In this document: piece by piece, positions 1-64,000 of the stretch
How the letters are laid out: every line of letters starts with the position of its first letter
How positions within the stretch are numbered: position 1 is the first letter of the stretch
Source: Acidobacteriaceae bacterium
Lineage (GTDB): Bacteria > Acidobacteriota > Terriglobia > Terriglobales > Acidobacteriaceae
NCBI GenBank assembly: GCA_035944135.1
Contig: DASZBM010000008.1
Span: 1 to 64,000, forward strand
DNA length: 64,000 nt
Direction: 5' to 3'
Notes under the pieces: generated by a model
What the model saw: only the letters and a program-made list of their open reading frames with translations
The model's database searches: none
Told to the model about the DNA's origin: nothing
Position numbers and translations under genes: made by a program

Positions 1-1
1 C

Positions 2-61
2 TTCTGGATCATGGCGCTCGTCTTTGCCCTGTTTGCACTCACGACGCTGAAGCTGCGATAA
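2..61 (+). CDS. mraY: MraY C-terminal fragment (phospho-MurNAc-pentapeptide transferase), partial
   Basis: Only the last 19 codons and a TAA stop lie in the window; the gene begins upstream. The tail reads as a hydrophobic helix ending in TTLKLR, which fits the last membrane segment of MraY, the enzyme that makes lipid I. The main support is position: it lies 24 bases before murD in a dcw-type cluster, where mraY normally sits. The fragment is too short for a family assignment from sequence alone. Confidence 0.6.
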   Translation, partial: FWIMALVFALFALTTLKLR

Positions 62-85
62 ACGAGAGGCAGCTTCAAGAACAAT

Positions 86-1438
86 ATGGAACTCAAGAAC
101 AAGCGTGTACTCGTAGTTGGCCTCGGCAAGAGCGGCATCGCCGCCGCGCGTTTCCTCAAAGCGCGTGGCGCTCAAGTGACCGTAAGCGACATCCGCCCCG
201 CGGGCCTCATCGCAGAACTTCCCGCGCTGCTCGACGCTGGCATCATGGTCGAAACCGGAAGCCATGGCCTGCTGACCTTCCGGCGCCAGCACCTCATCGT
301 CGTCTCACCCGGCGTGCCACTGAACACCCCGGAGCTTTCGACCGTCCGCGCGTTCGGCATTCCCATCATTGGCGAGTTCGAACTCGGAGCGCAATTTCTC
401 CAAGGCCAGGTCGTTGCCATCACCGGCTCAAACGGCAAGACCACCACCACGACACTCATCGGCGAAATTCTCAAAGCCAGCGGCAAGCCAACACTCGTCG
501 GCGGCAACATCGGCCGCCCCGTCGTCGACATGGTCGCTGAAGCAACTACCGAGACCTGGAGCGTGCTTGAGGTCTCGAGCTTCCAGCTGGAGACGATCCA
601 GACCTTCCGCCCAAAGATCGCACTCGTCCTCAACATCACGCCCGACCATCTCGACCGCCACGGCAGCTTCGAGGCCTACGCCGCCGCCAAGACGCGCATC
701 ACCGAAAACCAGACCGCCGACGACTTCCTGATCCTCAACGCCGAAGACGAGCCGACAAAACTCGTCGCCGCGAAAACAAAAGCGCAGATCTATTGGTTCA
801 GTCCGCGTCGCCAGGTCAAGCAAGGTGCGTTCGTGCACGGCGAGAGCATCTTCTTCCGCGCGAAAGAAAACGGCGAGGCCGAACCGATCATGCCTGTCAG
901 CGAAATCCCGCTCGCCGGCGCGCACAACGTCGAAAACGTCCTCGCCGCCGTCTGCGCCGCGCGCCTGGCAGGAGTCGATGCGCAGGTGATCCGCGAGGCC
1001 GTCGCAGCGTTCCACGCAGTCGAGCATCGTCTGGAGTTCGTGCGCGAGCTGAACGGCGTGCGCTGGTTCAACGACTCGAAGGCGACCAACGTCGACGCAA
1101 CAGCGAAAGCGATCGAGGCTTTCCCCGGCGGCATTTATCTGATCCTCGGTGGCAAGGACAAGGACTCGGACTATACCACCCTCTCGCCGCTGCTGCGCGC
1201 TCGCGTCAAGACGGTTATCACCATTGGTTCGGCGGCGGAAAAGATCGAGTCACATCTCGCCGGCGTCGTGAAGATAGAGAAAGCTGAAACGATGGATCGA
1301 GCGGTCGCCTGGGCGCGGCAAGAAGCCAAATCGGGCGATGTGGTTCTGCTCGCGCCGGCGTGCTCCAGCTTCGATCAGTTTGAGAACTACGAGCATCGCG
1401 GCCGCGTCTTCAAGCAACTCGTCGGCGCGCTGGAGTAG
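86..1438 (+). CDS. murD: MurD, UDP-N-acetylmuramoyl-L-alanine:D-glutamate ligase
   Basis: Cytoplasmic Mur ligase that adds D-glutamate to UDP-MurNAc-L-Ala in peptidoglycan precursor synthesis. The protein has 450 residues, the usual MurD length. The N-terminal Rossmann-like domain opens with a VVGLGKSG motif (about residues 10-17). The central ATPase domain carries the P-loop GSNGKTT (114-120), and the substrate-binding stretch HRLEFV and the NDSKATN motif lie near residue 330. A purine-rich GAGAGG lies about 16 bases before the ATG, rather far for a ribosome site. It follows mraY and precedes ftsW by 8 bases, so it is probably co-transcribed with them. Confidence 0.97.
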   Translation: MELKNKRVLVVGLGKSGIAAARFLKARGAQVTVSDIRPAGLIAELPALLDAGIMVETGSHGLLTFRRQHLIVVSPGVPLNTPELSTVRAFGIPIIGEFELGAQFLQGQVVAITGSNGKTTTTTLIGEILKASGKPTLVGGNIGRPVVDMVAEATTETWSVLEVSSFQLETIQTFRPKIALVLNITPDHLDRHGSFEAYAAAKTRITENQTADDFLILNAEDEPTKLVAAKTKAQIYWFSPRRQVKQGAFVHGESIFFRAKENGEAEPIMPVSEIPLAGAHNVENVLAAVCAARLAGVDAQVIREAVAAFHAVEHRLEFVRELNGVRWFNDSKATNVDATAKAIEAFPGGIYLILGGKDKDSDYTTLSPLLRARVKTVITIGSAAEKIESHLAGVVKIEKAETMDRAVAWARQEAKSGDVVLLAPACSSFDQFENYEHRGRVFKQLVGALE

Positions 1439-1446
1439 GGCAGGGA

Positions 1447-2538
1447 ATGGCAAAGCGCGTCGGCGTCGATAAATGGTTGTTTGGCACGGTGCTGTTGCTG
1501 GTGCTGTTCGGGCTGGTGTGCGTCTTCTCCGCGTCCGCAGTCATGGCGAAGGCCACGCTCGGCTCGCCCTACGCATTCGTCTCGAAGCAGGCCATCTGGG
1601 CCGCGCTGGGCATGGTTGCGCTCTTCGGCCTCATGCGCGTCGACTACCGCAAGTACAACAACCCGCGACTCATCTTCCCAATGATGGCGGTTACAGCGCT
1701 GATGCTGCTCGGCGTCTTCGCCTGGGGCAGCATGAACGGCGCTCATCGCTGGCTGCATCTGGGTCCTGCATCACTTCAGCCATCTGAACTCGCGAAGCCT
1801 GTCATCGTCTTCTTCCTCGCGTGGTTCCTTCAAACGCGCATCCATGCGATCGACAACGTGAAGGAAACAATCCTTCCCGCAGTGATTCCGCCACTCGTCT
1901 ACATCCTGCTGATCCTCAAGGAGCCCGACCTCGGTACAGCGATGGTCTGCGCTGCCGTGCTGCTGCTGATGCTGTATCTCGCGGGCCTGCAGATGAAGTG
2001 GATCGGCCTGGCACTCGCCGCCGCGGCGCCAGTGCTCTATTACATGCTCTTCCACGTAGCCTTTCGCGCTGCGCGCATGAAGGCCTTCCTGAATCCAGAA
2101 GCCGATCCCAAGGGCGCGGGCTTCCACATCATGCAGTCGCTCATCGCCGTCGGCTCCGGCGGTATCTTCGGCCGCGGTCTCACCGAAGGAATCCAGAAAC
2201 TCTTCTTCCTTCCCGAGCCGCATACAGACTTCATCTTCGCGAACATCTGCGAGGAGCTGGGCCTCATCGGCGCAATCTGCGTCGTGACCGCCTTCTGCAT
2301 CCTCGGCTATCGCGGTCTCCGCGCCGCGTTCCTGTCCACCGATCCCTTCGCGCGCTTCCTCGCCTTCGGCCTTACCACCGCGATTTTGGTGCAGGCATTT
2401 TTCAACATGAGTGTTGTGGTTGCGCTGCTCCCGACCAAAGGCATCACCCTGCCGTTCATCTCGTCCGGCGGAACGAGTGTGTTCGTTACGCTGGCGTGCA
2501 TGGGCGTGCTGCTGAACGTCACGCGCGAGATTGATTGA
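1447..2538 (+). CDS. ftsW: FtsW, SEDS-family septal peptidoglycan glycosyltransferase
   Basis: Polytopic SEDS protein that polymerises lipid II at the septum together with its class B PBP partner. The 363 residues are strongly hydrophobic with about ten membrane segments, and the C-terminal SEDS signature PTKGITLPFISSGGTS is present near residue 330. The loop motif KEPDLGTA, typical of the family, lies near residue 158. FtsW rather than RodA is chosen because the gene sits between murD and murG. AGGGA lies directly before the ATG. The stop overlaps the murG start by one base (TGATG), which suggests translational coupling. Confidence 0.95.
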   Translation: MAKRVGVDKWLFGTVLLLVLFGLVCVFSASAVMAKATLGSPYAFVSKQAIWAALGMVALFGLMRVDYRKYNNPRLIFPMMAVTALMLLGVFAWGSMNGAHRWLHLGPASLQPSELAKPVIVFFLAWFLQTRIHAIDNVKETILPAVIPPLVYILLILKEPDLGTAMVCAAVLLLMLYLAGLQMKWIGLALAAAAPVLYYMLFHVAFRAARMKAFLNPEADPKGAGFHIMQSLIAVGSGGIFGRGLTEGIQKLFFLPEPHTDFIFANICEELGLIGAICVVTAFCILGYRGLRAAFLSTDPFARFLAFGLTTAILVQAFFNMSVVVALLPTKGITLPFISSGGTSVFVTLACMGVLLNVTREID

Positions 2539-3662
2539 TGCAGCCAGTCAGCGAGCCAGCCAGCCAGCCAGTCAGCGGTTTGCGAATCGTAATCGCCGGC
2601 GGCGGAACTGGCGGCCACGTCATCCCGGCGCTCGCGATCGGCCGTGAACTCCGGGACAAGCATGGCGCTGACGTCCTCTTCATCGGCACGGCGCGCGGAC
2701 TCGAGACAAAGCTGGTCCCCGAAGCCGGCTTCCGGCTGGAGCTCGTGCGCTCCGGGCAACTGAAGAATGTCAGCCTGAAGACACGTCTCAAGACCTTCGG
2801 CGATCTCCCCCTCGGCGTGCTGCACTGCATGCGCCTGCTGAAAGAGTTTCGTCCGCAGGTCGTGATTGGTGTTGGCGGCTATGCCAGCGGGCCCGCGATG
2901 ATCGCCGCACTCCTGAAGCGGATTCCGACGCTGGCGTATGAACCGAATGCGGTTCCCGGGATGACCAACAAGCTGCTCGGCAAGCGTGTGAGCGCGGCCG
3001 CCGTGAACTTCGCGGTGACAGCAAAGTTCTTTCGCAACGCCGAAGTCACAGGCGTCCCGGTGCGCCAGGAGATCTTTCATCTGCCGCCAAGGCCGCTCGG
3101 CGCGCCACCGCGGCTGCTCGTAACCGCCGGCAGCCAGGGCGCCGCGGTCTTCAACGACGTGCTGCCGAGGATCATCTCCGGCCTGCTGCGCCAGGTGCCC
3201 GGCCTGACAATCGTCCATCAGGCAGGCGCTCGGCATCTTGAGACGACTCGAGCCGCCTTTGCGGCAAGCGGTGCCGACCCGACGCGCTGGAGCGTGGAGG
3301 CGTTCCTCACCGACATGCCCGTCCAGTACGCTGCAGCGGACCTCGTTCTCGCTCGCTCCGGGAGCACCGTTGCGGAGCTTTGCGCGGCCGGCAAGCCTTC
3401 GCTACTCGTACCCTTCCCCCAGGCCGCTGACGATCATCAGCGCAAGAACGCAGAGGTGCTGGCCACCGCCGGCGCGGCGGTAATGTTGCTGCAGCGCGAC
3501 GCGACGCCCGAGGCGATGGAACAGATGCTGGTAAACCTGCTCCACGATGCTGAGAAGCGCAAGCGGATGGCAGCGGCGGCCAGGAAGCTCGCACGCCCCG
3601 GAGCCCTGCAGCGCATTGCAGACATGGTCCTGCGGTTAGCTGCTACTCGCCCCATCGACTGA
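2538..3662 (+). CDS. murG: MurG, UDP-GlcNAc:lipid I N-acetylglucosaminyltransferase
   Basis: GT28-family GT-B glycosyltransferase that converts lipid I to lipid II at the inner membrane face. The N-terminal lobe has the glycine-rich motif GGGTGGH. The C-terminal UDP-GlcNAc lobe has AGSQGAAVFN and ARSGSTVAEL followed by PFPQAADDHQ, all MurG hallmarks. I start at ATG 2538, which overlaps the ftsW stop by one base; a TTG at 2535 would add one residue. About 14 residues before the conserved LRIVIAGGG are encoded by a short CCAG-type repeat and look non-conserved. The protein has 374 residues. It is the last gene of this dcw segment, because the next gene is on the other strand. Confidence 0.96.
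   Translation: MQPVSEPASQPVSGLRIVIAGGGTGGHVIPALAIGRELRDKHGADVLFIGTARGLETKLVPEAGFRLELVRSGQLKNVSLKTRLKTFGDLPLGVLHCMRLLKEFRPQVVIGVGGYASGPAMIAALLKRIPTLAYEPNAVPGMTNKLLGKRVSAAAVNFAVTAKFFRNAEVTGVPVRQEIFHLPPRPLGAPPRLLVTAGSQGAAVFNDVLPRIISGLLRQVPGLTIVHQAGARHLETTRAAFAASGADPTRWSVEAFLTDMPVQYAAADLVLARSGSTVAELCAAGKPSLLVPFPQAADDHQRKNAEVLATAGAAVMLLQRDATPEAMEQMLVNLLHDAEKRKRMAAAARKLARPGALQRIADMVLRLAATRPID
2541..2577. repeat. Short CCAG-type repeat inside the murG N-terminus
   Basis: The 13-mer CAGCCAGTCAGCG occurs at 2541-2553 and again at 2565-2577, and between and across them lies a run of four GCCA units (2555-2570). It encodes the Pro/Ser/Gln-rich leader of MurG directly after the start codon. Such a tract is prone to slippage, and a length change that is not a multiple of three would disrupt murG translation. 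Confidence 0.85.
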
Positions 3663-3744
3663 AGTCTTTCCGGATAGCGCGCGCCCCGGCGATACAACAG
3701 CGTCAATCTTGCCCGACTGTTGCGATCGGAAGCGGCGGCAAACG

Positions 3745-5424
3745 TCAGTAGCAGTCGGCGAACTTTACGCCTGCTACGCAGCGGGTTAAGCGGCTGGGGT
3801 CGTAAGAGAAGTGGACGAGGTTGTCGCGGTAATCAATCGACAGCGTGAACTGGTGCAGAGTGGGAGTGCCGATGAGGCCCGAGATTTCGAAGCCCGCGGA
3901 CGGGGCCAGCCGGCTGGTGTCGATGGCCACCATGCCCTGAACCGGCGCGACGAAGTGGGAGAAATAGAGCTTCATCGGGCCGGTGGTCCAGGTCTTCTTG
4001 ACCTCGCCGGAGATGCCCGCAACCCTTGTCCACGAGCCCTTGTCCACCTTGGCGACCTCACTCGCTGCATCAGGCGAGATGAGGTCCATGGATGAACCGG
4101 TGTCGAGGAGGAAGAGACGCCACGGACCGTGGGCGTTGAGCCGAACGTTCATGATGAGGTCGTGGCCGGAACGCCAGACGGCGTCCCAGTCCTTCATGGA
4201 AGGGTCGCGATAGGCGTCCTGGGGTTCGGCAAAGGCGGCGGCGACGCCCGTGTCGAGCGTGGGTGTTGCGCCGGCGGTCTCGTCCGGGCGTGTCGGCAGC
4301 GGGTCGAGCTTAAGTGCGCGGCCCGGAAAATCGAACGTGAGCAGGAAGTGCGAGAAGACATCGCCGCCAATGAGGCCGTCGTCCGCGGCCATGGTCTTCG
4401 GTGTGATACCCAGCACCTGGACATAGCAGTCCTGGAATTCAAGGCCGCCGATTTTAATGCTATGCACCTTGGCGATGTAAGAGTCGACGTCACCGTCATC
4501 GCCGATGCCATGAATTTTTAAGTTGGCCGAGGGCTCGAGGTGAAGCGCGTTCGCGGCTGACTTGCTCAAGAGCAGGCCGCTCGCTCCCGTGTCAATCTTC
4601 AGGCGGCGCTGCTTGCCATCGAAGCCAACGTCGAGCCCCCAGTAGGTGGGAGCTTGCGGTCCGTTCTGCATCGCGCGGAAGGGGATGGAGGTGCTCGTGA
4701 CGGGAGAGACCAAGTGACAACCGCTGGGGGGTGCCTCGAAGAGGCGCTGTTTTTCACGGGAGAGCCCGTTGATCTGATCGGCCGATAGCCAGGCCGCGTT
4801 ACTCAGCAGGTCGGTGATTTCAGTGAGCCGCGTTGCAGGCGGCTGCAGGTGAAGCCAGGCGAACTCAATCTGGGCATCAACAGGGTCAAATTTGCGCGCG
4901 AGGGTCAGCTCGCGGTTGGCGGAAGCGTAGAGACCGCGCATGCGGTATAGGTTGGCGAGATCGGCATGCGCCTGCGGGTTGCAGTAATCGAGGGTGCGGA
5001 TGGTTTCGAGCGTGCGCAGGGTGTCGTCCGGGCGGCCCTCGCGCCAGCGGACTTCGGAGATCGCGACGAGCGCCCACGGGTTCTTGGGTTGCGCCGTCGA
5101 CCACGCGACCGCGTCCTTTTCAGCGTCCGCGATCTTTGACTGGCGTAGCTGAGCGCGGATCAGAGCGGCATGGGTGCGGTCAGCTTCCGGGCCGGATTTA
5201 CTCTCGCCAGCGTAGAGGGATTCGGCTTTGACGTAGTCGCCCCGAGCCATGGCGATGTCGCCCGCGGTCATGGGCGACGTGCGGACGTTGCAGGTGATCG
5301 CGCGCGCAGGCACGCTGCTGAGCAGGCAGAGCGTTGCCCAACAGAGTAGCGATCCCGCGCGAACCGAGATGCTTTCAGCTCGGCTCGCGCATCTGAGGCG
5401 GGATGAGGTTCCCGAACGGATCAT
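3745..5424 (-). CDS. Exported TPR protein with two retropepsin-like aspartic protease lobes
   Basis: 559 residues. An N-terminal hydrophobic segment (about 23-42, ending PARA) looks like a signal peptide, so the protein is probably exported. Residues 52-220 hold TPR-like helices. Two clan AA aspartyl protease lobes follow: the first has the DTGA active-site motif at 278-281 and the matching LIGGDVF strand near 351; the second has DTGS at 441-444 and LIGTPTL near residue 526. Single-lobe retropepsins must dimerise, so two lobes in one chain could form an intramolecular pseudo-dimer (inference). It is the last gene of a minus-strand set, 5 bases after a DUF3857 gene, which suggests a shared envelope function. 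Substrate unknown. Confidence 0.85.
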   Translation of the reverse strand: MIRSGTSSRLRCASRAESISVRAGSLLCWATLCLLSSVPARAITCNVRTSPMTAGDIAMARGDYVKAESLYAGESKSGPEADRTHAALIRAQLRQSKIADAEKDAVAWSTAQPKNPWALVAISEVRWREGRPDDTLRTLETIRTLDYCNPQAHADLANLYRMRGLYASANRELTLARKFDPVDAQIEFAWLHLQPPATRLTEITDLLSNAAWLSADQINGLSREKQRLFEAPPSGCHLVSPVTSTSIPFRAMQNGPQAPTYWGLDVGFDGKQRRLKIDTGASGLLLSKSAANALHLEPSANLKIHGIGDDGDVDSYIAKVHSIKIGGLEFQDCYVQVLGITPKTMAADDGLIGGDVFSHFLLTFDFPGRALKLDPLPTRPDETAGATPTLDTGVAAAFAEPQDAYRDPSMKDWDAVWRSGHDLIMNVRLNAHGPWRLFLLDTGSSMDLISPDAASEVAKVDKGSWTRVAGISGEVKKTWTTGPMKLYFSHFVAPVQGMVAIDTSRLAPSAGFEISGLIGTPTLHQFTLSIDYRDNLVHFSYDPSRLTRCVAGVKFADCY

Positions 5425-5429
5425 GTTGG

Positions 5430-7514
5430 TCAGTTCGCTCCACCCGTGCTCGACGCCGTAGTCGTCGTTCCTGCAGCCGTGGATTTCAGCACCACGCTCT
5501 GCTGGTCGTTGGCTTCGAGCTGCGAATAGAACGTGCGCAGCTGAGTGTACTGGTCCGGAAGGATGTAGATTTCGCCGAAAACGTAATCGCGCCGCGTCGT
5601 GAAGTTGGTCGGAGCGGATTCGACCATCATGCCGTATCCGGCCAATTGCTTCAGCGCATATTTCGCAATCGACGGCGCCGCCTCAATCGAGAAGTTCGGC
5701 GGAAAGTTGATCCGAAGAGCATCGCGTGTTGATGACGGATACTTGAAATCCACGGCAACGTCACGCTTCTCATGCGGGAAGGTGGCCTTGTTGTTGACCT
5801 GGAACAGGTCGGCCGGCACAACCAGCCGCTTGCCCGTCCACGACCCGACAGTCCCCTGAACCGTATAGGTAACCTTGAGTGGATTCTCGTAGTCCGCAAT
5901 GTTCGAGACACTCACGTCCTTCACCTCGAGCGTATGCGGAATCTTCTCTTCGATCGACGTTCGGAGCTCATGCTTCAGGCTCTCGTCGTCGCCGCTCAGC
6001 GCAGTATGACGCCAGCCCAGCGCCGTCACTCCCATATAGGTCATGTCGATCGTGCCGTTCACTTCGCCCGTCGCATCCATCTTCAGGTTGGCAACGCGCG
6101 TGATGACATTGTTCTTGTAGCCGTCGCCCTGAATCTCCACGAAGGCGGTCTCATTGCCTTTCTGCCGAAGGCCGGTAACAAAGCTATGCTGCCACGCCAG
6201 ATGGCCATAGCCGCAGTAGCGTTCGCCCGGATCAAAGAACTCGTCCTTGCCGTCGACGTTGACAACAGCGATCACGTCATCGAACTGGTCCAGGCTAAGC
6301 CACTGGCTCATCAAGACGTGCTGGGAGCGATCCGGGACGAGCACTGCATCCGCATCCATGCCGGCTGCCCGCGCCATGCCGATGAAAAGTTCAGTCAGCT
6401 GCGTGGAATTACCCCGCGCGTGCTTGAACACATCGTCGGCATCCTTGACCTTGCCCAGCCCGTTAGCCTTGTCCTCACGGGCTTCATGTTGGCGGGTGTA
6501 GTCAGTGTTTTCGAGCTTCTGCACAGCGGCATAGATAGCGCGCAGCTTCTGGTCCTGCGTCGTCGCGCCCGCAATGATCTGCTGCGTGGCGGACTTCAGA
6601 TCGGAGTTCGGGTTCGCGAACGAGTTAACCGCCTTGGACCAGTATTTTCCCTCGTTCTTCCAGTACTCTTCGCCGGTGCGAGCCGCAATGTAGTTGAAGT
6701 AAACGCGGTAGCTGTAGTTGCCAACCGGTGGCATGTATTCCTCATCCGGTTCCGGAGGAACGTCCTTGATCGTCAGCTCATACGACCTGAAAGGGAGGCC
6801 GCTGCTTACGCTGCCGCCAGGCAGGTCGTGCTTCACGATCTCCGCCCCTTTGGGAAGAATCGGGAACCAGCTGATCGTATGGATCAGGTCGCCGTGTGCA
6901 TCTCCCATGTCTTCAGCGGTCGGATACCAGAGGAAGTGCGCGGACTTGACGTAGAGATCGCCCTGGATCAGCCAGATCGGCGGCTCATAACCGCGGTCGT
7001 TGATAAAAGTGCTGTAGCGGTACTCGATGATGCTGCCCACTGTGACATCCGGCAGCGTAAACACCTTCGCCTGGTACTTGAAGCCTTTGCCTTTCTCCAT
7101 CACCTTCAGGTAAGGCTTGCCGGTGAAGGGAACGACCGTGCCGTCAGGGTGAATGGTGCGGCCCTGAATGGCTTCGAGAGACTTCTGATTGCCGACCGTG
7201 TTGTCGTTTTCGCCCTCCGTGGTCGTCACATAGGGCAGCTCCACGTTCGCATATTTCTTGCCGTCTTCGCTGAGGATCTTGATCCGCGCATAGTGCTGGG
7301 CCGAGTGCTTGTCGTCCGTTGTGATCTCCTCTTTGTTCAGGATGACCGCGGAGACGCCCGGATAGCCCGGCAGCGACGTCATCGACAGCTCTTCCTGCGT
7401 GGGCTGGATGAACTTCTGCGCGAGAGCGGCGGGCGCGAACGCGGTGACGAGAAGAAATGCGGAGACGATGCGGCGCGGCTTACCGGTGATGCGCTGCGGG
7501 GCGGTGGTGTTCAT
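5430..7514 (-). CDS. Exported DUF3857 protein with a degenerate transglutaminase core
   Basis: 694 residues with a signal peptide (hydrophobic 16-32, cleavage probably after ALA). The N-terminal DUF3857 domain spans roughly 40-250 and the transglutaminase-like region 320-435. In place of the catalytic cysteine (GDC in the neighbouring paralogue) it has GNS with Ser at about residue 370, and Asp at about 413 where the paralogue has the catalytic His. The FDPG aspartate (about 428) is kept. It therefore looks like a non-catalytic or altered paralogue. Spacing is 8 bases from the upstream intact paralogue and 5 bases to the protease gene, so all three are probably one operon. A binding or scaffolding role is inference. 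Confidence 0.88.
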   Translation of the reverse strand: MNTTAPQRITGKPRRIVSAFLLVTAFAPAALAQKFIQPTQEELSMTSLPGYPGVSAVILNKEEITTDDKHSAQHYARIKILSEDGKKYANVELPYVTTTEGENDNTVGNQKSLEAIQGRTIHPDGTVVPFTGKPYLKVMEKGKGFKYQAKVFTLPDVTVGSIIEYRYSTFINDRGYEPPIWLIQGDLYVKSAHFLWYPTAEDMGDAHGDLIHTISWFPILPKGAEIVKHDLPGGSVSSGLPFRSYELTIKDVPPEPDEEYMPPVGNYSYRVYFNYIAARTGEEYWKNEGKYWSKAVNSFANPNSDLKSATQQIIAGATTQDQKLRAIYAAVQKLENTDYTRQHEAREDKANGLGKVKDADDVFKHARGNSTQLTELFIGMARAAGMDADAVLVPDRSQHVLMSQWLSLDQFDDVIAVVNVDGKDEFFDPGERYCGYGHLAWQHSFVTGLRQKGNETAFVEIQGDGYKNNVITRVANLKMDATGEVNGTIDMTYMGVTALGWRHTALSGDDESLKHELRTSIEEKIPHTLEVKDVSVSNIADYENPLKVTYTVQGTVGSWTGKRLVVPADLFQVNNKATFPHEKRDVAVDFKYPSSTRDALRINFPPNFSIEAAPSIAKYALKQLAGYGMMVESAPTNFTTRRDYVFGEIYILPDQYTQLRTFYSQLEANDQQSVVLKSTAAGTTTTASSTGGAN

Positions 7515-7522
7515 GGTGCTCC

Positions 7523-9559
7523 TTAGGGCAGTGAGGCCGTGGTGCTGGTCGTGCGCTTCAGGACTACGCGACTGTCCTCGTCAGCGGCGATGGTTGCGAC
7601 GAAGCGCTGCAACTCGGGGTACTTGTCCGGCGGCAGTGAAACCTGGCGGACGGTATAAGTGCGGGTGTAGTGGAGCGTGCGGCCATTCAGAACCGTCGAG
7701 CTCTGATACGTGGCGAAGCCCGCGTCTTCCTTGACCGGATCGGGCAGCTCGTCGACCGTATAGCCCTCTGGCAGCTGGATGTCGAAGCTGTCCGTGGCCT
7801 GCATCGTCGCGCCAAGATCGATCGCAACGTCCCGCTTCTTGTGATCGACAGGCAGCGTGTAACTGCCGAAGACGCGCGGCCGCACCATCAGCAGCGGGCC
7901 AACAGAGCTCGCGAAGTGCTCGGCCGAGAGGTCGAAGCTTGTCGTAAGGTCCTTGTCCAGCGCGGCAAGGTTCTGAATCTTCAGGTCAGTCAGCGAGGCG
8001 GCCATCAAGTCTTCGCCGATCAGGCGATCGAAGGCCTTTTGCCGCTTATCGACATCAATCTCCGCGAGATATCCCCGAGGGTCGGCGGCAATATCGCCGA
8101 GCCAGCTCTCGGCGGCGCTACCCTTCAGGGAGCCATCAGCAGTGAGCGTGAGCGTGGCGGAGCGGTGGACGGTGTTCAGGTCCGGGCTGAGGACGGGAAT
8201 CTGAAAGACCTGGCTGTCCGAGCCCTCGATTAGAAGCGCATAACTTCCTTGGAGATTATCCTCGACCTGGCCGAAGGGAGTCTGTTCCCACGTGGGGTCG
8301 AAAATGAGATAGCGCTTGCCGTTTCCCGCGGTGATGACACTGTGCATTTTGGGCGAGTTGTAGCCCTTCGGGATCTCGATCGCGCCGATCACGTGATTGC
8401 CGGCGGAAATCGATGGGTCGTCGGGATCAACCACGCCGCGGTTTGTATCCACCATTACCAGCGCGCTGTGAATGCCGACGGTGGATAGCATGGCAGAGAG
8501 AAGAGTGGATTTGTCCTTGCAGTCGCCGTAGCCGCCGTGAAAAATCGCGCCCGCTGGATGCGGCTGGAAACCGCCGACACCAATCTCAACCGCTACGTAG
8601 CGGATATTGCGCTGAACGAAGCTGCCGATGGCCTCGGCCTTGTCATAGAAGTCGGTTTTGCCCGCGCTGAGCTCGGCAGCCTTGGCGGCGATTTCGGGCG
8701 TTGCGGTGAGCCGATCGCGTGAGATCGCGGTGTACCACTCGCCGACGCCCCTCCACGTCCCGTCTTCAGGGAAAGCAAGCCCAGGCCCGGAGTAGTGTAC
8801 CGTCATGCGTCCCGCCAGCGATTCAGTGGAAGGCGACAACGGGATGCGCTCGAGATCGATCGCAGGCACGTTATTCATCTCCCAGCGGTACTTCTGATTC
8901 TCAAGGTCGATGGGTTCTATCTTCGGGTGGTGCGCCCATGTGGTCGTGAAGGTGTAGCCGGCAGGAAGGATGAGATTGAAGCTCTCGCTGAGCCGGGGAA
9001 GACCGCCCTGAAAGGACCAGTCGGCTTCAGCCAGATAGGGACGCTCGCGCCTTTCATATTCCCAGGCGATGACGCCGCCGGGATCGCGGCCGGGAGGATC
9101 GGCGACCTTGGCGCGGCTGTCGTCGTAGAGCTCGAACCCCTCTCCAATCGCTACGTCGTGCAGCTCGTTGTCCTTAACGGCATATTCGTGGCCGGCTGGA
9201 TCGATGCTCCACGCATGAAACGAGAGCACCTTGGATTCCTTGTCGTACTCAACGGCCGGATAGGTGGACTCGAGCTTGCGTGCTTGCGGGCGAAGGATCT
9301 TGACGACCTTGCGGATATGCTCGACAGCTTGCCCCTTTGCGTCGACGGTATATGTCTCCTCATCGAGCAGGATGACGGCGCGAGTGCTTTCAGGAAGCTT
9401 CGGAAGCGGCTGCTGGGCCGCAGCCTTCACCCAGTCGGGAACGGAGTTCGAGGCCCAGGCAGACCAGCACGAGAGCGCGACAAAGACTGCCGCAGTGGTC
9501 GTGAGACGACCAACACGCGCAAGCCGATCGGCGCATAGAGAATGGCGGGCCCGGTCCAT
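7523..9559 (-). CDS. Exported DUF3857/transglutaminase-like protein (intact catalytic motif)
   Basis: 678 residues. A hydrophobic leader (about 20-37, ending AWA) suggests export. The DUF3857 domain covers about 60-260. The transglutaminase/papain-like core follows, with GYGDCKDK placing the catalytic Cys at about 347, a GNHV histidine at about 389 and IFDPT aspartate at about 421, an apparently complete triad with a longer than usual His-Asp spacing. The C-terminal third is beta-rich, as usual in this family. It is first in a three-gene minus-strand operon with the degenerate paralogue and the aspartic protease. Family members are often found with outer-membrane and exopolymer functions, but the substrate here is unknown. 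Confidence 0.9.
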   Translation of the reverse strand: MDRARHSLCADRLARVGRLTTTAAVFVALSCWSAWASNSVPDWVKAAAQQPLPKLPESTRAVILLDEETYTVDAKGQAVEHIRKVVKILRPQARKLESTYPAVEYDKESKVLSFHAWSIDPAGHEYAVKDNELHDVAIGEGFELYDDSRAKVADPPGRDPGGVIAWEYERRERPYLAEADWSFQGGLPRLSESFNLILPAGYTFTTTWAHHPKIEPIDLENQKYRWEMNNVPAIDLERIPLSPSTESLAGRMTVHYSGPGLAFPEDGTWRGVGEWYTAISRDRLTATPEIAAKAAELSAGKTDFYDKAEAIGSFVQRNIRYVAVEIGVGGFQPHPAGAIFHGGYGDCKDKSTLLSAMLSTVGIHSALVMVDTNRGVVDPDDPSISAGNHVIGAIEIPKGYNSPKMHSVITAGNGKRYLIFDPTWEQTPFGQVEDNLQGSYALLIEGSDSQVFQIPVLSPDLNTVHRSATLTLTADGSLKGSAAESWLGDIAADPRGYLAEIDVDKRQKAFDRLIGEDLMAASLTDLKIQNLAALDKDLTTSFDLSAEHFASSVGPLLMVRPRVFGSYTLPVDHKKRDVAIDLGATMQATDSFDIQLPEGYTVDELPDPVKEDAGFATYQSSTVLNGRTLHYTRTYTVRQVSLPPDKYPELQRFVATIAADEDSRVVLKRTTSTTASLP

Positions 9560-9720
9560 GTCGAGCAGACTCCTGATTTACGCGGCCAGGACATTGCATC
9601 AGTCCCCGCCGCGATGGTGAAAAGAGATCGTGGCTGATTTATACGTTCCGCGGTCATGCAATTCAAGAAAAACCTTGCATGAAGTCACACCGAAGTTGCA
9701 CCGAAACGGGCCGGTGAAAT

Positions 9721-11271
9721 TCATCCAAACGTCAAGCCGTGGCTGTCGAGGAACTCCGCCAGCGTGCGCGCCTTCGCCGCAGGGTCAGCGAGCGCAACAT
9801 AGCCGTCCGGCCGAATGAGATAGGCGGCGTTCTCGCGCAAACCCTGCTCGGCAAATTGCGCCTGCCACGCAAAGGTGTGCAGCGCCAGCCCGCGCTGCGT
9901 GCACAGCCTTCGAATGTCAGGACAAAGAGCGTTCCCGTAGTAGTGCACCTGCCAGTCCAGCGAAGTCAGCGGAGCGAAGTTGTCCGCCTCATCAGACAGC
10001 TTCACCCAGGGCAGCCGGTCACCCGCATGCAGTTTCCCCGTGCGTCCCTCGCTCAAGTCGCTCGAGCGATAGTTAATCGCGATCTGCGACACCGTGCGGA
10101 ACATGAACCGCCGGCTGCGGTTCGCAGAGAACAGCGCCGGAATCAGGTACGGAACAATATGCAGCCGCACCAGCCGCGCCAGATCGCCATTGGACGTCAC
10201 AGCCGTGAAAGCCTGGTCCGTGGTCGCCACCAGCCGCTGCGCGAACGCAATCCTCTCCGGCTCGAACGTGTCGAGAATCGTTGCCGGCGCGCGCCCCCGC
10301 AGCGCCGCAGCCAGCTTCCAGCCCAGGTTCACGGCGTCGCCAATCCCCGTATTCATCCCCTGCCCACCCACCGGTGAGTGAATGTGCGCGGCATCTCCGA
10401 GCAGAAATACGCGCCCCTCGCGGAAATGCTCTGCCACCCGGTGATGCACCCGATACGTCGAGAACCAGTTCACCCGCTGCACGTCCGCGTGAATCCAGTT
10501 CAGCACCCGCTTCGACACATCGTTCCAGCTCAGCTGCGGCTGCGCATCGGCCTCCTTCTCATTCACCATCTCATCGCGAATCGTCCCCACAAACCGCATC
10601 CTTCCATGGCTGTCCAGCGGGAAGATCGCCAGGAAATCCGTGTGATCCAGCGCCACATGCAGCTCGCCATTCCCCACCGCACCGCCGGCCACCACATCCG
10701 CGACATAAAACAGATGCGTGTACTCACCGCCCGGAAACCCAATCCGCAGCCCCTGCCGCACCACCGACCGCGCCCCATCGCACCCCGCCAGGAAGCCGGC
10801 GCGGCACGTCTGCTCCGTCCCGTCGCGCAGACGCAATCGCGCCACCACCTGATCCGCGTCCTGCACAAAGCTCAGCAGCTCCGTCGACCGCTCGACATTC
10901 ACGCCAGCCTCCGCCAGATGCCGAATCAGCAGCGGCTCGTGCTCATCCTGCGGAAAGATCAGCGCGTACGGAAACGCACTCAAATCCCGCCCGAAATCCC
11001 CAAACGGCGCATGCGCAACCTGCTTGCCCGAAACCCACAGATTGATCGCCGGCACCTGGTGCCCATGCTCCACCAGCTCCTGCGCAAACCCGAGCTGCGC
11101 ATAAAACTCCAGCGTCCTCGCCTGCACCGCCAGCGCCCGCGAATGCGCCACCGGCTCGCGATTCTTGTCCACGATACGCACGCGAACGCCCCGCCGCGCC
11201 AGCCACAGCGCCAGCACCAGGCCCGTGGGTCCGGCCCCGGCAATCAGGACCTCCGCGTCAGGCGTCGTCAT
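9721..11271 (-). CDS. FAD-dependent aromatic-ring monooxygenase (PheA/TfdB type)
   Basis: 516-residue flavoprotein hydroxylase of the group A family (FAD_binding_3). The N-terminal dinucleotide-binding motif GAGPTG is at 12-17, the DG motif GCDGARSVVR is central, and the second FAD motif GDAAHIHSPVGGQGMN follows. The C-terminal 100 residues resemble the thioredoxin-like domain of the phenol hydroxylase/PgaE group. No signal peptide, so cytoplasmic. The likely reaction is NAD(P)H- and O2-dependent hydroxylation of an aromatic or polyketide-like substrate, which cannot be assigned from sequence. It is divergent from the 3-hydroxyacyl-CoA dehydrogenase across 128 bases and lies 161 bases upstream of the DUF3857 operon. 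Confidence 0.88.
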   Translation of the reverse strand: MTTPDAEVLIAGAGPTGLVLALWLARRGVRVRIVDKNREPVAHSRALAVQARTLEFYAQLGFAQELVEHGHQVPAINLWVSGKQVAHAPFGDFGRDLSAFPYALIFPQDEHEPLLIRHLAEAGVNVERSTELLSFVQDADQVVARLRLRDGTEQTCRAGFLAGCDGARSVVRQGLRIGFPGGEYTHLFYVADVVAGGAVGNGELHVALDHTDFLAIFPLDSHGRMRFVGTIRDEMVNEKEADAQPQLSWNDVSKRVLNWIHADVQRVNWFSTYRVHHRVAEHFREGRVFLLGDAAHIHSPVGGQGMNTGIGDAVNLGWKLAAALRGRAPATILDTFEPERIAFAQRLVATTDQAFTAVTSNGDLARLVRLHIVPYLIPALFSANRSRRFMFRTVSQIAINYRSSDLSEGRTGKLHAGDRLPWVKLSDEADNFAPLTSLDWQVHYYGNALCPDIRRLCTQRGLALHTFAWQAQFAEQGLRENAAYLIRPDGYVALADPAAKARTLAEFLDSHGLTFG

Positions 11272-11399
11272 CGCTCGCCACTCCGCAAATCAGCTTTGAA
11301 TCGGGTTCGCTCTGAGCATAACTCCGTTCCGCTTCGCAGGCGTCGTGCGCGGCTGATAAACTCGCTTCTCTTGCCACGAGCGATGAAAGGATTGTCCAA

Positions 11400-12260
11400 A
11401 TGGCGGTGAAGGAACGGCTGGGCGTCGTGGGCGCCGGCACCATGGGCAACGGCATCGCCCACGTCATGGCGCGCGCCGGTTGCGAGGTAGTCCTCTGCGA
11501 CGCGAACCAGGCAGCGCTCGACCGCGGCCTCGCCACCATTCGCACCAATCTCGACCGCGAAGCTGCCCGCGGCAAAGTCGACCCCGCCGAAGTCGAGGCC
11601 ATCCAGCAGCGCGTCAAGCCCGCGCACGATCTCGCCGCTCTCAAGGACTGCACGCTCGTCGTCGAAGCCGCCACCGAGCGTCTCGAAATCAAGCAATACA
11701 TCTTCGGCGAGCTCGACGATCTGCTCTCCGACGACGCCATCATCGCCTCCAACACCTCGTCCATCTCCATCACTAAGCTCGCCGCCACCACCACGCGCCC
11801 CGGCAACGTCATCGGCATGCACTTCTTCAACCCCGTGCCGGTCATGAGTCTCGTCGAGGTCATCCGCGGCCTCCAGACCACCGACGCCACATTCCAGCGC
11901 GTCCACAGTCTTTCCCTCGAGCTCGGCAAGACACCCGTCGAAGTCAACGACGCCGCCGGCTTCGTCTCCAACCGCGTCCTCATGCCCATGCTCAACGAGG
12001 CCATGTTCGCCGTCATGGAAGGCGTCGCCACGCCCGAAGCCGTCGACGAGATCTTCCGCCTCGGCATGGCCCATCCCATGGGCCCGCTCACACTCGCCGA
12101 CTTCATCGGCCTCGACGTCTGCCTCGACATCATGCGCGTCCTCGAGTCCGGCCTCGGCGACCCCAAGTACCGCCCCTGCCCTCTCCTCATCCGCATGGTC
12201 GACGCCGGCTGGCTCGGCCGCAAGAGCGGCAAAGGGTTCTACGATTACGCGAAGAACTAG
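11400..12260 (+). CDS. 3-hydroxyacyl-CoA (3-hydroxybutyryl-CoA) dehydrogenase
   Basis: 286 residues, the size of the stand-alone Hbd/PaaH/FadB2 group. It oxidises (3S)-hydroxyacyl-CoA to 3-ketoacyl-CoA with NAD+. The N-terminal Rossmann domain has GAGTMG at 11-16; the active site has SNTSS (117-121) and the catalytic His141 in HFFNPVP. The C-terminal dimerisation domain has the usual [17 protein letters not shown] stretch. AAAGGA lies about 9 bases before the ATG. The MaoC-like gene downstream (218-base gap) could act in the same acyl-CoA pathway, though the gap argues against tight coupling. The exact chain length or substrate is not evident. Confidence 0.95.
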
Positions 12261-12318
12261 TTATTGGTTAGAGGCAGTCACGAGTAGTTGTTGCTTTTGC
12301 ATCTGCCGTTGTCTTTCT

Positions 12319-12440
12319 TTCTGTCATTCCGGGCGCAGCGAGGAACCTGCTTAAACTCACAACTCCGAAACTCACAACTCGAAACTGAACCGACGTCGTC
12401 TTTGCTTCTGCCTTATTCACTATTCACTACTCACTATTCA
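12319..12440. repeat. Intergenic block of low-complexity repeats before the MaoC-like gene
   Basis: The 218-base gap after the dehydrogenase gene is largely repeats. AAACTCACAACTC occurs at 12353-12365 and 12368-12380, followed by a partial third unit; TATTCAC/TACTCAC words follow at about 12412-12440. A segment CATTCCGGGCGCAGCGAGG at about 12325 resembles a short sequence I have seen scattered between genes in other bacterial genomes (memory, not searched). The gap contains no open frame with gene character. Confidence 0.75.
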
Positions 12441-12478
12441 CGCCCTTAATTCCTCACTGCCTAATTTCAGGAGACCTC

Positions 12479-12955
12479 GTGAGCACCAAAGAACTCTACT
12501 TCGAAGATCTGCACCCGGGAATGACCTTCAACTCCAGCCGGTCGTACAAAGTGACCGCCGAGGAGATCAAAGAATTCGGCGAGCGCTACGACCCGCAGCC
12601 CTTTCACATCGACCAGTCCGCGGGCGAGAGCTCGTTCTTCAAAGGTCTCGCCGCCTCAGGCTGGCTGACCGCCGCCATCGTCATGCGTCTCCGCGTCGAG
12701 TCGCTGCACATCGCCGGCGGCATGCTCGGCGCGGGCGTCGAAGAGATGCGCTGGACCGCTCCCGTGCGCCCCGGCGATTCCTTGCGCACCGAGGCCGAGA
12801 TTCTCACCGTCCGCCACTCGCAATCCCGCCCTCAGTACGGTGTCGTCCGCTCCCGCACCACGGTCTACAACCAGCGCAACGAACTGGTGATGCGCTCCAT
12901 CGTCACCTTCCTCGCACCGCTGCGCAATCCGGCGAAAACAGAGGGTAGAGGATAG
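12479..12955 (+). CDS. MaoC-like hot-dog fold dehydratase/hydratase
   Basis: 158 residues, a single hot-dog domain. The hydratase-2 type motif YDPQPFHID (about 37-45) supplies the predicted catalytic Asp38 and His43. Family members hydrate or dehydrate enoyl-CoA or enoyl-ACP thioesters. Start is GTG 12479, chosen for the strong AGGAGA about 6 bases upstream and the fit of the N-terminus. The last few codons (after NPAK) and the TAG stop are made from the AGAGGGTAGAG repeat that fills the following gap, so the native C-terminus may have been overwritten by the repeat. Substrate unknown; acyl-CoA metabolism with the upstream dehydrogenase is plausible. Confidence 0.9.
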   Translation: MSTKELYFEDLHPGMTFNSSRSYKVTAEEIKEFGERYDPQPFHIDQSAGESSFFKGLAASGWLTAAIVMRLRVESLHIAGGMLGAGVEEMRWTAPVRPGDSLRTEAEILTVRHSQSRPQYGVVRSRTTVYNQRNELVMRSIVTFLAPLRNPAKTEGRG

Positions 12956-13085
12956 AGGTTAGAGGGTAGAGAGTAGAAAACAGACGCACAACCGCCGTGG
13001 CGACCTTCGCGCACTTCTTTGCGAGCGCGTACGCGCTCTGCGTGAAACGCCTTTGCCCTTGTCTACCCTCTACCCTCTACCCCCT
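12940..13085. repeat. Composite intergenic repeat: purine arm, GCCGTGGCG core, pyrimidine arm
   Basis: The left arm (12940-12976) is AGAGGGTAGAG-type words and the right arm (about 13062-13083) is CTACCCTCTAC, so the arms are inverted copies. The core from about 12994 reads GCCGTGGCGACCTTCGCGC and ends CGCCTTTGCCCTT. The core also holds a perfect 16-base palindrome, GAGCGCGTACGCGCTC, at 13023-13038. The same architecture recurs at about 14703-14855. No coding potential is evident. Confidence 0.8.
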
Positions 13086-13151
13086 GCCTCCCGTCCCCTC
13101 CCTGATTCCCACCCGTTTCTGCACAGCCTCCGCCGCTGTATCCTCATACCG

Positions 13152-14081
13152 ATGCGCATGACAGTTCTAGCCTCGGGATCTCGTGGGAACGCCACGGTGG
13201 TCGCCGCGGGCAGGACTGCGGTCCTCGTCGACGCCGGGCTGAGTTGCCGCGAACTGCTCAAGCGCATGGCCGCCACCGGCGAAGACCCCGCCGACCTCAA
13301 GGCCATCCTGATCACCCACGAACACCTCGACCATGTCGCCGGTCTCTCCGTACTCGCGCGCAAGCTCAGGATCCCCGTCTTCTTCACCGAGGCCACGCAC
13401 CGCGCCTGGGTCCGCATGCTGACCCCCCAGAAGCGCATGAGCTACAAGGCTTGGCTCGAAAAGATCCAGCGCGAGCGCGAGGCTATGGAGGCCGGGACAG
13501 AGACCCCCTGCGAAGAGCCGGAAACCGAAGCGTCCACGCCGGAAGAGGTTCGTCCCAAAATTAACCCCACCGAACTCCCCGCACTCGAATTCTTCGAAGC
13601 CGGGCGCAGCTTCCGCATCGGCGAGCTCGAGGTCTGCCCCTTTACCATTCCCCACGATGCCGCCGACCCCTGCGGATTCGTCTTCTATGCTCCCGGCGAG
13701 TCGATCCGCATGGCCGTTGCGACCGACCTCGGCTATGTCCCGCCGAATGTAAAACTTGCGCTCAAGAATGTGGATGTCCTTCTGCTCGAGTCCAACCACG
13801 ACCTCGAGATGCTCAAGGACGGACCCTACCCGTGGAGCGTGAAGCAGCGCGTTCTCAGCCGGGTTGGCCACCTCTCCAACGCCGCAACCGCCGAGTTCCT
13901 GATGAGGGACTATGACGGCGGCGCGCATACTATCGTGCTGGGACATCTCAGTGAACAGAACAACTTACCCGAATTGGCCCGGCTGGCGGCGGAGCAGGCT
14001 ATTGGCGACCGAATGACCCTTTTGGGTAATCGGGTCTTATTGGCCCAACAGGATGTTGCATTGGAGCCAATTCGGTTGTAA
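13152..14081 (+). CDS. Metallo-beta-lactamase-fold hydrolase (YycJ/WalJ-like)
   Basis: 309 residues from ATG 13152. An upstream extension to 13053 would translate the pyrimidine-rich repeat and gives a Pro/Leu-rich leader, so it is rejected. The protein starts MRMTVLASGSRGN, typical of the YycJ group, and has the metal-binding HEHLDH motif near residue 56, plus later PHDA and GHLS elements. The family contains two-metal hydrolases and nucleases; YycJ has been linked to cell-wall or DNA-repair roles, but the substrate here is unknown. An unusual charged insert (about residues 97-140, rich in Glu/Thr/Pro) follows the HEHLDH region. No signal peptide. Confidence 0.88.
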   Translation: MRMTVLASGSRGNATVVAAGRTAVLVDAGLSCRELLKRMAATGEDPADLKAILITHEHLDHVAGLSVLARKLRIPVFFTEATHRAWVRMLTPQKRMSYKAWLEKIQREREAMEAGTETPCEEPETEASTPEEVRPKINPTELPALEFFEAGRSFRIGELEVCPFTIPHDAADPCGFVFYAPGESIRMAVATDLGYVPPNVKLALKNVDVLLLESNHDLEMLKDGPYPWSVKQRVLSRVGHLSNAATAEFLMRDYDGGAHTIVLGHLSEQNNLPELARLAAEQAIGDRMTLLGNRVLLAQQDVALEPIRL

Positions 14082-14191
14082 AACATGGACTTAAATAAGA
14101 GATGGGTCCACCCACACGGCAACGCAAAGACTCTAGCTTGCAGCTTCCCGGTCACCAGCCAGTGAAGTAAAATCAAGATTGCGTAAAAGAA

Positions 14192-14701
14192 ATGCCGACT
14201 CTTTCCCGACATCCCCTCCAAGACGCGCATACCCCCTGCACAGACCAGGTCATCGGCCACATCCTTTCGGGATGGCGCTATGACATCTCCGGCACGCCTG
14301 CAGGACTGCGCGGCGACTACGAGGCCCACCTTCACGGCTGCGCGCACTGCCGCGGGAAGCAGCGGATTCACCGTATGGTCGATCTGCTGCTGCTGGCCGT
14401 AACCACCATGGCTTGCGTGGCCTTCTTCCTCGCAGCGGTGGTTGTCCACCGGCTGGAGAACATTCGACACCTGGCCAGCAGCGTGCATCTGCACCTGGGA
14501 ACGGACCGCGCTCTGCTCCTGGCTCATGTTCCGCAGAGCATCACCATCAGTCTGGAAGCCGTGGCAGTCTCCGGTGTGATCTTCTCGCTTCTGCTGTGGG
14601 CCCTGGTGCTCATGACCACGCCCGTCCCCGGCATGGTCTCCGCAATGCTCCGTGAGCATGTGTCGCCCGAACTCCGCGACCGCCTCTGGAAACAAGCGTA
14701 A
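14192..14701 (+). CDS. Small membrane protein with an N-terminal zinc-finger-like motif
   Basis: 169 residues. Residues about 45-54 read YEAHLHGCAHC, a His-x3-Cys-x2-Cys pattern like the mini zinc finger of anti-sigma factors and related membrane proteins. Two hydrophobic segments follow (about 66-88 and 125-146), separated by a roughly 35-residue loop. Membrane anchoring with the finger in the cytoplasm is predicted. No sigma-factor gene is adjacent, so an anti-sigma function is only a possibility. The reading frame is convincing, but I do not recognise the family. Confidence 0.65.
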   Translation: MPTLSRHPLQDAHTPCTDQVIGHILSGWRYDISGTPAGLRGDYEAHLHGCAHCRGKQRIHRMVDLLLLAVTTMACVAFFLAAVVVHRLENIRHLASSVHLHLGTDRALLLAHVPQSITISLEAVAVSGVIFSLLLWALVLMTTPVPGMVSAMLREHVSPELRDRLWKQA

Positions 14702-14702
14702 A

Positions 14703-14855
14703 GAAACAGACAATAGAGAACAGGATAGTAGAGCACCACTACCGTGGCGTTCCTTCGCGTCGTCTGGGTGCAGGGCGAACTCGTTCGCTGGGGTGACTTG
14801 GCGCCCTTTGCGTCAAAGCCTTCGTTCGTTTCTACCCTCTTATTCTCTTCCTCCG
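14703..14855. repeat. Second copy of the composite intergenic repeat
   Basis: It starts right after the stop of the preceding gene with purine words (ATAGAGAACAGGATAGTAGAG-like), continues with ACCGTGGCGTTCCTTCGCGT and CGCCCTTTGCGTCAAAGCC, and ends with TTTCTACCCTCTTATTCTC. The order and orientation match the copy at 12940-13085, but the central part differs. The Terriglobia-type gene neighbours differ, so this is a dispersed element rather than a local duplication of a gene. Confidence 0.75.
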
Positions 14856-14879
14856 CTATGATGTGATTGATTCCGCTCC

Positions 14880-15833
14880 TTGAGAGTCTTTTTGTCCTCG
14901 AATCCTCAAAACCCTGATGTCGTGTACGCGCAGGGACATGCGCATGAGCCGGCCTCCGCCGTCGCCGCGCGAGCCGGTGAAGTGACGCGGGGTGGCGGCC
15001 CGCAGGTGCGCAAGCGCCCGTGGCCCTCGCTGATTGCGGCTTACCCTGCCACGTCGATCCTGATGGCGATTAACCTCCTGGTCTTCGCGGCGATGTTTCG
15101 CTGGAGCCCGATCATCCCTCTCTGGAAGGCGCATCAGTTCGGCTCAATTCTGACCGCTCAGTTTGACGGCAACGTCTTGTACTACTTCGGCGGATGCGAT
15201 GACTGGGTGGCCATCGGCGGCGGCCAGTGGTGGCGGCTGGTCACGGCCTGCTTTGTCCACGCCAGCATCCTGCACATCGCTACCAACCTGTGGTGCCTCT
15301 GGAACCTCGGCTTGTTCGGCGAGCCGCTGCTTGGCCGGTGGGGCCTCGCCTGGGTTTACCTTCTCACCGGCGTCACCGGGAATCTGCTGTCCGCTGCGGC
15401 GAGCATCATCACGCGCACCGACGCGATCGCCGTGGGCGCATCCGGCGCGATCTTCGGCATTGCCGGCATCCTGATTGTTCTGCTCTCGAACCGCAAGCTC
15501 AACCTCCCCTGGGAAGAGCTGAAGAACCTCCGGCGGCAGGTCATCCTGTTTGCGGTGATTAACCTGGCGCTGGGCATTGCGCCGCAGTTCTCGCCCTCCC
15601 TGACTGCGGCCGAGTGGGCCAAGCTGCACGTGAACCCCGGCAACATTCCGCACATCGACAACTCAGCCCACCTCGGTGGCCTGCTGAGCGGGCTGGCGCT
15701 GGGAGTTCCGCTGCTGCCGAAGATGACCACCGGTAAAGCCAGCTATCGTGCCCGGCAGCGGGCTACGTTCGCGGCTGCGGCGCTGATCCTGTCGCTGGTC
15801 GGATATGCCCTGTCCAGGTACGCGAGAGGCTGA
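14880..15833 (+). CDS. Rhomboid-family intramembrane serine protease
   Basis: Up to 317 residues from a TTG at 14880; a GTG at 14922 is an alternative and neither has a clear ribosome site, so the start is uncertain. The rhomboid active site is complete: HASILHIATN (His132, Asn136 region), GASGAIFG with the nucleophile Ser189, and the catalytic His264 in SAHLGGLLSG, each inside a predicted membrane helix. Rhomboids cleave membrane proteins within the bilayer. The roughly 50-residue N-terminal tail is polar and cytoplasmic. Downstream is a good bidirectional terminator shared with the convergent XRE gene. Substrate unknown. Confidence 0.93.
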   Translation: MRVFLSSNPQNPDVVYAQGHAHEPASAVAARAGEVTRGGGPQVRKRPWPSLIAAYPATSILMAINLLVFAAMFRWSPIIPLWKAHQFGSILTAQFDGNVLYYFGGCDDWVAIGGGQWWRLVTACFVHASILHIATNLWCLWNLGLFGEPLLGRWGLAWVYLLTGVTGNLLSAAASIITRTDAIAVGASGAIFGIAGILIVLLSNRKLNLPWEELKNLRRQVILFAVINLALGIAPQFSPSLTAAEWAKLHVNPGNIPHIDNSAHLGGLLSGLALGVPLLPKMTTGKASYRARQRATFAAAALILSLVGYALSRYARG

Positions 15834-15855
15834 AAAGGCCAAAAATTGAGCCCTC

Positions 15856-15880
15856 AAAAGTGCGCAAATACGCACTTTTT
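15856..15880. terminator. Bidirectional rho-independent terminator
   Basis: Stem AAAAGTGCG (15856-15864) pairs with CGCACTTTT (15871-15879) around a 6-base loop, with T-rich sequence after it on the plus strand and A-rich sequence before it. It lies between the convergent rhomboid and XRE genes and can serve both. Confidence 0.85.
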
Positions 15881-15943
15881 ATACGTGTAAATGCCTCAAA
15901 ATTGAATCATCGTCCCGCGACTATTCCACGAAGAATCAAAGAC

Positions 15944-16360
15944 TTACTCAAAGCTCGTGGACACCGTAGCGGCGAATTTGCGGACCATGGCCAGCAGGAG
16001 CCGGCGGTCGCTTTCGGTGAGATTTGCAGCATAGCGCTGCACCTGCGTGAGGAAACGAATCTCGTCCTCGCTCAACGAAAACCCCGGGACGTCGCGAACT
16101 GGATCTTCAGAAAAGAAATGACTTAGAGATATGTCCAGGGCGGCTGCGATCTTTTGCAACGTCTCCAGCGAGGGCACCGTATGACCGTTTTCCACACGCG
16201 AAAGGTAGCAGCGAAGCAGGCCCGTGCGCTTCTCAATATCACCTTGGGACAGCCCTTTTTGCAGACGGAACCCGCGAATGGTCACCCCAATATTAATCGG
16301 CTCAGGAACCGTAAAAGCCGCAGTTTCAGAGAGCGGCAGAGCTGTGTGCATGTTTGCCAT
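15944..16360 (-). CDS. XRE-family helix-turn-helix transcriptional regulator
   Basis: 138 residues from ATG 16360; 12 more residues are open upstream but look unconserved. The N-terminal 24 residues are followed by a Cro/C1-type HTH (about 25-80) with GLSQGDIEKRTGL and YLSRVENGHTVPSLETL, the recognition helix region. The C-terminal 50 residues are helical and may mediate dimerisation or ligand response. No phage or toxin gene is adjacent. The target is unknown; autoregulation is common in this class. Confidence 0.88.
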   Translation of the reverse strand: MANMHTALPLSETAAFTVPEPINIGVTIRGFRLQKGLSQGDIEKRTGLLRCYLSRVENGHTVPSLETLQKIAAALDISLSHFFSEDPVRDVPGFSLSEDEIRFLTQVQRYAANLTESDRRLLLAMVRKFAATVSTSFE

Positions 16361-16476
16361 TAGCCGTAAAGTAACCACCGAAGGTAGTGGTGGCAAGGGG
16401 AATCTTCTATATCTTTCTTTGACTGTACCAATTCGGATTCGTTAGGTTTGTGAGTCGTTGATATCAGGGAACCTAG

Positions 16477-17226
16477 CTAACCCATGTACATTCCGCCGTT
16501 GACGTCGAGCGTGTGACCGGTGATATAGGCCGCGGCGTCGGAGGCGAGGAAGGTGACGGCGGAGGCGATGTCGTCCACCGTACCGTAGCGGCCGAGCGGG
16601 ACCTGCGCGAGGATTCCCGAGCGCTGGTCGTCGGTGAGGGCGTCGGTCATGGCGGTGGAGATGAAGCCGGGGGCGACGGCGTTGACGGTGATGTTGCGGG
16701 AGGCGAACTCGCGGGCGAGGGACTTGGTAAGGCCGATGAGGCCGGCTTTGGACGCGGCGTAGTTGACCTGGCCGGCGGCGCCGGTCTCGCCGACGACGGA
16801 CGTGATGTTGATCACGCGGCCCCAGCGGGCTTTCATCATGCTGCTGATGACAGCCTGGGTGAGGAGGAAGCTACCGGTGAGGTTGGCGCGGAGGATGTCA
16901 TCGAAGTCTGCGAGCTTCATGCGAAGGGCGAGGCCGTCGCGGGTGATGCCGGCGTTGTTGACGAGGATGTGGCAGGCGCCGAGGTCGGCAAGGACGGCTT
17001 TGGCGCAGGACTTGATGGAGTCCTCGGAGGTGACGTCGAGGGCGAAGGCTTTGGCGGTGCCTCCGGTGGAGGTGATTTCAGAGGCCAGCGATTCCAGTTT
17101 GTCTGTGCTCCGCGCCGCGACAGCTACCGTGGCGCCATGTTTCGCGAGATCGAGGGCGATGGCGCGACCGATGCCCTGGGAGGCTCCGGTGACGAGCGCG
17201 ACTTTGCCGGTGAGGTCAGTGGCCAT
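16477..17226 (-). CDS. fabG: FabG, 3-oxoacyl-ACP reductase (SDR)
   Basis: 249-residue classical short-chain dehydrogenase that reduces 3-oxoacyl-ACP with NADPH in fatty-acid elongation. Visible motifs: TGASQGIG (13-20), NNAG (90-93), Asn115, Ser143, Tyr156 and Lys160 in YAASK, and the C-terminal TGHTLDVNGGMYMG expected of FabG. The strong match to FabG at both ends makes another SDR function less likely. It stands alone here with no fabD, acpP or fabF alongside, so it may be the housekeeping copy or a paralogue. Confidence 0.92.
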   Translation of the reverse strand: MATDLTGKVALVTGASQGIGRAIALDLAKHGATVAVAARSTDKLESLASEITSTGGTAKAFALDVTSEDSIKSCAKAVLADLGACHILVNNAGITRDGLALRMKLADFDDILRANLTGSFLLTQAVISSMMKARWGRVINITSVVGETGAAGQVNYAASKAGLIGLTKSLAREFASRNITVNAVAPGFISTAMTDALTDDQRSGILAQVPLGRYGTVDDIASAVTFLASDAAAYITGHTLDVNGGMYMG

Positions 17227-17602
17227 GAGTTCTCCTGCAGTGATGTCCTTCGGTATTAGAGCATTGTCGCAATCATTCGAAGGTATGCAATGAGCTTACC
17301 GCCGGAGATGTGCGATGGCCCTATTCCGGCAGGACCTCGAAGAAGAGCGATCGCCACACTGCGAGGAAGGTGAGGGAAACTCGCAGTTGCTAAGCTGAGG
17401 CACCGAGTATTTGAGTTAGTGGCGAAAAGCGCGCTTCCGGGTAACTATCCTCTGGCCTATTGCAGGCACAGTCGACGAGTGATTTGGTCTGTCTTTGCCA
17501 AGTGAGATCTGGAATCGCTGGTGATAAAGGAAACACAAGCCGCCTCAGGGGGGACTAGTGAATACCAGGCACCGCGATAACAACGCCAACGAAGTCCCCC
17601 GC
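17227..17602. other. Intergenic stretch upstream of fabG, no gene seen
   Basis: 376 bases without a convincing reading frame. The only structure noticed is an 8-base inverted repeat, ACTGCGAG (17356-17363) and CTCGCAGT (17378-17385), 14 bases apart, which could be an operator or a weak hairpin. The fabG promoter is expected near the low-coordinate end. Confidence 0.6.
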
Positions 17603-18526
17603 TCACACAGACGCACGCAATGCGTGCACATCGCGCATTGGTGGCTTTCCGAAGAAACGCTTATACTCCCGATTGAACTGGCTTGGGCTCTCGTATCCAA
17701 CCTCAAAGGCCGCGCTCGCCGCATCGAGTTCGTCTGTGAGCATTTTCTGCCGTGCCGCATGGAGCCGAAGCTGTTTCTGAAACTGAAGAGGGCTCATTGC
17801 GGTGAGAGTTCGGAAGTGATGATGCATGGTCGATCTGCTCATCCCCGCCAATGTGGCTAGCTCATCCACGTTAAGCGGCCTCTTAAAGTTTTCACGCAAC
17901 CAGGTAACGGCCTTTGCGGTTCTGTAGTCGTGGTCCGCGAGCGTTGCAACCGAACGCAGTCGATCTCCCTGCGAGCTTTGCAGAATCCGGTAGATAATCT
18001 CCCGTTGGAGCAGTTTGCCCAGGAATGGAACGTCCTGGGGAGTGGCGAGAATCTCGACCATACGTATACATGGCGTGAGCAGTTCTACCGTTGTATTGCC
18101 AAGACTCATGCCGCGCGTTCCAACAGACGGAGGAGGGATGCGTACCTCTTCAGAATGGAGAACGTCGCGAACCATCCCCATATCAAGTTTGAGAAATAAG
18201 GCCAGGTACGGCTTCTCCGCACTTGCGGCGCACACGCGGCTGACGACTGGAAGTTCGATCGATGTGACGAGGAAGGTTGATCCGCCGAATTCATAGCTCT
18301 GCTTGCCCAGATCTACGCGCTTCCTGCCTTGCGCAATGACAAGGAGGCTCGGCTCATAGGTGCAGGGATTCGGCGCAGTCGGAGCAGTATTTTGGTAGAG
18401 CGTGAGCCCGAGAAGCGGCGTTGACAACTGGGGGGATCGACCGAGTGCTTTGGTAATCGCCCCACTCAGCTCCTTTAGTCGTTGTGCGATGGGGGAACTC
18501 TCGTTCTGCTCCAATTTCTCAGGCAT
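17603..18526 (-). CDS. AraC-family transcriptional regulator (AraC_N type)
   Basis: 307 residues from ATG 18526, chosen because AGGGAGA lies upstream; ten further residues are open. The N-terminal half matches the AraC_N (PF06719) ligand/dimerisation domain (SPIAQRLKEL onward, and IAQGRKRVDLG). The C-terminal two-helix-turn-helix DNA-binding domain includes RPLNVDELATLAGMSRST and FEVGYESPSQFNREYKRFFG. It is divergent from an aldo/keto reductase gene 157 bases away, a common regulator-target arrangement, so it probably controls that gene (inference). Confidence 0.93.
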   Translation of the reverse strand: MPEKLEQNESSPIAQRLKELSGAITKALGRSPQLSTPLLGLTLYQNTAPTAPNPCTYEPSLLVIAQGRKRVDLGKQSYEFGGSTFLVTSIELPVVSRVCAASAEKPYLALFLKLDMGMVRDVLHSEEVRIPPPSVGTRGMSLGNTTVELLTPCIRMVEILATPQDVPFLGKLLQREIIYRILQSSQGDRLRSVATLADHDYRTAKAVTWLRENFKRPLNVDELATLAGMSRSTMHHHFRTLTAMSPLQFQKQLRLHAARQKMLTDELDAASAAFEVGYESPSQFNREYKRFFGKPPMRDVHALRASV

Positions 18527-18608
18527 TACTCTCTTCTCCCTGGCACATCTAAACATAAGACAGCAGACAAGAGCTTGGCCATATATAGAAGCGTCTCCGG
18601 CCGAATAG

Positions 18609-19664
<1,056 letters not shown>

Positions 19665-19982
19665 AGAAGCCGTCACAAGCGCCCTTATCGTCAGCTACCA
19701 ATTTTCACTTGGCGCAAAATCGCCAAGTCGCTCATCAAGGCGGCGTTTAGTACAGACAAGTCGGCTTCTCATCAGCAATACGCCCTTCCGAGTTGAGCTG
19801 TGGGTAGACTTGCTCCATGACCTTTCGGAGCCGCGCTGGGCCAGCCGAAGCCCACCCCTGCCGAGGCGCAGCATACGTGCGACAAGGGGATTCCGATTGG
19901 TGAAAGCCCTTTCGAATGTTTCATGCGGTTCGGAGCGCGCGCATTATTGAATAGTCAAGGTAAAAAGTAAGCAGAGGAAAGC
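19665..19982. other. Intergenic stretch after the aldo/keto reductase gene
   Basis: 318 bases. No gene-like frame was found. It holds the hairpin at 19707-19728 described separately, and a short promoter-like region is expected before the aminotransferase gene at 19983. Confidence 0.55.
19707..19728. terminator. Hairpin downstream of the aldo/keto reductase gene, possible terminator
   Basis: ACTTGGCG (19707-19714) and CGCCAAGT (19721-19728) form a perfect 8-bp stem with a 6-base loop, 43 bases after the stop codon. There is no T-run after it, so it may be a factor-dependent terminator, an mRNA-stabilising structure or a protein site. Confidence 0.5.
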
Positions 19983-21164
19983 ATGAAAGAGTTTAGAAGA
20001 CTGCAGCGGCTGCCGGCGTATGTGTTCAACATAACGACGGAGTTGAAGGCAGCGGCACGCAAGCGCGGCGAAGACATTATCGACTTCGGGATGGGGAATC
20101 CTGATGGCGCGACACCGAAGCATATTGTGGACAAGCTGATTGAGGCTTCGCTGAAGACGAGAACGCACCGCTATTCGCTGTCGAAGGGCGTTCCGCGGCT
20201 GCGGCGGGCGATTTGTAATTGGTACAGGAACAGGTATGGGGTGGATCTGGATCCGGAGACTGAGGCGATTGTGACGATCGGGTCGAAGGAAGGGATTGCG
20301 CACTTGTGCCTGGCGCTGCTGGACGATGAGGACACGGTGGCGGTGCCGAATCCGAGCTATCCGATTCATATCTTTGGGCCGGTGATTGCTGGATCGAAGG
20401 TACAGAGCATTACGGTGGACGGGATGGACCAGGCTTCGTTGCTGGAGAAGCTGGATCATGATCTGCGCAGGATGGAACCAAGGCCGAAGATTCTGATCCT
20501 GAATTTTCCGGCGAATCCCACGACGCAGTGTGTGGACCTGCCGTTCTTCGAGAAGGTGGTGGAGCTTTGCAAGGAGCTGGGAATCTACCTTGTGCACGAC
20601 CTGGCTTATGCGGATTTGACCTTTGATGGGTATAAGGCTCCGAGCGTGATGCAGGTTCCCGGCGCGAAGGATATTGCGGTGGAGTTCTTTACGCTGTCGA
20701 AGAGCTACAACATGCCGGGTTGGCGTGTGGGATTCATGGTGGGGAATAAGGAGTTGGTGGCGGCGCTGGCGCGGATCAAGAGCTACTTCGACTATGGGAC
20801 GTTTACACCGATCCAGGTGGCTTCGATTGCAGCGCTGGAGGGGCCGCAGGATTGTGTGCGTGAGATTGTGGAGAACTACAGGCACCGGCGCGACGTGCTG
20901 GTGCCGGGGTTGAACAAGCTTGGGTGGCCGGTCGAGATGCCGAAGGCCACGATGTTTGCGTGGGCGCGGATTCCGGAGCAATACCGGAAGCTGGGTTCGA
21001 TTGAGTTTTCGAAGAAGCTGCTGCTGGAGGCTAAGGTGGCGGTGAGCCCTGGGGTTGGGTTTGGAGAACACGGCGATGGCCATGTGCGGTTTTCGCTGAT
21101 TGAGAACGAGGAGAGGACACGGCAGGCGCTGCGCGGGATCAAGCAGATGTTCAAGGCTGGTTGA
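19983..21164 (+). CDS. PLP-dependent aminotransferase, alanine transaminase (AlaC/AlaT-like)
   Basis: 393-residue class I aminotransferase. The PLP lysine is Lys240 in SKSYNMPGW, followed by the phosphate-binding Arg. The N-terminal RLPAYVFNITTELK, the FGMGNPDGATP and the HRYSLSKGVPRLR motifs are characteristic of the AlaC group that makes alanine from pyruvate and glutamate. A methionine- or aspartate-type function is possible but less likely. AGAGGAAAGC lies just before the ATG. Next gene is 134 bases downstream on the same strand. Confidence 0.9.
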   Translation: MKEFRRLQRLPAYVFNITTELKAAARKRGEDIIDFGMGNPDGATPKHIVDKLIEASLKTRTHRYSLSKGVPRLRRAICNWYRNRYGVDLDPETEAIVTIGSKEGIAHLCLALLDDEDTVAVPNPSYPIHIFGPVIAGSKVQSITVDGMDQASLLEKLDHDLRRMEPRPKILILNFPANPTTQCVDLPFFEKVVELCKELGIYLVHDLAYADLTFDGYKAPSVMQVPGAKDIAVEFFTLSKSYNMPGWRVGFMVGNKELVAALARIKSYFDYGTFTPIQVASIAALEGPQDCVREIVENYRHRRDVLVPGLNKLGWPVEMPKATMFAWARIPEQYRKLGSIEFSKKLLLEAKVAVSPGVGFGEHGDGHVRFSLIENEERTRQALRGIKQMFKAG

Positions 21165-21298
21165 AGGCTATCTGTGGGACTCGTTGAGGAAGTCGGCTTC
21201 TCGTCGGAGATCGATAGGTCAGGGGGGTCTGGCGGGGCGGCTGTCTGAGAAACTGACCAGATTCCAACACGGGCTGGGCGCGGTATTCTTGTGCGGAC

Positions 21299-22900
21299 AT
21301 GTCTTCCCCTGCCGCCGCCCCTGACCTGCCCCAGACCTCGACAACTGAACCGAAGCCGGGTGCTGAAAGCACGACCGAAGTGTATGCGATCCATGGAGCG
21401 GAGCCGGAGGTGCTGGCGTATGCGATGGCGAGGTACTCGCGGTCGGCGCTGACCATGCGGGAGTCGCTGGTGGAGATCAGCTCGCAGAAGGCTGAGCAGT
21501 TTCTGAACACGTTTTATTTCCAGTATGGGCACAGGTCGATCGCGGACCTGGCGCATATTCCGTTTGCGGTGGAGAAGCTGTCGCTGCTGGCAGCGATCAC
21601 GCTGGTGGATGAGACCAGGTGGGACGGGCAGGAGCGGTCTACTCGATATCAAAATTTTCGGCAGAGCGGGTGGTGCACTCCGGAACTGAGCAAGGGAGCG
21701 CGCAAGCAGTACACGGCGGCGGTTGAAGCGCTGTTCAAGGCGTACGAAGAGATTGGGATGGGGATGTTTGCGGCGCTGGCGCAGGCGATTCCGCAGCCAA
21801 GCGAGATGAAGAGCGAGACGTATGCGCGGACGCTGAAGGCGCGGGCGTTTGATGCGGCGCGGTACCTGCTGCCGCTGGCGACGAACACGTCGCTGGGACA
21901 GATTGTGAATGCGCGCACGCTGGAGACGCAGGTGTCGCGGCTGCTGTCGAGTGAGTTTGCGGAGATTCGCGAGTTGGGCGGGAAGCTGCGTGCGGCGGCG
22001 AGCGATCCGGCGTGGAACGTGCTGCGCGACCGACTGGAGGAGATGGCCGGAGAAGGTGTTGTTGATCCGGCAGCGACGCAGGAGATTCTGCAGGTGTTGA
22101 TGCCTCCGGTGAAGGCCGCGCCGACGCTGGTGAAGTATGCGGAGGCGAGTGAGTACGCGATTGAGAGTCGCAAGGAGCTGGCGCAGGCTGCGCGGGAGTT
22201 GATGGGCGATGCTCCGGTGTATCCGGCGCCGGTGGTCGATCTGCTGGATGATGACGAGGACATTGAGGTCGAGATTGCGACGTCGTTGCTGTATCCGCAC
22301 TGTCATTACTCGTACAGGCAGTTGCGCGGGGCGGTGGCGGCGCTGAGTGAGGCTCGGCGGAATGAGATTCTGAAGCTGGGCACGGCGCACCGCGGGCGGC
22401 ATGATGAACTGCTTCGCGCGTTCAGCGCGGGGCATGGGTTCAGGTTCGACATTTTGATGGATGTGGGCGGGTTCCGCGATATGCATCGGCACCGGCGGTG
22501 CGTGCAGTTGATGCAGGCGTTCAGCGATGTGCATGGGTATGACGAGCCGGTGTGTCCGGGGCAGCCAACGCTGGAAGAGGCCGGGCTGGCGGACAAATAC
22601 AAGAGCGCGATGGATGCGGCGCGGGTGGCGTATCGCGAATTGTGCGATTCCGATGAACCTGAGGCAAAGCAGAGCGCGCAGTATCTGCTGCCGCTGGGCA
22701 CGCGATGCAGGGCGCTGTTCAAGATGGATTTTGCAGAGGCGCTGTATATCTCGGAGCTGAGGTCAGGGGTGGCGGGGCACTTCAGCTATCGGCGCGTGGC
22801 GTGGGAGATGTATCGCGCGATCGCGGTGAAACATCCGGCGCTGGCAGAGATGTTCCGGGTGCAGGATGTGAATGTGCCGGTGGATCTGTTGAAGCGGTAA
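21299..22900 (+). CDS. Double-length ThyX-like (FAD-dependent thymidylate synthase) protein
   Basis: 533 residues, about twice a normal ThyX. Both halves resemble the ThyX fold. The first half has YGHRSIADLAHIPFA (76-90) and QERSTRY (111-117), like the end of the ThyX signature, but DETR stands where its RHR should be. The second half has HRGRHDELLRAF and HRHRR (396-400), keeping the RHR but not the QERSTRY-like end. Canonical ThyX makes dTMP from dUMP using FAD, NADPH and methylene-THF; whether this version does is not shown by sequence. Start is ATG 21299 after a GGACATG context; the first 26 residues are Pro/Thr-rich and probably disordered. Confidence 0.75.
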   Translation: MSSPAAAPDLPQTSTTEPKPGAESTTEVYAIHGAEPEVLAYAMARYSRSALTMRESLVEISSQKAEQFLNTFYFQYGHRSIADLAHIPFAVEKLSLLAAITLVDETRWDGQERSTRYQNFRQSGWCTPELSKGARKQYTAAVEALFKAYEEIGMGMFAALAQAIPQPSEMKSETYARTLKARAFDAARYLLPLATNTSLGQIVNARTLETQVSRLLSSEFAEIRELGGKLRAAASDPAWNVLRDRLEEMAGEGVVDPAATQEILQVLMPPVKAAPTLVKYAEASEYAIESRKELAQAARELMGDAPVYPAPVVDLLDDDEDIEVEIATSLLYPHCHYSYRQLRGAVAALSEARRNEILKLGTAHRGRHDELLRAFSAGHGFRFDILMDVGGFRDMHRHRRCVQLMQAFSDVHGYDEPVCPGQPTLEEAGLADKYKSAMDAARVAYRELCDSDEPEAKQSAQYLLPLGTRCRALFKMDFAEALYISELRSGVAGHFSYRRVAWEMYRAIAVKHPALAEMFRVQDVNVPVDLLKR

Positions 22901-22908
22901 TGCTTGGC

Positions 22909-22957
22909 AGAAGCTTTGACGCTAAGGGCGCAAAGGTGCGGGAAGGTTCGCCACGGC
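22909..22957. repeat. Left 49-bp direct repeat flanking the GxxExxY gene
   Basis: Begins AGAAGCTTTGACGCTAAGG, 9 bases after the preceding stop codon, and ends GGTTCGCCACGGC. It matches the copy at 23405-23453 at 46 of 49 positions, without gaps (counted by eye). It is followed by a 20-base unit duplicated in tandem (22950-22969 and 22970-22989, one mismatch), each beginning GCCACGGC. Confidence 0.93.
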
Positions 22958-23000
22958 GGTTGGGGTGGGGCCACGGCAGTTGGGGTGGGATGAGGGTGAT

Positions 23001-23390
23001 GTGGGGCCTGAAGAGCTGAATGGGTTGGCGAAGCGAGTGCTGGATGCGGCGTTTCGCGTGCACTCGGCGCTTGCGCCTGGGCTGCTGGAGAGCGCATATT
23101 GCGCGTGTCTTGTCTTTGAATTGGCGCAGTCTGGATTAGAGATCAAGACGGAAGTGCCGGTTCCGGTGGTGTATCAGGGTGTGAAGCTGGCGGATGTTGG
23201 GTACAGGATTGACATTCTTGTGGCAGGTGAGCTGGTGGTTGAGGTGAAGTCGATCGAGACGGTCGCTCCGGTACACCTGTCGCAGCTGATCTCGTATTTG
23301 AAGTTGTCGGATCGGAGACTCGGTTTGCTGATCAACTTCAATGTCGAGCGGCTGCGGGATGGGATTTTTCGGCGAGTGAATGGATTTTGA
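23001..23390 (+). CDS. GxxExxY protein (PD-(D/E)XK-like, PDDEXK_3 family)
   Basis: 129 residues from GTG 23001. The start is chosen because a GAGGGT ribosome-like site precedes it and the N-terminus and length then match this family; GTG 22965 would start inside the tandem repeat. The signature G27-x2-E30-x2-Y33 (PGLLESAY) is present, and Asp71, Glu81 and Lys83 (RIDILV, VVEVKS) fit a PD-(D/E)XK nuclease core. Proteins of this family are known in intervening sequences of 23S rRNA genes and as orphans elsewhere; no biochemical function is established that I know of. The gene lies exactly between two 49-bp direct repeats, which suggests an inserted unit. Confidence 0.88.
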   Translation: MGPEELNGLAKRVLDAAFRVHSALAPGLLESAYCACLVFELAQSGLEIKTEVPVPVVYQGVKLADVGYRIDILVAGELVVEVKSIETVAPVHLSQLISYLKLSDRRLGLLINFNVERLRDGIFRRVNGF

Positions 23391-23404
23391 GGTCGGCTCG
23401 GCTG

Positions 23405-23453
23405 AGAAGCTTTGACGCTAAGGACGCAAAGGTGCGCGGAGGTTCGCCACGGC
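23405..23453. repeat. Right 49-bp direct repeat flanking the GxxExxY gene
   Basis: Same orientation as the copy at 22909-22957, 46 of 49 identical; the three differences are at positions 20, 33 and 35 of the unit. It starts 15 bases after the GxxExxY stop. The distance from repeat start to repeat start is 496 bases. Confidence 0.93.
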
Positions 23454-23495
23454 CGCCTATGGTGAAAGGCAGGATGAAGCGATGAGTCGCCAGCG

Positions 23496-23975
23496 TTACT
23501 TGCTCTTTGCGGCTTTGCGTTTGGCGAGGCGTGCGCGGCGTTTGAGTTCGTCGTCGGAGAACATGGTGCGGCGGCATTGCGGGGCGCCGCAGTAGCAGTC
23601 GGCGTTGTCGTCGTCGGAGTCGTGGAGGTTGTACTCGTAGACGAGCTCTTCGCCGGCGGCGATGTTGCGGATGGCCTTGATGTAGACGCGGCCTTTGTCC
23701 TCTTCGGTCTCGCAGTTGGGCGTGCAGGAGTGGTTGACGAACATGGCGGCGGAGAAGCCGTCGATGACGTCGTCGGTGCCCTCGATGGAGAAGAGGTAGG
23801 TGACGGGCTTGTCGGCGTAGCGGTCGTCGGCGACGGTCTTGGGGATGCGAGGGCCGTCGTACTCGAGGATGCGGCGGCCGCGGGGGATGGGGTCGAGGGT
23901 GGTGACGCCGGCGGCGTGGATGGCGGAAGAGCGGATGAGAAGGCGGGGTGTGGCGGGGGCTGCAGGCCGAGGCAT
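23496..23975 (-). CDS. SET-domain protein-lysine methyltransferase-like protein
   Basis: 159 residues. The SET core is complete for its size: an N-terminal GVTTLDPIPRGRRI strand, FVNHSCTPNC (substrate/SAM pocket with the NHS motif), and GEELVYEYN with the catalytic-type Tyr. A post-SET CYCGAPQCR provides cysteines that could bind zinc with the NHSCTPNC cysteine. The C-terminal 25 residues are Arg/Lys/Ala-rich and could bind nucleic acid. SET proteins methylate lysines; the target in this bacterium is unknown, and basic DNA-binding or ribosomal proteins are candidates. A purine-rich repeat (23993-24030) lies just upstream of the start. Confidence 0.88.
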   Translation of the reverse strand: MPRPAAPATPRLLIRSSAIHAAGVTTLDPIPRGRRILEYDGPRIPKTVADDRYADKPVTYLFSIEGTDDVIDGFSAAMFVNHSCTPNCETEEDKGRVYIKAIRNIAAGEELVYEYNLHDSDDDNADCYCGAPQCRRTMFSDDELKRRARLAKRKAAKSK

Positions 23976-23992
23976 GGGGTGGAGTATAGCAA

Positions 23993-24030
23993 GGTAGAGA
24001 GTAGAGGTTAGAGAGTAGAGGGTAGAGACT
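23993..24030. repeat. GTAGAG-type purine repeat upstream of the SET gene
   Basis: A run of GTAGAG, AGTAGAGG and TTAGAGAGTAGAG words, of the same family as the arm at 12940-12976. It lies 18 to 55 bases upstream of the SET gene start and 62 bases before the next plus-strand gene, within their shared promoter region. Confidence 0.8.
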
Positions 24031-24091
24031 GCGGAGTTGTCGCGGGGCGAGGTCGCGTGCCAGCGGGGAGGGATTGTCGTCTAATAGAGGT

Positions 24092-24961
24092 ATGAGGCGA
24101 TTGTGGCTGGCGGTGTGCGTGGCGGGGCTGGGAGTGGGCGTGGCGTGCGCGCAGACGCCCGCAAGCCAGGCGAACACCCCGCAGTGGCAGCAGACGCCGG
24201 AGGGACGGCCTGCGTCGCCGCAGCCAAATGTGACCTGCTCGGGAGGGGCGACGAAGGGCCCTGACGGAAAGTGGACGACGGCGAGCGACTGTGGGCCGGC
24301 GCAGGACAAGCCGGTGCCGTCGAATGCGGCGCAACAATTTCCGTATCCGGGCGAGACGGAGACTCCGAAGCCGGCGACGCAGACGCCGAGTGCTCCGGAC
24401 GCGCAGCAGACGCCTAAGAGTCCGGCGCAGCAGTTTCCGTTTCCGGGAGATGACGCGCAGGGATCGTCTTCATCTTCGTCGTCACCGGGTGCAGGCGATG
24501 TGAAGCCGGCGCCGCCGGGTGGGTTGCAGGATGCCGGGAGCTCGGGTGCGAGCAGTAGTTCGAGTTCGAGCTCGTCGGGGTACTCGAGCTCAGGTGCGGA
24601 TCAGCCGTCGGGTTCGCCGGACGAGGATGATGAGGGAGTGCCGACGAAGACGCGGGCGAGCCGTAAGAGACCGTCGGAGCCAGTGGTGACGAGCTCGCAA
24701 CGATTTGCTGAGGATATGCAGGTGGCCGGGTTCTACCAGAACGACGGCAACTTCATGGGCGCGTATATGCGGGCCAAGGATGCGGTGTCGCTGGATGCGA
24801 ATGATCCGGATGCGCACCTGGCGCTGGCAGAGGCCGCGCGAAAGCTGGGCAAGCTGGATGAGGCGGAGCAGAACTACAAGAAGTGCCTGCAGCTTGATCC
24901 GGTGCCGAAGACGAAGAGAGCGGCGCAGGCGGCGCTGAAGGAGATGACCGGCGGGGGGTAG
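24092..24961 (+). CDS. Exported Ser/Pro-rich protein with C-terminal TPR
   Basis: 289 residues from ATG 24092 (AGAGG just upstream; an earlier start at 24074 only adds six residues before the signal peptide). A signal peptide (RRLWLAVCVAGLGVGVACA) precedes a long low-complexity region with two near-identical motifs, AQQFPYPGE and AQQFPFPGD, and a serine tract. The last 75 residues form about one and a half TPRs (NDPDAHLALAEAARKLGKL and a following helix ending LQLDP). It is probably a periplasmic or outer-membrane adaptor; no function is assigned. The stop codon overlaps the 14-base tandem repeat that follows. Confidence 0.8.
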   Translation: MRRLWLAVCVAGLGVGVACAQTPASQANTPQWQQTPEGRPASPQPNVTCSGGATKGPDGKWTTASDCGPAQDKPVPSNAAQQFPYPGETETPKPATQTPSAPDAQQTPKSPAQQFPFPGDDAQGSSSSSSSPGAGDVKPAPPGGLQDAGSSGASSSSSSSSSGYSSSGADQPSGSPDEDDEGVPTKTRASRKRPSEPVVTSSQRFAEDMQVAGFYQNDGNFMGAYMRAKDAVSLDANDPDAHLALAEAARKLGKLDEAEQNYKKCLQLDPVPKTKRAAQAALKEMTGGG

Positions 24962-24987
24962 TTGTAAGTTCTAAGTTGTAAGTTCTT
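24960..24987. repeat. 14-bp tandem repeat overlapping a stop codon
   Basis: AGTTGTAAGTTCTA (24960-24973) is followed by AGTTGTAAGTTCTT (24974-24987), one mismatch. The repeat starts on the last bases of the TPR gene stop codon, as the repeat after the MaoC-like gene does. Confidence 0.85.
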
Positions 24988-25011
24988 AGCGCGACTGAGG
25001 ATCGACAATTC

Positions 25012-25539
25012 TCAGGGGTAGGGGCGGCGCAGGAACGCGGGTGGGTGCTCGGGCATGGGACGTTGAGGTTTTGTAGCCGCTTTCGAGGGAGACTTGCGCG
25101 ACGTTGGGGTGGCGGGAGACGCGGTCTCCGGCGGGGCCTCTGCGAGATCGTCTTCGACGTTGAGATAGCGGCGGATGTAGCGGAGCGGTTCTTCCGCGAG
25201 CGACATCTCGCGGAGGTGATAGCGCCAGGCATCCTTGCGGGCGCTGCGGCGGATGAAGGGCTTGCGGTGGACCATCTGTACGGAGCCGTCCGGCATACGG
25301 CGAGCGAAGGTGCGGGACGGGACCTGGAAGGTGATCTCGGCGCCGGGCTTCCAGAAGGCGATGGCGAACTCGTGGGAGAAGAGCAGGGCGTAGTACTGGC
25401 GGTGCTGCTCCAGCGCAGCGATGGCGTCCTCGTGGGAGGTCCAGGGGAGGGCGAGGCGAGTGGTGTACCAGCGGCGGAATTCGAATCCGTTGGCCCGGGC
25501 CCTACCAATGACGATCGTGAGCAACTCTGAACGCGTCAT
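25012..25539 (-). CDS. Hypothetical protein, basic C-terminal tail
   Basis: 175 residues from ATG 25539; the longer open frame upstream overlaps ccmH and has shadow composition, so it is rejected. The N-terminal 120 residues look folded (aromatic-rich, WYTTRLALPW, FSHEFAIAFWKPG), and the last 45 residues are Pro/Ala/Lys-rich and probably disordered. I recognise no family. It follows ccmH by 56 bases on the same strand and may be co-transcribed with the ccm genes, but nothing in the sequence ties it to cytochrome maturation. Confidence 0.65.
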   Translation of the reverse strand: MTRSELLTIVIGRARANGFEFRRWYTTRLALPWTSHEDAIAALEQHRQYYALLFSHEFAIAFWKPGAEITFQVPSRTFARRMPDGSVQMVHRKPFIRRSARKDAWRYHLREMSLAEEPLRYIRRYLNVEDDLAEAPPETASPATPTSRKSPSKAATKPQRPMPEHPPAFLRRPYP

Positions 25540-25595
25540 GGAACGCGAACAAGAGTAACAGGAAAAAGTGACTAATGGGTAATCGTCCGGGTGAC

Positions 25596-26057
25596 CTAGT
25601 ATGTAGTCTCCCGGCGGATGCGATCCCGAACTGTGTCGTCGACTGGCGATGGCGGACCGTCCGATGGGCCTCTGGGTGAACGGCGGCGCCAGAGGTGGAT
25701 GAGGAAGACGACGATTGCGATGCCCAGAAGGAGAGCCGCGAAGGGAACGATCCAGGCGACGATGTCGAAGCCGCCGCGAAGAGGAGCGGCGAGTACTGTG
25801 GGCCCGTACTTTGCGACAAACCAGTTCAGCACGCCGGGGTCGGGAAGGCCAGTAGCAATTTCGGTACGGAGTTCGGTGATCTCGCGGTCGGAGTCTGGGC
25901 AGCCGACGTGATTGCACTCGAGCAGGACCTGGCCGCAGCCGCAGACGCACATGAGCTTGTGGCCGAGGGCGTCAAAGCGCGAGGAGGGTCCGCCGGCGCC
26001 GAGCATGGGGACGGCGAGGACGCAGAGCAGCGCGACGTGGAGGAGGCGCTTACGCAT
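25596..26057 (-). CDS. ccmH: CcmH, cytochrome c maturation thioredox subunit (Cys-rich variant)
   Basis: 153 residues: a signal-like N-terminus (to about GAG at 22), a Cys-rich domain, a membrane segment (about 98-119) and a short basic tail. CcmH reduces the apocytochrome haem-binding cysteines. Here the usual single CxxC (as in LRCxxCQ) is replaced by CVCGCGQVLLECNHVGC, five cysteines in 17 residues (about 37-53), a form I associate with CcmH of Acidobacteriota and deltaproteobacteria. It overlaps the end of ccmF by 8 bases, so the two are translationally coupled. Confidence 0.88.
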   Translation of the reverse strand: MRKRLLHVALLCVLAVPMLGAGGPSSRFDALGHKLMCVCGCGQVLLECNHVGCPDSDREITELRTEIATGLPDPGVLNWFVAKYGPTVLAAPLRGGFDIVAWIVPFAALLLGIAIVVFLIHLWRRRSPRGPSDGPPSPVDDTVRDRIRRETTY

Positions 26058-28125
26058 GGACGACTTCGCGGCGCTCTGCGTCAGCTTTGGACGATAAAGC
26101 CGCTGTGGAAGACGGGGCGCGGGGTTTCAGTGGCGGGACGAGAGCGATGGCGGTGCCGAAGATGACGATGGCGACGCCGATCCAGATCCAGTTGACGAGC
26201 GGGTTGAGGAAGACCTTGATGATCGGCTTGTCCGTCTCGGGGTTGCGGCCTTCGAAGACGACGTAGATGTCGCGGGCGAGGGTGGAGTGGATGGCGACGC
26301 GTGTTTCGTACTCCTGGCTGGCGTTGTAGAAGCGGCGCTCGGGGGTGAGCTGCGTAATCTTCTTGCCGTTGTGGAGGACGTCGAGGAGAGCGAAGTCGGT
26401 GTCGTAGTTGGGGTTCGAGTCTTGCGAGTAGGACTGGCAGACGAACTTGTACGAGCCGATCTGGAGGGAGTCGCCGAAGGACATCTCGAGCTCGCGCGAT
26501 TGGTTGAAGGCCGAGCCGGCGACGCCGATGAACAGGACAACGATGCCGAAGTGGATGATGTATCCACCGTAGCGGCGAGTGTTGCGACGCGTGAGGAGAA
26601 TCGCGGAGGACAGGAGATTTTTGCTGGTCTGGTTGCGGATGACGTTGGCGCCGCGAAGGAACTCGGTGACGATGGCGGTGATGACGCCGGCGGCGAGTGA
26701 GAAGCAGACGAGCGAGTAGATGGCGCCGGTGGATCCGTCGGCTTCGTTCCAGGGGCGCAGGCCGGTGATCATGAGAACGATCGCGCTGACGATGATGGCG
26801 AGGCAGGGAAGGAGCACGTTCCGGCGGATGGAGCGCAACGAGGTGGCGCGCCAGGCGAGGAGGGGGCCGACTCCGGTAAGGAAGATGAGGAAGAGGCCGA
26901 TGGGAACGGCGACGCGGTTGTAGAACGGCGGCCCCATGGTGACCTTGGAACCTTGCACGTACTCGCTGAGGATGGGGAAGAGTGTGCCCCAGAGGATGGT
27001 GAAGCAGGCGGTGAGAAGGACGAGATTGTTGAAGAGGAAACTGGATTCGCGCGAGACGAGAGACTCGAGCTTGTTTTCGGCCTTGAGGTGATCGCGCTGG
27101 CGCAGGAAGGTGAAGAGGCAGACGATGAAGACGATCAGAAGGAAGGCGTAGAACCAGTTGCCGATGTTGCTTTCGGCGAACGCGTGGACGGAGCTGACGA
27201 CGCCGGAGCGTGTGAGCAACGTGCCGAGGATTGAGAGCATGAACGTGGCGAAGATGAGCCAGACGTTCCAGATCTTCATCATGCCGCGCTTCTCCTGCAT
27301 CATGACGGAGTGAAGGAAGGCGGTGCCCGCGAGCCAAGGCATGAGCGAGGCGTTTTCGACGGGGTCCCAGCCCCAGTAGCCGCCCCAGCCGAGCACGGCG
27401 TAGGCCCAGTGCATACCGAGGCAGATGCCGCAGGTGAGGAAGAGCCAGGTGACCATCGTCCAGCGGCGGGTGATGTGAATCCATTTTTCGCCGGGGTAGC
27501 GCATCATGAGCGCGCCGAGCGCGAAGGCGAAGGGCACGGAGAAACCAACGTATCCGAGATAGAGCATCGGGGGATGGATGACCATCTCGGGATATTGGAG
27601 GAGTGGGTTCAGGCCGAAGCCGTCGGCGCGCAGCGGACCGGGTGCGATGGCGAAGGGCGGCGCGGCGAAGACGAGCAGGAGAAGGAAAAAGACCTGGATG
27701 GCGCTGAGGATCGTTGAGGCGTAGGCGTGCAGGGTGACGTCGGCTTTGTCGCGGATGCGCATGACGAAGCCGTAGGCAGAGAGCAGCCAGGCCCAGAGGA
27801 GGAGAGAGCCTTCCTGGCCGGACCAGAGCGCGGAGAACTTGTAGACCGGGTTGAGGTCGCGGTTGGTGTGGTGGAGGATGTAGTCGACGGAGAAGTCGTT
27901 GGTGAAGGCGGCCCAGATGAGCGCGAAGGCGGCGCAGGAGATGACGATGAAGCTGGCGATGCCGGCGCGGCGCGAGGTCTCGCGGAGGGCTTCGGGGGAG
28001 AGGGCCAGCGGGCGGCCCGTTGCCAATGCGCGCAAGGAGATAGCTCCGCTGAACAGCGTATAGACGCAGAACATGAGAGCGAACAGGAGTGAGAGGCTGC
28101 CGAAGGACGGCATGGGGTGCAGCAT
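26050..28125 (-). CDS. ccmF: CcmF/NrfE-type haem lyase subunit
   Basis: 691 residues with more than a dozen predicted membrane helices. The haem-handling WWD motif is clear (WGGYWGWDPVENASLMPW), as are the flanking conserved histidines. CcmF ligates haem from CcmE to apocytochrome c at the periplasmic face. Start is taken at 28125; an in-frame Met four codons later (28113) is equally possible. ccmE, ccmABCD and a thioredoxin-like gene are not in the window, so the rest of system I must lie elsewhere. Confidence 0.94.
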   Translation of the reverse strand: MLHPMPSFGSLSLLFALMFCVYTLFSGAISLRALATGRPLALSPEALRETSRRAGIASFIVISCAAFALIWAAFTNDFSVDYILHHTNRDLNPVYKFSALWSGQEGSLLLWAWLLSAYGFVMRIRDKADVTLHAYASTILSAIQVFFLLLLVFAAPPFAIAPGPLRADGFGLNPLLQYPEMVIHPPMLYLGYVGFSVPFAFALGALMMRYPGEKWIHITRRWTMVTWLFLTCGICLGMHWAYAVLGWGGYWGWDPVENASLMPWLAGTAFLHSVMMQEKRGMMKIWNVWLIFATFMLSILGTLLTRSGVVSSVHAFAESNIGNWFYAFLLIVFIVCLFTFLRQRDHLKAENKLESLVSRESSFLFNNLVLLTACFTILWGTLFPILSEYVQGSKVTMGPPFYNRVAVPIGLFLIFLTGVGPLLAWRATSLRSIRRNVLLPCLAIIVSAIVLMITGLRPWNEADGSTGAIYSLVCFSLAAGVITAIVTEFLRGANVIRNQTSKNLLSSAILLTRRNTRRYGGYIIHFGIVVLFIGVAGSAFNQSRELEMSFGDSLQIGSYKFVCQSYSQDSNPNYDTDFALLDVLHNGKKITQLTPERRFYNASQEYETRVAIHSTLARDIYVVFEGRNPETDKPIIKVFLNPLVNWIWIGVAIVIFGTAIALVPPLKPRAPSSTAALSSKADAERREVVHA

Positions 28126-28206
28126 CGGGAACGGGTGTCCTCGGTGTCTATTTTCTCAGATTTCCGGGGGTGATTACCGGACGGTGGCGATTGTGGCTCG
28201 GTGAGA

Positions 28207-29079
28207 TCAGTGGTGGTGATTGGGGCAAGTGATTTCGAAGCCAAGCGGTTTGCGGAGAAAGGCGTACGCGATGAGCAGACCGGAGAGCCCTAAATAGGCG
28301 TAGACAGAGCCGACGAAGGCGAGCCGTGTGATGGGGACGGAAGCTGCGGATTCGCGGATTTCTGTGATGAAGGCGGCCAGGCCGATCGCAAGTCCCAGAA
28401 GGGCCACGATGGTCCAGTGAGGGATTCGTGCGAAACGAAGGGATGTGCGGGCAATGCGTGGTGTTGAACAGTGTTGGCTCGGAAAGAGGGCAAGGGCGAA
28501 GGATGCAACGGGTACGGCCAGGAGCACGTCGGCGAGGTCGCAGGTGATCAGGTGAGGCAGTAGGTTGTGGATCAGGGACTCGGGGTAGAACCAGAGGCAG
28601 AGAAGAGCTGCGAAGAAAATCATGCAAGCGGTTGCCCAATTTCGGAAGCCCGGGCGTTGCGATCGATGGCAGACGATGATCAGCACGCCAATAGACGCTG
28701 CAAGCATGGAGGCGAGAGTCGCGAGTAGGTCAGGTTCTCCTGGGGTGCCCGACCATTGCGAGAGATGCCGCAGCATTGCAATCGTGTCTGCCGAGACAGT
28801 CATGAGAACGCAGAGCGAAACGGCGGCTTGTGTGCGAGAGACATAGATGCTGGCGCCGCTTCGGCCCATGAAGCGGGGCAGGAGAACCCGAGCTAGTGAC
28901 GTTGCAGCCAGAAGGTTGGCAGCGATGAAGGCTAAAGAGCCAATGGCATCGTAGGGGTCTTCGGCAAAGGGGATGATGTCGCGGAGCAGGGGATTGTGTT
29001 TGAGAAAGAAGAACGCCCACGAGAAGAAGAAGGCCAGCGCGCAGACGAGAATCGCGTTTCGCAGCGAAGGGCTCTTCAT
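28207..29079 (-). CDS. Polytopic membrane protein of unknown function
   Basis: 290 residues with seven or eight hydrophobic segments (for example about 8-25, 47-63, 85-103, 126-139, 150-164, 181-201, 222-240 and 250-275) and a His-rich end (CPNHHH) that could bind metal. No family recognised. It lies upstream of ccmF on the same strand (81-base gap), so co-transcription is possible, but the content gives no direct link. Confidence 0.7.
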   Translation of the reverse strand: MKSPSLRNAILVCALAFFFSWAFFFLKHNPLLRDIIPFAEDPYDAIGSLAFIAANLLAATSLARVLLPRFMGRSGASIYVSRTQAAVSLCVLMTVSADTIAMLRHLSQWSGTPGEPDLLATLASMLAASIGVLIIVCHRSQRPGFRNWATACMIFFAALLCLWFYPESLIHNLLPHLITCDLADVLLAVPVASFALALFPSQHCSTPRIARTSLRFARIPHWTIVALLGLAIGLAAFITEIRESAASVPITRLAFVGSVYAYLGLSGLLIAYAFLRKPLGFEITCPNHHH

Positions 29080-29152
29080 GAGCGCAGTGTAGACCTGAAC
29101 GCGGAGCTCGTTCAGTTTTGAGTTTCGCGGTGGGAAATTGTGGGGCTCGTGC

Positions 29153-29542
29153 TTACGCGGAGGCGCTTTGGGCGGTCCCGGAAGAGATCAGGCGGTGGAC
29201 GCTGGCGAGGAGGTTGTCGGGAAGCAGGGGCTTGAGGCGGAACTCGACGCCAAGGTTCTCGTATTCCTCTTCGGCGTCAGCCATGCCGCTGATGACCAGC
29301 ACGGGGAGGTTGGGCTGGAACTCGCGAAGGTGAGCGACGAACTCGGAGCCAGTCATGCCGGGCATGATGTGGTCGGTGAGTACGAGATCGATGGGCTCAG
29401 GGAAGTCGTTGCTGCGGAGCTGTTCGAGCGCGCGCTGAGGACTGAGGACCGCAATGACGAAATACCCCGCGCGCTTGAGGATGGTCTGCCGGGTGGCCGC
29501 TTGCACAGCGTTGTCGTCAATGAGCAGGATGGTCGCGGACAT
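29153..29542 (-). CDS. Stand-alone CheY-like receiver-domain protein
   Basis: 129 residues from ATG 29542. The receiver fold is complete: acidic pair DD near residue 10, phospho-acceptor Asp in VLTDHIMPGMTG, and the conserved Lys in RLKPLLP. There is no output domain. It is divergent from a Ser/Thr kinase gene across 242 bases. No histidine kinase is nearby, so the partner is unknown; it may act as a phospho-relay or as an allosteric subunit. Confidence 0.88.
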   Translation of the reverse strand: MSATILLIDDNAVQAATRQTILKRAGYFVIAVLSPQRALEQLRSNDFPEPIDLVLTDHIMPGMTGSEFVAHLREFQPNLPVLVISGMADAEEEYENLGVEFRLKPLLPDNLLASVHRLISSGTAQSASA

Positions 29543-29784
29543 TCGTACCTTGTCGTGATGGAGATAACGTGCTGACCAAATACAGCGAAGCCAGCCTGCT
29601 TCAGGGGTCTTCTGTTCGATGCAGTTCACTCGGTTGGGGGCTGCCTGCCAAGTTGTTGGCCGCGGGAACTATATCGATTCAGGTCGTCGAGCGAGTATCG
29701 CATTAAGTGCAGGTTGGTGCCTGGTTGTTTGGCTTCAGAGCTCTTCCACATGGTTATCAATGAGTTACTTGAGATAATGCCCCC

Positions 29785-32259
29785 ATGAAGCGCCGTGTAA
29801 TCCGCCAGTATGAGTTCATCCGGAAGATCGGCTCGGGTGGAAGCGGCGTGGTCTTCCTGGCCAACGACACGCTGCTGCAGCGGCCGGTGGTCCTGAAGCT
29901 GCTGAAGCGCGGGGTGCAGACGGCGGAGCAGGTGCGGGCGACGCAGTTGCGGGAGGCGCGGCTGGCGTCGGCGATCGACCATCCCAACGTCTGCGCGATC
30001 TACGAAGTGGGCGAGGAGGATGAAGAAGCCTACATTGTGATGCAGTACATCCCGGGCAAGAGCCTGGACAAGGTCATTGCCGAGGGACCTGCGAATGTGC
30101 AGCTTGTGCTTTCAAGCGGGATGCAGATTGCGGATGGTCTGCAGGCGGCGCATGGTCTGGGGATTTTTCATCGGGATTTAAAGCCGGCCAATGTGATGCT
30201 GACCGATGGCGGGCTGATCAAGATTCTGGACTTCGGGCTGGCGCGGCAGTTGAAGCGCGAGAAGCTCGAAGAGCCGAACGGGAATTTTGATCCGTCGCTG
30301 CCGGGGCATCCGCCGCAGATTCCGGCGGGGGCAACTTACACCGCGCGCGGAGGAACGATCGCGTACATGGCGCCGGAGCAGTTCGTGACGGGGCAGTCGA
30401 GCGTGCAGAGCGATATCTTTGCGCTGGGGCTGATTCTGTACGAGATGGTGAGCGGGCGTCATCCGTTCCACCGGCCGGATGCGCAGGAGCTGCAGAGTAT
30501 TCGGGCGATTCAGTTTGCGGCGCCGCCATCGTTGCGAGAGATTGTGCCGGATATTCCGGGCGAGTTGGAGAGTGTGATTCTCCGCTGCCTGGAGAAACAG
30601 CCGTCGGAGCGGTATGGCTCGGCCGCGGAGGTGCGTGAGGGGCTGAAGACGATTGTGAAGTCGCTGCAACTGGATTCGATGGTGATGGCGGGCGAGGGCG
30701 CGATCAACATGCCGGCGCAGCAGCGGCTGGACCTCGAAACGCCGGAAGAAGAGAAGCGGACCACGGGAATTTTGTCGATGCTGGCGGAACGGTTTCGCGA
30801 GAGTACGACGAGCCAGGAGAAGAAGGGTACGGACATTGTGGTGCTGCCGTTCGTGAACCTTGGCACGACGGAGGCCACGCACTTTTATGGGCAGGCGCTG
30901 GCGGATGCGGTGGCGACGCGACTGGCAAAGGTGCCATCGCTGGTGGTGCGGCCGTCGAGCACGCTGATGAATATTCCGACACGGCAGCTGGATCCGTTGA
31001 GTGTGGGGCGGAGGCTGCTGGTGGACTTCGTGCTGACGGGAAGCTTTCTGCGGTCGGAGCGGGGATTTGATCTGAACTGGCAGCTTTTGGACGTGCAAAG
31101 GCAGAGCGTGCGAACGGGCGGGGCCATAAGCGTGGGGACGTTTGACTTGATCGCGGTGCAGACGGAGATCTGCGATCAAGTGTTCGCGGAGTTGCAGGGC
31201 AGAGGCGAGCTCACGAGCGGGAACGCGCAATCTGGTGGTGAAAACTCGCTGGGCGGAGCGGTGTCAGAGGAGTATTTGCAGGCCCGGGCTCTGTTGTCGT
31301 CGTTCATGTCGAGAACGGGAAATCGGGATGAACTGGATCGCGCGCGAGAGATGTTTGAGCGCGTTGTGGCACGTGATCCCGGGTATGCGCCTGGGTGGTC
31401 GGGGCTCGGCGTAACGCATCTGCAGTATGCGCGGCATGGCATGGGCGGACAGATGCACGTGCTGGAGGCGCGCAGGGCGTTCGATCGCGCGCTGGAGCGT
31501 GATCCGGATTCGGTGGAGGCGAATCTCTATCGCGTGTATATGCTCCTGTCGCGCGGCGAGAAAGAGAGCGCACGGCATGGCATTGAGCACCTGCTGCAGG
31601 AGGCAGCTAACGACTGGAACGTGCACCTGGTGGCCGGCATAACGCTACGCATCGATGGCCTGTACGAGGAAGCGCTTGATCAGTTCAACACGTCGTTGCG
31701 GTTGAACCCATCGAATGCAGCGGTTATCTATAACCATCGTGCGCGTGTGTACCAGTACCAAAATCAGTTGGAGCTGGCGAGCGACGAGATCGACAAGGGA
31801 CTGACGCTGGAGCCGAAGCAGCCGCTGCTGAGGATTTCGAAGGGCTATCAGTACATGCGCGAGGGCCAGTTGTCGCGCGCGGTTAATACGCTCGAAGAGG
31901 TGATTCGAGACGATGCTTCGCTGCGGATTGTGTTTCCGACGATTGCGATGTGCTACGTGCAGTTAGGCGACCGCTCGAGAGCGGCGACGTTTATTACTGA
32001 AGATGTGCTGTCGGCTGCGGGTGCGGACAGTGAGATGGCGTACAGGCTCGCGACGTACTTCGCAGTGGAAGAAGACGCGCCGGAGGCGCTGCACTGGCTA
32101 AGGCGAGCGATCTACCTGGGCAATGAGAACTATCCGTGGTTCAGCAAGAATCCGGCGTGGCGTCCGCTGACGGAGAACGGCGACTTTCAGCGGATTCTCG
32201 AGGATTTGAAGAAGAGCTATCGGCGGAATCAGAAGAACTGGAAGCGGCTGCTGGGGTGA
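29785..32259 (+). CDS. Ser/Thr protein kinase with TolB-like and TPR regions
   Basis: 824 residues. The N-terminal Hanks-type kinase has a GSGGSGVV loop, the HRDLKPAN catalytic loop (about 128-135), DFG near 149 and APEQ in the activation segment, so it should be active. Residues about 350-470 resemble the TolB-like/FlgO region seen after kinases and adenylate cyclases (VVLPFVNLGTTEATHFYGQAL). At least six TPR-like repeats fill the remainder. No transmembrane helix is evident, so it is probably cytoplasmic. Such fusions are typical of Acidobacteriota; the input signal and targets are unknown. It ends near a bidirectional terminator. Confidence 0.9.
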   Translation: MKRRVIRQYEFIRKIGSGGSGVVFLANDTLLQRPVVLKLLKRGVQTAEQVRATQLREARLASAIDHPNVCAIYEVGEEDEEAYIVMQYIPGKSLDKVIAEGPANVQLVLSSGMQIADGLQAAHGLGIFHRDLKPANVMLTDGGLIKILDFGLARQLKREKLEEPNGNFDPSLPGHPPQIPAGATYTARGGTIAYMAPEQFVTGQSSVQSDIFALGLILYEMVSGRHPFHRPDAQELQSIRAIQFAAPPSLREIVPDIPGELESVILRCLEKQPSERYGSAAEVREGLKTIVKSLQLDSMVMAGEGAINMPAQQRLDLETPEEEKRTTGILSMLAERFRESTTSQEKKGTDIVVLPFVNLGTTEATHFYGQALADAVATRLAKVPSLVVRPSSTLMNIPTRQLDPLSVGRRLLVDFVLTGSFLRSERGFDLNWQLLDVQRQSVRTGGAISVGTFDLIAVQTEICDQVFAELQGRGELTSGNAQSGGENSLGGAVSEEYLQARALLSSFMSRTGNRDELDRAREMFERVVARDPGYAPGWSGLGVTHLQYARHGMGGQMHVLEARRAFDRALERDPDSVEANLYRVYMLLSRGEKESARHGIEHLLQEAANDWNVHLVAGITLRIDGLYEEALDQFNTSLRLNPSNAAVIYNHRARVYQYQNQLELASDEIDKGLTLEPKQPLLRISKGYQYMREGQLSRAVNTLEEVIRDDASLRIVFPTIAMCYVQLGDRSRAATFITEDVLSAAGADSEMAYRLATYFAVEEDAPEALHWLRRAIYLGNENYPWFSKNPAWRPLTENGDFQRILEDLKKSYRRNQKNWKRLLG

Positions 32260-32280
32260 TCGCGGGACGTTTTCGGCTTG

Positions 32281-32379
32281 AGAAGCGAAAAGCTCTCACG
32301 CAAAGGGCTTCGCCCTCGCCAAGGAAGAACGCGGAGGGCGCCACGGCATCGTTCAGCGTGCCACGGCATCCTTCAGCGT
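32281..32379. repeat. Related intergenic repeat with a 20-bp tandem duplication
   Basis: ACGCAAAGG, AACGCGGAGGGCG and CGCCACGGC words resemble the 49-bp repeats around the GxxExxY gene. They are followed by two 20-base units (32340-32359 and 32360-32379, one mismatch), each beginning GCCACGGCATC. The same layout, a core ending in GCCACGG and then a 20-base tandem duplication starting GCCACGGC, appears at 22950-22989. Confidence 0.75.
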
Positions 32380-32407
32380 ATAGAGCTGTAATGTTTGCAC
32401 GGAATGC

Positions 32408-32441
32408 AAGAAGGCCCTCGACGGATCGAGGGCCTTTCTGC
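32408..32441. terminator. Bidirectional rho-independent terminator
   Basis: AAGGCCCTCG (32411-32420) pairs with CGAGGGCCTT (32427-32436) around a 6-base loop, followed by TTTCT on the plus strand and by a shorter A/T context on the other. It separates the convergent kinase and Gly-rich protein genes. Confidence 0.9.
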
Positions 32442-32464
32442 TGGGCGGGTTTGAGTTAAGGCCC

Positions 32465-33376
32465 TTAGTGTGACAGCTCTGCAGTTTGAGCTGTGGGGGA
32501 AACATTGAGCGGCTGGTCAAGCGACAAGATGAGGCGTGTGCCGGAGGGGAGTTCCTGCTGGACGTCGCGCTTGAGCCACCAGATGGTTCCGAGGCTTGCG
32601 CCGACACCTGCACCAACCGCCGCGCCGACTCCTCCGCCCAGAGCGGCTCCGGCAACGGCAGCGCCACCGGTAGCGGCGGCCACGGCTGTGAGTGCGGCTT
32701 TAGGATGACTGTCGCCGATGATGGTGCCCTCGGAATTGACGTGTGAGCTGGAGAACTGGCCGAGTCCCGTGACCTCAGCGTAGAGCGGGTGCGTGGAGCC
32801 GTCGGGCAGGGTGACGGATTCAGGACGAAGGCGGATGGAGGCACGCCCGCTGATGCGACGGCCGCCGTGGATCTCGGAGATGCGGCCGCGGATCTGCGAG
32901 CCGATGGGAAGAAGGACTTGGCCGTGCTGCCTAACTGGCTGAGTGAGTGCGGCGAGGAAGGTGTCGCCGACGCGGCTTTCGGTGGTGGAGAGCGGTGTCT
33001 GGAGTTCGACGTAGAGCGGGGTACCCTCGTTCACCTGGCCTGGAACGTCCGGCGCAGACAGAACGATGTTGGCGTCTGGATCGTTGGCCGCAGCAAGCGG
33101 GCGGCGACCCTGGGTCGTTTCCTGGGGGACGGCGGACATGCATGCTACGGCCGGCGAAGCGGCTGCCGGTTCAGGAGTGTCTGTCGCGGTGACAGGGGCG
33201 GTCATCGGTACAGCGGGCGAAGGCTTGACGTAATGCGGCGTCGTAGAGGGATCGGGCGAAGTCGTGATGGCGTCGTCGAGCTTTTCCGGATGCGAGGTGC
33301 CGCTCATCTGGGCGTGTGCCGCGGGAAGAAGAATCGTGGCCGCGGCCAGGCTGGCGATGGTGAGTTTGAGTTTCAT
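32465..33376 (-). CDS. Exported protein with a glycine-zipper region
   Basis: 303 residues from ATG 33376, which has AGAGG about 7 bases upstream; the longer frame is a shadow of the upstream region. A signal peptide (about 1-22) precedes a low-complexity Pro/Thr/Ala stretch, then a beta-rich domain with VELQTPLSTTESRVGD and LLPIGSQIRGRISEIHG, patterns reminiscent of envelope proteins of the TrbI/VirB10 type. Near residue 225 a small-residue glycine-zipper segment (AAVAGAALGGGVGAAVGAG) could insert in a membrane. Function unknown. Confidence 0.75.
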   Translation of the reverse strand: MKLKLTIASLAAATILLPAAHAQMSGTSHPEKLDDAITTSPDPSTTPHYVKPSPAVPMTAPVTATDTPEPAAASPAVACMSAVPQETTQGRRPLAAANDPDANIVLSAPDVPGQVNEGTPLYVELQTPLSTTESRVGDTFLAALTQPVRQHGQVLLPIGSQIRGRISEIHGGRRISGRASIRLRPESVTLPDGSTHPLYAEVTGLGQFSSSHVNSEGTIIGDSHPKAALTAVAAATGGAAVAGAALGGGVGAAVGAGVGASLGTIWWLKRDVQQELPSGTRLILSLDQPLNVSPTAQTAELSH

Positions 33377-33485
33377 GAAAACCTCTCGAACCCGAGCGCG
33401 CGTAGCGCCGGTGCTTAGAGGATAGGCCCGGTGAAAAGAGGATTGGGATGTGAGAGAGTCGCAGGCATCTGCTGGATTAACCCGG

Positions 33486-34640
33486 CTAACCGGCCGAAAG
33501 TTTCGGCGAGGAGCGGATGATGCTCTGGTAGAAGCGCTCGTACTGCGGGATGATGCGGGAGGCGCAGAACTTATCCTGCGCGGTGCGACGAGCTTCGCTG
33601 GCCATCTCCTCCAGACGGTCGGGATCCGAGAGGAGTTCGATGGCGGACTCGGACATGCCGGCGATGTCGCCGACCTCAAACAGCAAACCGTTTTCCTCGT
33701 GCTCGATAAGCTCTGGGACACCGCCGACTCGGGTCGCGATGGTCGGAACACAGCAGGCCATCGCCTCGAGGGCGGCGAGGCCGAAGCTTTCCATCTCGCT
33801 CGGCATGAGCATGAGGTCGGCGAGTGGAAGAAGCTCGTGAACATTCTCCTGTTTGCCGACGAACTCGACGCGATCGCTAATGCCCATGCGCTTGGCGAGG
33901 TACTCGGCGGCGGAACGCTCCGGCCCGTCTCCGATGAGCATCAGGCGTGCGGGAAGTTCTTTGGAGATGCGTGCGAAGACAGAGATGACGTCGAGCACGC
34001 GCTTGACCGGACGGAAGTTCGAGAGATGAACGAGGAGGCGCTCGTTTGGCTGAGCAAAGCGCGGGCGTTCGCGAGCGACGAGCTCGGGGTCGCGGCGGTA
34101 GAGATCGCAGTTAACGAAGTTGCGTATGACTTCGATGGGGCGCTGTACCGAGAAGGCTTCGCGGGTGCGCTCGCGGAGGTACTCGGAGATAGCGGTGACG
34201 CCGTCGGACTGGTCGATTCCGAAACGAGTGATGGGAAGGTAGGAGCGGTCGAGGCCGACGAGAGTGATGTCAGTGCCGTGGAGCGTGGTGATGAACGGCA
34301 GATGCAGACCCTGAGCGGCAAGCATCTGGCGCGCGAGCAGCGCGGAGACGGAGTGCGGGATCGCGTAGTGAACGTGCAGGAGATCGAGAGAGTAGATCTC
34401 TGCGACCTCTGCCATGCGCGTGGCGAGCGCGAGATCGTAGGGCGGGTACTCGAAGAGCGGGTAGTTGGAGACGGGAACTTCGTGATAGCGGATGTTCTCT
34501 TCGCGGCCGTTGAGGCGGAAGGGCTGCGAGTAGGTGATGAAGTGCACCTCGTGACCGCGAGCGGCAAGCTCGATGCCGAGCTCAGTGGCGACAACGCCGG
34601 AGCCGCCGTAGGTGGGATAGCAGGTGATGCCGATCTTCAT
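33486..34640 (-). CDS. bshA: BshA, N-acetyl-alpha-D-glucosaminyl L-malate synthase
   Basis: 384-residue GT4 glycosyltransferase with the BshA-specific N-terminus MKIGITCYPTYGGSG and GTDITLVG, SNFRPVKRV, and the nucleotide-binding EMESFGLAALEAMAC. BshA condenses UDP-GlcNAc with L-malate, the first step of bacillithiol synthesis. Acidobacteriota are among the phyla reported to carry bshA. It is 36 bases downstream of a ChbG/HpnK-type deacetylase gene on the same strand; no bshC is nearby. Confidence 0.92.
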   Translation of the reverse strand: MKIGITCYPTYGGSGVVATELGIELAARGHEVHFITYSQPFRLNGREENIRYHEVPVSNYPLFEYPPYDLALATRMAEVAEIYSLDLLHVHYAIPHSVSALLARQMLAAQGLHLPFITTLHGTDITLVGLDRSYLPITRFGIDQSDGVTAISEYLRERTREAFSVQRPIEVIRNFVNCDLYRRDPELVARERPRFAQPNERLLVHLSNFRPVKRVLDVISVFARISKELPARLMLIGDGPERSAAEYLAKRMGISDRVEFVGKQENVHELLPLADLMLMPSEMESFGLAALEAMACCVPTIATRVGGVPELIEHEENGLLFEVGDIAGMSESAIELLSDPDRLEEMASEARRTAQDKFCASRIIPQYERFYQSIIRSSPKLSAG

Positions 34641-34676
34641 GGGAGATCCGAGATACGAAATGATGCGCGAGACGAA

Positions 34677-35549
34677 TTATCCGCCGAGCTCTCCGTAATG
34701 GATGAGTTGGAGGCCGGAAGGGTGCAAGGTGTTTGATGAAGATTTTGCAAAGGCGGCGAAGAGCGCGTTGAGCTCCGTTTCGCGCTCGGTGCGCAGGCGT
34801 GTGCTGATGGCGTCGAGATCGTGGTCGTTGTAGCCGGGATGGCAGACGAGCTCCCACGTGCCGTCGGGGGTTCTTTCGAGCAGTTGGTTGAGCGTTGTGC
34901 TGTTGAGGTGGCCCGTAGCGGAGATGCCGATGGTGCCGCGGGTGGTGAGAATTTGGAGGCTGGCGATCGGGAGCGAGGCCTCGAAGCGGCGGCGGCCGGG
35001 TTGAAAGGCGCGAACGAAGAGACTGCGCCGCGTGCTTCCGCCGATGGAGGCGGCCCAGCGTGGCTCGAATGGATTGCGGATGGAACGGACGCCGGACTGC
35101 TCGAGGGCGCGGATGATGGGCTGGCTGACGCGCGAGAGGAGGTGGGTGTGTTTGTGCGTGTCGGCGTGTGTGAGTTTAAGGCCCGCGCGCTGGAGCTTCT
35201 GGATCTGTGCAAGTGCCTCGCGCTGGATGTCGGCTTGTGTAATGGCACCGCGGAGAACGCCGAGTGCGAAGTCTGCGAGCGACGTGCGGAAGGTGCGGCG
35301 ATCGGGACCGAGGAGGGTGGGGATGGTTGCCGGGTCGGAGACCGGGATGCCGTCTACGAGAACGATGTGGCAACCGATGCCGAGTGAGGGACGGGCAAGT
35401 GCGAGGTTGACTGCGTCGTCGAAGGCTGCCCCGCTGGCCATGAGAGTTGCGGAGGTGACGGCACCCGCATCGTGCAGCTCGGCGATGGCGCGGTTGACGC
35501 CGCGCGTAAGACCGAAGTCATCCGCATTGATGATGAGGCGAACAAGCAT
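34677..35549 (-). CDS. ChbG/HpnK (YdjC)-family carbohydrate deacetylase
   Basis: 290 residues from ATG 35549; the upstream 30 codons lack conserved residues. The family fingerprint is clear: LIINADDFGLTRGVN (Asp/Asp metal site), a THADTHKHTH histidine cluster, and CHPGYNDHD near the C-terminus. The family removes N-acetyl groups from glycans or glycolipids. Because BshA makes GlcNAc-malate, which must next be deacetylated (normally by a LmbE-family BshB), this neighbour could be an unrelated replacement, but that is inference; a role on an envelope glycan is just as possible. Confidence 0.88.
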   Translation of the reverse strand: MLVRLIINADDFGLTRGVNRAIAELHDAGAVTSATLMASGAAFDDAVNLALARPSLGIGCHIVLVDGIPVSDPATIPTLLGPDRRTFRTSLADFALGVLRGAITQADIQREALAQIQKLQRAGLKLTHADTHKHTHLLSRVSQPIIRALEQSGVRSIRNPFEPRWAASIGGSTRRSLFVRAFQPGRRRFEASLPIASLQILTTRGTIGISATGHLNSTTLNQLLERTPDGTWELVCHPGYNDHDLDAISTRLRTERETELNALFAAFAKSSSNTLHPSGLQLIHYGELGG

Positions 35550-35704
35550 TGATGGTGAGACGCGGGATGGCAGGCGTGAGGACGCGCGCTCTGCGCGAGT
35601 GTACCGCACGGGTTGACGATGCATGCGCGGGCAGACCATGATGCTTCGGGCAGCTTGCGGGGTGCGGGCGGGCCGCCGAGTGATTAGCGAAGAAGGGAAG
35701 ACGA

Positions 35705-37006
35705 ATGGCGGAGCTGACGTATCAGTCTGGGTTTGGGAATGAGTTTGCGACGGAGGCGCGCGCGGGCGCGTTGCCGGTGGGGCAGAATTCGCCGCAGCGA
35801 AATGCGTTTGGGCTGTATACGGAGCAGGTGAGCGGGTCGTCGTTTACGGCGCCGCGGGGGAAGAACCGGCGCACGTGGATGTACCGGATTCGGCCATCGG
35901 TGGTGCATGAGCCGTATCAGCTATTCGAAAAGCAGACACTGTGGCGCAGCGGGCCGTTCGATGAGGTGCCGACCCCACCGAACCAGATGCGGTGGAATCC
36001 CCCGGAGTTTCCATCAGAGCCGACAGATTTCGTTGAGGGGGTGACAACGATTGGAGGAAGTGGCGATCCGGCGATGCAGGATGGTGCGGGGGTGCACATT
36101 TATACGGCGACCGCATCGATGAAGGACCGCTACTTCTACAACGCAGACGCAGAGATGCTGATTTTGCCGCAGCAGGGCGCGGTGCGATTTGCGACGGAGT
36201 GCGGGATCATCGACGTCAAGCCCGGCGAACTGGTGGTGATTCCGCGCGGGATTAAGTTTCGCGTGGAGCTGTTGGAGGGCAACGCGCGCGGATACATCTG
36301 CGAGAACTATGGGCAGCCTTTTCGTCTGCCGGATCTCGGACCGATTGGAGCGAATGGGCTGGCGAATCCGCGTGACTTTCTAACGCCGGTTGCGGCGTTC
36401 GAGGACCGCGAAGGCGATGTCGAGGTGGTGTCGAAGTTTCTCGGCAGGCTGTGGCATGCGACGTACAATCATTCGCCCATCAATGTTGTGGCGTGGCATG
36501 GAAACTATGCGCCGTACAAGTACGACATGGCGCGGTTCAACTGCATTAACACGGTGAGCTTCGACCATCCGGACCCGTCCATCTTCTGCGTGCTGACAGC
36601 GCCTTCTCATCTTGAAGGCGTCGCGAATGTGGACTTCGTGATCTTTCCGCCGCGCTGGTTGGTGGCAGAGCACACCTTCAGGCCGCCTTGGTTTCATCGC
36701 AACATGATGAACGAGTTCATGGGTTTGATCTTTGGTGTGTATGACGCCAAGGCTGAAGGTTTTCTGCCCGGTGGAGCGAGTCTGCACAACTGCATGTCGG
36801 GCCATGGACCGGATGCGGAGACGTTCGAGAAAGCAAGCGCGGCGGAGTTGAAGCCGCAGCATGTGGAGGACACGCTGGCGTTCATGTTCGAGACGAGGCT
36901 TCCGGTCAGGCCGAGCAGGTGGGCGCTCGAATCGAAGATCCTGCAGCATGAGTATTACGAGTGCTGGCAAGGGTTAAAGCGGCTGTATCCGGGAGATGCG
37001 AAGTAG
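35705..37006 (+). CDS. hmgA: HmgA, homogentisate 1,2-dioxygenase
   Basis: 433 residues. Opens the ring of homogentisate to maleylacetoacetate using Fe(II) and O2 in tyrosine and phenylalanine breakdown. The iron ligands are in place: His331 in [11 protein letters not shown], Glu337 in the same motif, and His361 in [12 protein letters not shown]. The N-terminal [12 protein letters not shown] is the family signature. AGGGAAGACG precedes the ATG. First of a four-gene plus-strand set with an unknown gene, fahA and hppD, all tightly packed. Confidence 0.97.
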
Positions 37007-37007
37007 C

Positions 37008-37859
37008 ATGATGGCCGTGCAGGCGCTGCTGGCAGGAGCAATTGATTACGCGGGTTTGTTTCCACCGGCGGCGCTCGATCTTGAGACGACCGTGCGGAAC
37101 TACGCGGATTATCGGAGCGGCCGCGATGAGTGGGCGCTTGGCCGATTGGTGTTGCCGGCAGGCAAGGTCGCGGAGTTTGGGGATCGATGGCCGGAGTATG
37201 TGGAGTGGCCGATCAGTCTGTTGCTCGGCAGCGACTATGACGCTGAGATGCGGTTGGCGATCGATGTGGGGCTGAGGCTGGATGCTGTGGAATGCAGGCC
37301 CGAGAGGCTCGAGAACATCGCCGAGATTCGGCGGCGCATGCCGAGCGAAGGCGAGTTGTTTGTCGAAGCGCCGAGCGGGTGTGCGCCGGAGGATTTGATT
37401 GCGGCTGCAGCGACTGCGGGCGCGTGCGCCAAAATTCGTACAGGAGGAGTTGTGCCGCAAGCCGTACCGCCATCGAATGTAGTGGCTGCTTTTCTGACGA
37501 CGTGTGTCCGGCAGCGCGTGCGTATGAAGGCGACGGCTGGTTTGCATCACGCGATTAGAGGAGAACAAAAGCTGACCTATGAACCGCAATCCGCGACCGC
37601 ATACATGCATGGATTTGTGAATTTGTTTGTGGCAGCCGCGGCGGCGTATCAGGGCGCGGACGAAGGCGTGGTCAGCGAGATTCTCGGAGACGAAGCTTGC
37701 GGGCACTTCGATGCTAGTGAGAACGAGCTGCGCTGGAGAGAACGCAGCTTCTCGATGGGGGACATTCGAAAGATGCGCGATGAATTTCTAGCAGGCTTTG
37801 GTTCTTGCTCGTTCGAGGAGCCGATCGAGGAACTGCGTGCGATGGGGTGGATTCGATGA
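37008..37859 (+). CDS. Unknown conserved protein inside the homogentisate operon
   Basis: 283 residues from ATG 37008 (one base after the hmgA stop; an ATG at 36996 overlapping hmgA is an alternative). The last codons overlap the fahA start by 4 bases (ATGA), so the gene is translationally coupled to both neighbours. No signal peptide or membrane segment. Visible features are an IRTGG motif near residue 147, KATAGLHHAIRG near 174 and MHGFVNLFVAAAAAY near 200, which suggest an alpha/beta, perhaps TIM-barrel-like, fold. No named family recognised. Position between hmgA and fahA suggests a role in the same pathway, possibly the missing maleylacetoacetate isomerase step (inference). Confidence 0.85.
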   Translation: MMAVQALLAGAIDYAGLFPPAALDLETTVRNYADYRSGRDEWALGRLVLPAGKVAEFGDRWPEYVEWPISLLLGSDYDAEMRLAIDVGLRLDAVECRPERLENIAEIRRRMPSEGELFVEAPSGCAPEDLIAAAATAGACAKIRTGGVVPQAVPPSNVVAAFLTTCVRQRVRMKATAGLHHAIRGEQKLTYEPQSATAYMHGFVNLFVAAAAAYQGADEGVVSEILGDEACGHFDASENELRWRERSFSMGDIRKMRDEFLAGFGSCSFEEPIEELRAMGWIR

Positions 37860-39157
37860 CCGCTTGTCCCAAGAGCTGGGTTGAATCGGCGAACGATCCA
37901 GGCTGCGGATTCCCGCTGGAGAATCTGCCGTTCTGCGCGTTTGAGGTGGAGAGTGGTGAGCAGCATCTCGGTGTGGGGATCGGCGACGCGCTTCTGGATT
38001 TGGCAGAGCTGGCGAAGATCGAAGAGATGGACGTCGCCTGGGCGCAGCCGACACTGAATATGTGGATGTCACGTGGCAAGGAGAGGCATGGCGAGCTTCG
38101 GCGCGCGCTGACTGACATGCTTGCTCACGACGCGGACTCGAGTGTTGTCGATCGCTTGAGGCCGTTGCTGCGGCCGATGAAGGGAGCGCGTTTTCGTCTG
38201 CCCGTTGAGATTGGCGACTACACGGATTTCTACGCGTCGATTCATCACGCGACGAATGTGGGAAAGCTGTTTCGGCCTGACCAGCCTTTGATGCCGAACT
38301 ACAAGTGGGTGCCCATTGGCTATCACGGGCGCGCGTCATCGATTGTGGTGAGTGGCACGCCGGTGAAGCGCCCGAATGGGCAGACGAAGCCGCCGTCTGC
38401 TGAGGTGCCGACGTTTGGGCCCTCGAAGCAAATGGACTTTGAGCTTGAGCTTGGAGCGTACATCGGCGAAGGCAATGCGCTGGGTAGCTCGATTGATATT
38501 GATGATGCCGAGCAGCGTATCTTCGGCGTGTCGTTAGTGAACGACTGGTCGGCGCGTGACATTCAAGCATGGGAGTATCAGCCCTTGGGACCGTTTCTGG
38601 GTAAGAGCTTCGCGACGACGGTGTCTCCGTGGGTGGTGACGATGGATGCGCTGGAGCCTTACCGGGTTCCGCTTGCAATGCGCGCTGAGGGCGATCCAAT
38701 GCCGTTGGATTATCTCGTTGTCCGAGATGCGGCGAAGCAGGGAATCGATGTTCGGCTGGAGGTATATCTGACGACCGAGCAGATGCGGAATCAATCGCTC
38801 GGACCGATTCGGTTGACCCAGGTAAGTGCGACGGAGCTGTACTGGAGCTTTGCGCAGATGGTGGCGCACCACACCAGCAACGGGTGCAACCTGCGTGCCG
38901 GCGATCTGCTGGCCAGCGGCACGATTTCCGGCCCGCAAACGGGTTCGCAGGGATCTCTGCTGGAGATTACGCGACGGGGCGCCGAGCCCCTGAAGCTAGC
39001 TTCGGGTGAGGAGCGCAGCTTCCTGCAGGATGGGGATGAGATTACGATTCGCGGGTTTTGTGAACGCGAAGGTTTGCGGCGAATCAGCCTGGGTGAGTGC
39101 CAGGGAACCATCGTTCCTGCTACTCTGTCGAGCCGGGCGACTGTTGTTGCGCGATGA
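37856..39157 (+). CDS. fahA: FahA, fumarylacetoacetase
   Basis: 433 residues from ATG 37856, which overlaps the previous stop as ATGA; a longer frame from 37805 is rejected. Hydrolyses fumarylacetoacetate to fumarate and acetoacetate. The N-terminal domain has DYTDFYASIHHATNVG, and the metal-binding and catalytic stretches GYHGRASSIV, DFELELGAYIG and VNDWSARDIQAWEYQPLG are all present, as is the LLEITRRG near the C-terminus. Third gene of the homogentisate operon. Confidence 0.96.
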   Translation: MTACPKSWVESANDPGCGFPLENLPFCAFEVESGEQHLGVGIGDALLDLAELAKIEEMDVAWAQPTLNMWMSRGKERHGELRRALTDMLAHDADSSVVDRLRPLLRPMKGARFRLPVEIGDYTDFYASIHHATNVGKLFRPDQPLMPNYKWVPIGYHGRASSIVVSGTPVKRPNGQTKPPSAEVPTFGPSKQMDFELELGAYIGEGNALGSSIDIDDAEQRIFGVSLVNDWSARDIQAWEYQPLGPFLGKSFATTVSPWVVTMDALEPYRVPLAMRAEGDPMPLDYLVVRDAAKQGIDVRLEVYLTTEQMRNQSLGPIRLTQVSATELYWSFAQMVAHHTSNGCNLRAGDLLASGTISGPQTGSQGSLLEITRRGAEPLKLASGEERSFLQDGDEITIRGFCEREGLRRISLGECQGTIVPATLSSRATVVAR

Positions 39158-39206
39158 AGTTGTCTGTTGAGTAGTGAACGCCGTTGAATTTAGAAGGAGG
39201 GCCCTC

Positions 39207-40331
39207 ATGGCCGCGATTGCTCCGAGTCCCGAATCCGTAGCGCGTGATTTTCTCCCGCTCAAGGGGACGGATCATATTGAGTTTTATGTTGGAAACGCAC
39301 GGCAGTCAGCGTATTACTATCGCGCTGCGTTCGGCATGTCGCTGGTGGCGTATGCGGGACCCGAGACGGGGCGCCGCGATCGCGCGTCGTACGTGCTGCA
39401 GCAAGGTAAGGTGCGTTTTGTGCTGACAACGGCGCTGCGTTCGGATTCTGAGATCGCTGCGCACGTGCATAAGCATGGCGACGGTGTGAAGGCGATCGCG
39501 CTGTGGGTCGATGATGCCCGCAGTGCATGGGAGGAGACGACGAAGCGTGGCGCGCGATCGGTGCAGGAACCGACGGTTAGCGAAGATGCGGACGGAAGCT
39601 TAGTGACCTCCAGCATCGCGGCTTATGGCGATACTGTGCACACGTTTGTGGAGCGCAAGGATTATCGCGGAGTTTTCTTCCCCGGCTACCGGGCGGTGGC
39701 GCAGGACACGATCGCGAATCCAGTGGGATTGCTGCACGTCGATCACATCGTTGGGAATGTCGGTTGGGGTGCGATGAATGAGTGGGTGGACTTCTACGCG
39801 AAGGTGATGGGCTTTTCGCTGTATCAGCACTTCGACGATAAGGACATTTCCACTGAATATTCCGCGCTTATGTCGAAGGTGATGGCCAACGGCAACGGCT
39901 ACGTGAAGTTCCCTATCAATGAGCCGGCGGAGGGCCGGAGGAAGTCGCAGATTGAAGAGTATCTCGATTTCTATGGGGGCCCGGGCGTGCAGCACATCGC
40001 GCTGGCGACCAACGACATTCTCAGCACAGTTACGAAGATGCAAGAGCAGGGCGTGAGCTTCCTCACAGTCCCACATACGTACTATGCGGAGTTGCAGGGT
40101 CGCGTGGGGAAGATCGACGAACCAGTCGACGAGTTGGAGAAGCTTGGCATTCTGGTTGATCGCGATGACGAGGGGTACATGCTCCAGATCTTCACGCGCC
40201 CTGTCGAGGACCGGCCGACCCTGTTCTACGAAATCATCCAGCGGAAGGGCAGCCGCAGCTTCGGCAAGGGCAATTTCAAGGCACTGTTTGAAGCGATCGA
40301 GCGGGAGCAGGCGCTACGGGGGAATCTGTGA
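39207..40331 (+). CDS. hppD: HppD, 4-hydroxyphenylpyruvate dioxygenase
   Basis: 374 residues from ATG 39207, which has AGAAGGAGG 6 bases upstream; the longer frame from 39174 lacks a ribosome site. Converts 4-hydroxyphenylpyruvate to homogentisate with Fe(II) and O2. The iron ligands are His180 in HVDHIVGNV, His263 in VQHIALAT and Glu342 in LFYEIIQRKG. The C-terminal GSRSFGKGNFKALFEAIE is the family tail. It supplies the substrate of HmgA, so the gene order runs hmgA, unknown, fahA, hppD in one operon. Confidence 0.97.
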   Translation: MAAIAPSPESVARDFLPLKGTDHIEFYVGNARQSAYYYRAAFGMSLVAYAGPETGRRDRASYVLQQGKVRFVLTTALRSDSEIAAHVHKHGDGVKAIALWVDDARSAWEETTKRGARSVQEPTVSEDADGSLVTSSIAAYGDTVHTFVERKDYRGVFFPGYRAVAQDTIANPVGLLHVDHIVGNVGWGAMNEWVDFYAKVMGFSLYQHFDDKDISTEYSALMSKVMANGNGYVKFPINEPAEGRRKSQIEEYLDFYGGPGVQHIALATNDILSTVTKMQEQGVSFLTVPHTYYAELQGRVGKIDEPVDELEKLGILVDRDDEGYMLQIFTRPVEDRPTLFYEIIQRKGSRSFGKGNFKALFEAIEREQALRGNL

Positions 40332-40399
40332 AGAGCGGTGGTCTGGCTGAGTTTGGAGCTCGCGCCCTCTATCGCCTACACTGAAGATCGAGCGGCGAA

Positions 40400-40476
<77 letters not shown>

Positions 40477-40556
40477 CTTCGATGCTCTCGCACAGAACCG
40501 GCCACAAGCGGCCCGAGTGATTGGGTTGCCGCAAGGACGATTCTGTGTTCTGCTGA

Positions 40557-40618
40557 TTGCGGCGATGGAATCCGCCCTAACCGCGCTCCGAAACGGAGTG
40601 CTGATGACTCCTGACAGG
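40557..40618 (+). promoter_or_regulatory. Fluoride riboswitch (crcB motif)
   Basis: The order of elements matches the crcB RNA: GGCGATGGAATCCGCC (40561-40576), then CTAACC, a hairpin CGCTCC-GAAA-CGGAGTG (about 584-600), then CTGATGACTCCTGACAGG. It lies 117 bases upstream of a crcB gene that has its own ribosome site. Fluoride binding would raise expression of the exporter. The identification rests on the core motif, read by eye. Confidence 0.87.
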
Positions 40619-40673
40619 GAACTCTGTCGTGGAGTGACTCGCCTGAGTTCCCAAGAACAATTAGGACGCAAGA

Positions 40674-40700
40674 GGAGCAGATGCTCCCGACGGCCTTTTT
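40674..40700 (+). terminator. Possible expression-platform terminator of the fluoride riboswitch
   Basis: GGAGC (40674-40678) and GCTCC (40683-40687) form a short hairpin, followed 8 bases later by TTTTT (40696-40700). It lies between the riboswitch core and the crcB ribosome site (AGGAGAGG), so fluoride binding could prevent its formation. The stem is short, hence the low confidence. Confidence 0.45.
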
Positions 40701-40734
40701 GCGCATGGGGCTGGAAGGATAGGAGAGGCGAAGC

Positions 40735-41112
40735 GTGCAGAAATACTTTTGGGTTGCACTTGGCGGAGCGCTGGGATCGATCACGCGGTTCTGGGTGGGG
40801 TCGGCTGTAGCGAGCAGGATGGGAACACGATTCCCGTACGGGACGTTCATTATCAACATAACCGCCTGCCTTATCATTGGCTTTTCGTTGGAGTACCTTG
40901 GCAGGCATATTGAACTGACGCCGGCGTGGAGGTATTTGATCCCCGTCGGTTTTGTTGGAGCGTACAGTACCTTCTCGACGTTTGAGTGGGAGATCCTCTC
41001 GAACCTGCAGCTCGGAGCCTTTCTGATTGCTGGACTGTACCTGTGCCTGAGTGTGATGCTGGGGCTGATAGCCGCATGGTGCGGGCTGACGCTGGCGAAA
41101 ATGATTCCTTAG
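40735..41112 (+). CDS. crcB: CrcB/Fluc fluoride ion channel
   Basis: 125 residues from GTG 40735 with AGGAGAGG 8 bases upstream. Four predicted helices with the family motifs GGALGSITRFW, YGTFIINITACLIIGF and GFVGAYSTFSTFEWE. Fluc channels export fluoride as antiparallel dimers. One copy is present, so it should form a homodimer. Controlled by the riboswitch upstream; a DUF190 gene follows by 52 bases. Confidence 0.95.
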   Translation: MQKYFWVALGGALGSITRFWVGSAVASRMGTRFPYGTFIINITACLIIGFSLEYLGRHIELTPAWRYLIPVGFVGAYSTFSTFEWEILSNLQLGAFLIAGLYLCLSVMLGLIAAWCGLTLAKMIP

Positions 41113-41164
41113 CGCCGCACAGCCAGGCGCCTAGCCGAACTTTCACATCTCGACAAGGAGGGAT

Positions 41165-41521
41165 ATGTTGTCTGCCGGAAAAGCTATCAAGGTCTCCATC
41201 TATCTCAGCGACGGATCGACGCGGCATGGTGTGTCCGTTTATTCGGCGATTCTGGATTACCTGTTCTTCCATGGAGTTTCGGGAGCGACCGTTTTGAAGG
41301 GGGTTGCCGGTTTTGGGGCAGACCATCATATGCATTCGAGCAGCTTTGTCGAGATATCGGACCGACTGCCGCTGAAGGTCGAGTTTATCGAGACGCCTGA
41401 GAAGGTCGAGCAATTGATGGAAAAGCTCAAGGAGCTCGCGGGGACGGGACTGATCGAGATGCAGGAGACCATGGTGGTGAAGCCCGCGCAGGTCTCGCGC
41501 AAGCGCGATCAGCAAACATGA
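41165..41521 (+). CDS. DUF190 protein (fluoride-associated, CrcB partner)
   Basis: 118 residues, ATG preceded by AAGGAGGG. A small alpha/beta protein with GVSVYSAILDYLFFHGVSGATV and FGADHHMHSSS, the DUF190 pattern, similar to PII-like folds. DUF190 genes are often beside crcB and under the same riboswitch. Its biochemical role is not established that I know of; a regulatory or helper role in fluoride tolerance is plausible. Confidence 0.88.
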   Translation: MLSAGKAIKVSIYLSDGSTRHGVSVYSAILDYLFFHGVSGATVLKGVAGFGADHHMHSSSFVEISDRLPLKVEFIETPEKVEQLMEKLKELAGTGLIEMQETMVVKPAQVSRKRDQQT

Positions 41522-41680
41522 TGGAGCGACAAAATGCACCCGGCAGGAAATCTGGTCTCCAGCGGGACGCGCCTCTCGAAATTCTGATAAACTCAAACCT
41601 GTTGCTGCGATTGTGTTGAGCTGCGCTTGAGCGCGAAAGCTGAATCAATCGCAACAATTATCCGAGTTGGTAATCCAGCT

Positions 41681-41758
<78 letters not shown>

Positions 41759-42124
41759 TAAACCAGAATAGAATCTTAGGTTTACGGCGTTGTCCATTCC
41801 TTTGTGACCCGAAGTTGGATGCTGATGGGTTCGATTGCACCCTCCCGAAAACAGAACTGAAAATTGGTCCGCGGTTTTTTCGCTTGCTCAGTTGTCTCTA
41901 GCGAACACGTTCGATCACAAGCCTAGTCGGTCCGACGAGTGATGAGACGTGGGCGGACAATGTCGCTTGGTAGTATCCGTTGCTGTGTCGGCCCGCGGAC
42001 AAGCAGCTCCGAGAATTGCAGGCGCGCCGCTCGTATCCTCGGATTTGTTCTGCCGTCCTGAGGAACTGCTGGTTGCCAGCGGCCCGTCGGCGACTCGGCG
42101 TAGCTTCGAGGGAGCTATCCATTC
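41759..42124. other. Intergenic stretch after tRNA-Asp, no gene seen
   Basis: 366 bases with only short, composition-poor frames on either strand. No promoter, repeat or RNA structure stood out. The minus-strand GH31 gene terminates just beyond it at 42125-42151. Confidence 0.6.
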
Positions 42125-42151
42125 AAAAAAACGGCCGTCCGAAGACGGCCG
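42125..42151 (-). terminator. Rho-independent terminator of the glycan operon
   Basis: On the minus strand CGGCCGTC, loop TTCG and GACGGCCG are followed directly by seven T (the A-run 42125-42131 on the plus strand). This is a strong intrinsic terminator 75 bases after the GH31 stop, marking the end of the minus-strand run that begins at the TonB receptor. Confidence 0.95.
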
Positions 42152-42225
42152 GAGGAGTGACCTCGTTAGAACCCGTAGATATCGTGGCAACCCAGCTATT
42201 CCTCTAATTCGCCCCTACGGGATCT

Positions 42226-45054
42226 TTATTGGTTATGTCCGTCTGCATGATTTTGTTGCCGAGCCGCCTCCTGCATAAGAGCTTGCGCGCGGTCCATCGA
42301 ATGCAGACGGCGCTCGCGCTCTTGAGCGAGGTTTCCGGGCACCTGGTCGCTGCCGCCGAGATGGCGGCTCGTATCGTTGAGACGCCTACCAAACCCAGCA
42401 GCTGTTTCTGCTACTGAGTTCTCGGCCTGGGGCAGAGCCGCCTTGAAGTGTGCAATCTCTTCTATGGCCTGTTCGGGGTGGTAGCTCAGACGGTCGCCGG
42501 TTTGCATGACATCTATCAGAGGATCGGGTGCGGAGCTGATCGGAAAGGTCTGCTGCAGGGAATCGTAGACACCGCGCAGACGAGTCATGGCGCCAGCGAA
42601 ACCATCTAACTCAGTTCGACGAGCAACAAGACCGACAGCCCGCCGCACCTCAACTGTCACCTGCGACGCAACACTGTTGCTTCGAACAGGAATGACGGTG
42701 GTAAGGGTGTTGCCTTCGAAAGACCAGCCAGTCTTGCCGGGCGCGCTATGCTTTACTGGTATGCCGTTCACAATGACTGACGCTGGCGGCCAGTCATCAG
42801 GCAGGCATAACTCGTAGGCGCGGCTTTTCAACATGCCCGGATAACCACCTTGGATGGGTCCGATTTGGACGCGCAGCACGTCGCCGGTTTGCGTGGCCTT
42901 GATAGGAGTGCGACTAAATACACCGTACTGATAGTCGACTGACGCGCCAGAGTCTTCATAGACGGAGTAGCTGGATGATGTCCCAGGAAGCAGCGGCCAT
43001 ACGTTGACAATGAGCGGATCGACGGGCTTTTGGCCGGTGTACTGCATTGGCGGCTGCATGGGTACGATTGCACCCTGGCGGACATAAATGGGGATCTGGT
43101 CGATGGAAAACGAACGCTCGACGAATGTCGGCCCTGTGAAATGCGTTCCAGTGGGCCATTCAATCCAATTACCCTTCGGGAGCCAAACCTTCTCTGTCGC
43201 GAGACCAGATACAGGATCAGCCGGCATCGTCACTGGGGCGGCGAGCATCTGGTCGCCAAACAAGTATTCGTTCTTGGTCGTGTAAGCTGGGTCGTCCTCA
43301 GGCCAGTCGTAGTAGAGGGGATGGAAGAAGGCTACGCCTGTGTCGTAGGTGCGTCGGGCCTCGGTATACAGGTATGGTTGCAGCGCGTGACGAAGTTGGA
43401 ACGTGGAACGAAGAACCGCGGAGTAGGGCTCGGGATAGGCCCAGATGCGGCGCTCGGCATCGGGGTTCTTGGTGGTATGGGTGCGCAGGACGGGGCTGAA
43501 GGCGCCGAACTGGACCCACCGCGTGTAAAGCTCAGGATCCACAGCACCCGGCATGTGGCCGCCGATATCGTGACTCCAGTATGCGTAGCCAACGTTGCTA
43601 GCGGTTGCAGTGAACCAAGGCTGGAATGCAAGCGAATCCCACACTGAGACTGTATCGCCGGAAAAGCCGATCTGGTAACGGTGGTTGCCGAGCCCGCCCC
43701 AGCGATGAAAGAGCAGCGGACGCTTACCTTCGCGCTGCTGATCGGTAAAGTGCAGGTAATTCAACCACCAGGTGGGCATCACGCCGGGCAGCTTTGTGTA
43801 CTGTTGCTGCTGCCAGTCGAGCCACCAGAAATCCACGCCCTGTTTTTCCAGCGGATGCAGCACGAGATCGAAGTATTTCGTCGCCCACTGCTTATCTGTC
43901 GGGTCGAAGGGAACATATTTTTTCGTGGCTGAATCGATACCCATGGCTTGCGCCATTACGGGATAGGCCTGTTCCCATGGTTGAATGCCCGACGCCGGAT
44001 GTAAATTCATGGTGATCTTCAAGCCATCGTCGTGCAGGTTCTTCAAGAACGCGTCGGGATCAGGGAAGAGCAGCTTGTTCCATGTGTACCCGGTCCAGCC
44101 GAGTCTCTGACCCGATTGATCGGTTTTACCCATCTCCTGGAGCTCTTCATTGTTGATGTGCCAGTCCATGTCGATCACTAGAACGTCCAGCGGAGTATCG
44201 TTCTCACGGAATCCGTGCACCAGGTCGTTGAACTCCTGATCGCTATAAGCCCAGTAGCGTGACCACCACACGCCGAACGCAAACCGCGGAGGTAGCGGGA
44301 TCCGACCTGCTACACGGACAAAGTCGCCGAGAGCCTTACGGTAATCGTGGCCATAGCCGAAAAAGTACCAGTCCACATAGGATCCGGATCTTTCGTTCTC
44401 AGGCCGCTCCATGACCCATGGCCACGGGCTCTTCTCGCCCTTGAGGAAGCGGAAGTCGGAGGAGTCGAAGAGTGGGCGGGTCGAATCATCCACGAGCGCC
44501 CAACCCGCGCGCGAAATCAGGCCCTCCTCGATGGGTTCCTTGGTGTGGCTTCCGCGTGCACCGTCGAGCGTTCGCGTAGTGCCGAGCAGATTCTGGGGAT
44601 CGGAGAGTCCTGGATGCCAGATGACCGGCTTGCCATCGACCGTAACCGAAATGGAGAGATTGTCTGCCGTGAAGTGCCCATCGCCTGACGCCGTATAGCG
44701 GAGCGTCAGTGTGCTGGTCGTGATAATCAGTTTTGTGCGGCTGCTATCGACGCTCTCTTCGAACTTCGGCACCGGCATGCGGCGATTGATAAAAGCGAAT
44801 GACGCGTGATCTTCGAATTTGCCGTTGGCGGACCATTCCATACGAACGAGTTCCGGCGTCAGCACTGTAAAACGAGCGTTGCCCATCACAACTTCGGCTT
44901 TGGGGTCAGCCGCCGGATTGTCGGCGGCCGGGATGCTGCGCACGCCAGCCTGACTCGCGGGTTGAGCTGGCGCGAGTTGGGCGGCTAGGTCAGGGGTGGG
45001 ACCGGAAATCAGGAGAACGATAAGAGGGCCGAGACCCAAGATCGAAAGGCGCAT
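42226..45054 (-). CDS. Secreted GH31 glycosidase (alpha-xylosidase/alpha-glucosidase type)
   Basis: 942 residues from ATG 45054, which has a GAGGAAG ribosome-like site and a signal peptide (about 1-25). GH31 retaining glycosidase: the nucleophile region is GVDFWWLDWQ with Asp408 and Asp413, and the acid/base region is near GFSGDTVSVWDS. A C-terminal extension of about 95 residues beyond the usual DUF5110-type module is helical and charged. Substrates could be alpha-xylosides of xyloglucan, alpha-glucosides or similar; not decidable here. Last gene of the glycan operon, followed by a strong terminator. Confidence 0.88.
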   Translation of the reverse strand: MRLSILGLGPLIVLLISGPTPDLAAQLAPAQPASQAGVRSIPAADNPAADPKAEVVMGNARFTVLTPELVRMEWSANGKFEDHASFAFINRRMPVPKFEESVDSSRTKLIITTSTLTLRYTASGDGHFTADNLSISVTVDGKPVIWHPGLSDPQNLLGTTRTLDGARGSHTKEPIEEGLISRAGWALVDDSTRPLFDSSDFRFLKGEKSPWPWVMERPENERSGSYVDWYFFGYGHDYRKALGDFVRVAGRIPLPPRFAFGVWWSRYWAYSDQEFNDLVHGFRENDTPLDVLVIDMDWHINNEELQEMGKTDQSGQRLGWTGYTWNKLLFPDPDAFLKNLHDDGLKITMNLHPASGIQPWEQAYPVMAQAMGIDSATKKYVPFDPTDKQWATKYFDLVLHPLEKQGVDFWWLDWQQQQYTKLPGVMPTWWLNYLHFTDQQREGKRPLLFHRWGGLGNHRYQIGFSGDTVSVWDSLAFQPWFTATASNVGYAYWSHDIGGHMPGAVDPELYTRWVQFGAFSPVLRTHTTKNPDAERRIWAYPEPYSAVLRSTFQLRHALQPYLYTEARRTYDTGVAFFHPLYYDWPEDDPAYTTKNEYLFGDQMLAAPVTMPADPVSGLATEKVWLPKGNWIEWPTGTHFTGPTFVERSFSIDQIPIYVRQGAIVPMQPPMQYTGQKPVDPLIVNVWPLLPGTSSSYSVYEDSGASVDYQYGVFSRTPIKATQTGDVLRVQIGPIQGGYPGMLKSRAYELCLPDDWPPASVIVNGIPVKHSAPGKTGWSFEGNTLTTVIPVRSNSVASQVTVEVRRAVGLVARRTELDGFAGAMTRLRGVYDSLQQTFPISSAPDPLIDVMQTGDRLSYHPEQAIEEIAHFKAALPQAENSVAETAAGFGRRLNDTSRHLGGSDQVPGNLAQERERRLHSMDRAQALMQEAARQQNHADGHNQ

Positions 45055-45139
45055 AGGCTTCCTCTTCTTGCCTCCGGAGGATCGTAGGTAAACAGTGCTT
45101 TCCAAAATCACTGGCATTCAACCATGGCTCCGATTAGGG

Positions 45140-47701
45140 TTACTGAAACCGAATGCGCAACCGCGCGGGGACGTACTGGTCCGTTCCGCTCGGAGCCGTT
45201 GCCGGCGTAAAGTGAATCTCCGTGCGGGTGGTGGAGAGCGCGTTCGCTGAACCGCCCTCCACATCGACGATGCGCCAAGGCGTTTCTAGGTTCAACGACG
45301 ATTCGGTTCCTACTCGAATGTCTGCCTCGATTACGAGCTCCATCCCGTGCAATGCAACCTGGCGGATGCGAAGCTGGCGGCTGACGTCTCCGGGCAGCGG
45401 TTCGGCACGTGGAACCTCAATCCACGCGCCGCCAGAGTATTGAAACCGGCATCGTGTGACGCCATGCGGCAGCACGAATTCTATTCGGGCCTCCTGCTCC
45501 TCATCCCATGATTTGATCGCGGTGGCTGCTCGCTTCCCGTTTACATCCACGACTAAGTGGGAGGCGCCCAGCGGAATTTCTGGCGCGAATTCAAGGTGAA
45601 CCGGATTTCCGTCATTGGTGAGGGTCGCCTCAATGCTCTGGCTCTGCCATTGAATCGTCGCGGAGACCGACGCACCAGCTGCACGCAGGTGCGCAATGCT
45701 TACCGCGCCTCCCCCCGGAAACCGATGCGGTGCCAGAGTGAGCCGGTTTGCAGGGGCGTCGATGACAACGCCCAGCAATCCGGAAATCGCTGAATCCAGC
45801 AACCCCGCTGACGACCACGTCTGCTGGGGGACAGACTCAACCTGCGGCTGAAAAACGTCACCGGCCAGTACTTCCTCCATGTAGCCCGGAGAATCCATCG
45901 ACGACCAAGGGACGAGTCCGCTCCAAATCTGCCAAGCGGCCAGCGGACGATGTGCATCCCAGAACGCGACCGCGGTCTGTGCCGTGTGCAGGGCGGAGAC
46001 GCTTCCCTTCGAGTAGGAATTCGGGTCGTAGTTAGGCGAACCCGCAGCCAGGCTGCGCGTGCCCCAGTCGCTTTGAAAAGCAGGTCCCGCCAACCTATCG
46101 AGCATCGCGCTCTCCTGTTCTGGAGAAAAAAGATGCTCCTTCAAGGCTGCGGAAGGCCCGCTGCGCTTTACCGTCATTGCGCGGCCGGAGACGTCGTAGC
46201 CGCTGATCCAGAAATGCTGCGTAGCATCCCAGTATCGCGAGGGAAAGGAAGCGCGTGCGCGCTGGCTCAGCCGAGCGGCCAGATCCGCCTCGTCCGTGTG
46301 CCCGGTCGCGTGGGCCAGTTGAGCGTAGCTCTCCGCCGCAGCCACCCAGCTGGCCGACATTCCCTGATCGTCCAGCATTCGGTCCTGCTCATTGGGCCCC
46401 GTCTTCCCTGCGGGAATAAGGGGCAGTCCCGTTTGAGGAGACAGCAGGGATTTGCAGTATTGGAACGCATTGTGAATGGCGGACCAGTGACTGTTCAGGA
46501 ATTCGACATCGCCAGTTGCCGCGTAGTAACGAGCCAATGTAGAGAGAAACTGGAGTGACACGTCGGGGTGGATGTAGAGATAGGGGTTGTTTGCCCAGTC
46601 CAGAAATCCGGCACTCTGCGGAATCTCATGCCAGATCATTCCGTTCGCGGCGCTTTGGTAACGAAGAATAAATTCCAGCTCCTCCTTCGCTCTGCTGTTG
46701 TGACCCGCGGCCAGCATCGCATCCGCAGCGATCATTCCGTCTCCGGCAAAAAACCAGTCATATTGCGGTCTTCTTATCGGACGCGACGGCCCAAATCCGG
46801 CCACTGCGCCACAGCCGATCTTCGGATCACACGCCCAGGCCTGGTCGAGATCTGTATCTGCCCAGGCGAGAGCGCGATTGATGTCCTTGTCCGGCGTGGT
46901 GATCGAAACCGAATCCGATTTCCACTTCTGGAGATCCTCCTCCGCGTCCTGAGCGAACTTTGCCGCGTGTTCCTCAAGTTGGTGGACAGCCACCTGCGGA
47001 TCATTCTCCGGCGATACAAGCGCCACATAAACTGTGGCACTGGATTTACCGTCGGAGTGCGGTTTGGGGCGAAGAGTGAAGGTCTGGGTCAGGGTTTCGC
47101 GCCGCACGTTGTTGACGATCGGCTGGTGCTCCTCGATCTCCGCCGAGGCAAGCACAGCTTTGTACCCGTAGGTAGATTCGGAAATCAGGTAGCCCTTGAG
47201 CGCATCGCTCCATTGCACACCCTGCCCACCCGCCGATGCGGGCCACATCAGATCTAGCTCCGGCCGCCATCGGACGACGATGTTCACTGGTCTAACGCCG
47301 GTAACTTCGTAACGCACAATCGCATCCGGCTCATCGAGCGGCACAAAATCGGTCTCGCTCACTTTGAACCCTGGTCCCGTCCAGAGACGAACGACCTTGT
47401 CTGGGCCAACCTCGATGCTGGTGAGCAGATTTGAGCCCTTCAGGATGGTTGGGCTTCCAATCTGCTGAAAATCGACAGTGTAACGATCGAGAATCTGAAA
47501 CGGATAGCCCCAGAATTCAAGGCTTCTCCCGGCGTATCCAAAGATCGCTGCTCGACGACCGTGTGCCGCGATAAAACGGTACGGCTCCGTTGCTGCGGCG
47601 TAGAGCGGCGCCTGCGCCCGGCCCAGAACCGTAGCGCACAAGAGAGCGGGTAACAGAAGCCAGCCGCCACCCAGCCGAGCGTATTGCCGCTCGATCTTCA
47701 T
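45140..47701 (-). CDS. Secreted (alpha/alpha)6-barrel glycosidase, debranching-enzyme-like
   Basis: 853 residues, signal peptide at 1-30. A beta-sandwich N-terminal domain (about 40-260) precedes an (alpha/alpha)6 toroid (about 280-640) with QYDWFFAGDGM, GMIWHEIPQSAGF, PNEQDRMLDDQGM and QTGLPLIPAG, the kind of core found in amylo-1,6-glucosidase and GH63-like enzymes. The last 200 residues are beta-rich, possibly a carbohydrate-binding module. The catalytic acid residues and substrate cannot be fixed without a search. It sits between a TIM-barrel gene (61 bases) and GH31 (85 bases) in the same operon. Confidence 0.75.
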   Translation of the reverse strand: MKIERQYARLGGGWLLLPALLCATVLGRAQAPLYAAATEPYRFIAAHGRRAAIFGYAGRSLEFWGYPFQILDRYTVDFQQIGSPTILKGSNLLTSIEVGPDKVVRLWTGPGFKVSETDFVPLDEPDAIVRYEVTGVRPVNIVVRWRPELDLMWPASAGGQGVQWSDALKGYLISESTYGYKAVLASAEIEEHQPIVNNVRRETLTQTFTLRPKPHSDGKSSATVYVALVSPENDPQVAVHQLEEHAAKFAQDAEEDLQKWKSDSVSITTPDKDINRALAWADTDLDQAWACDPKIGCGAVAGFGPSRPIRRPQYDWFFAGDGMIAADAMLAAGHNSRAKEELEFILRYQSAANGMIWHEIPQSAGFLDWANNPYLYIHPDVSLQFLSTLARYYAATGDVEFLNSHWSAIHNAFQYCKSLLSPQTGLPLIPAGKTGPNEQDRMLDDQGMSASWVAAAESYAQLAHATGHTDEADLAARLSQRARASFPSRYWDATQHFWISGYDVSGRAMTVKRSGPSAALKEHLFSPEQESAMLDRLAGPAFQSDWGTRSLAAGSPNYDPNSYSKGSVSALHTAQTAVAFWDAHRPLAAWQIWSGLVPWSSMDSPGYMEEVLAGDVFQPQVESVPQQTWSSAGLLDSAISGLLGVVIDAPANRLTLAPHRFPGGGAVSIAHLRAAGASVSATIQWQSQSIEATLTNDGNPVHLEFAPEIPLGASHLVVDVNGKRAATAIKSWDEEQEARIEFVLPHGVTRCRFQYSGGAWIEVPRAEPLPGDVSRQLRIRQVALHGMELVIEADIRVGTESSLNLETPWRIVDVEGGSANALSTTRTEIHFTPATAPSGTDQYVPARLRIRFQ

Positions 47702-47762
47702 TTCAGAAAGACTCCTTCTTGTGCGTAGAGGGAACTGTCGCCTGGGAACTTTCCGAAAAGAG

Positions 47763-48719
47763 CTAAATGGCTCCGGCGGTCTGCAGTTCTTTTTTCATTC
47801 CGGCCCAACTGATCCGAGATGATTGCTCCGCGGTGCCGGCGCCACGCCAATGTGTCTCCAGGCTCACAGCGTCGCGGTAGCCGATGCTCTTAAGAGCACG
47901 GAACTGCGCAGCCCAGTCGATGTATCCCACATCCACCGGCGCCCATACAATTTTCCCGTCGGCATTCTTCTGCGCGTTCTTGCAATGACAGTGGTGAATG
48001 CGGTCTTTCGGCAGCAGATTCCAGCCGCCTGGAAATGCGTCCAGCTCCCCGCGCATGACCGCATTCGCGGGATCCCAGTTAAGTGCAAGGTGCGGCGTCT
48101 TTACGGAGTTCAGCAACCTTGCGGCCTCGCGGCCGGTTGCGGTGTTGCACTCAAATTCGTTTTCCAGTACCAGCAAGACACCCTGTTTGCCGCACGCCTC
48201 TGCAGCTTCACGCAGCTTGGCGTCAATTGCCGCGCGATATGGAGTCACGTCGTCGATTCGCCAGAAGTCGAAGCAGCGCACTTTATTGGTCCCGAACTGT
48301 TTTGCCAGCGCGATGCACCGCTCAAGAAGTTCTTCCTGCTGCTTGAACGTGGTGTCGGCTGCTCGAAATGTATCGCCCTTGGCGCCGTACTTGGATTTCG
48401 GTGCGTCCGGCCAGTCGGTCTTGAACAGCGGGCTCGCTATATCGGTCACCTGCAGGTTGTACTTCGCTAAGATCTTCTTCGCATCCGCTACTTGGTCGTC
48501 GCTGAGCTCGCATACGTTCTTACCCCACATCGAGCGCAGCTCAATCCAGTTCATGCCGAAATCGTTGGCTGCTACCGAACACGCATGATCGAAATCCTGC
48601 GAAATCTCGTCGTTGATCACGGAAATCCTGAACGGCGATTGGAGACGAGTTGCCCAGCTGCGGAGCGGATAGAGCGCGCTCGCGACGGACGCGCTGATAA
48701 GAAAGTGGCGGCGATTCAT
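47763..48719 (-). CDS. Exported sugar isomerase/epimerase-like TIM-barrel protein
   Basis: 318 residues. A Tat-like leader (MNRRHFLISASVASALY) suggests export. The rest is a xylose-isomerase-like barrel with ENEFECNTATGRE, NWDPANAV, HCHCKNA and SLETHWRG supplying the metal-binding His/Glu/Asp set. Members of this group isomerise or epimerise sugars or sugar derivatives; the substrate is unknown. It sits in the glycan operon between GH115 and the (alpha/alpha)6 glycosidase, so a role on released sugars is likely (inference). Confidence 0.82.
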   Translation of the reverse strand: MNRRHFLISASVASALYPLRSWATRLQSPFRISVINDEISQDFDHACSVAANDFGMNWIELRSMWGKNVCELSDDQVADAKKILAKYNLQVTDIASPLFKTDWPDAPKSKYGAKGDTFRAADTTFKQQEELLERCIALAKQFGTNKVRCFDFWRIDDVTPYRAAIDAKLREAAEACGKQGVLLVLENEFECNTATGREAARLLNSVKTPHLALNWDPANAVMRGELDAFPGGWNLLPKDRIHHCHCKNAQKNADGKIVWAPVDVGYIDWAAQFRALKSIGYRDAVSLETHWRGAGTAEQSSRISWAGMKKELQTAGAI

Positions 48720-48869
48720 TGAATATCTTCCTTTGTGTCGTTCCTGCCCGTGTCTAAGTTGCTGTTGTGAAGGAAAGTAGATTGGAAATGTGAGGGTCTT
48801 GTTAATTTATCGAGGGAAACACTGTTCATAGCCAGCACTGGTTTTTCCATCGCCCCCTCTTTGTTCTGC

Positions 48870-51053
48870 TTAGTGCACATCGACCGACCGATCATCCTCA
48901 TATCCCATGATGTGGAAGTATGCTTCCCAGCTATTCCAAACCAACGGAGGAGGCAATGGCGCCAGGGGATTGTTGAGGTGATCTGCATAGGCCTCCACAA
49001 GTGTCCGAGTACGGTATACGTTGGTCAACCAGTCTCCTCGATACCAATTTTTCCATTTGCCGTATTCAGCGGCGGACATGGATTGCTGGATCGAATCGAG
49101 AGAAATAAGCGCGTTAGCGACTTCGCTGCGTGCCTTCTCGGGGTGGTCGCCGGCATCTTGGACGGCGCGCGCCACGTCCAGAAGCATGCGGTTACTCTGG
49201 CGATTGATTGCAATCATAGTGAGCACCTGGGCCTGGTAGTAATTTCGCCGGTCGAGGTCGACGAGCTTCTCCGCCGCGACAGCCTCATTCCAGACAGCGT
49301 CCCAGCGCGGCTGCGCTGCAAGACAATCTTCAATATCTGCGTCGAGCATTGCCCGGAACGCCTGATCGCCGTGGAAGTTGACCAATCCCGGCCTGGACCA
49401 TCGGGGCGACTGCCCACCCAGGGACGCCACCTGATGACCACTGAGCGATTCAAGAATCAAATAGCGGGCATCGGTATGGTAATGCTGGTCGCCCAAGAAC
49501 CTTGGGGCAGTACTCTCTGCTCCGACCGATATGGGCCTACGCAGCGCTGGCGCCGCAAAGTAGTCCTTGTATAGGTGCTCCAAGGCGGCGACTGACTTGG
49601 AGCCAAACTCCTCTTGAGCCCAGCTGCGGTAATAGGCCCCATCGCCGTCGGTCGTTTCTTTAGACACTCCGCCCCAGCCAATGTCCATCGCTGCACGGGC
49701 TGTCATGGCCACAGGCCGAATGTCGCTGGTGTTCACGAGAAGGAATGCAGTCGCGCCCTTCTGAATGTATCGCCCAAGTTCCGACTGAAGCGTCTTTACT
49801 GACACCAATTCGGAAAGCTGGTTGGCGTGGGAGTTCATCATGGCTACGTGAATATAGGCTCCCTGACCAGAAGCCACCCTGCCCCCGTCCTGCATATCGC
49901 CGTAGCCAGTGTCGGCCCATACCAAGGTGACCTCTGGCGGAATATGCAGATAACCCTCCCGCATCAGACGATCGCCTTCCTGCCACAGATTAGTAATGAA
50001 GTGCGCATCGGGAAACCGAGCGCGCACGATCCTGATCTGCTCAACCATAGCCTGGCTGATCCTCTGCCCGAGCAGAGGATCGTTGTCGCGGACACTTGGA
50101 TCGAGCTCGGCATAGCTTTGGTCCGAAAGTCCACGCAGGCCCACGGTCCACAATATCTCGTCATCAGGCTGGTAGGACGCTACAGCATTCTTCCAGGCGC
50201 GCTCCAATATTTCAGGATGGGTCGAGAAATTGTAGGGAATATTGTCAGGCCAGCGGGCAGAATTTACTCCGAGCGGCGTAGCGTGGTGCTGGTTGACGAT
50301 GAGTCCGCGCTCGGTGGCTGCATGGACCTGCGCGTCGTCCGGAAAAATCCACGAGCCGGGCACCACCATGTTTCCTTTTAGCCGCAGAATAGTCTCGAAA
50401 ACCTGATCCCACGCCTTCAAGGAAATTCCCGTCTGTTCGCCCTTTGCTGATGGTGCCCATCCGGTCAGTAGATCTTCGTCGTTGATGAAGAATCCGCGAT
50501 AGCGGAAAACCGGGCTGGGATAGGCATGCGTGAAGTCTACTGGCAGCTTTATGGAGGTATGTTTCTGGGGCTCTTTGTCCGTCCATAAATACATGGGATC
50601 GACGCCGAGATATTTTTGCGAGAACTCGTAGATTGCGTAAATCGTTCCACGCACATCTGCGCCAGTGAGACAAACCACGCGTATTGATTGTCCGTTCAAC
50701 TGCACGTTAACGATAGAGAATGCGAAGGCTTCCGTTTCGCTGCTTGCAACGCAGTTGATTCCTGCAGGAAGACTTGAACGCTCTGCAATCAACAGGACGG
50801 TCGGGCCTGCGGCCTCTAGGCGATCTGTCAGCCGGGGCGCGCGGCCAAAAACTTTGGCGAAGTCGGTGCGCAAATCTTCTGTCGCGTGACGCACTGAGGC
50901 TGCCTCATGAGCACTTTCTAGAATAGCGATCGAACCGTCGAGGGTCACCGGTGTGGACTGACCACTGGCAGCAGCAGCGGCCACTAGGGGCAAGCATGTC
51001 ATGACGATGATGATCGATTTTCTGAAGCTATGCATAAGGAGGGACTTTGACAT
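48870..51053 (-). CDS. Secreted GH115 alpha-glucuronidase
   Basis: 727 residues, signal peptide at about 10-32. The GH115 core is clear: the N-terminal domain with ATEDLRTDFAKVFGR, and in the catalytic domain YRGFFINDEDLLTGWAP, LKGNMVVPGSW, HHATPLGVN and TLVWADTGYGD. GH115 removes (4-O-methyl-)glucuronic acid from xylan and related glycans. The C-terminal helical domain is also present. A start at 51035 is possible but lacks a ribosome-like site. It follows the TonB receptor by 146 bases, with a hairpin in the gap. Confidence 0.88.
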   Translation of the reverse strand: MSKSLLMHSFRKSIIIVMTCLPLVAAAAASGQSTPVTLDGSIAILESAHEAASVRHATEDLRTDFAKVFGRAPRLTDRLEAAGPTVLLIAERSSLPAGINCVASSETEAFAFSIVNVQLNGQSIRVVCLTGADVRGTIYAIYEFSQKYLGVDPMYLWTDKEPQKHTSIKLPVDFTHAYPSPVFRYRGFFINDEDLLTGWAPSAKGEQTGISLKAWDQVFETILRLKGNMVVPGSWIFPDDAQVHAATERGLIVNQHHATPLGVNSARWPDNIPYNFSTHPEILERAWKNAVASYQPDDEILWTVGLRGLSDQSYAELDPSVRDNDPLLGQRISQAMVEQIRIVRARFPDAHFITNLWQEGDRLMREGYLHIPPEVTLVWADTGYGDMQDGGRVASGQGAYIHVAMMNSHANQLSELVSVKTLQSELGRYIQKGATAFLLVNTSDIRPVAMTARAAMDIGWGGVSKETTDGDGAYYRSWAQEEFGSKSVAALEHLYKDYFAAPALRRPISVGAESTAPRFLGDQHYHTDARYLILESLSGHQVASLGGQSPRWSRPGLVNFHGDQAFRAMLDADIEDCLAAQPRWDAVWNEAVAAEKLVDLDRRNYYQAQVLTMIAINRQSNRMLLDVARAVQDAGDHPEKARSEVANALISLDSIQQSMSAAEYGKWKNWYRGDWLTNVYRTRTLVEAYADHLNNPLAPLPPPLVWNSWEAYFHIMGYEDDRSVDVH

Positions 51054-51150
51054 CGCTGCTCTCTGTACAGGGCGAAGCTCACTCTGTTTGCACGTTTGTG
51101 CTCACGCCTTGAGTATCGAGAACGTTTCGAGCGTGTGCGAAGAGATAGGG

Positions 51151-51180
51151 ACGGGGCGCCGAACCTGCAAGGCGCCCCGT
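51151..51180. promoter_or_regulatory. Hairpin between the TonB receptor and GH115 genes
   Basis: ACGGGGCGCC (51151-51160) and GGCGCCCCGT (51171-51180) form a perfect 10-bp stem with a 10-base loop, 20 bases after the receptor stop on the minus strand. No T-run follows on that strand, so it is more likely an mRNA-stabilising or attenuating structure than an intrinsic terminator. It could keep the receptor more abundant than the enzymes downstream (inference). Confidence 0.6.
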
Positions 51181-51199
51181 TTGGTTTATGTTCCGGAGC

Positions 51200-54100
51200 T
51201 CAGAAGATGATCTTTACCGAGCCTTGGAACACCCTCGCGGTTAGTGCCGGAATATTCGCGATACTCGCGCCGCCGGCCGTGGAGGTGATGGTGCCGAATG
51301 TGCTCCCCGACGGATTGCTCGAGCTTGGGTTGGCGAAGTTCGGGTGGTTGAGGACATTGAATGCTTCCAGTCGAGTATCCAACTTCCACCGATCTCCGGC
51401 TACTGGCCAGATACGTGAGAGCTGAGCGTCGAATTCGAAGAACATCGGTCCGTTGACGGCATTCCTGCTCAGGTTTCCATACGTTCCGGGAGCAACCGGA
51501 TCGGGGCATGGCAGGGATGTTGGGCTGTTCGCACAGAAAGCAGCGGGGTTGAGGTATCCGCGGGTAGCCTGCGTCGTAGCTGTAGTTCCACCCTGGATCT
51601 TCACGTGGTTGATTGGGTTTACGCCGGGCACGCGGTTCGGACGATCGTTCCCAATGTCCGTCAGGGAAATATCCGAGCCACTCGTTACGTTGATCGGCGC
51701 GCCGCTCATGATATGGAACAGCGGTGCGAGTTCCCAGTTATTAGCGAGGTAGCCAGCCACGCCCTGGAGCGGAAATCTGCTCGTGGCGACCAATGTCGTA
51801 TTGAAGATGTTGCGATAGTCGGAGCCGCAACGCCCATAGTCCAAGGCCTGGTTGTATGGATTCGTAGCGTCATTGCCGCCGGTATCCCCGGTCGCATCGT
51901 GAGTGTTGAGGCACTTCGACCAGGTGTAGTTCGACAGCATGCTGAAGGTGGATGATAGGCGGTGCTGCAGTGTAGCTACCATGCCGTTATAGTTCGCCCA
52001 GGCAACATCGCCGATGGTGGCAGAACTTGCGCCTCCTGCATACATATCGCCCTGAATCGGGCTAGCTTCGGTCAGAGCGAAGCGCGCTCGCTGATTGGCG
52101 GTCGTCGAGCAGGGAGAGCCAACCTTTGGATTGGTAGTCCCGGCGGCGACGGCCGCAGGGCCGGTGGTCACGACTGGCCCGCAACCCGTCGCATTGGGAC
52201 CCCAGGTTCCCGGTGTGTAGATCGCCGGACTGAGGCCAAGACCAGCCTGCATGTGGCTGGTTTTGGTTCCGATGTAGTCGATTTGAGCCTGCCAGCCGCG
52301 TGGGAACTGGTGCTGAACGCTGAACGTCCACTGAATAGTGTCAGAAATATGGAATTGCTTGGGAAGTACGAGGTACTGGGCCTGCGCTGGGAAGACCGCC
52401 TGGGCAGCCGTCGGCAGAGCTGGCTGCGGATAGGGGCTGGTGTTACTGCCGCCAACCATGTTGCATCCATAGCCGGTGCCACCTGCCAACCACGGCTCGC
52501 TGAAGCAAATGGGCCCGATGGGGCTGGCAACAGCGTCTGTGGCAAAGGGAGGATTCTGGTGAACACGGTTTGTCGTGTAGTAATTGGCCAGATCATATGC
52601 CATTTCCACACCAGCGCGAATAACCGTATTGCCGCGGCCAAACGGATCCAACGAGACTCCGAGGTTCGGATCGAACAGCCACGGAGAGTTCTGGGTGAAC
52701 TGTCTGGTCACCCCGGGGTCCCCGTAAAAGAAGGTACCTGCCGGCGCGTTTGGATAGACCGAACTGGTTTTGCCGGCCAGGAAAGCGCTGTAATCGAATG
52801 TTGTGCCGCGATTGAAGTAGTCCGAGGGCATGAACTCCGGTGACCAGCGGATGCCGCCTACAACCGTCACGCGCGGGCTGGCATGATAAGTGTCTTCGAT
52901 ATAAAGACTCGGAACCGAGCCCCGGAGAGCAAGCTGCTGCTGCTTGCTTTGATCGAACGCGCTCAGAGCGCCCCACAGGAAGTCGAGGTTTGAGTCGCCG
53001 TAAACAGTCTTGCCGTTCAGTTGCCCCGTGGGGCCGCTGCCACTATATTCGCCGTTGAACGTATACTTCCCGTTCGCGTCATATCCGACCACGGCGTTGA
53101 AGTGAACGCGTACAAATTCGCCGCCAATCGCGACCTGGTGCTTTCCTTTCACCCAGGTCAGGTCGTCAGATACGCCTTCATTGTCGACATTGAAGAATCC
53201 GTTGGTGCATGTTCCGCAATACGTGCTCCAGTTGGCGTTTTTACCTGAGGTCGACGCCGTGAGCACTAGACCGGTCGACATTTGGTCGTATTGGGTGATG
53301 CCAAGGGTATTGCTGTTAATGCCGGGGGCAGGAGCACGATTGTCCACCCTTTTAGATCCCGAGACATGGAAGCTATTGACCAGATTCGGAGAGATGGTCC
53401 AGGTTTCACCCACCACTGCCGTCTGTACCCGCTGGTACTGGCCGGGCGCCTGGAATGTGACCAGGATGTTATTGGGGAAGAAGAACGCGGGGAACTGGTA
53501 GCCATCGATCATGTAACGGCCGTAAAGGCTGTGTTTCCCACTGATGTAGTAGTCTGCGCGCGTCACAAACTGGTTGTCGAAGACGGCGCCCGGCAGCGAG
53601 AATTTCACGACGCCGCAGTTGGGGTCGAAGTAGGCCACTCCCGGGGAACTTGCCGTCGGCAGGTACTTCATCAGGTTTAGCGCCTGCTTATTGAATGCCG
53701 GCGGCGAGGCGTACTTATTGCCCGGAATCGGATTGCCCGTCAGCGGATCGTAAAGTTGCTGAGGGCTATTTCCGCAGCTGCTCACCGATCCAGGGGGCGG
53801 ATCCGTTACGGAAAAGTCGCCCTGCAAGTTGGCCGCGGTCGGGATGTACATGGTGTTGACCGACGTGGAATATTTCGAAACCGTCCGCTGGTAGCCGGCG
53901 AAGCCGAAGAGCTTCTTGTGACCCGGGATTACGGGGCCGCCGAAGGTTCCGCCGAACTGATTCTGGTGCAGAGTATCCTTGCTCGCGGAAAAGAAGTTAG
54001 TGGCATCGAGAAAGTTGTTGCGGATGAATTCGAATGCGTCGCCGTGATACTGGTTGGTGCCCGACTTTGTGATGACGTTGACCAGGCCGCCGGAATGTCC

Positions 54101-54832
54101 ACCTCCGCGTGCGCCGAGGTCGATTGCTTCCACACTGAACTCCTGCACAGCGTCGGGGAAGGGGAACGGCAGATTGCTGTTCGACATATAGTCGTTGTTA
54201 TTGCCGCCGTCCAGCTTCCACTCCGTGGTATTGCCCATGCCGCCTGCGACGGAGACGGAGATCGTCTGGTAAGAGTACTTGCTGCCTGTAAAGTCGCCTG
54301 CCGGTGCCGGACTTGATCCCCCGGAAAGCGTAATCAGAGCCGTCATCTGTCGGCCATTCAGCGGCATCTCATTCACGGCCGCCTTGTCAATGGTCTGCTT
54401 GAAAGAGGTGTCCTCGGTTTGCAGTGCCAGGGCGTCAGCGTGGACTTCAACCGTTTCGTCGGTTTTGCCGATCGTCAGTTTGGGGTTGATCGCAATACTG
54501 CTGCCGACCTCAAGAACGATGTTCCTCTGTTCGAACGTCTCGAATCCGGTCGCTGTCACTTTCAGGTTGTAGGTCGCGATCTGCATGTTGGGAAAAAGGA
54601 ACTCGCCCACACTGTTCGATTGCGTCACGTGCGTAACGCCCGATGCGGAGTCGGCGAGAACTACCTTAGCGCTGGGCACAACAGCTCCTGTCGCGTCCGT
54701 TACCGTGCCCTGAATGTTTCCTGATCCTGCCACTTGCGCGTGAATCATGCACGCTGACAGGATGAGCAGCACAAGGGCACCCAAGTGCCCGGTGATGCCT
54801 GATCGCCAGCTGCGAAAACTAATTCTGTTCAT
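51200..54832 (-). CDS. Oar-type TonB-dependent receptor with carboxypeptidase-regulatory-like domain
   Basis: 1210 residues from ATG 54832, with GGAGG 8 bases upstream; the frame extends further but without conserved sequence. A signal peptide (hydrophobic to about 35) precedes a CarboxypepD_reg-like domain (GNIQGTVTDATGAVVPSAKV), a plug (EMPLNGRQMTALITLSGGS, VNVITKSGTNQYHGDAFEF) and a beta barrel ending in the outer-membrane Phe (KIIF). Such receptors import large ligands, often oligosaccharides, with TonB. It heads the glycan operon and is divergent from a regulator gene across a large palindrome. Confidence 0.93.
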   Translation of the reverse strand: MNRISFRSWRSGITGHLGALVLLILSACMIHAQVAGSGNIQGTVTDATGAVVPSAKVVLADSASGVTHVTQSNSVGEFLFPNMQIATYNLKVTATGFETFEQRNIVLEVGSSIAINPKLTIGKTDETVEVHADALALQTEDTSFKQTIDKAAVNEMPLNGRQMTALITLSGGSSPAPAGDFTGSKYSYQTISVSVAGGMGNTTEWKLDGGNNNDYMSNSNLPFPFPDAVQEFSVEAIDLGARGGGHSGGLVNVITKSGTNQYHGDAFEFIRNNFLDATNFFSASKDTLHQNQFGGTFGGPVIPGHKKLFGFAGYQRTVSKYSTSVNTMYIPTAANLQGDFSVTDPPPGSVSSCGNSPQQLYDPLTGNPIPGNKYASPPAFNKQALNLMKYLPTASSPGVAYFDPNCGVVKFSLPGAVFDNQFVTRADYYISGKHSLYGRYMIDGYQFPAFFFPNNILVTFQAPGQYQRVQTAVVGETWTISPNLVNSFHVSGSKRVDNRAPAPGINSNTLGITQYDQMSTGLVLTASTSGKNANWSTYCGTCTNGFFNVDNEGVSDDLTWVKGKHQVAIGGEFVRVHFNAVVGYDANGKYTFNGEYSGSGPTGQLNGKTVYGDSNLDFLWGALSAFDQSKQQQLALRGSVPSLYIEDTYHASPRVTVVGGIRWSPEFMPSDYFNRGTTFDYSAFLAGKTSSVYPNAPAGTFFYGDPGVTRQFTQNSPWLFDPNLGVSLDPFGRGNTVIRAGVEMAYDLANYYTTNRVHQNPPFATDAVASPIGPICFSEPWLAGGTGYGCNMVGGSNTSPYPQPALPTAAQAVFPAQAQYLVLPKQFHISDTIQWTFSVQHQFPRGWQAQIDYIGTKTSHMQAGLGLSPAIYTPGTWGPNATGCGPVVTTGPAAVAAGTTNPKVGSPCSTTANQRARFALTEASPIQGDMYAGGASSATIGDVAWANYNGMVATLQHRLSSTFSMLSNYTWSKCLNTHDATGDTGGNDATNPYNQALDYGRCGSDYRNIFNTTLVATSRFPLQGVAGYLANNWELAPLFHIMSGAPINVTSGSDISLTDIGNDRPNRVPGVNPINHVKIQGGTTATTQATRGYLNPAAFCANSPTSLPCPDPVAPGTYGNLSRNAVNGPMFFEFDAQLSRIWPVAGDRWKLDTRLEAFNVLNHPNFANPSSSNPSGSTFGTITSTAGGASIANIPALTARVFQGSVKIIF

Positions 54833-55102
54833 AGTCAAGCCTCCAAAATTTGTAAAAGCGCATTCCATTCGTTGGTTCATTGGTCTGATTTCAAGGTGCC
54901 GAAAAGTGGCCGAACGCTCCATACTGTCGCTGTCGCGCGGCAAGAAATAAGCGACGCTTCATTCAAGCGGGACTTTTCGGGGCGAACAGAACCATAACTC
55001 GCCGCAATGGTCGCAGAAACGTGGTATCACCGTGCAGAACGGGGCGAGACGGGTCTGCTTCGGGCAAGCCTCTGTTTTTCAGTAACATGACGGAAGTTGA
55101 GA

Positions 55103-55156
55103 CAACGTGGCCCAGGGTCCATTCCACCGTGGAATGGACCCTGCGGGGCCTCGTTG
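55103..55156. promoter_or_regulatory. Large palindrome in the receptor/regulator intergenic region
   Basis: The core is AGGGTCCATTCCAC, one C, GTGGAATGGACCCT (55114-55142): two perfect 14-base arms. It is extended outward by CAACGTGGCCC (55103-55113) against GGGGCCTCGTTG (55145-55156), pairing with one mismatch and one bulge. It lies 26 bases upstream of the regulator start and 271 bases from the receptor start. It could be an operator for a dimeric repressor or activator, or a cruciform. No T-run follows, so a terminator is unlikely. Confidence 0.8.
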
Positions 55157-55181
55157 ACGGCATCAGTATGTTTCGCGGATC

Positions 55182-56507
55182 ATGGATGTCGAGCTTGCGT
55201 CGGTCATTGGGCCAACTGCGGGGGCGATGATCAAGGGCAGTATTCAAAATACAATCGACGCGGACGCCCGGCTTGCCCCAGAAGGTGACGAGTGGGCTCT
55301 TGTCCAGCGCATCGTTGCGTCCCCGGCCTTTGTGCGGTCACCTTTCCTGACCAACTTTCTTCTCTACGTCTGCGATCGGAAGCTTCGCGGACGCGAGGAG
55401 GAGATCACCGAGTACCAAATCGGTATTCAGGCGCTCGGCCGCCCACAATCGTTCCACACCGGCGAAGATAACATCGTTCGAAATTACGCTCGCCATCTCC
55501 GGCGGAAGCTGTCTGAGTATTTTGAGAATGAGGGCATCGACGAGGAAATCACGGTTGAAATCCCTAAGGGGCACTATCGACCCGTCTTCCAACACCGAGT
55601 CAGGCTCAATGTTCTAGGTCCTCCAGAAATCGACCGCATTCCCCCACTCGATCCTGAGCCGGCCCGTGCCTCTTTGGACCCTGAGCCTGTCCAGCCAGTT
55701 GACCTTCACAAAAAGCGCCGCACCTTGTGGCTCGTACTTGGTTTGGCATTCGCCACTCTCCTTGCGGTCGGGACTTGGTTGGGCATGCGCTGGCACCGCC
55801 CGCAAAGTGACGCGACGTTAGACCGCTTGTGGGGTCCGTTCTGGACCGGAGATCCGCCTCTCGTCATCTTTAGCAATGCTGTTTTCCTCGGAAATTCCAA
55901 GGATGGACTGCGTGCGTCTTCCTCGGTGAGCGATCCCCGTCAAGCAGGGGAATCCCCGACGAATGAGACATATACGGGTATCGGTGAGGTAAACAGTGTC
56001 TATGAACTGACCCGGCTTTTTGATGGCCATCGGGCGACTTTCACATTGAAACGCAGCCTTTTGGTCACTTGGGATGAAGCCAGACGACGGAACCTGATCT
56101 TTATTGGAGCCGCCTCCGAAAATCCGGCATTGCGTGAGATTGACGCAAACTCGGATTTCACTCACGTGGCCGGCGATGGTTACTCAGGAATCGCTAATCG
56201 GCATCCGGGACCGGGAGAGAGCGCTCTCTATTCTCGCGCTGAGCAACCGCTTACTCAGGACTATGCCATTTTGGCCTTCATGCCCGGCCTCGAATCCGGA
56301 CGTAAGATGCTGATATTCAGCGGACTCACAACTTTCGGAACCCAGGCGGCCGTAGAATTTTCCTGCACCCCGAGTGGTGCAGCGCAGCTTTTGAAAGCAG
56401 CTGCCGGCCCTGGGGATACGATCCGACCTTTCGAAGCGGTGATTGGGACGAGGATAGCGGGTGGCGTCCCGGTGCAAAGCAAGCTTGTGGCGATTCATGT
56501 GCACTAG
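55182..56507 (+). CDS. Membrane-anchored regulator-like protein, Acidobacteriota type
   Basis: 441 residues. The N-terminal module (about 36-135) has LVQRIVASPAFVRSPFLTNFL, EYQIGIQALGRP, IVRNYARHLRRKLSEYF and VEIPKGHYRPVF, a pattern I associate with helix-turn-helix-like modules in Acidobacteriota regulators next to transport genes. A membrane segment (about 181-203) follows, then a periplasmic beta-rich domain of about 240 residues. The layout is cytoplasmic DNA-binding, membrane helix and sensory domain, like one-component regulators of the CadC type. The divergent TonB receptor is the likely target through the palindrome (inference). Function is otherwise unassigned. Confidence 0.68.
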   Translation: MDVELASVIGPTAGAMIKGSIQNTIDADARLAPEGDEWALVQRIVASPAFVRSPFLTNFLLYVCDRKLRGREEEITEYQIGIQALGRPQSFHTGEDNIVRNYARHLRRKLSEYFENEGIDEEITVEIPKGHYRPVFQHRVRLNVLGPPEIDRIPPLDPEPARASLDPEPVQPVDLHKKRRTLWLVLGLAFATLLAVGTWLGMRWHRPQSDATLDRLWGPFWTGDPPLVIFSNAVFLGNSKDGLRASSSVSDPRQAGESPTNETYTGIGEVNSVYELTRLFDGHRATFTLKRSLLVTWDEARRRNLIFIGAASENPALREIDANSDFTHVAGDGYSGIANRHPGPGESALYSRAEQPLTQDYAILAFMPGLESGRKMLIFSGLTTFGTQAAVEFSCTPSGAAQLLKAAAGPGDTIRPFEAVIGTRIAGGVPVQSKLVAIHVH

Positions 56508-56690
56508 CTCAGCACAACGTCACGCAATCCGCTTCACAGTAAATTCCGCTGAAGGTGAAGAGGAAGTTGTACAGCACATACTGTTTGCCAGGTTCACCAA
56601 GGTAAGACGCGCGCTCCAATGGCGTTTATCGCTGCCGAATAGTTCGTCCTCTCCGGTCGAAAAGGTCGAAGCGCAGGGGTGAATTCGGGA

Positions 56691-57695
56691 TTACCCCACC
56701 TGGACCATAATCTTTCGGAAGGCCGCAGGCGCTTCCGACCATCGTTCGAGAATGCCAGGCACGTCTTCCATGCAAATCATCGTCGAGACCGCCGCATCTA
56801 CGGGAAAACGTCCGGCCTCAAGCATCGCAATTACTTCGCGGAAGTCCTGCGGCAGCGCGTTTCGCGATCCCATCACGTCCAGCTCCTTCTGCACGAAGAG
56901 ACGTGTATCGTACGCGACCGGCTGTTTCGCATATCCGATGTAGACCACTCTGCCGGTGAAGGCTACCTCTTCGACTGCGCCTACAAACGTCTCCGGCAGG
57001 CCGATAGCCTCGATCACAACTGAAGGGCTATGTCCGTCGGTTATTTCCTCCAAACGAGCATGAACATCTTCATTCAATGAGTGAATGACGTCCGTCGCAC
57101 CGGCAGCACGCGCTGTGTTGAGCTTCTCGTCGTCGACATCAATCGCAATCGTGCGCGCTCCACGAAAGGCAGCTCCGGCGATCGCGCCAAGTCCGACGCC
57201 TCCGCAGCCAAACACCGCGACAACATCCTTTGAGCTCACACGTCCTCGAGCGACAGCATGAACGCCGACAGTCAGGGGTTCGACGATGCACAGCTCCTTC
57301 AACGAAAGAGGAGACGCATAAACTTTCTCCTCCGGAACTGAGATCCATTCGGTCAACGCTCCGTCACGTTGAACGCCAAAGGTCTGATTGTTCTTGCAGG
57401 CGTTGACACGATCACTCAGGCACGCGGCACATGCACCGCAACTCGTGTAAGGCGACACCGTGACCCGCGTTCCCGCGGGCACCTTCGCAGATCCCTCCAC
57501 CACTGTCGCGGCAATCTCGTGCCCGATCACTCTGGGAAATGTGACGAGAGGATTCCGCCCGCGGAAGCTGTTCAGATCTGTCCCGCAGAGGCCTACCATC
57601 TCGACCTTCAGCAACAGTTCCCCGGCTTTCTGTTTGGGCTCGCGGACGTCAATTACCTCCGCATGTCCAGGCCCCTGCAGCGATACAGCTCTCAT
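56691..57695 (-). CDS. Zinc-dependent alcohol dehydrogenase (sugar/polyol type, MDR)
   Basis: 334 residues. Catalytic zinc ligands Cys37, His59 and Glu60; structural zinc Cys86, 89, 92 and 100; NAD-binding GCGGVGLGA near 168. The family includes sorbitol, threonine and L-galactonate dehydrogenases; the [15 protein letters not shown] and PRVIGHE stretches fit the galactonate/polyol group, but substrate is not fixed. Its position beside GH79 and GH115 genes suggests oxidation of a uronic-acid-derived sugar (inference). It is divergent from GH79 across 167 bases. Confidence 0.85.
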
Positions 57696-57862
57696 GCTTG
57701 TTCCTTCTTTTGCGTGCGTGCAAGATAAGTAGAAGGGAATTGTTTCGGATCGGAAGGTCCGCCCTATACGAACATACGGTGCCGACCGCTTAAAGATCCA
57801 GCCGATGGGGTGCGCAGCATGATCTCAGGCAATAGAAGATTCTTCCATCCCGGAGAGCTGGC

Positions 57863-59284
57863 TTGAACAGGCGTGAATTTCTTGCTGCATTGGCCAGCTT
57901 CACGGCAGGCGGGTGTCTGCCGTCTTCCGCACAATCAGCCGCGCAGCCGGCGGTATCGCTGACGATTGGGGATGTCCAGCCGAACTCTGCGATCCCGGAT
58001 GAATTTTTCGGACTGTCCTACGAAAGCGCTCAACTAGCCAACCCCGACTTTTTTTCTGCCAAGAATCATCAACTCATCGATCTCTTTCGCGAACTCGCGT
58101 CGCGCGGCAATCTCAGGATCGGCGGCGGGTCCAGCGAGTACACAACCTACGCCGATGAGTCGCCACCGGGGCCACCGCCGTTTGAGGTCTTCGGTCCAGA
58201 CACCTCGAAGATCGTCAAGCACGGAACGATCACCTCATCCGTCGCGCTGCGCAATCTGCGCGAGTTCCTCAATGCGACCAACTGGTCCTGCCTTTACGGT
58301 TTGAACCTTGGGCAGGGAACTATCGAGAATGCGGTTCGCGAGGCTACGGCCGCGCAGAAGATCCTTGGCCCGCGGCTGCTGGCTTTTCAGATCGGCAACG
58401 AGCCAGACAGCTTTCGCCGCCGATTCCGTCCCGAGACCTACGGTCCGGACGACTTCCTCTCCGAATGGAATCGCTTCCACTCCGCCATCCTGGCTGTGGT
58501 TCCGCAGGCGAAATTTGCGGGGCCTGATATCTCCAACAAGCTCCCATATCTCACCGCGTTCGCGAAGGAAGCGCCGAAACACCCCAGCGTGATTTTGTTG
58601 ACGAGCCACTACTATGCAATGGGTCCCTCAAGTTCACCTGAAGCCACCATCCAGAATCTGCTCCAGCCTGATCCGAAAACTGCAACGCTGAAAGCAAGCG
58701 ATCTGCACATCATTGCGGAAGCGCAGCAGCTCGCCCATCTGCCCTATCGCATGTCGGAAGGGAACTCATGCTGGGATGGAGGCAAGCCCGGCGTCTCCGA
58801 TACGTTCGCCTCCGCGCTATGGTGTGCCGACTACATGCTCGATTGTGCCGCGCGCGGTTGGACCGGCGTCAATCTCCACGGCGGCGGAAACGGCTACTAC
58901 ACACCCATTGCAGGAGCGCCCTCGACGGGCTTCACGCGCAGGCCAGTGTTCTTCGGCATGAGATTCGCGCAGCAATTTATCGGCGCGCAACTCGTCACGT
59001 CGACACTCGAGAATGCGAATCCCCTGGTGGATGCCTTTGTCTTCGAACGCGCTGGCAAGCTGGAGCTGGCGATCATCAACAAATCCGACGCGGCGTGCAC
59101 GTGCAGGCTGCCGGCAGGCCTACTCTGCAAGCCATCGGCTCTGCTAAGCGCTGCTGCCATCGACTCCAAACAAAATGTGAAGCTCGCATCCGTGAGCGGC
59201 CAGTACAGTGCGGCCGCTACCGCGGCACCCTACACCGCTATCGCATTCGAACTCCACAATTCCACACGGAACAGAAAGCCATGA
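57863..59284 (+). CDS. Secreted GH79-like beta-glucuronidase
   Basis: 473 residues from TTG 57863, supported by GGAGAG 7 bases upstream and by the Tat-like leader (MNRREFLAALASF) it produces. TIM-barrel enzyme with FQIGNEPD placing the acid/base at Glu180 and YRMSEGNSCWDGG placing the nucleophile at Glu299, as in GH79 enzymes that remove beta-linked glucuronic acid. A C-terminal beta domain follows. The stop overlaps the GH95 start as ATGA, so the pair is translationally coupled. Confidence 0.85.
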   Translation: MNRREFLAALASFTAGGCLPSSAQSAAQPAVSLTIGDVQPNSAIPDEFFGLSYESAQLANPDFFSAKNHQLIDLFRELASRGNLRIGGGSSEYTTYADESPPGPPPFEVFGPDTSKIVKHGTITSSVALRNLREFLNATNWSCLYGLNLGQGTIENAVREATAAQKILGPRLLAFQIGNEPDSFRRRFRPETYGPDDFLSEWNRFHSAILAVVPQAKFAGPDISNKLPYLTAFAKEAPKHPSVILLTSHYYAMGPSSSPEATIQNLLQPDPKTATLKASDLHIIAEAQQLAHLPYRMSEGNSCWDGGKPGVSDTFASALWCADYMLDCAARGWTGVNLHGGGNGYYTPIAGAPSTGFTRRPVFFGMRFAQQFIGAQLVTSTLENANPLVDAFVFERAGKLELAIINKSDAACTCRLPAGLLCKPSALLSAAAIDSKQNVKLASVSGQYSAAATAAPYTAIAFELHNSTRNRKP

Positions 59285-61911
59285 GACATCAACGCCCCAG
59301 GATCACGCGACGGAGCTTTCTCTCCGGGACCGCAGCTGCAACAGCCCTCATTACAGAGGGCAGCATCGCCCGAAATCTCCACGCGCTTCAGGTTCAACCG
59401 GACGACATTCCCAGTCCTTACACTCTGCACTTTGCGCAACCGGCATCGAAGTGGCCGGACGCACTCCCGGTAGGCAATGGCAGGCTCGGCGCGATGGTCT
59501 TCGGCGTGCCCAGCGTCGATCGCCTGCAGTTGAACGAGGAGTCGATCTGGGACGGCGAGCCCAACCGCGACCGCAACAACCCCAAGGCAGCCGCGGCGAT
59601 CCCGCGCATCCGCGATATGCTATTCGCCGGCAACATCGCCGACGCTCAGGCCCTGGCTGTCAGCGACGTCCTCTCCATCCCACGCCGAATGCCTTGCTAC
59701 CAGACGCTCGGCGATCTCCACCTGGATTTCTCACCGATGGGCCTGACGCCCGAGGTCAACGTCGAGGGCTACGGCCTCCAACTCGACCTCGACACCGCGA
59801 TCGCGAAGACTACTTTTCGCCACAATGGCGTCACCTGCACACGAGAGATCTTTTCCTCCGCACCGGATCAGGTGATCGTGGTGCGCCTGGCCGCAGACAA
59901 ACCCGGCACTCTGCATGTGCGGCTCTCACTCGATCGGCCCGGCAGCTTCGAGACAAAACGATCTGCAAACGACCGGCTTGTCATGAAAGGACAGGCTCTT
60001 CCCGTAAACGACAACCCGGGTCTGCCCGTGAAAGAACATCAGACAGGCGTGCGCTTTCACGCAGAGCTGCTGGCTCTTCCTGAAGGCGGAAAAATTCTGC
60101 CCGCCAAAAACAACGACGACAATGAGCTCGAAATCGCCTCCGCGGACACCATCACTCTCTTCATCGATTGCGCCACCAGCTACCGCTTCCCCGCGCACGC
60201 CGGCGTGAGCAGCGGAGTCGATGCTGACGTCCTCACCGGCGATCCCGATGCGATGGGTGCAGCCGTAAATCGCAATCTGGTCCAGGCATCGCGCCGCTCG
60301 TATGCGGACCTCCGTCATCGTCACACTGAAGATCATCAGCGCTACTTCCGCCGCGCGAACATAAGCTTCGGTTCTGATCCGAACGCATCGATTCCAACCG
60401 ACAAACGCCTGGCTGCCATCAAGGCCGGCGGCGAAGACATCCATCTGCTGCCCATCTACTTCCAGTTCGGCCGCTACATGCTTATCTCGAGCTCTCGCCC
60501 TGGTACGCTCGCGGCAAATCTGCAAGGCATTTGGAACGATTCCGTCGATCCACCTTGGGGCTCCAAGTACACCGTCAACATCAACGCTGAGATGAACTAC
60601 TGGTTCGCCGAGAGCGCCAATCTCGCCGAGCTCCACTTGCCGCTTTTCGATCTGCTTCACGCAACCCTCGGCCCCGGCGAGCTCACGGCGAAGGAGATCT
60701 ATCGCGCAAATGGCTCAGTCGTCCACCACAACACTGACATCTGGGGAGACGCGTGTCCGATCGACGCACTCGGCGGCGGTGTCTGGCCCATGGGTGCTAA
60801 TTGGCTCTCGCTGCATCTCTGGCGCTACTACAGCTACACGGGCGACATCCGTTTCCTCGCAGAGCACACTTATCCGACTCTGCGCGAGAACGCCATCTTC
60901 CTGCTGGACTATCTCGTGCGCGATCCGCACACCGGCTACCTCGTCACTGGCCCATCCTGCTCGCCAGAGAACGCCTACCAACTCCCCAATGGCAAATCCT
61001 ACAACCTCTGCATGGGGCCCACGATGGATATCTCTATCGTTCGCGCGGTCTTCTGGCGACTGCTCGAGAGCGCGGACAACTTGAAGACCCTCGCGCCCGA
61101 GAGCAACAAAACATTACTGGCTCAAGACGAAGATCTCCTCGCACGAGTCCGCAACGCATGGTCGCAACTCCCACCCTTTCAGATCGGCCACGACGGCCGT
61201 CTGCAGGAGTGGCAGGTCGATTACAAGGACCACGAGCCTGGTCACCGCCACATCTCACACCTCTTCGGCCTCTTCCCTGAGGACCAGATCACGGTGCAGG
61301 GAACACCCGAGCTCGCCCATGCCGCCCGTCTCGTGCTCGACAAGCGCCTTGCAGCCGGCGGAGGATCCACCGGCTGGTCACGCGCCTGGATCATCAACTG
61401 CATGGCGCGCCTCGGCGACGGCGACGCCTGCTACGAAAACATCCTCGCGCTCCTGCGCGACAGCACACGCGGCAATCTGTTCGACGTCTGCGGTGTGAAG
61501 GAAAACTCGCCGTTTCAGATCGACGGCAATCTCGGCGCACCAAACGCGTTCATCGAAATGCTCCTGCAGTCACACGCCGAAACACCATTGACTCCGCCAC
61601 AAACCTCCACTCAGTCCCCGCACATCATCCGTCTCTTGCCGGCACTCCCTAAGGCATGGCCAAATGGCAGCTTCCGCGGGCTGCGCGCGCGCGGCGGAGT
61701 GGAGATCGATCTCGAGTGGTCGGACGGACGCGCCATGGAAGCGACCCTGCGGTCAACGATTGGAGGCACACTGCACATCGCAACACCGCAAGGCCAGAAG
61801 GCCTCGGCGGTCCTTCGCAACGGCAAACACATCCAGGCGCAATCCACCTCCGACGGTCTGCTCACGCTCAAAGCCGACCCGGGCACGACTCACATTCTGC
61901 GCTTCCACTAG
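59281..61911 (+). CDS. Secreted GH95 alpha-L-fucosidase (or alpha-L-galactosidase)
   Basis: 876 residues from ATG 59281, which overlaps the GH79 stop as ATGA; a longer frame from 58768 is a shadow of GH79. The Tat-like leader (RITRRSFLSGTAAATALI) suggests export. GH95 features: LPVGNGRLGAMVFG, QLNEESIWDGEPNRD, HNTDIWGDACPID, and GHRHISHLFGLFPED in the (alpha/alpha)6 domain, then FQIDGNLGA near the end. It removes alpha-1,2-linked fucose or galactose. Together with GH79 it suggests a glycan bearing both glucuronate and fucose-like sugars. Confidence 0.9.
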   Translation: MRHQRPRITRRSFLSGTAAATALITEGSIARNLHALQVQPDDIPSPYTLHFAQPASKWPDALPVGNGRLGAMVFGVPSVDRLQLNEESIWDGEPNRDRNNPKAAAAIPRIRDMLFAGNIADAQALAVSDVLSIPRRMPCYQTLGDLHLDFSPMGLTPEVNVEGYGLQLDLDTAIAKTTFRHNGVTCTREIFSSAPDQVIVVRLAADKPGTLHVRLSLDRPGSFETKRSANDRLVMKGQALPVNDNPGLPVKEHQTGVRFHAELLALPEGGKILPAKNNDDNELEIASADTITLFIDCATSYRFPAHAGVSSGVDADVLTGDPDAMGAAVNRNLVQASRRSYADLRHRHTEDHQRYFRRANISFGSDPNASIPTDKRLAAIKAGGEDIHLLPIYFQFGRYMLISSSRPGTLAANLQGIWNDSVDPPWGSKYTVNINAEMNYWFAESANLAELHLPLFDLLHATLGPGELTAKEIYRANGSVVHHNTDIWGDACPIDALGGGVWPMGANWLSLHLWRYYSYTGDIRFLAEHTYPTLRENAIFLLDYLVRDPHTGYLVTGPSCSPENAYQLPNGKSYNLCMGPTMDISIVRAVFWRLLESADNLKTLAPESNKTLLAQDEDLLARVRNAWSQLPPFQIGHDGRLQEWQVDYKDHEPGHRHISHLFGLFPEDQITVQGTPELAHAARLVLDKRLAAGGGSTGWSRAWIINCMARLGDGDACYENILALLRDSTRGNLFDVCGVKENSPFQIDGNLGAPNAFIEMLLQSHAETPLTPPQTSTQSPHIIRLLPALPKAWPNGSFRGLRARGGVEIDLEWSDGRAMEATLRSTIGGTLHIATPQGQKASAVLRNGKHIQAQSTSDGLLTLKADPGTTHILRFH

Positions 61912-61921
61912 CGCCCGCTAC

Positions 61922-61949
61922 AAAAAAGAGAGAGCGCCTCGGCGCTCCC
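61922..61949 (-). terminator. Rho-independent terminator of the second TonB receptor gene
   Basis: On the minus strand GAGCGCC, two bases and GGCGCTC (stem 61932-61947) are followed by TCTCTTTTTT (A-run 61922-61927 on the plus strand). It lies 25 bases after the receptor stop and also sits just after the convergent GH95 gene. Confidence 0.85.
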
Positions 61950-61973
61950 TCCGTTGCCGCAACTCTTCCTCGT

Positions 61974-64000
61974 CTAGAACAGGATGTGAATACCACCCTG
62001 GAGATTACGTCCCGAGTTCAACTGGCTAGTGATCGTTCCGAACGCCTTCGAGGTGGGGCTCACATTCGCCGACGAGAACTGTGCGTGATTGAGCGCGTTG
62101 AACGCGTCAACTCGTGGTTGGATCACGAATCGCTCACCCAGGGTGAAGTCCTTCAGGATAGAGAAGTCCCAGTTGTTATTTCCGTCCGAACGCAGCAGAT
62201 ACTCCGGAAAGGTGCGATAGTTGAACGCGTTTGGAGCGTTCGTGCTGGCCGCAGGATCAGTATTGATCGTGTCGAATCCAGCGGTGTTGAAGGATGCATC
62301 GCCGCTCGCGTCGTGTGGGTGGTTATGGAAGTTGCTGAAGTTGCCGGTGTAGGAGACATTCGTGCTCCACTGGATGGGAGTACCTGAGAGTGCCTGGTAG
62401 ATAGCCGTTAAGCGCCATCCGCCGACGATTTCGTCAGCCACACGAGACTCATTAAGGAACCGCTGCCCGCGTCCAAACGGGAGCGCAAAGATGCCCGTCG
62501 CCGCGAGGTGCTGCGGGAAATCCGAAGTCGTTTCGCCGTACCACAACGGCCCACCCGGATTAAGCTGTGACTGCGCACCGAGCAGCCTGGAATATTCGTA
62601 GTTGATGTTGAACTCGAAGCCGTGAGACATCCTCTTCTCCAGCCGCGCGTTCAGTGAATTGAACTGGGAGTTCTCACCTGGCACCAACTGCTCATACACC
62701 GCTGTGTACTCCGGATAACCCTGCAGCAGTTGTGCAACCGTCGTCGTCTTCGAGGTATTCAGACCGACCGTCGTGGTGCCCGCTGGATAGAGTCCATAGA
62801 AAGGATTTGTCACGCTGGCTTTGAAAAAGTTTGTAACGGTCGTGTCAGCGTATTGCGAATGGCTGAGGAACGGCAGAAGAGCTGTCGAACTGATCTGGTT
62901 CTGATAGGACAGGTGCACACCGTGAGCGCTGAAGCCGCCAATCTCGACCATCCATGATTTGCCAAACTGCTTTTCGACATCGAGCGACGTCTTCTCCACG
63001 TACGCAACCTTGGGATTCGGATCGATGTACACGACCTGGCCACCCAGGTTCGTATTCACTCCGAGAGCATTGCCTACCGGCTGAATGATCGGATTCACGC
63101 TCGGATTGAACGGATCGGCGAGTGTCGACGTCGGCACACCCGTTGACAGGTTCGAATTGATGTACGTCGAGGTTGCTGTATAGCCATAAGCTTGGCCGGC
63201 GTTGTAATCGTTGAACGGATTCAAGTACACCGCGAACCCGCCCCGTATCGCGAGCGTCCCGTTGGACCACGGAGGCGAGTACGCGAACCCAATTCGCGGG
63301 CTCGCGTAGAGCGGCGCAGTGTTGTAGCTGTTGCGCTGTGACGGTGATGCGTAAACGATGCCGCCCGTCGGCAAAAACGCCGAAGCCGGTAGGCTTGCGT
63401 TGGGCGCTGCGGCATATGCCTTTTCCGCAGCGGCGGTCAATCCATTAATGGCGCTGGGATTCCATGTCGCCACCATTCGGTTGTTGCTCTCCACAATCGG
63501 CGTCTCATGCTCCAGGCGTATGCCTGCGCTGATAGTCAGGTTCGACATCACCTTCCAATCGTCTTGTGCAAACCCGGCGAAGTACCAGTTGTTGTATTGA
63601 AAGCGGGTCGCGATCGTCTCGCTTCCACTCGTAGGCAGACCGAGATCGAACAGCGCGAATCCGCCGCCGAAGCTGGGCGCACCCGCGGAACTGCCGAGTG
63701 CGATGCCCGAACCGGATCCAGCCGAGAAGGCGAACTGCCCATTCGCTGACCCCGGGCCTAGCGTGGAGTCCTTGTTGGCACGGATGTCCTCACCGAACTT
63801 CAGCGAGTGGCGGCCAATGATCTTGTTGAAGCTGCTGTAAAGCTGGACCGTATCAAAGTACGCCTGGTTGCCAGGATTGGCGCTCAGACTGGGGATCGTT
63901 GCCCCATTATCCGAGAAGGTCAGGTATGGAATCGCTGGAGCCGTAGAGTTGGCCCCGAGGTAACTGGCGAACCCAAGCGACGTAGGGTTGATTCCAAGGC
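61974..64000 (-). CDS. TonB-dependent receptor (Oar-like), C-terminal part; N-terminus beyond the window
   Basis: The frame is open from the stop at 61974 to the window edge, at least 675 codons; I translated the last 450 bases by eye and found no stop. Features are beta-barrel strands typical of Oar-like receptors: FAGFAQDDWKV, QPRVDAFNALNHAQF, NAPNAFNYRTFPEYL and a C-terminal Phe (IHILF). The N-terminal CarboxypepD_reg-like and plug domains are outside. It probably works with the convergent GH79-GH95 pair in glycan uptake, though it is on the opposite strand. Confidence 0.9.
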   Translation of the reverse strand, partial: LGINPTSLGFASYLGANSTAPAIPYLTFSDNGATIPSLSANPGNQAYFDTVQLYSSFNKIIGRHSLKFGEDIRANKDSTLGPGSANGQFAFSAGSGSGIALGSSAGAPSFGGGFALFDLGLPTSGSETIATRFQYNNWYFAGFAQDDWKVMSNLTISAGIRLEHETPIVESNNRMVATWNPSAINGLTAAAEKAYAAAPNASLPASAFLPTGGIVYASPSQRNSYNTAPLYASPRIGFAYSPPWSNGTLAIRGGFAVYLNPFNDYNAGQAYGYTATSTYINSNLSTGVPTSTLADPFNPSVNPIIQPVGNALGVNTNLGGQVVYIDPNPKVAYVEKTSLDVEKQFGKSWMVEIGGFSAHGVHLSYQNQISSTALLPFLSHSQYADTTVTNFFKASVTNPFYGLYPAGTTTVGLNTSKTTTVAQLLQGYPEYTAVYEQLVPGENSQFNSLNARLEKRMSHGFEFNINYEYSRLLGAQSQLNPGGPLWYGETTSDFPQHLAATGIFALPFGRGQRFLNESRVADEIVGGWRLTAIYQALSGTPIQWSTNVSYTGNFSNFHNHPHDASGDASFNTAGFDTINTDPAASTNAPNAFNYRTFPEYLLRSDGNNNWDFSILKDFTLGERFVIQPRVDAFNALNHAQFSSANVSPTSKAFGTITSQLNSGRNLQGGIHILF

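Follow-up and report, generated by a model that had tools for sequence, protein, structure and literature searches.

A GxxExxY gene behind thyX and its probable partnership with a dispersed family of inverted repeat arms

How did a small gene of the GxxExxY family come to lie between two nearly identical repeats that point the same way? In the window, by which we mean the whole stretch of 64,000 nt analysed here, the gene (PDDEXK_3 type; 23001..23390, + strand) is intact and is enclosed by two same-strand 49-bp repeats, at 22909..22957 and 23405..23453, which are identical at 46/49 positions and stand 43 and 14 bases away from it. An earlier note on this DNA had described this arrangement correctly, and had proposed two possible origins for it: movement as a repeat-gene-repeat unit, or insertion into a single repeat with duplication of that repeat. 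The left copy, with a 47-bp core at 22911-22957, lies 8 bases beyond the stop of a thyX-like gene (Thy1, PF02511; 21299..22900, + strand), which ends at 22900, and a 20-bp tandem duplication, GCCACGGCGGTTGGGGTGGG / GCCACGGCAGTTGGGGTGGG (22950..22989, + strand), begins within its end. To the right of the second copy is a SET-domain gene (PF00856; 23496..23975, - strand). The related gene-less repeats that the note had also reported are present in the window as two degenerate copies of the unit, both on the minus strand (about 12994..13050 and about 14742..14820). Matches to a 22-bp repeat core numbered 2 in the window against 0.00 expected from 100 shuffles, and single window copies of the repeat have no significant fold (z -1.5 and -0.65).

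The GxxExxY gene and its predicted product

The gene has a GTG start and encodes 129 aa; the start at 23001 is credible because eight orthologues have identical length. The product is a clear member of its family, scoring 123.7 bits with the TIGR04256 (GxxExxY) profile (E=4.7e-36; curated cut-off 35 bits) and 116.6 bits with that of PF13366 (PDDEXK_3) (E=1e-33; curated cut-off 22 bits), and both the name-giving GxxExxY motif and the D...ExK catalytic residues are present. Fourteen residues are invariant among 54 relatives, including G27, E30, Y33, R69, D71, E81, K83, H92, N112 and N114, and the conservation of E30, D71, E81 and K83 fits a PD-(D/E)XK active site. A structure model (pLDDT 94.1, pTM 0.88) had as its top PDB fold matches enzymes of the PD-(D/E)XK type, but weakly (E 0.017 and up): SSO0001, a member of the Cas4 family, the exonucleases lambda and LHK, and tRNA-splicing endonucleases. 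The protein is probably of the PD-(D/E)XK type, with a weak resemblance to the nuclease fold. With pN/pS values of 0.19-0.28 over the eight orthologues of the genus, the gene is under purifying selection.

It is the sole PF13366 gene detected in the source genome (4.43 Mb, 99.85% complete), which relatives from Granulicella and Terriglobus assign to the Acidobacteriota. Searches by sequence found no solved relative, and PHROGs gave no phage family. Assignment to a defence system was not adopted, the only matches in the defence library being to PDC-M36A (E 0.019 and 0.046). GxxExxY genes are widespread, and in the literature searched, which leaves most subscription literature outside and whose silence is no proof of novelty, we found no role or function described for the family or for its partner repeats. 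Decayed copies are not rare, as loci L112, L124 and L054/L057 show, where the gene has in-frame stops or its reading frame is split.

The thyX site across the genus

Among the 28 genomes of the genus that were compared, ten have the GxxExxY gene, the source genome included, and thyX is its conserved left neighbour. In eight other species (G010, G004, G011, G021, G006, G001, G023 and G024) the gene lies directly behind thyX, with no repeat between the two and with a hairpin or arms downstream. These eight orthologues share 69-78% protein identity with the window version, and the thyX-like proteins of the same species share 74-82%; since the two ranges are close, the gene is old and vertically inherited at this site, a long-standing resident behind thyX rather than a unit that has freshly jumped. 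Four further genomes (G009, G013, G020 and G022) have thyX followed by the next shared gene, with neither GxxExxY nor arms. In the gene-less site of G003 (L140), another palindromic element, of the TCATCTCGACCGAAGC...GGTCGAGATGAC type, was seen along with an apparent remnant hairpin arm.

The hairpins 3' of the gene at the shared thyX site have z scores of -12.6, -11.9, -5.2, -3.6, -3.2 and -2.9, and one has decayed. When arms were permuted among the species, the pairing total of the own arms was reached by only 37/5040 permutations; own arms beat swapped arms, and the two arms have therefore changed in concert. The right repeat of the window (23405..23453, + strand) occupies the position of this two-arm hairpin, but the second arm is absent. 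In the source genome the SET-domain gene takes the place of the usual downstream neighbour, another gene that is shared by most gene-bearing congeners, and a rearrangement has presumably removed the second 3' arm. Only in the source genome were the left repeat and the 20-bp duplication next to it seen. Two features account for the direct-repeat appearance of the locus: an additional solo arm that separates thyX from the gene, and a 3' hairpin that is reduced to one arm.

These comparisons leave little of the two routes proposed in the earlier note. The direct repeats themselves speak for them, but orthologues occupy the same site in eight congeners without a left repeat, and the arms around such genes are usually inverted, which argues against both, as do long vertical inheritance behind thyX and a left repeat confined to one genome. 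The empty site with a single 49-bp repeat that was predicted was not found, the four bare sites having neither the gene nor either arm. We regard both routes as extremely unlikely, and shared synteny behind thyX rules out a composite transposon. No insertion with a clean empty site or a target duplication was caught, which also counts against mobilisation of the hairpins, and the presence and absence of the gene at the thyX site can equally be explained as losses.

Repeat arms, hairpins and carriage of the gene

The earlier note was also right that the repeat belongs with the gene and is found alone as well. About 17 copies of one unit are present in the source genome, all solo, about 47 bp long and with the same boundaries. 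The unit reads AAGCTTTGACGC(A/T)AAGGGCGCAAAGGTGCGCGAAGGTTCGCCACGGC, contains subunits of about 10 bp in variable number and has unrelated sequence directly outside. All 17 lack an inverted partner up to a distance of about 200-250 bp, hence no hairpins are formed there, and the paired form is known from the relatives alone. Congeners have this unit in converging pairs, about 65 bp apart, that form strong hairpins; for example, 18/25 units listed for G004 are in converging pairs, 64-70 bp apart. Since the unit is paired and hairpin-forming in congeners, the window repeat represents a single arm from a dispersed family of inverted repeats. The genus-specific unit has a median excess of 39 in genomes that carry the gene vs 4 in those that do not (p=6e-4).

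One copy of the repeat lies in frame inside a yggS-like gene of the source genome (L009 / L206, C1:292653-293435). It failed as a clean empty-site test: the loop that holds it varies from 32 to 94 residues across the genus, flanking motifs counted, and related sequence occupies this place in the nearest relative as well, so that this is an accommodated copy and not a clean insertion. No Rfam family matched the hairpins at gathering score, the single match being a tRNA in L046, and in the literature searched, mostly outside the subscription literature, the arm words turned up only in unrelated vertebrate papers.

The association of arms and gene extends well beyond the genus. We picked GxxExxY loci by protein similarity alone, regardless of their flanks, from Bacteroidota, Planctomycetota, Verrucomicrobiota, Acidobacteriota, Elusimicrobia and other phyla, and took as the control the flanks of 239 other genes from these loci. 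An inverted arm pair, with a 9-12-bp period and the core CRCARAG, was present at 44/80 GxxExxY loci vs 6/239 other genes, where many of the 80 are from Flavobacterium and are therefore not independent. CRCARAG was found upstream at 53/80 GxxExxY loci (controls, 19/239) and inverted downstream at 60/80 (controls, 22/239). Arms matched their own partners better than the partners from other loci (scores of 26.0 vs 15.0; Wilcoxon p=8e-9), and against random segments, 57/83 loci had an inverted pair or an adjacent hairpin above the 99th percentile of the control. The arms lie close to the reading frame, at median distances of 31 and 48.5 bases, and at most loci they are inverted, not direct. Gene-less hairpins of the same type were common in the loci that were read.

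Building units of the arms in the loci read include ACCACAGAGGACACAGAGG, CGCAAAGGNCGCAAAGG, CACGAAGGCACGAAG and CACCAAGGCACCAAG. Arms of other words were also seen, such as TCTTGTAAATYCTGTCAA, ATGAACACCGATGAACAC and CGCAGATTTACGCGGATGAACACAGAT, at L183 (G208), L185 (G216) and L169 (G300). In three genomes, G113, G178 and G253, the motif CRCARAGRNCRCARAG has only 1, 0 and 0 matches, against 14, 7 and 6 genes of the GxxExxY family, and the arms of two G178 loci that were read are worded CACGGAGGCACGGAG and CACGAAGAACACGAAG.

This motif, CRCARAGRNCRCARAG, was counted genome-wide in 297 Acidobacteriota genomes, 112 with the gene and 185 without. It was chosen from the flanks of carriers, such that hairpins of other words in non-carriers would escape the count. 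Carriers had a mean of 24.9 matches (median 8), and non-carriers 1.08 (median 0); the reversed pattern gave 0.46 vs 0.31. Having 4 or more matches was strongly associated with carriage (OR 27, p=2e-27), and permuting carriage reproduced the association in 0/5000 trials within families (17 mixed families) and in 1/5000 within genera (14 mixed genera). More than 8 matches were present in 17/47 single-copy carriers vs 4/185 non-carriers, and copies flanking the gene are thus insufficient on their own to explain the excess. When 4 matches were subtracted for each gene copy the difference held (p=9e-6); when a generous 8 were subtracted, the rank test was not significant (p=0.23) and no more than 30 carriers kept a clear excess. 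Exceptions exist on both sides, as 41/112 carriers have <4 matches and 11 non-carriers have 4 or more. Some carriers therefore show strong dispersal, and in the rest it is weak or differently worded. The motif was also present in 40/43 carrier genomes reached via the cross-phylum loci, mostly with zero matches to the reversed control, a set that consists of carriers only.

A proposed REPIN-like partnership and its alternatives

Taken as anatomy, that these arms belong to a dispersed family partnered with GxxExxY is very probable, and the partnership of gene and repeats is well supported. The closest known system is that of REPINs and RAYTs, in which inverted doublets and singlets are dispersed and the phylogeny of the partner gene largely follows that of the species (PMC3116915). 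As there, a largely vertical partner gene is flanked by short repeats (inverted pairs at the cross-phylum loci, direct solo arms in the window), non-autonomous hairpin doublets and singlets are dispersed, and repeat number tracks the partner gene in the Acidobacteriota counts; the doublets are found in relatives, the source genome having solo arms only. Unlike in REPIN/RAYT, the partner is predicted to be of the PD-(D/E)XK type, Pfam and NCBIfam finding only PDDEXK_3 / GxxExxY in it and no HUH/Y1 (RAYT) transposase, and the arms have a 9-12-bp internal period in place of a short REP palindrome and are known from genome sequence alone. Because the anatomy and the dependence of repeat number on the gene agree, we propose a partnership of the REPIN/RAYT kind in which a protein of the PD-(D/E)XK type stands in for the HUH transposase, a reading to which we give an even chance.

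In such a partnership, a single resident and vertically inherited gene would encode a small PD-(D/E)XK-type protein, and short arms with a 9-12-bp period, normally two and facing, both flank the gene and occur without it around the chromosome. The protein might recognise the hairpin or cruciform that two paired arms make in single-stranded DNA, or perhaps in a transcript, and nick at or near this structure; copying or repair would then spread gene-less hairpins. In the source genome the family is present as solo arms, one of which, between thyX and the gene, gives the locus its direct-repeat look. Nuclease activity, arm recognition and mobilisation in trans are all inferred for this protein, and we put active mobilisation of the hairpins at slightly below an even chance. 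MITEs and Rickettsia palindromic elements are likewise short, palindromic and dispersed, and the copy in the yggS-like gene lies in frame within a coding loop; unlike them, the arms lack the ends of any known transposase, and target duplications were not seen.

Three other readings stand beside the partnership. The hairpins could be primary and GxxExxY a passenger that settles in or next to them, is kept only where they exist and does not move them. This predicts the same flank anatomy and the same correlation of carriers with hairpins, and G239, G259 and G056 have many motif matches (41, 36 and 23) without the gene. However, it leaves the near-zero motif numbers in most non-carriers unexplained, also within families and genera, and sits poorly with the purifying selection and the intact predicted active site of the gene, such that we consider it unlikely. 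Alternatively, the arms could act at the RNA level, folding in the transcript, with the protein either acting on that RNA or being processed together with it. The short distance from arms to reading frame would fit, as would the tRNA-splicing endonucleases among the (weak) fold matches, and a precedent comes from Coxiella, where RNase III cuts out an intervening sequence of the 23S rRNA that encodes S23 (PMC4990558); a gene between inverted arms is the layout of S23 genes too. Against this, 23S rRNA k-mers gave no convincing match in the GxxExxY loci scanned, the window locus included, the window copy lies between thyX and the SET-domain gene and not inside a 23S rRNA gene, the hairpins lack an Rfam match, and dispersed gene-less copies require a route of copying beyond RNA excision. 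We hold this reading to be distinctly unlikely.

Another potential explanation is that the hairpins serve the host as ordinary bidirectional terminators or as mRNA-stability elements and lie near GxxExxY by accident. The thyX-site hairpin does lie downstream of the gene, with a right arm that in several species has GCTTTT at its end. But such arms are rare at other genes of the same loci, as the control counts indicate, and the need for terminators should not depend on carriage of GxxExxY, which makes this reading highly improbable. If the partnership with the gene is true, it would add a new type of partner enzyme for REP-like repeats, so far linked to RAYT transposases, and explain where many short repeats of the CACAGAG/CGCAAAG type, still without a name, come from in environmental genomes. 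The link to hairpins also gives the GxxExxY family a testable substrate.

The S23 parallel can be followed in the same genomes. The source genome has five S23/four-helix genes (PF05635) that stand between short repeats of another kind which face each other, and inverted flank arms were found at 26/40 S23 loci of the phylum. The best period was 7 or 14 bp in 22/26 arms long enough for scoring, whereas that of GxxExxY arms peaks at 9 (21/43) and is spread mostly over 9-12. The two protein families are unrelated and share a common design with a different arm grammar. In a joint model of CRCARAGRNCRCARAG counts the effect of GxxExxY was large (t=13.4) and that of S23 weak (t=2.7), and S23 was set aside as a driver of the CRCARAG motif. 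Compared with the S23-bearing 23S rRNA intervening sequences (PMC4990558), GxxExxY loci likewise have a small gene between inverted arms, a design that the free-standing S23 genes share with their 7-bp-period arms, but they differ in the lack of 23S context in the loci scanned, the unrelated protein, the arm periodicity and the dispersed gene-less copies. It is conceivable, if rather doubtful, that such partnerships of genes and hairpins exist throughout the phylum, with unrelated small proteins (GxxExxY, S23/four-helix) each recognising and propagating hairpins of its own repeat grammar, and that rRNA intervening sequences are a special case of such a minimal mobile element. The parallel would then offer an approach to the old question of what these intervening sequences are.

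A short array of the S23-arm type, with a 7-bp period (TAGAGAGTAGAGGTTAGAGAGTAGAGGG), was also seen in the window at 23995-24022 and just beyond, with no adjoining S23 gene seen. At the five S23 loci of the source genome (L014-L018; C10:13316, C8:262325, C2:1584851, C4:53696 and C2:177471) the genes are free-standing, and the facing repeats have a period of about 7 bp, with words such as AGTGGTT, AGTGAAT and AGTCAGC.
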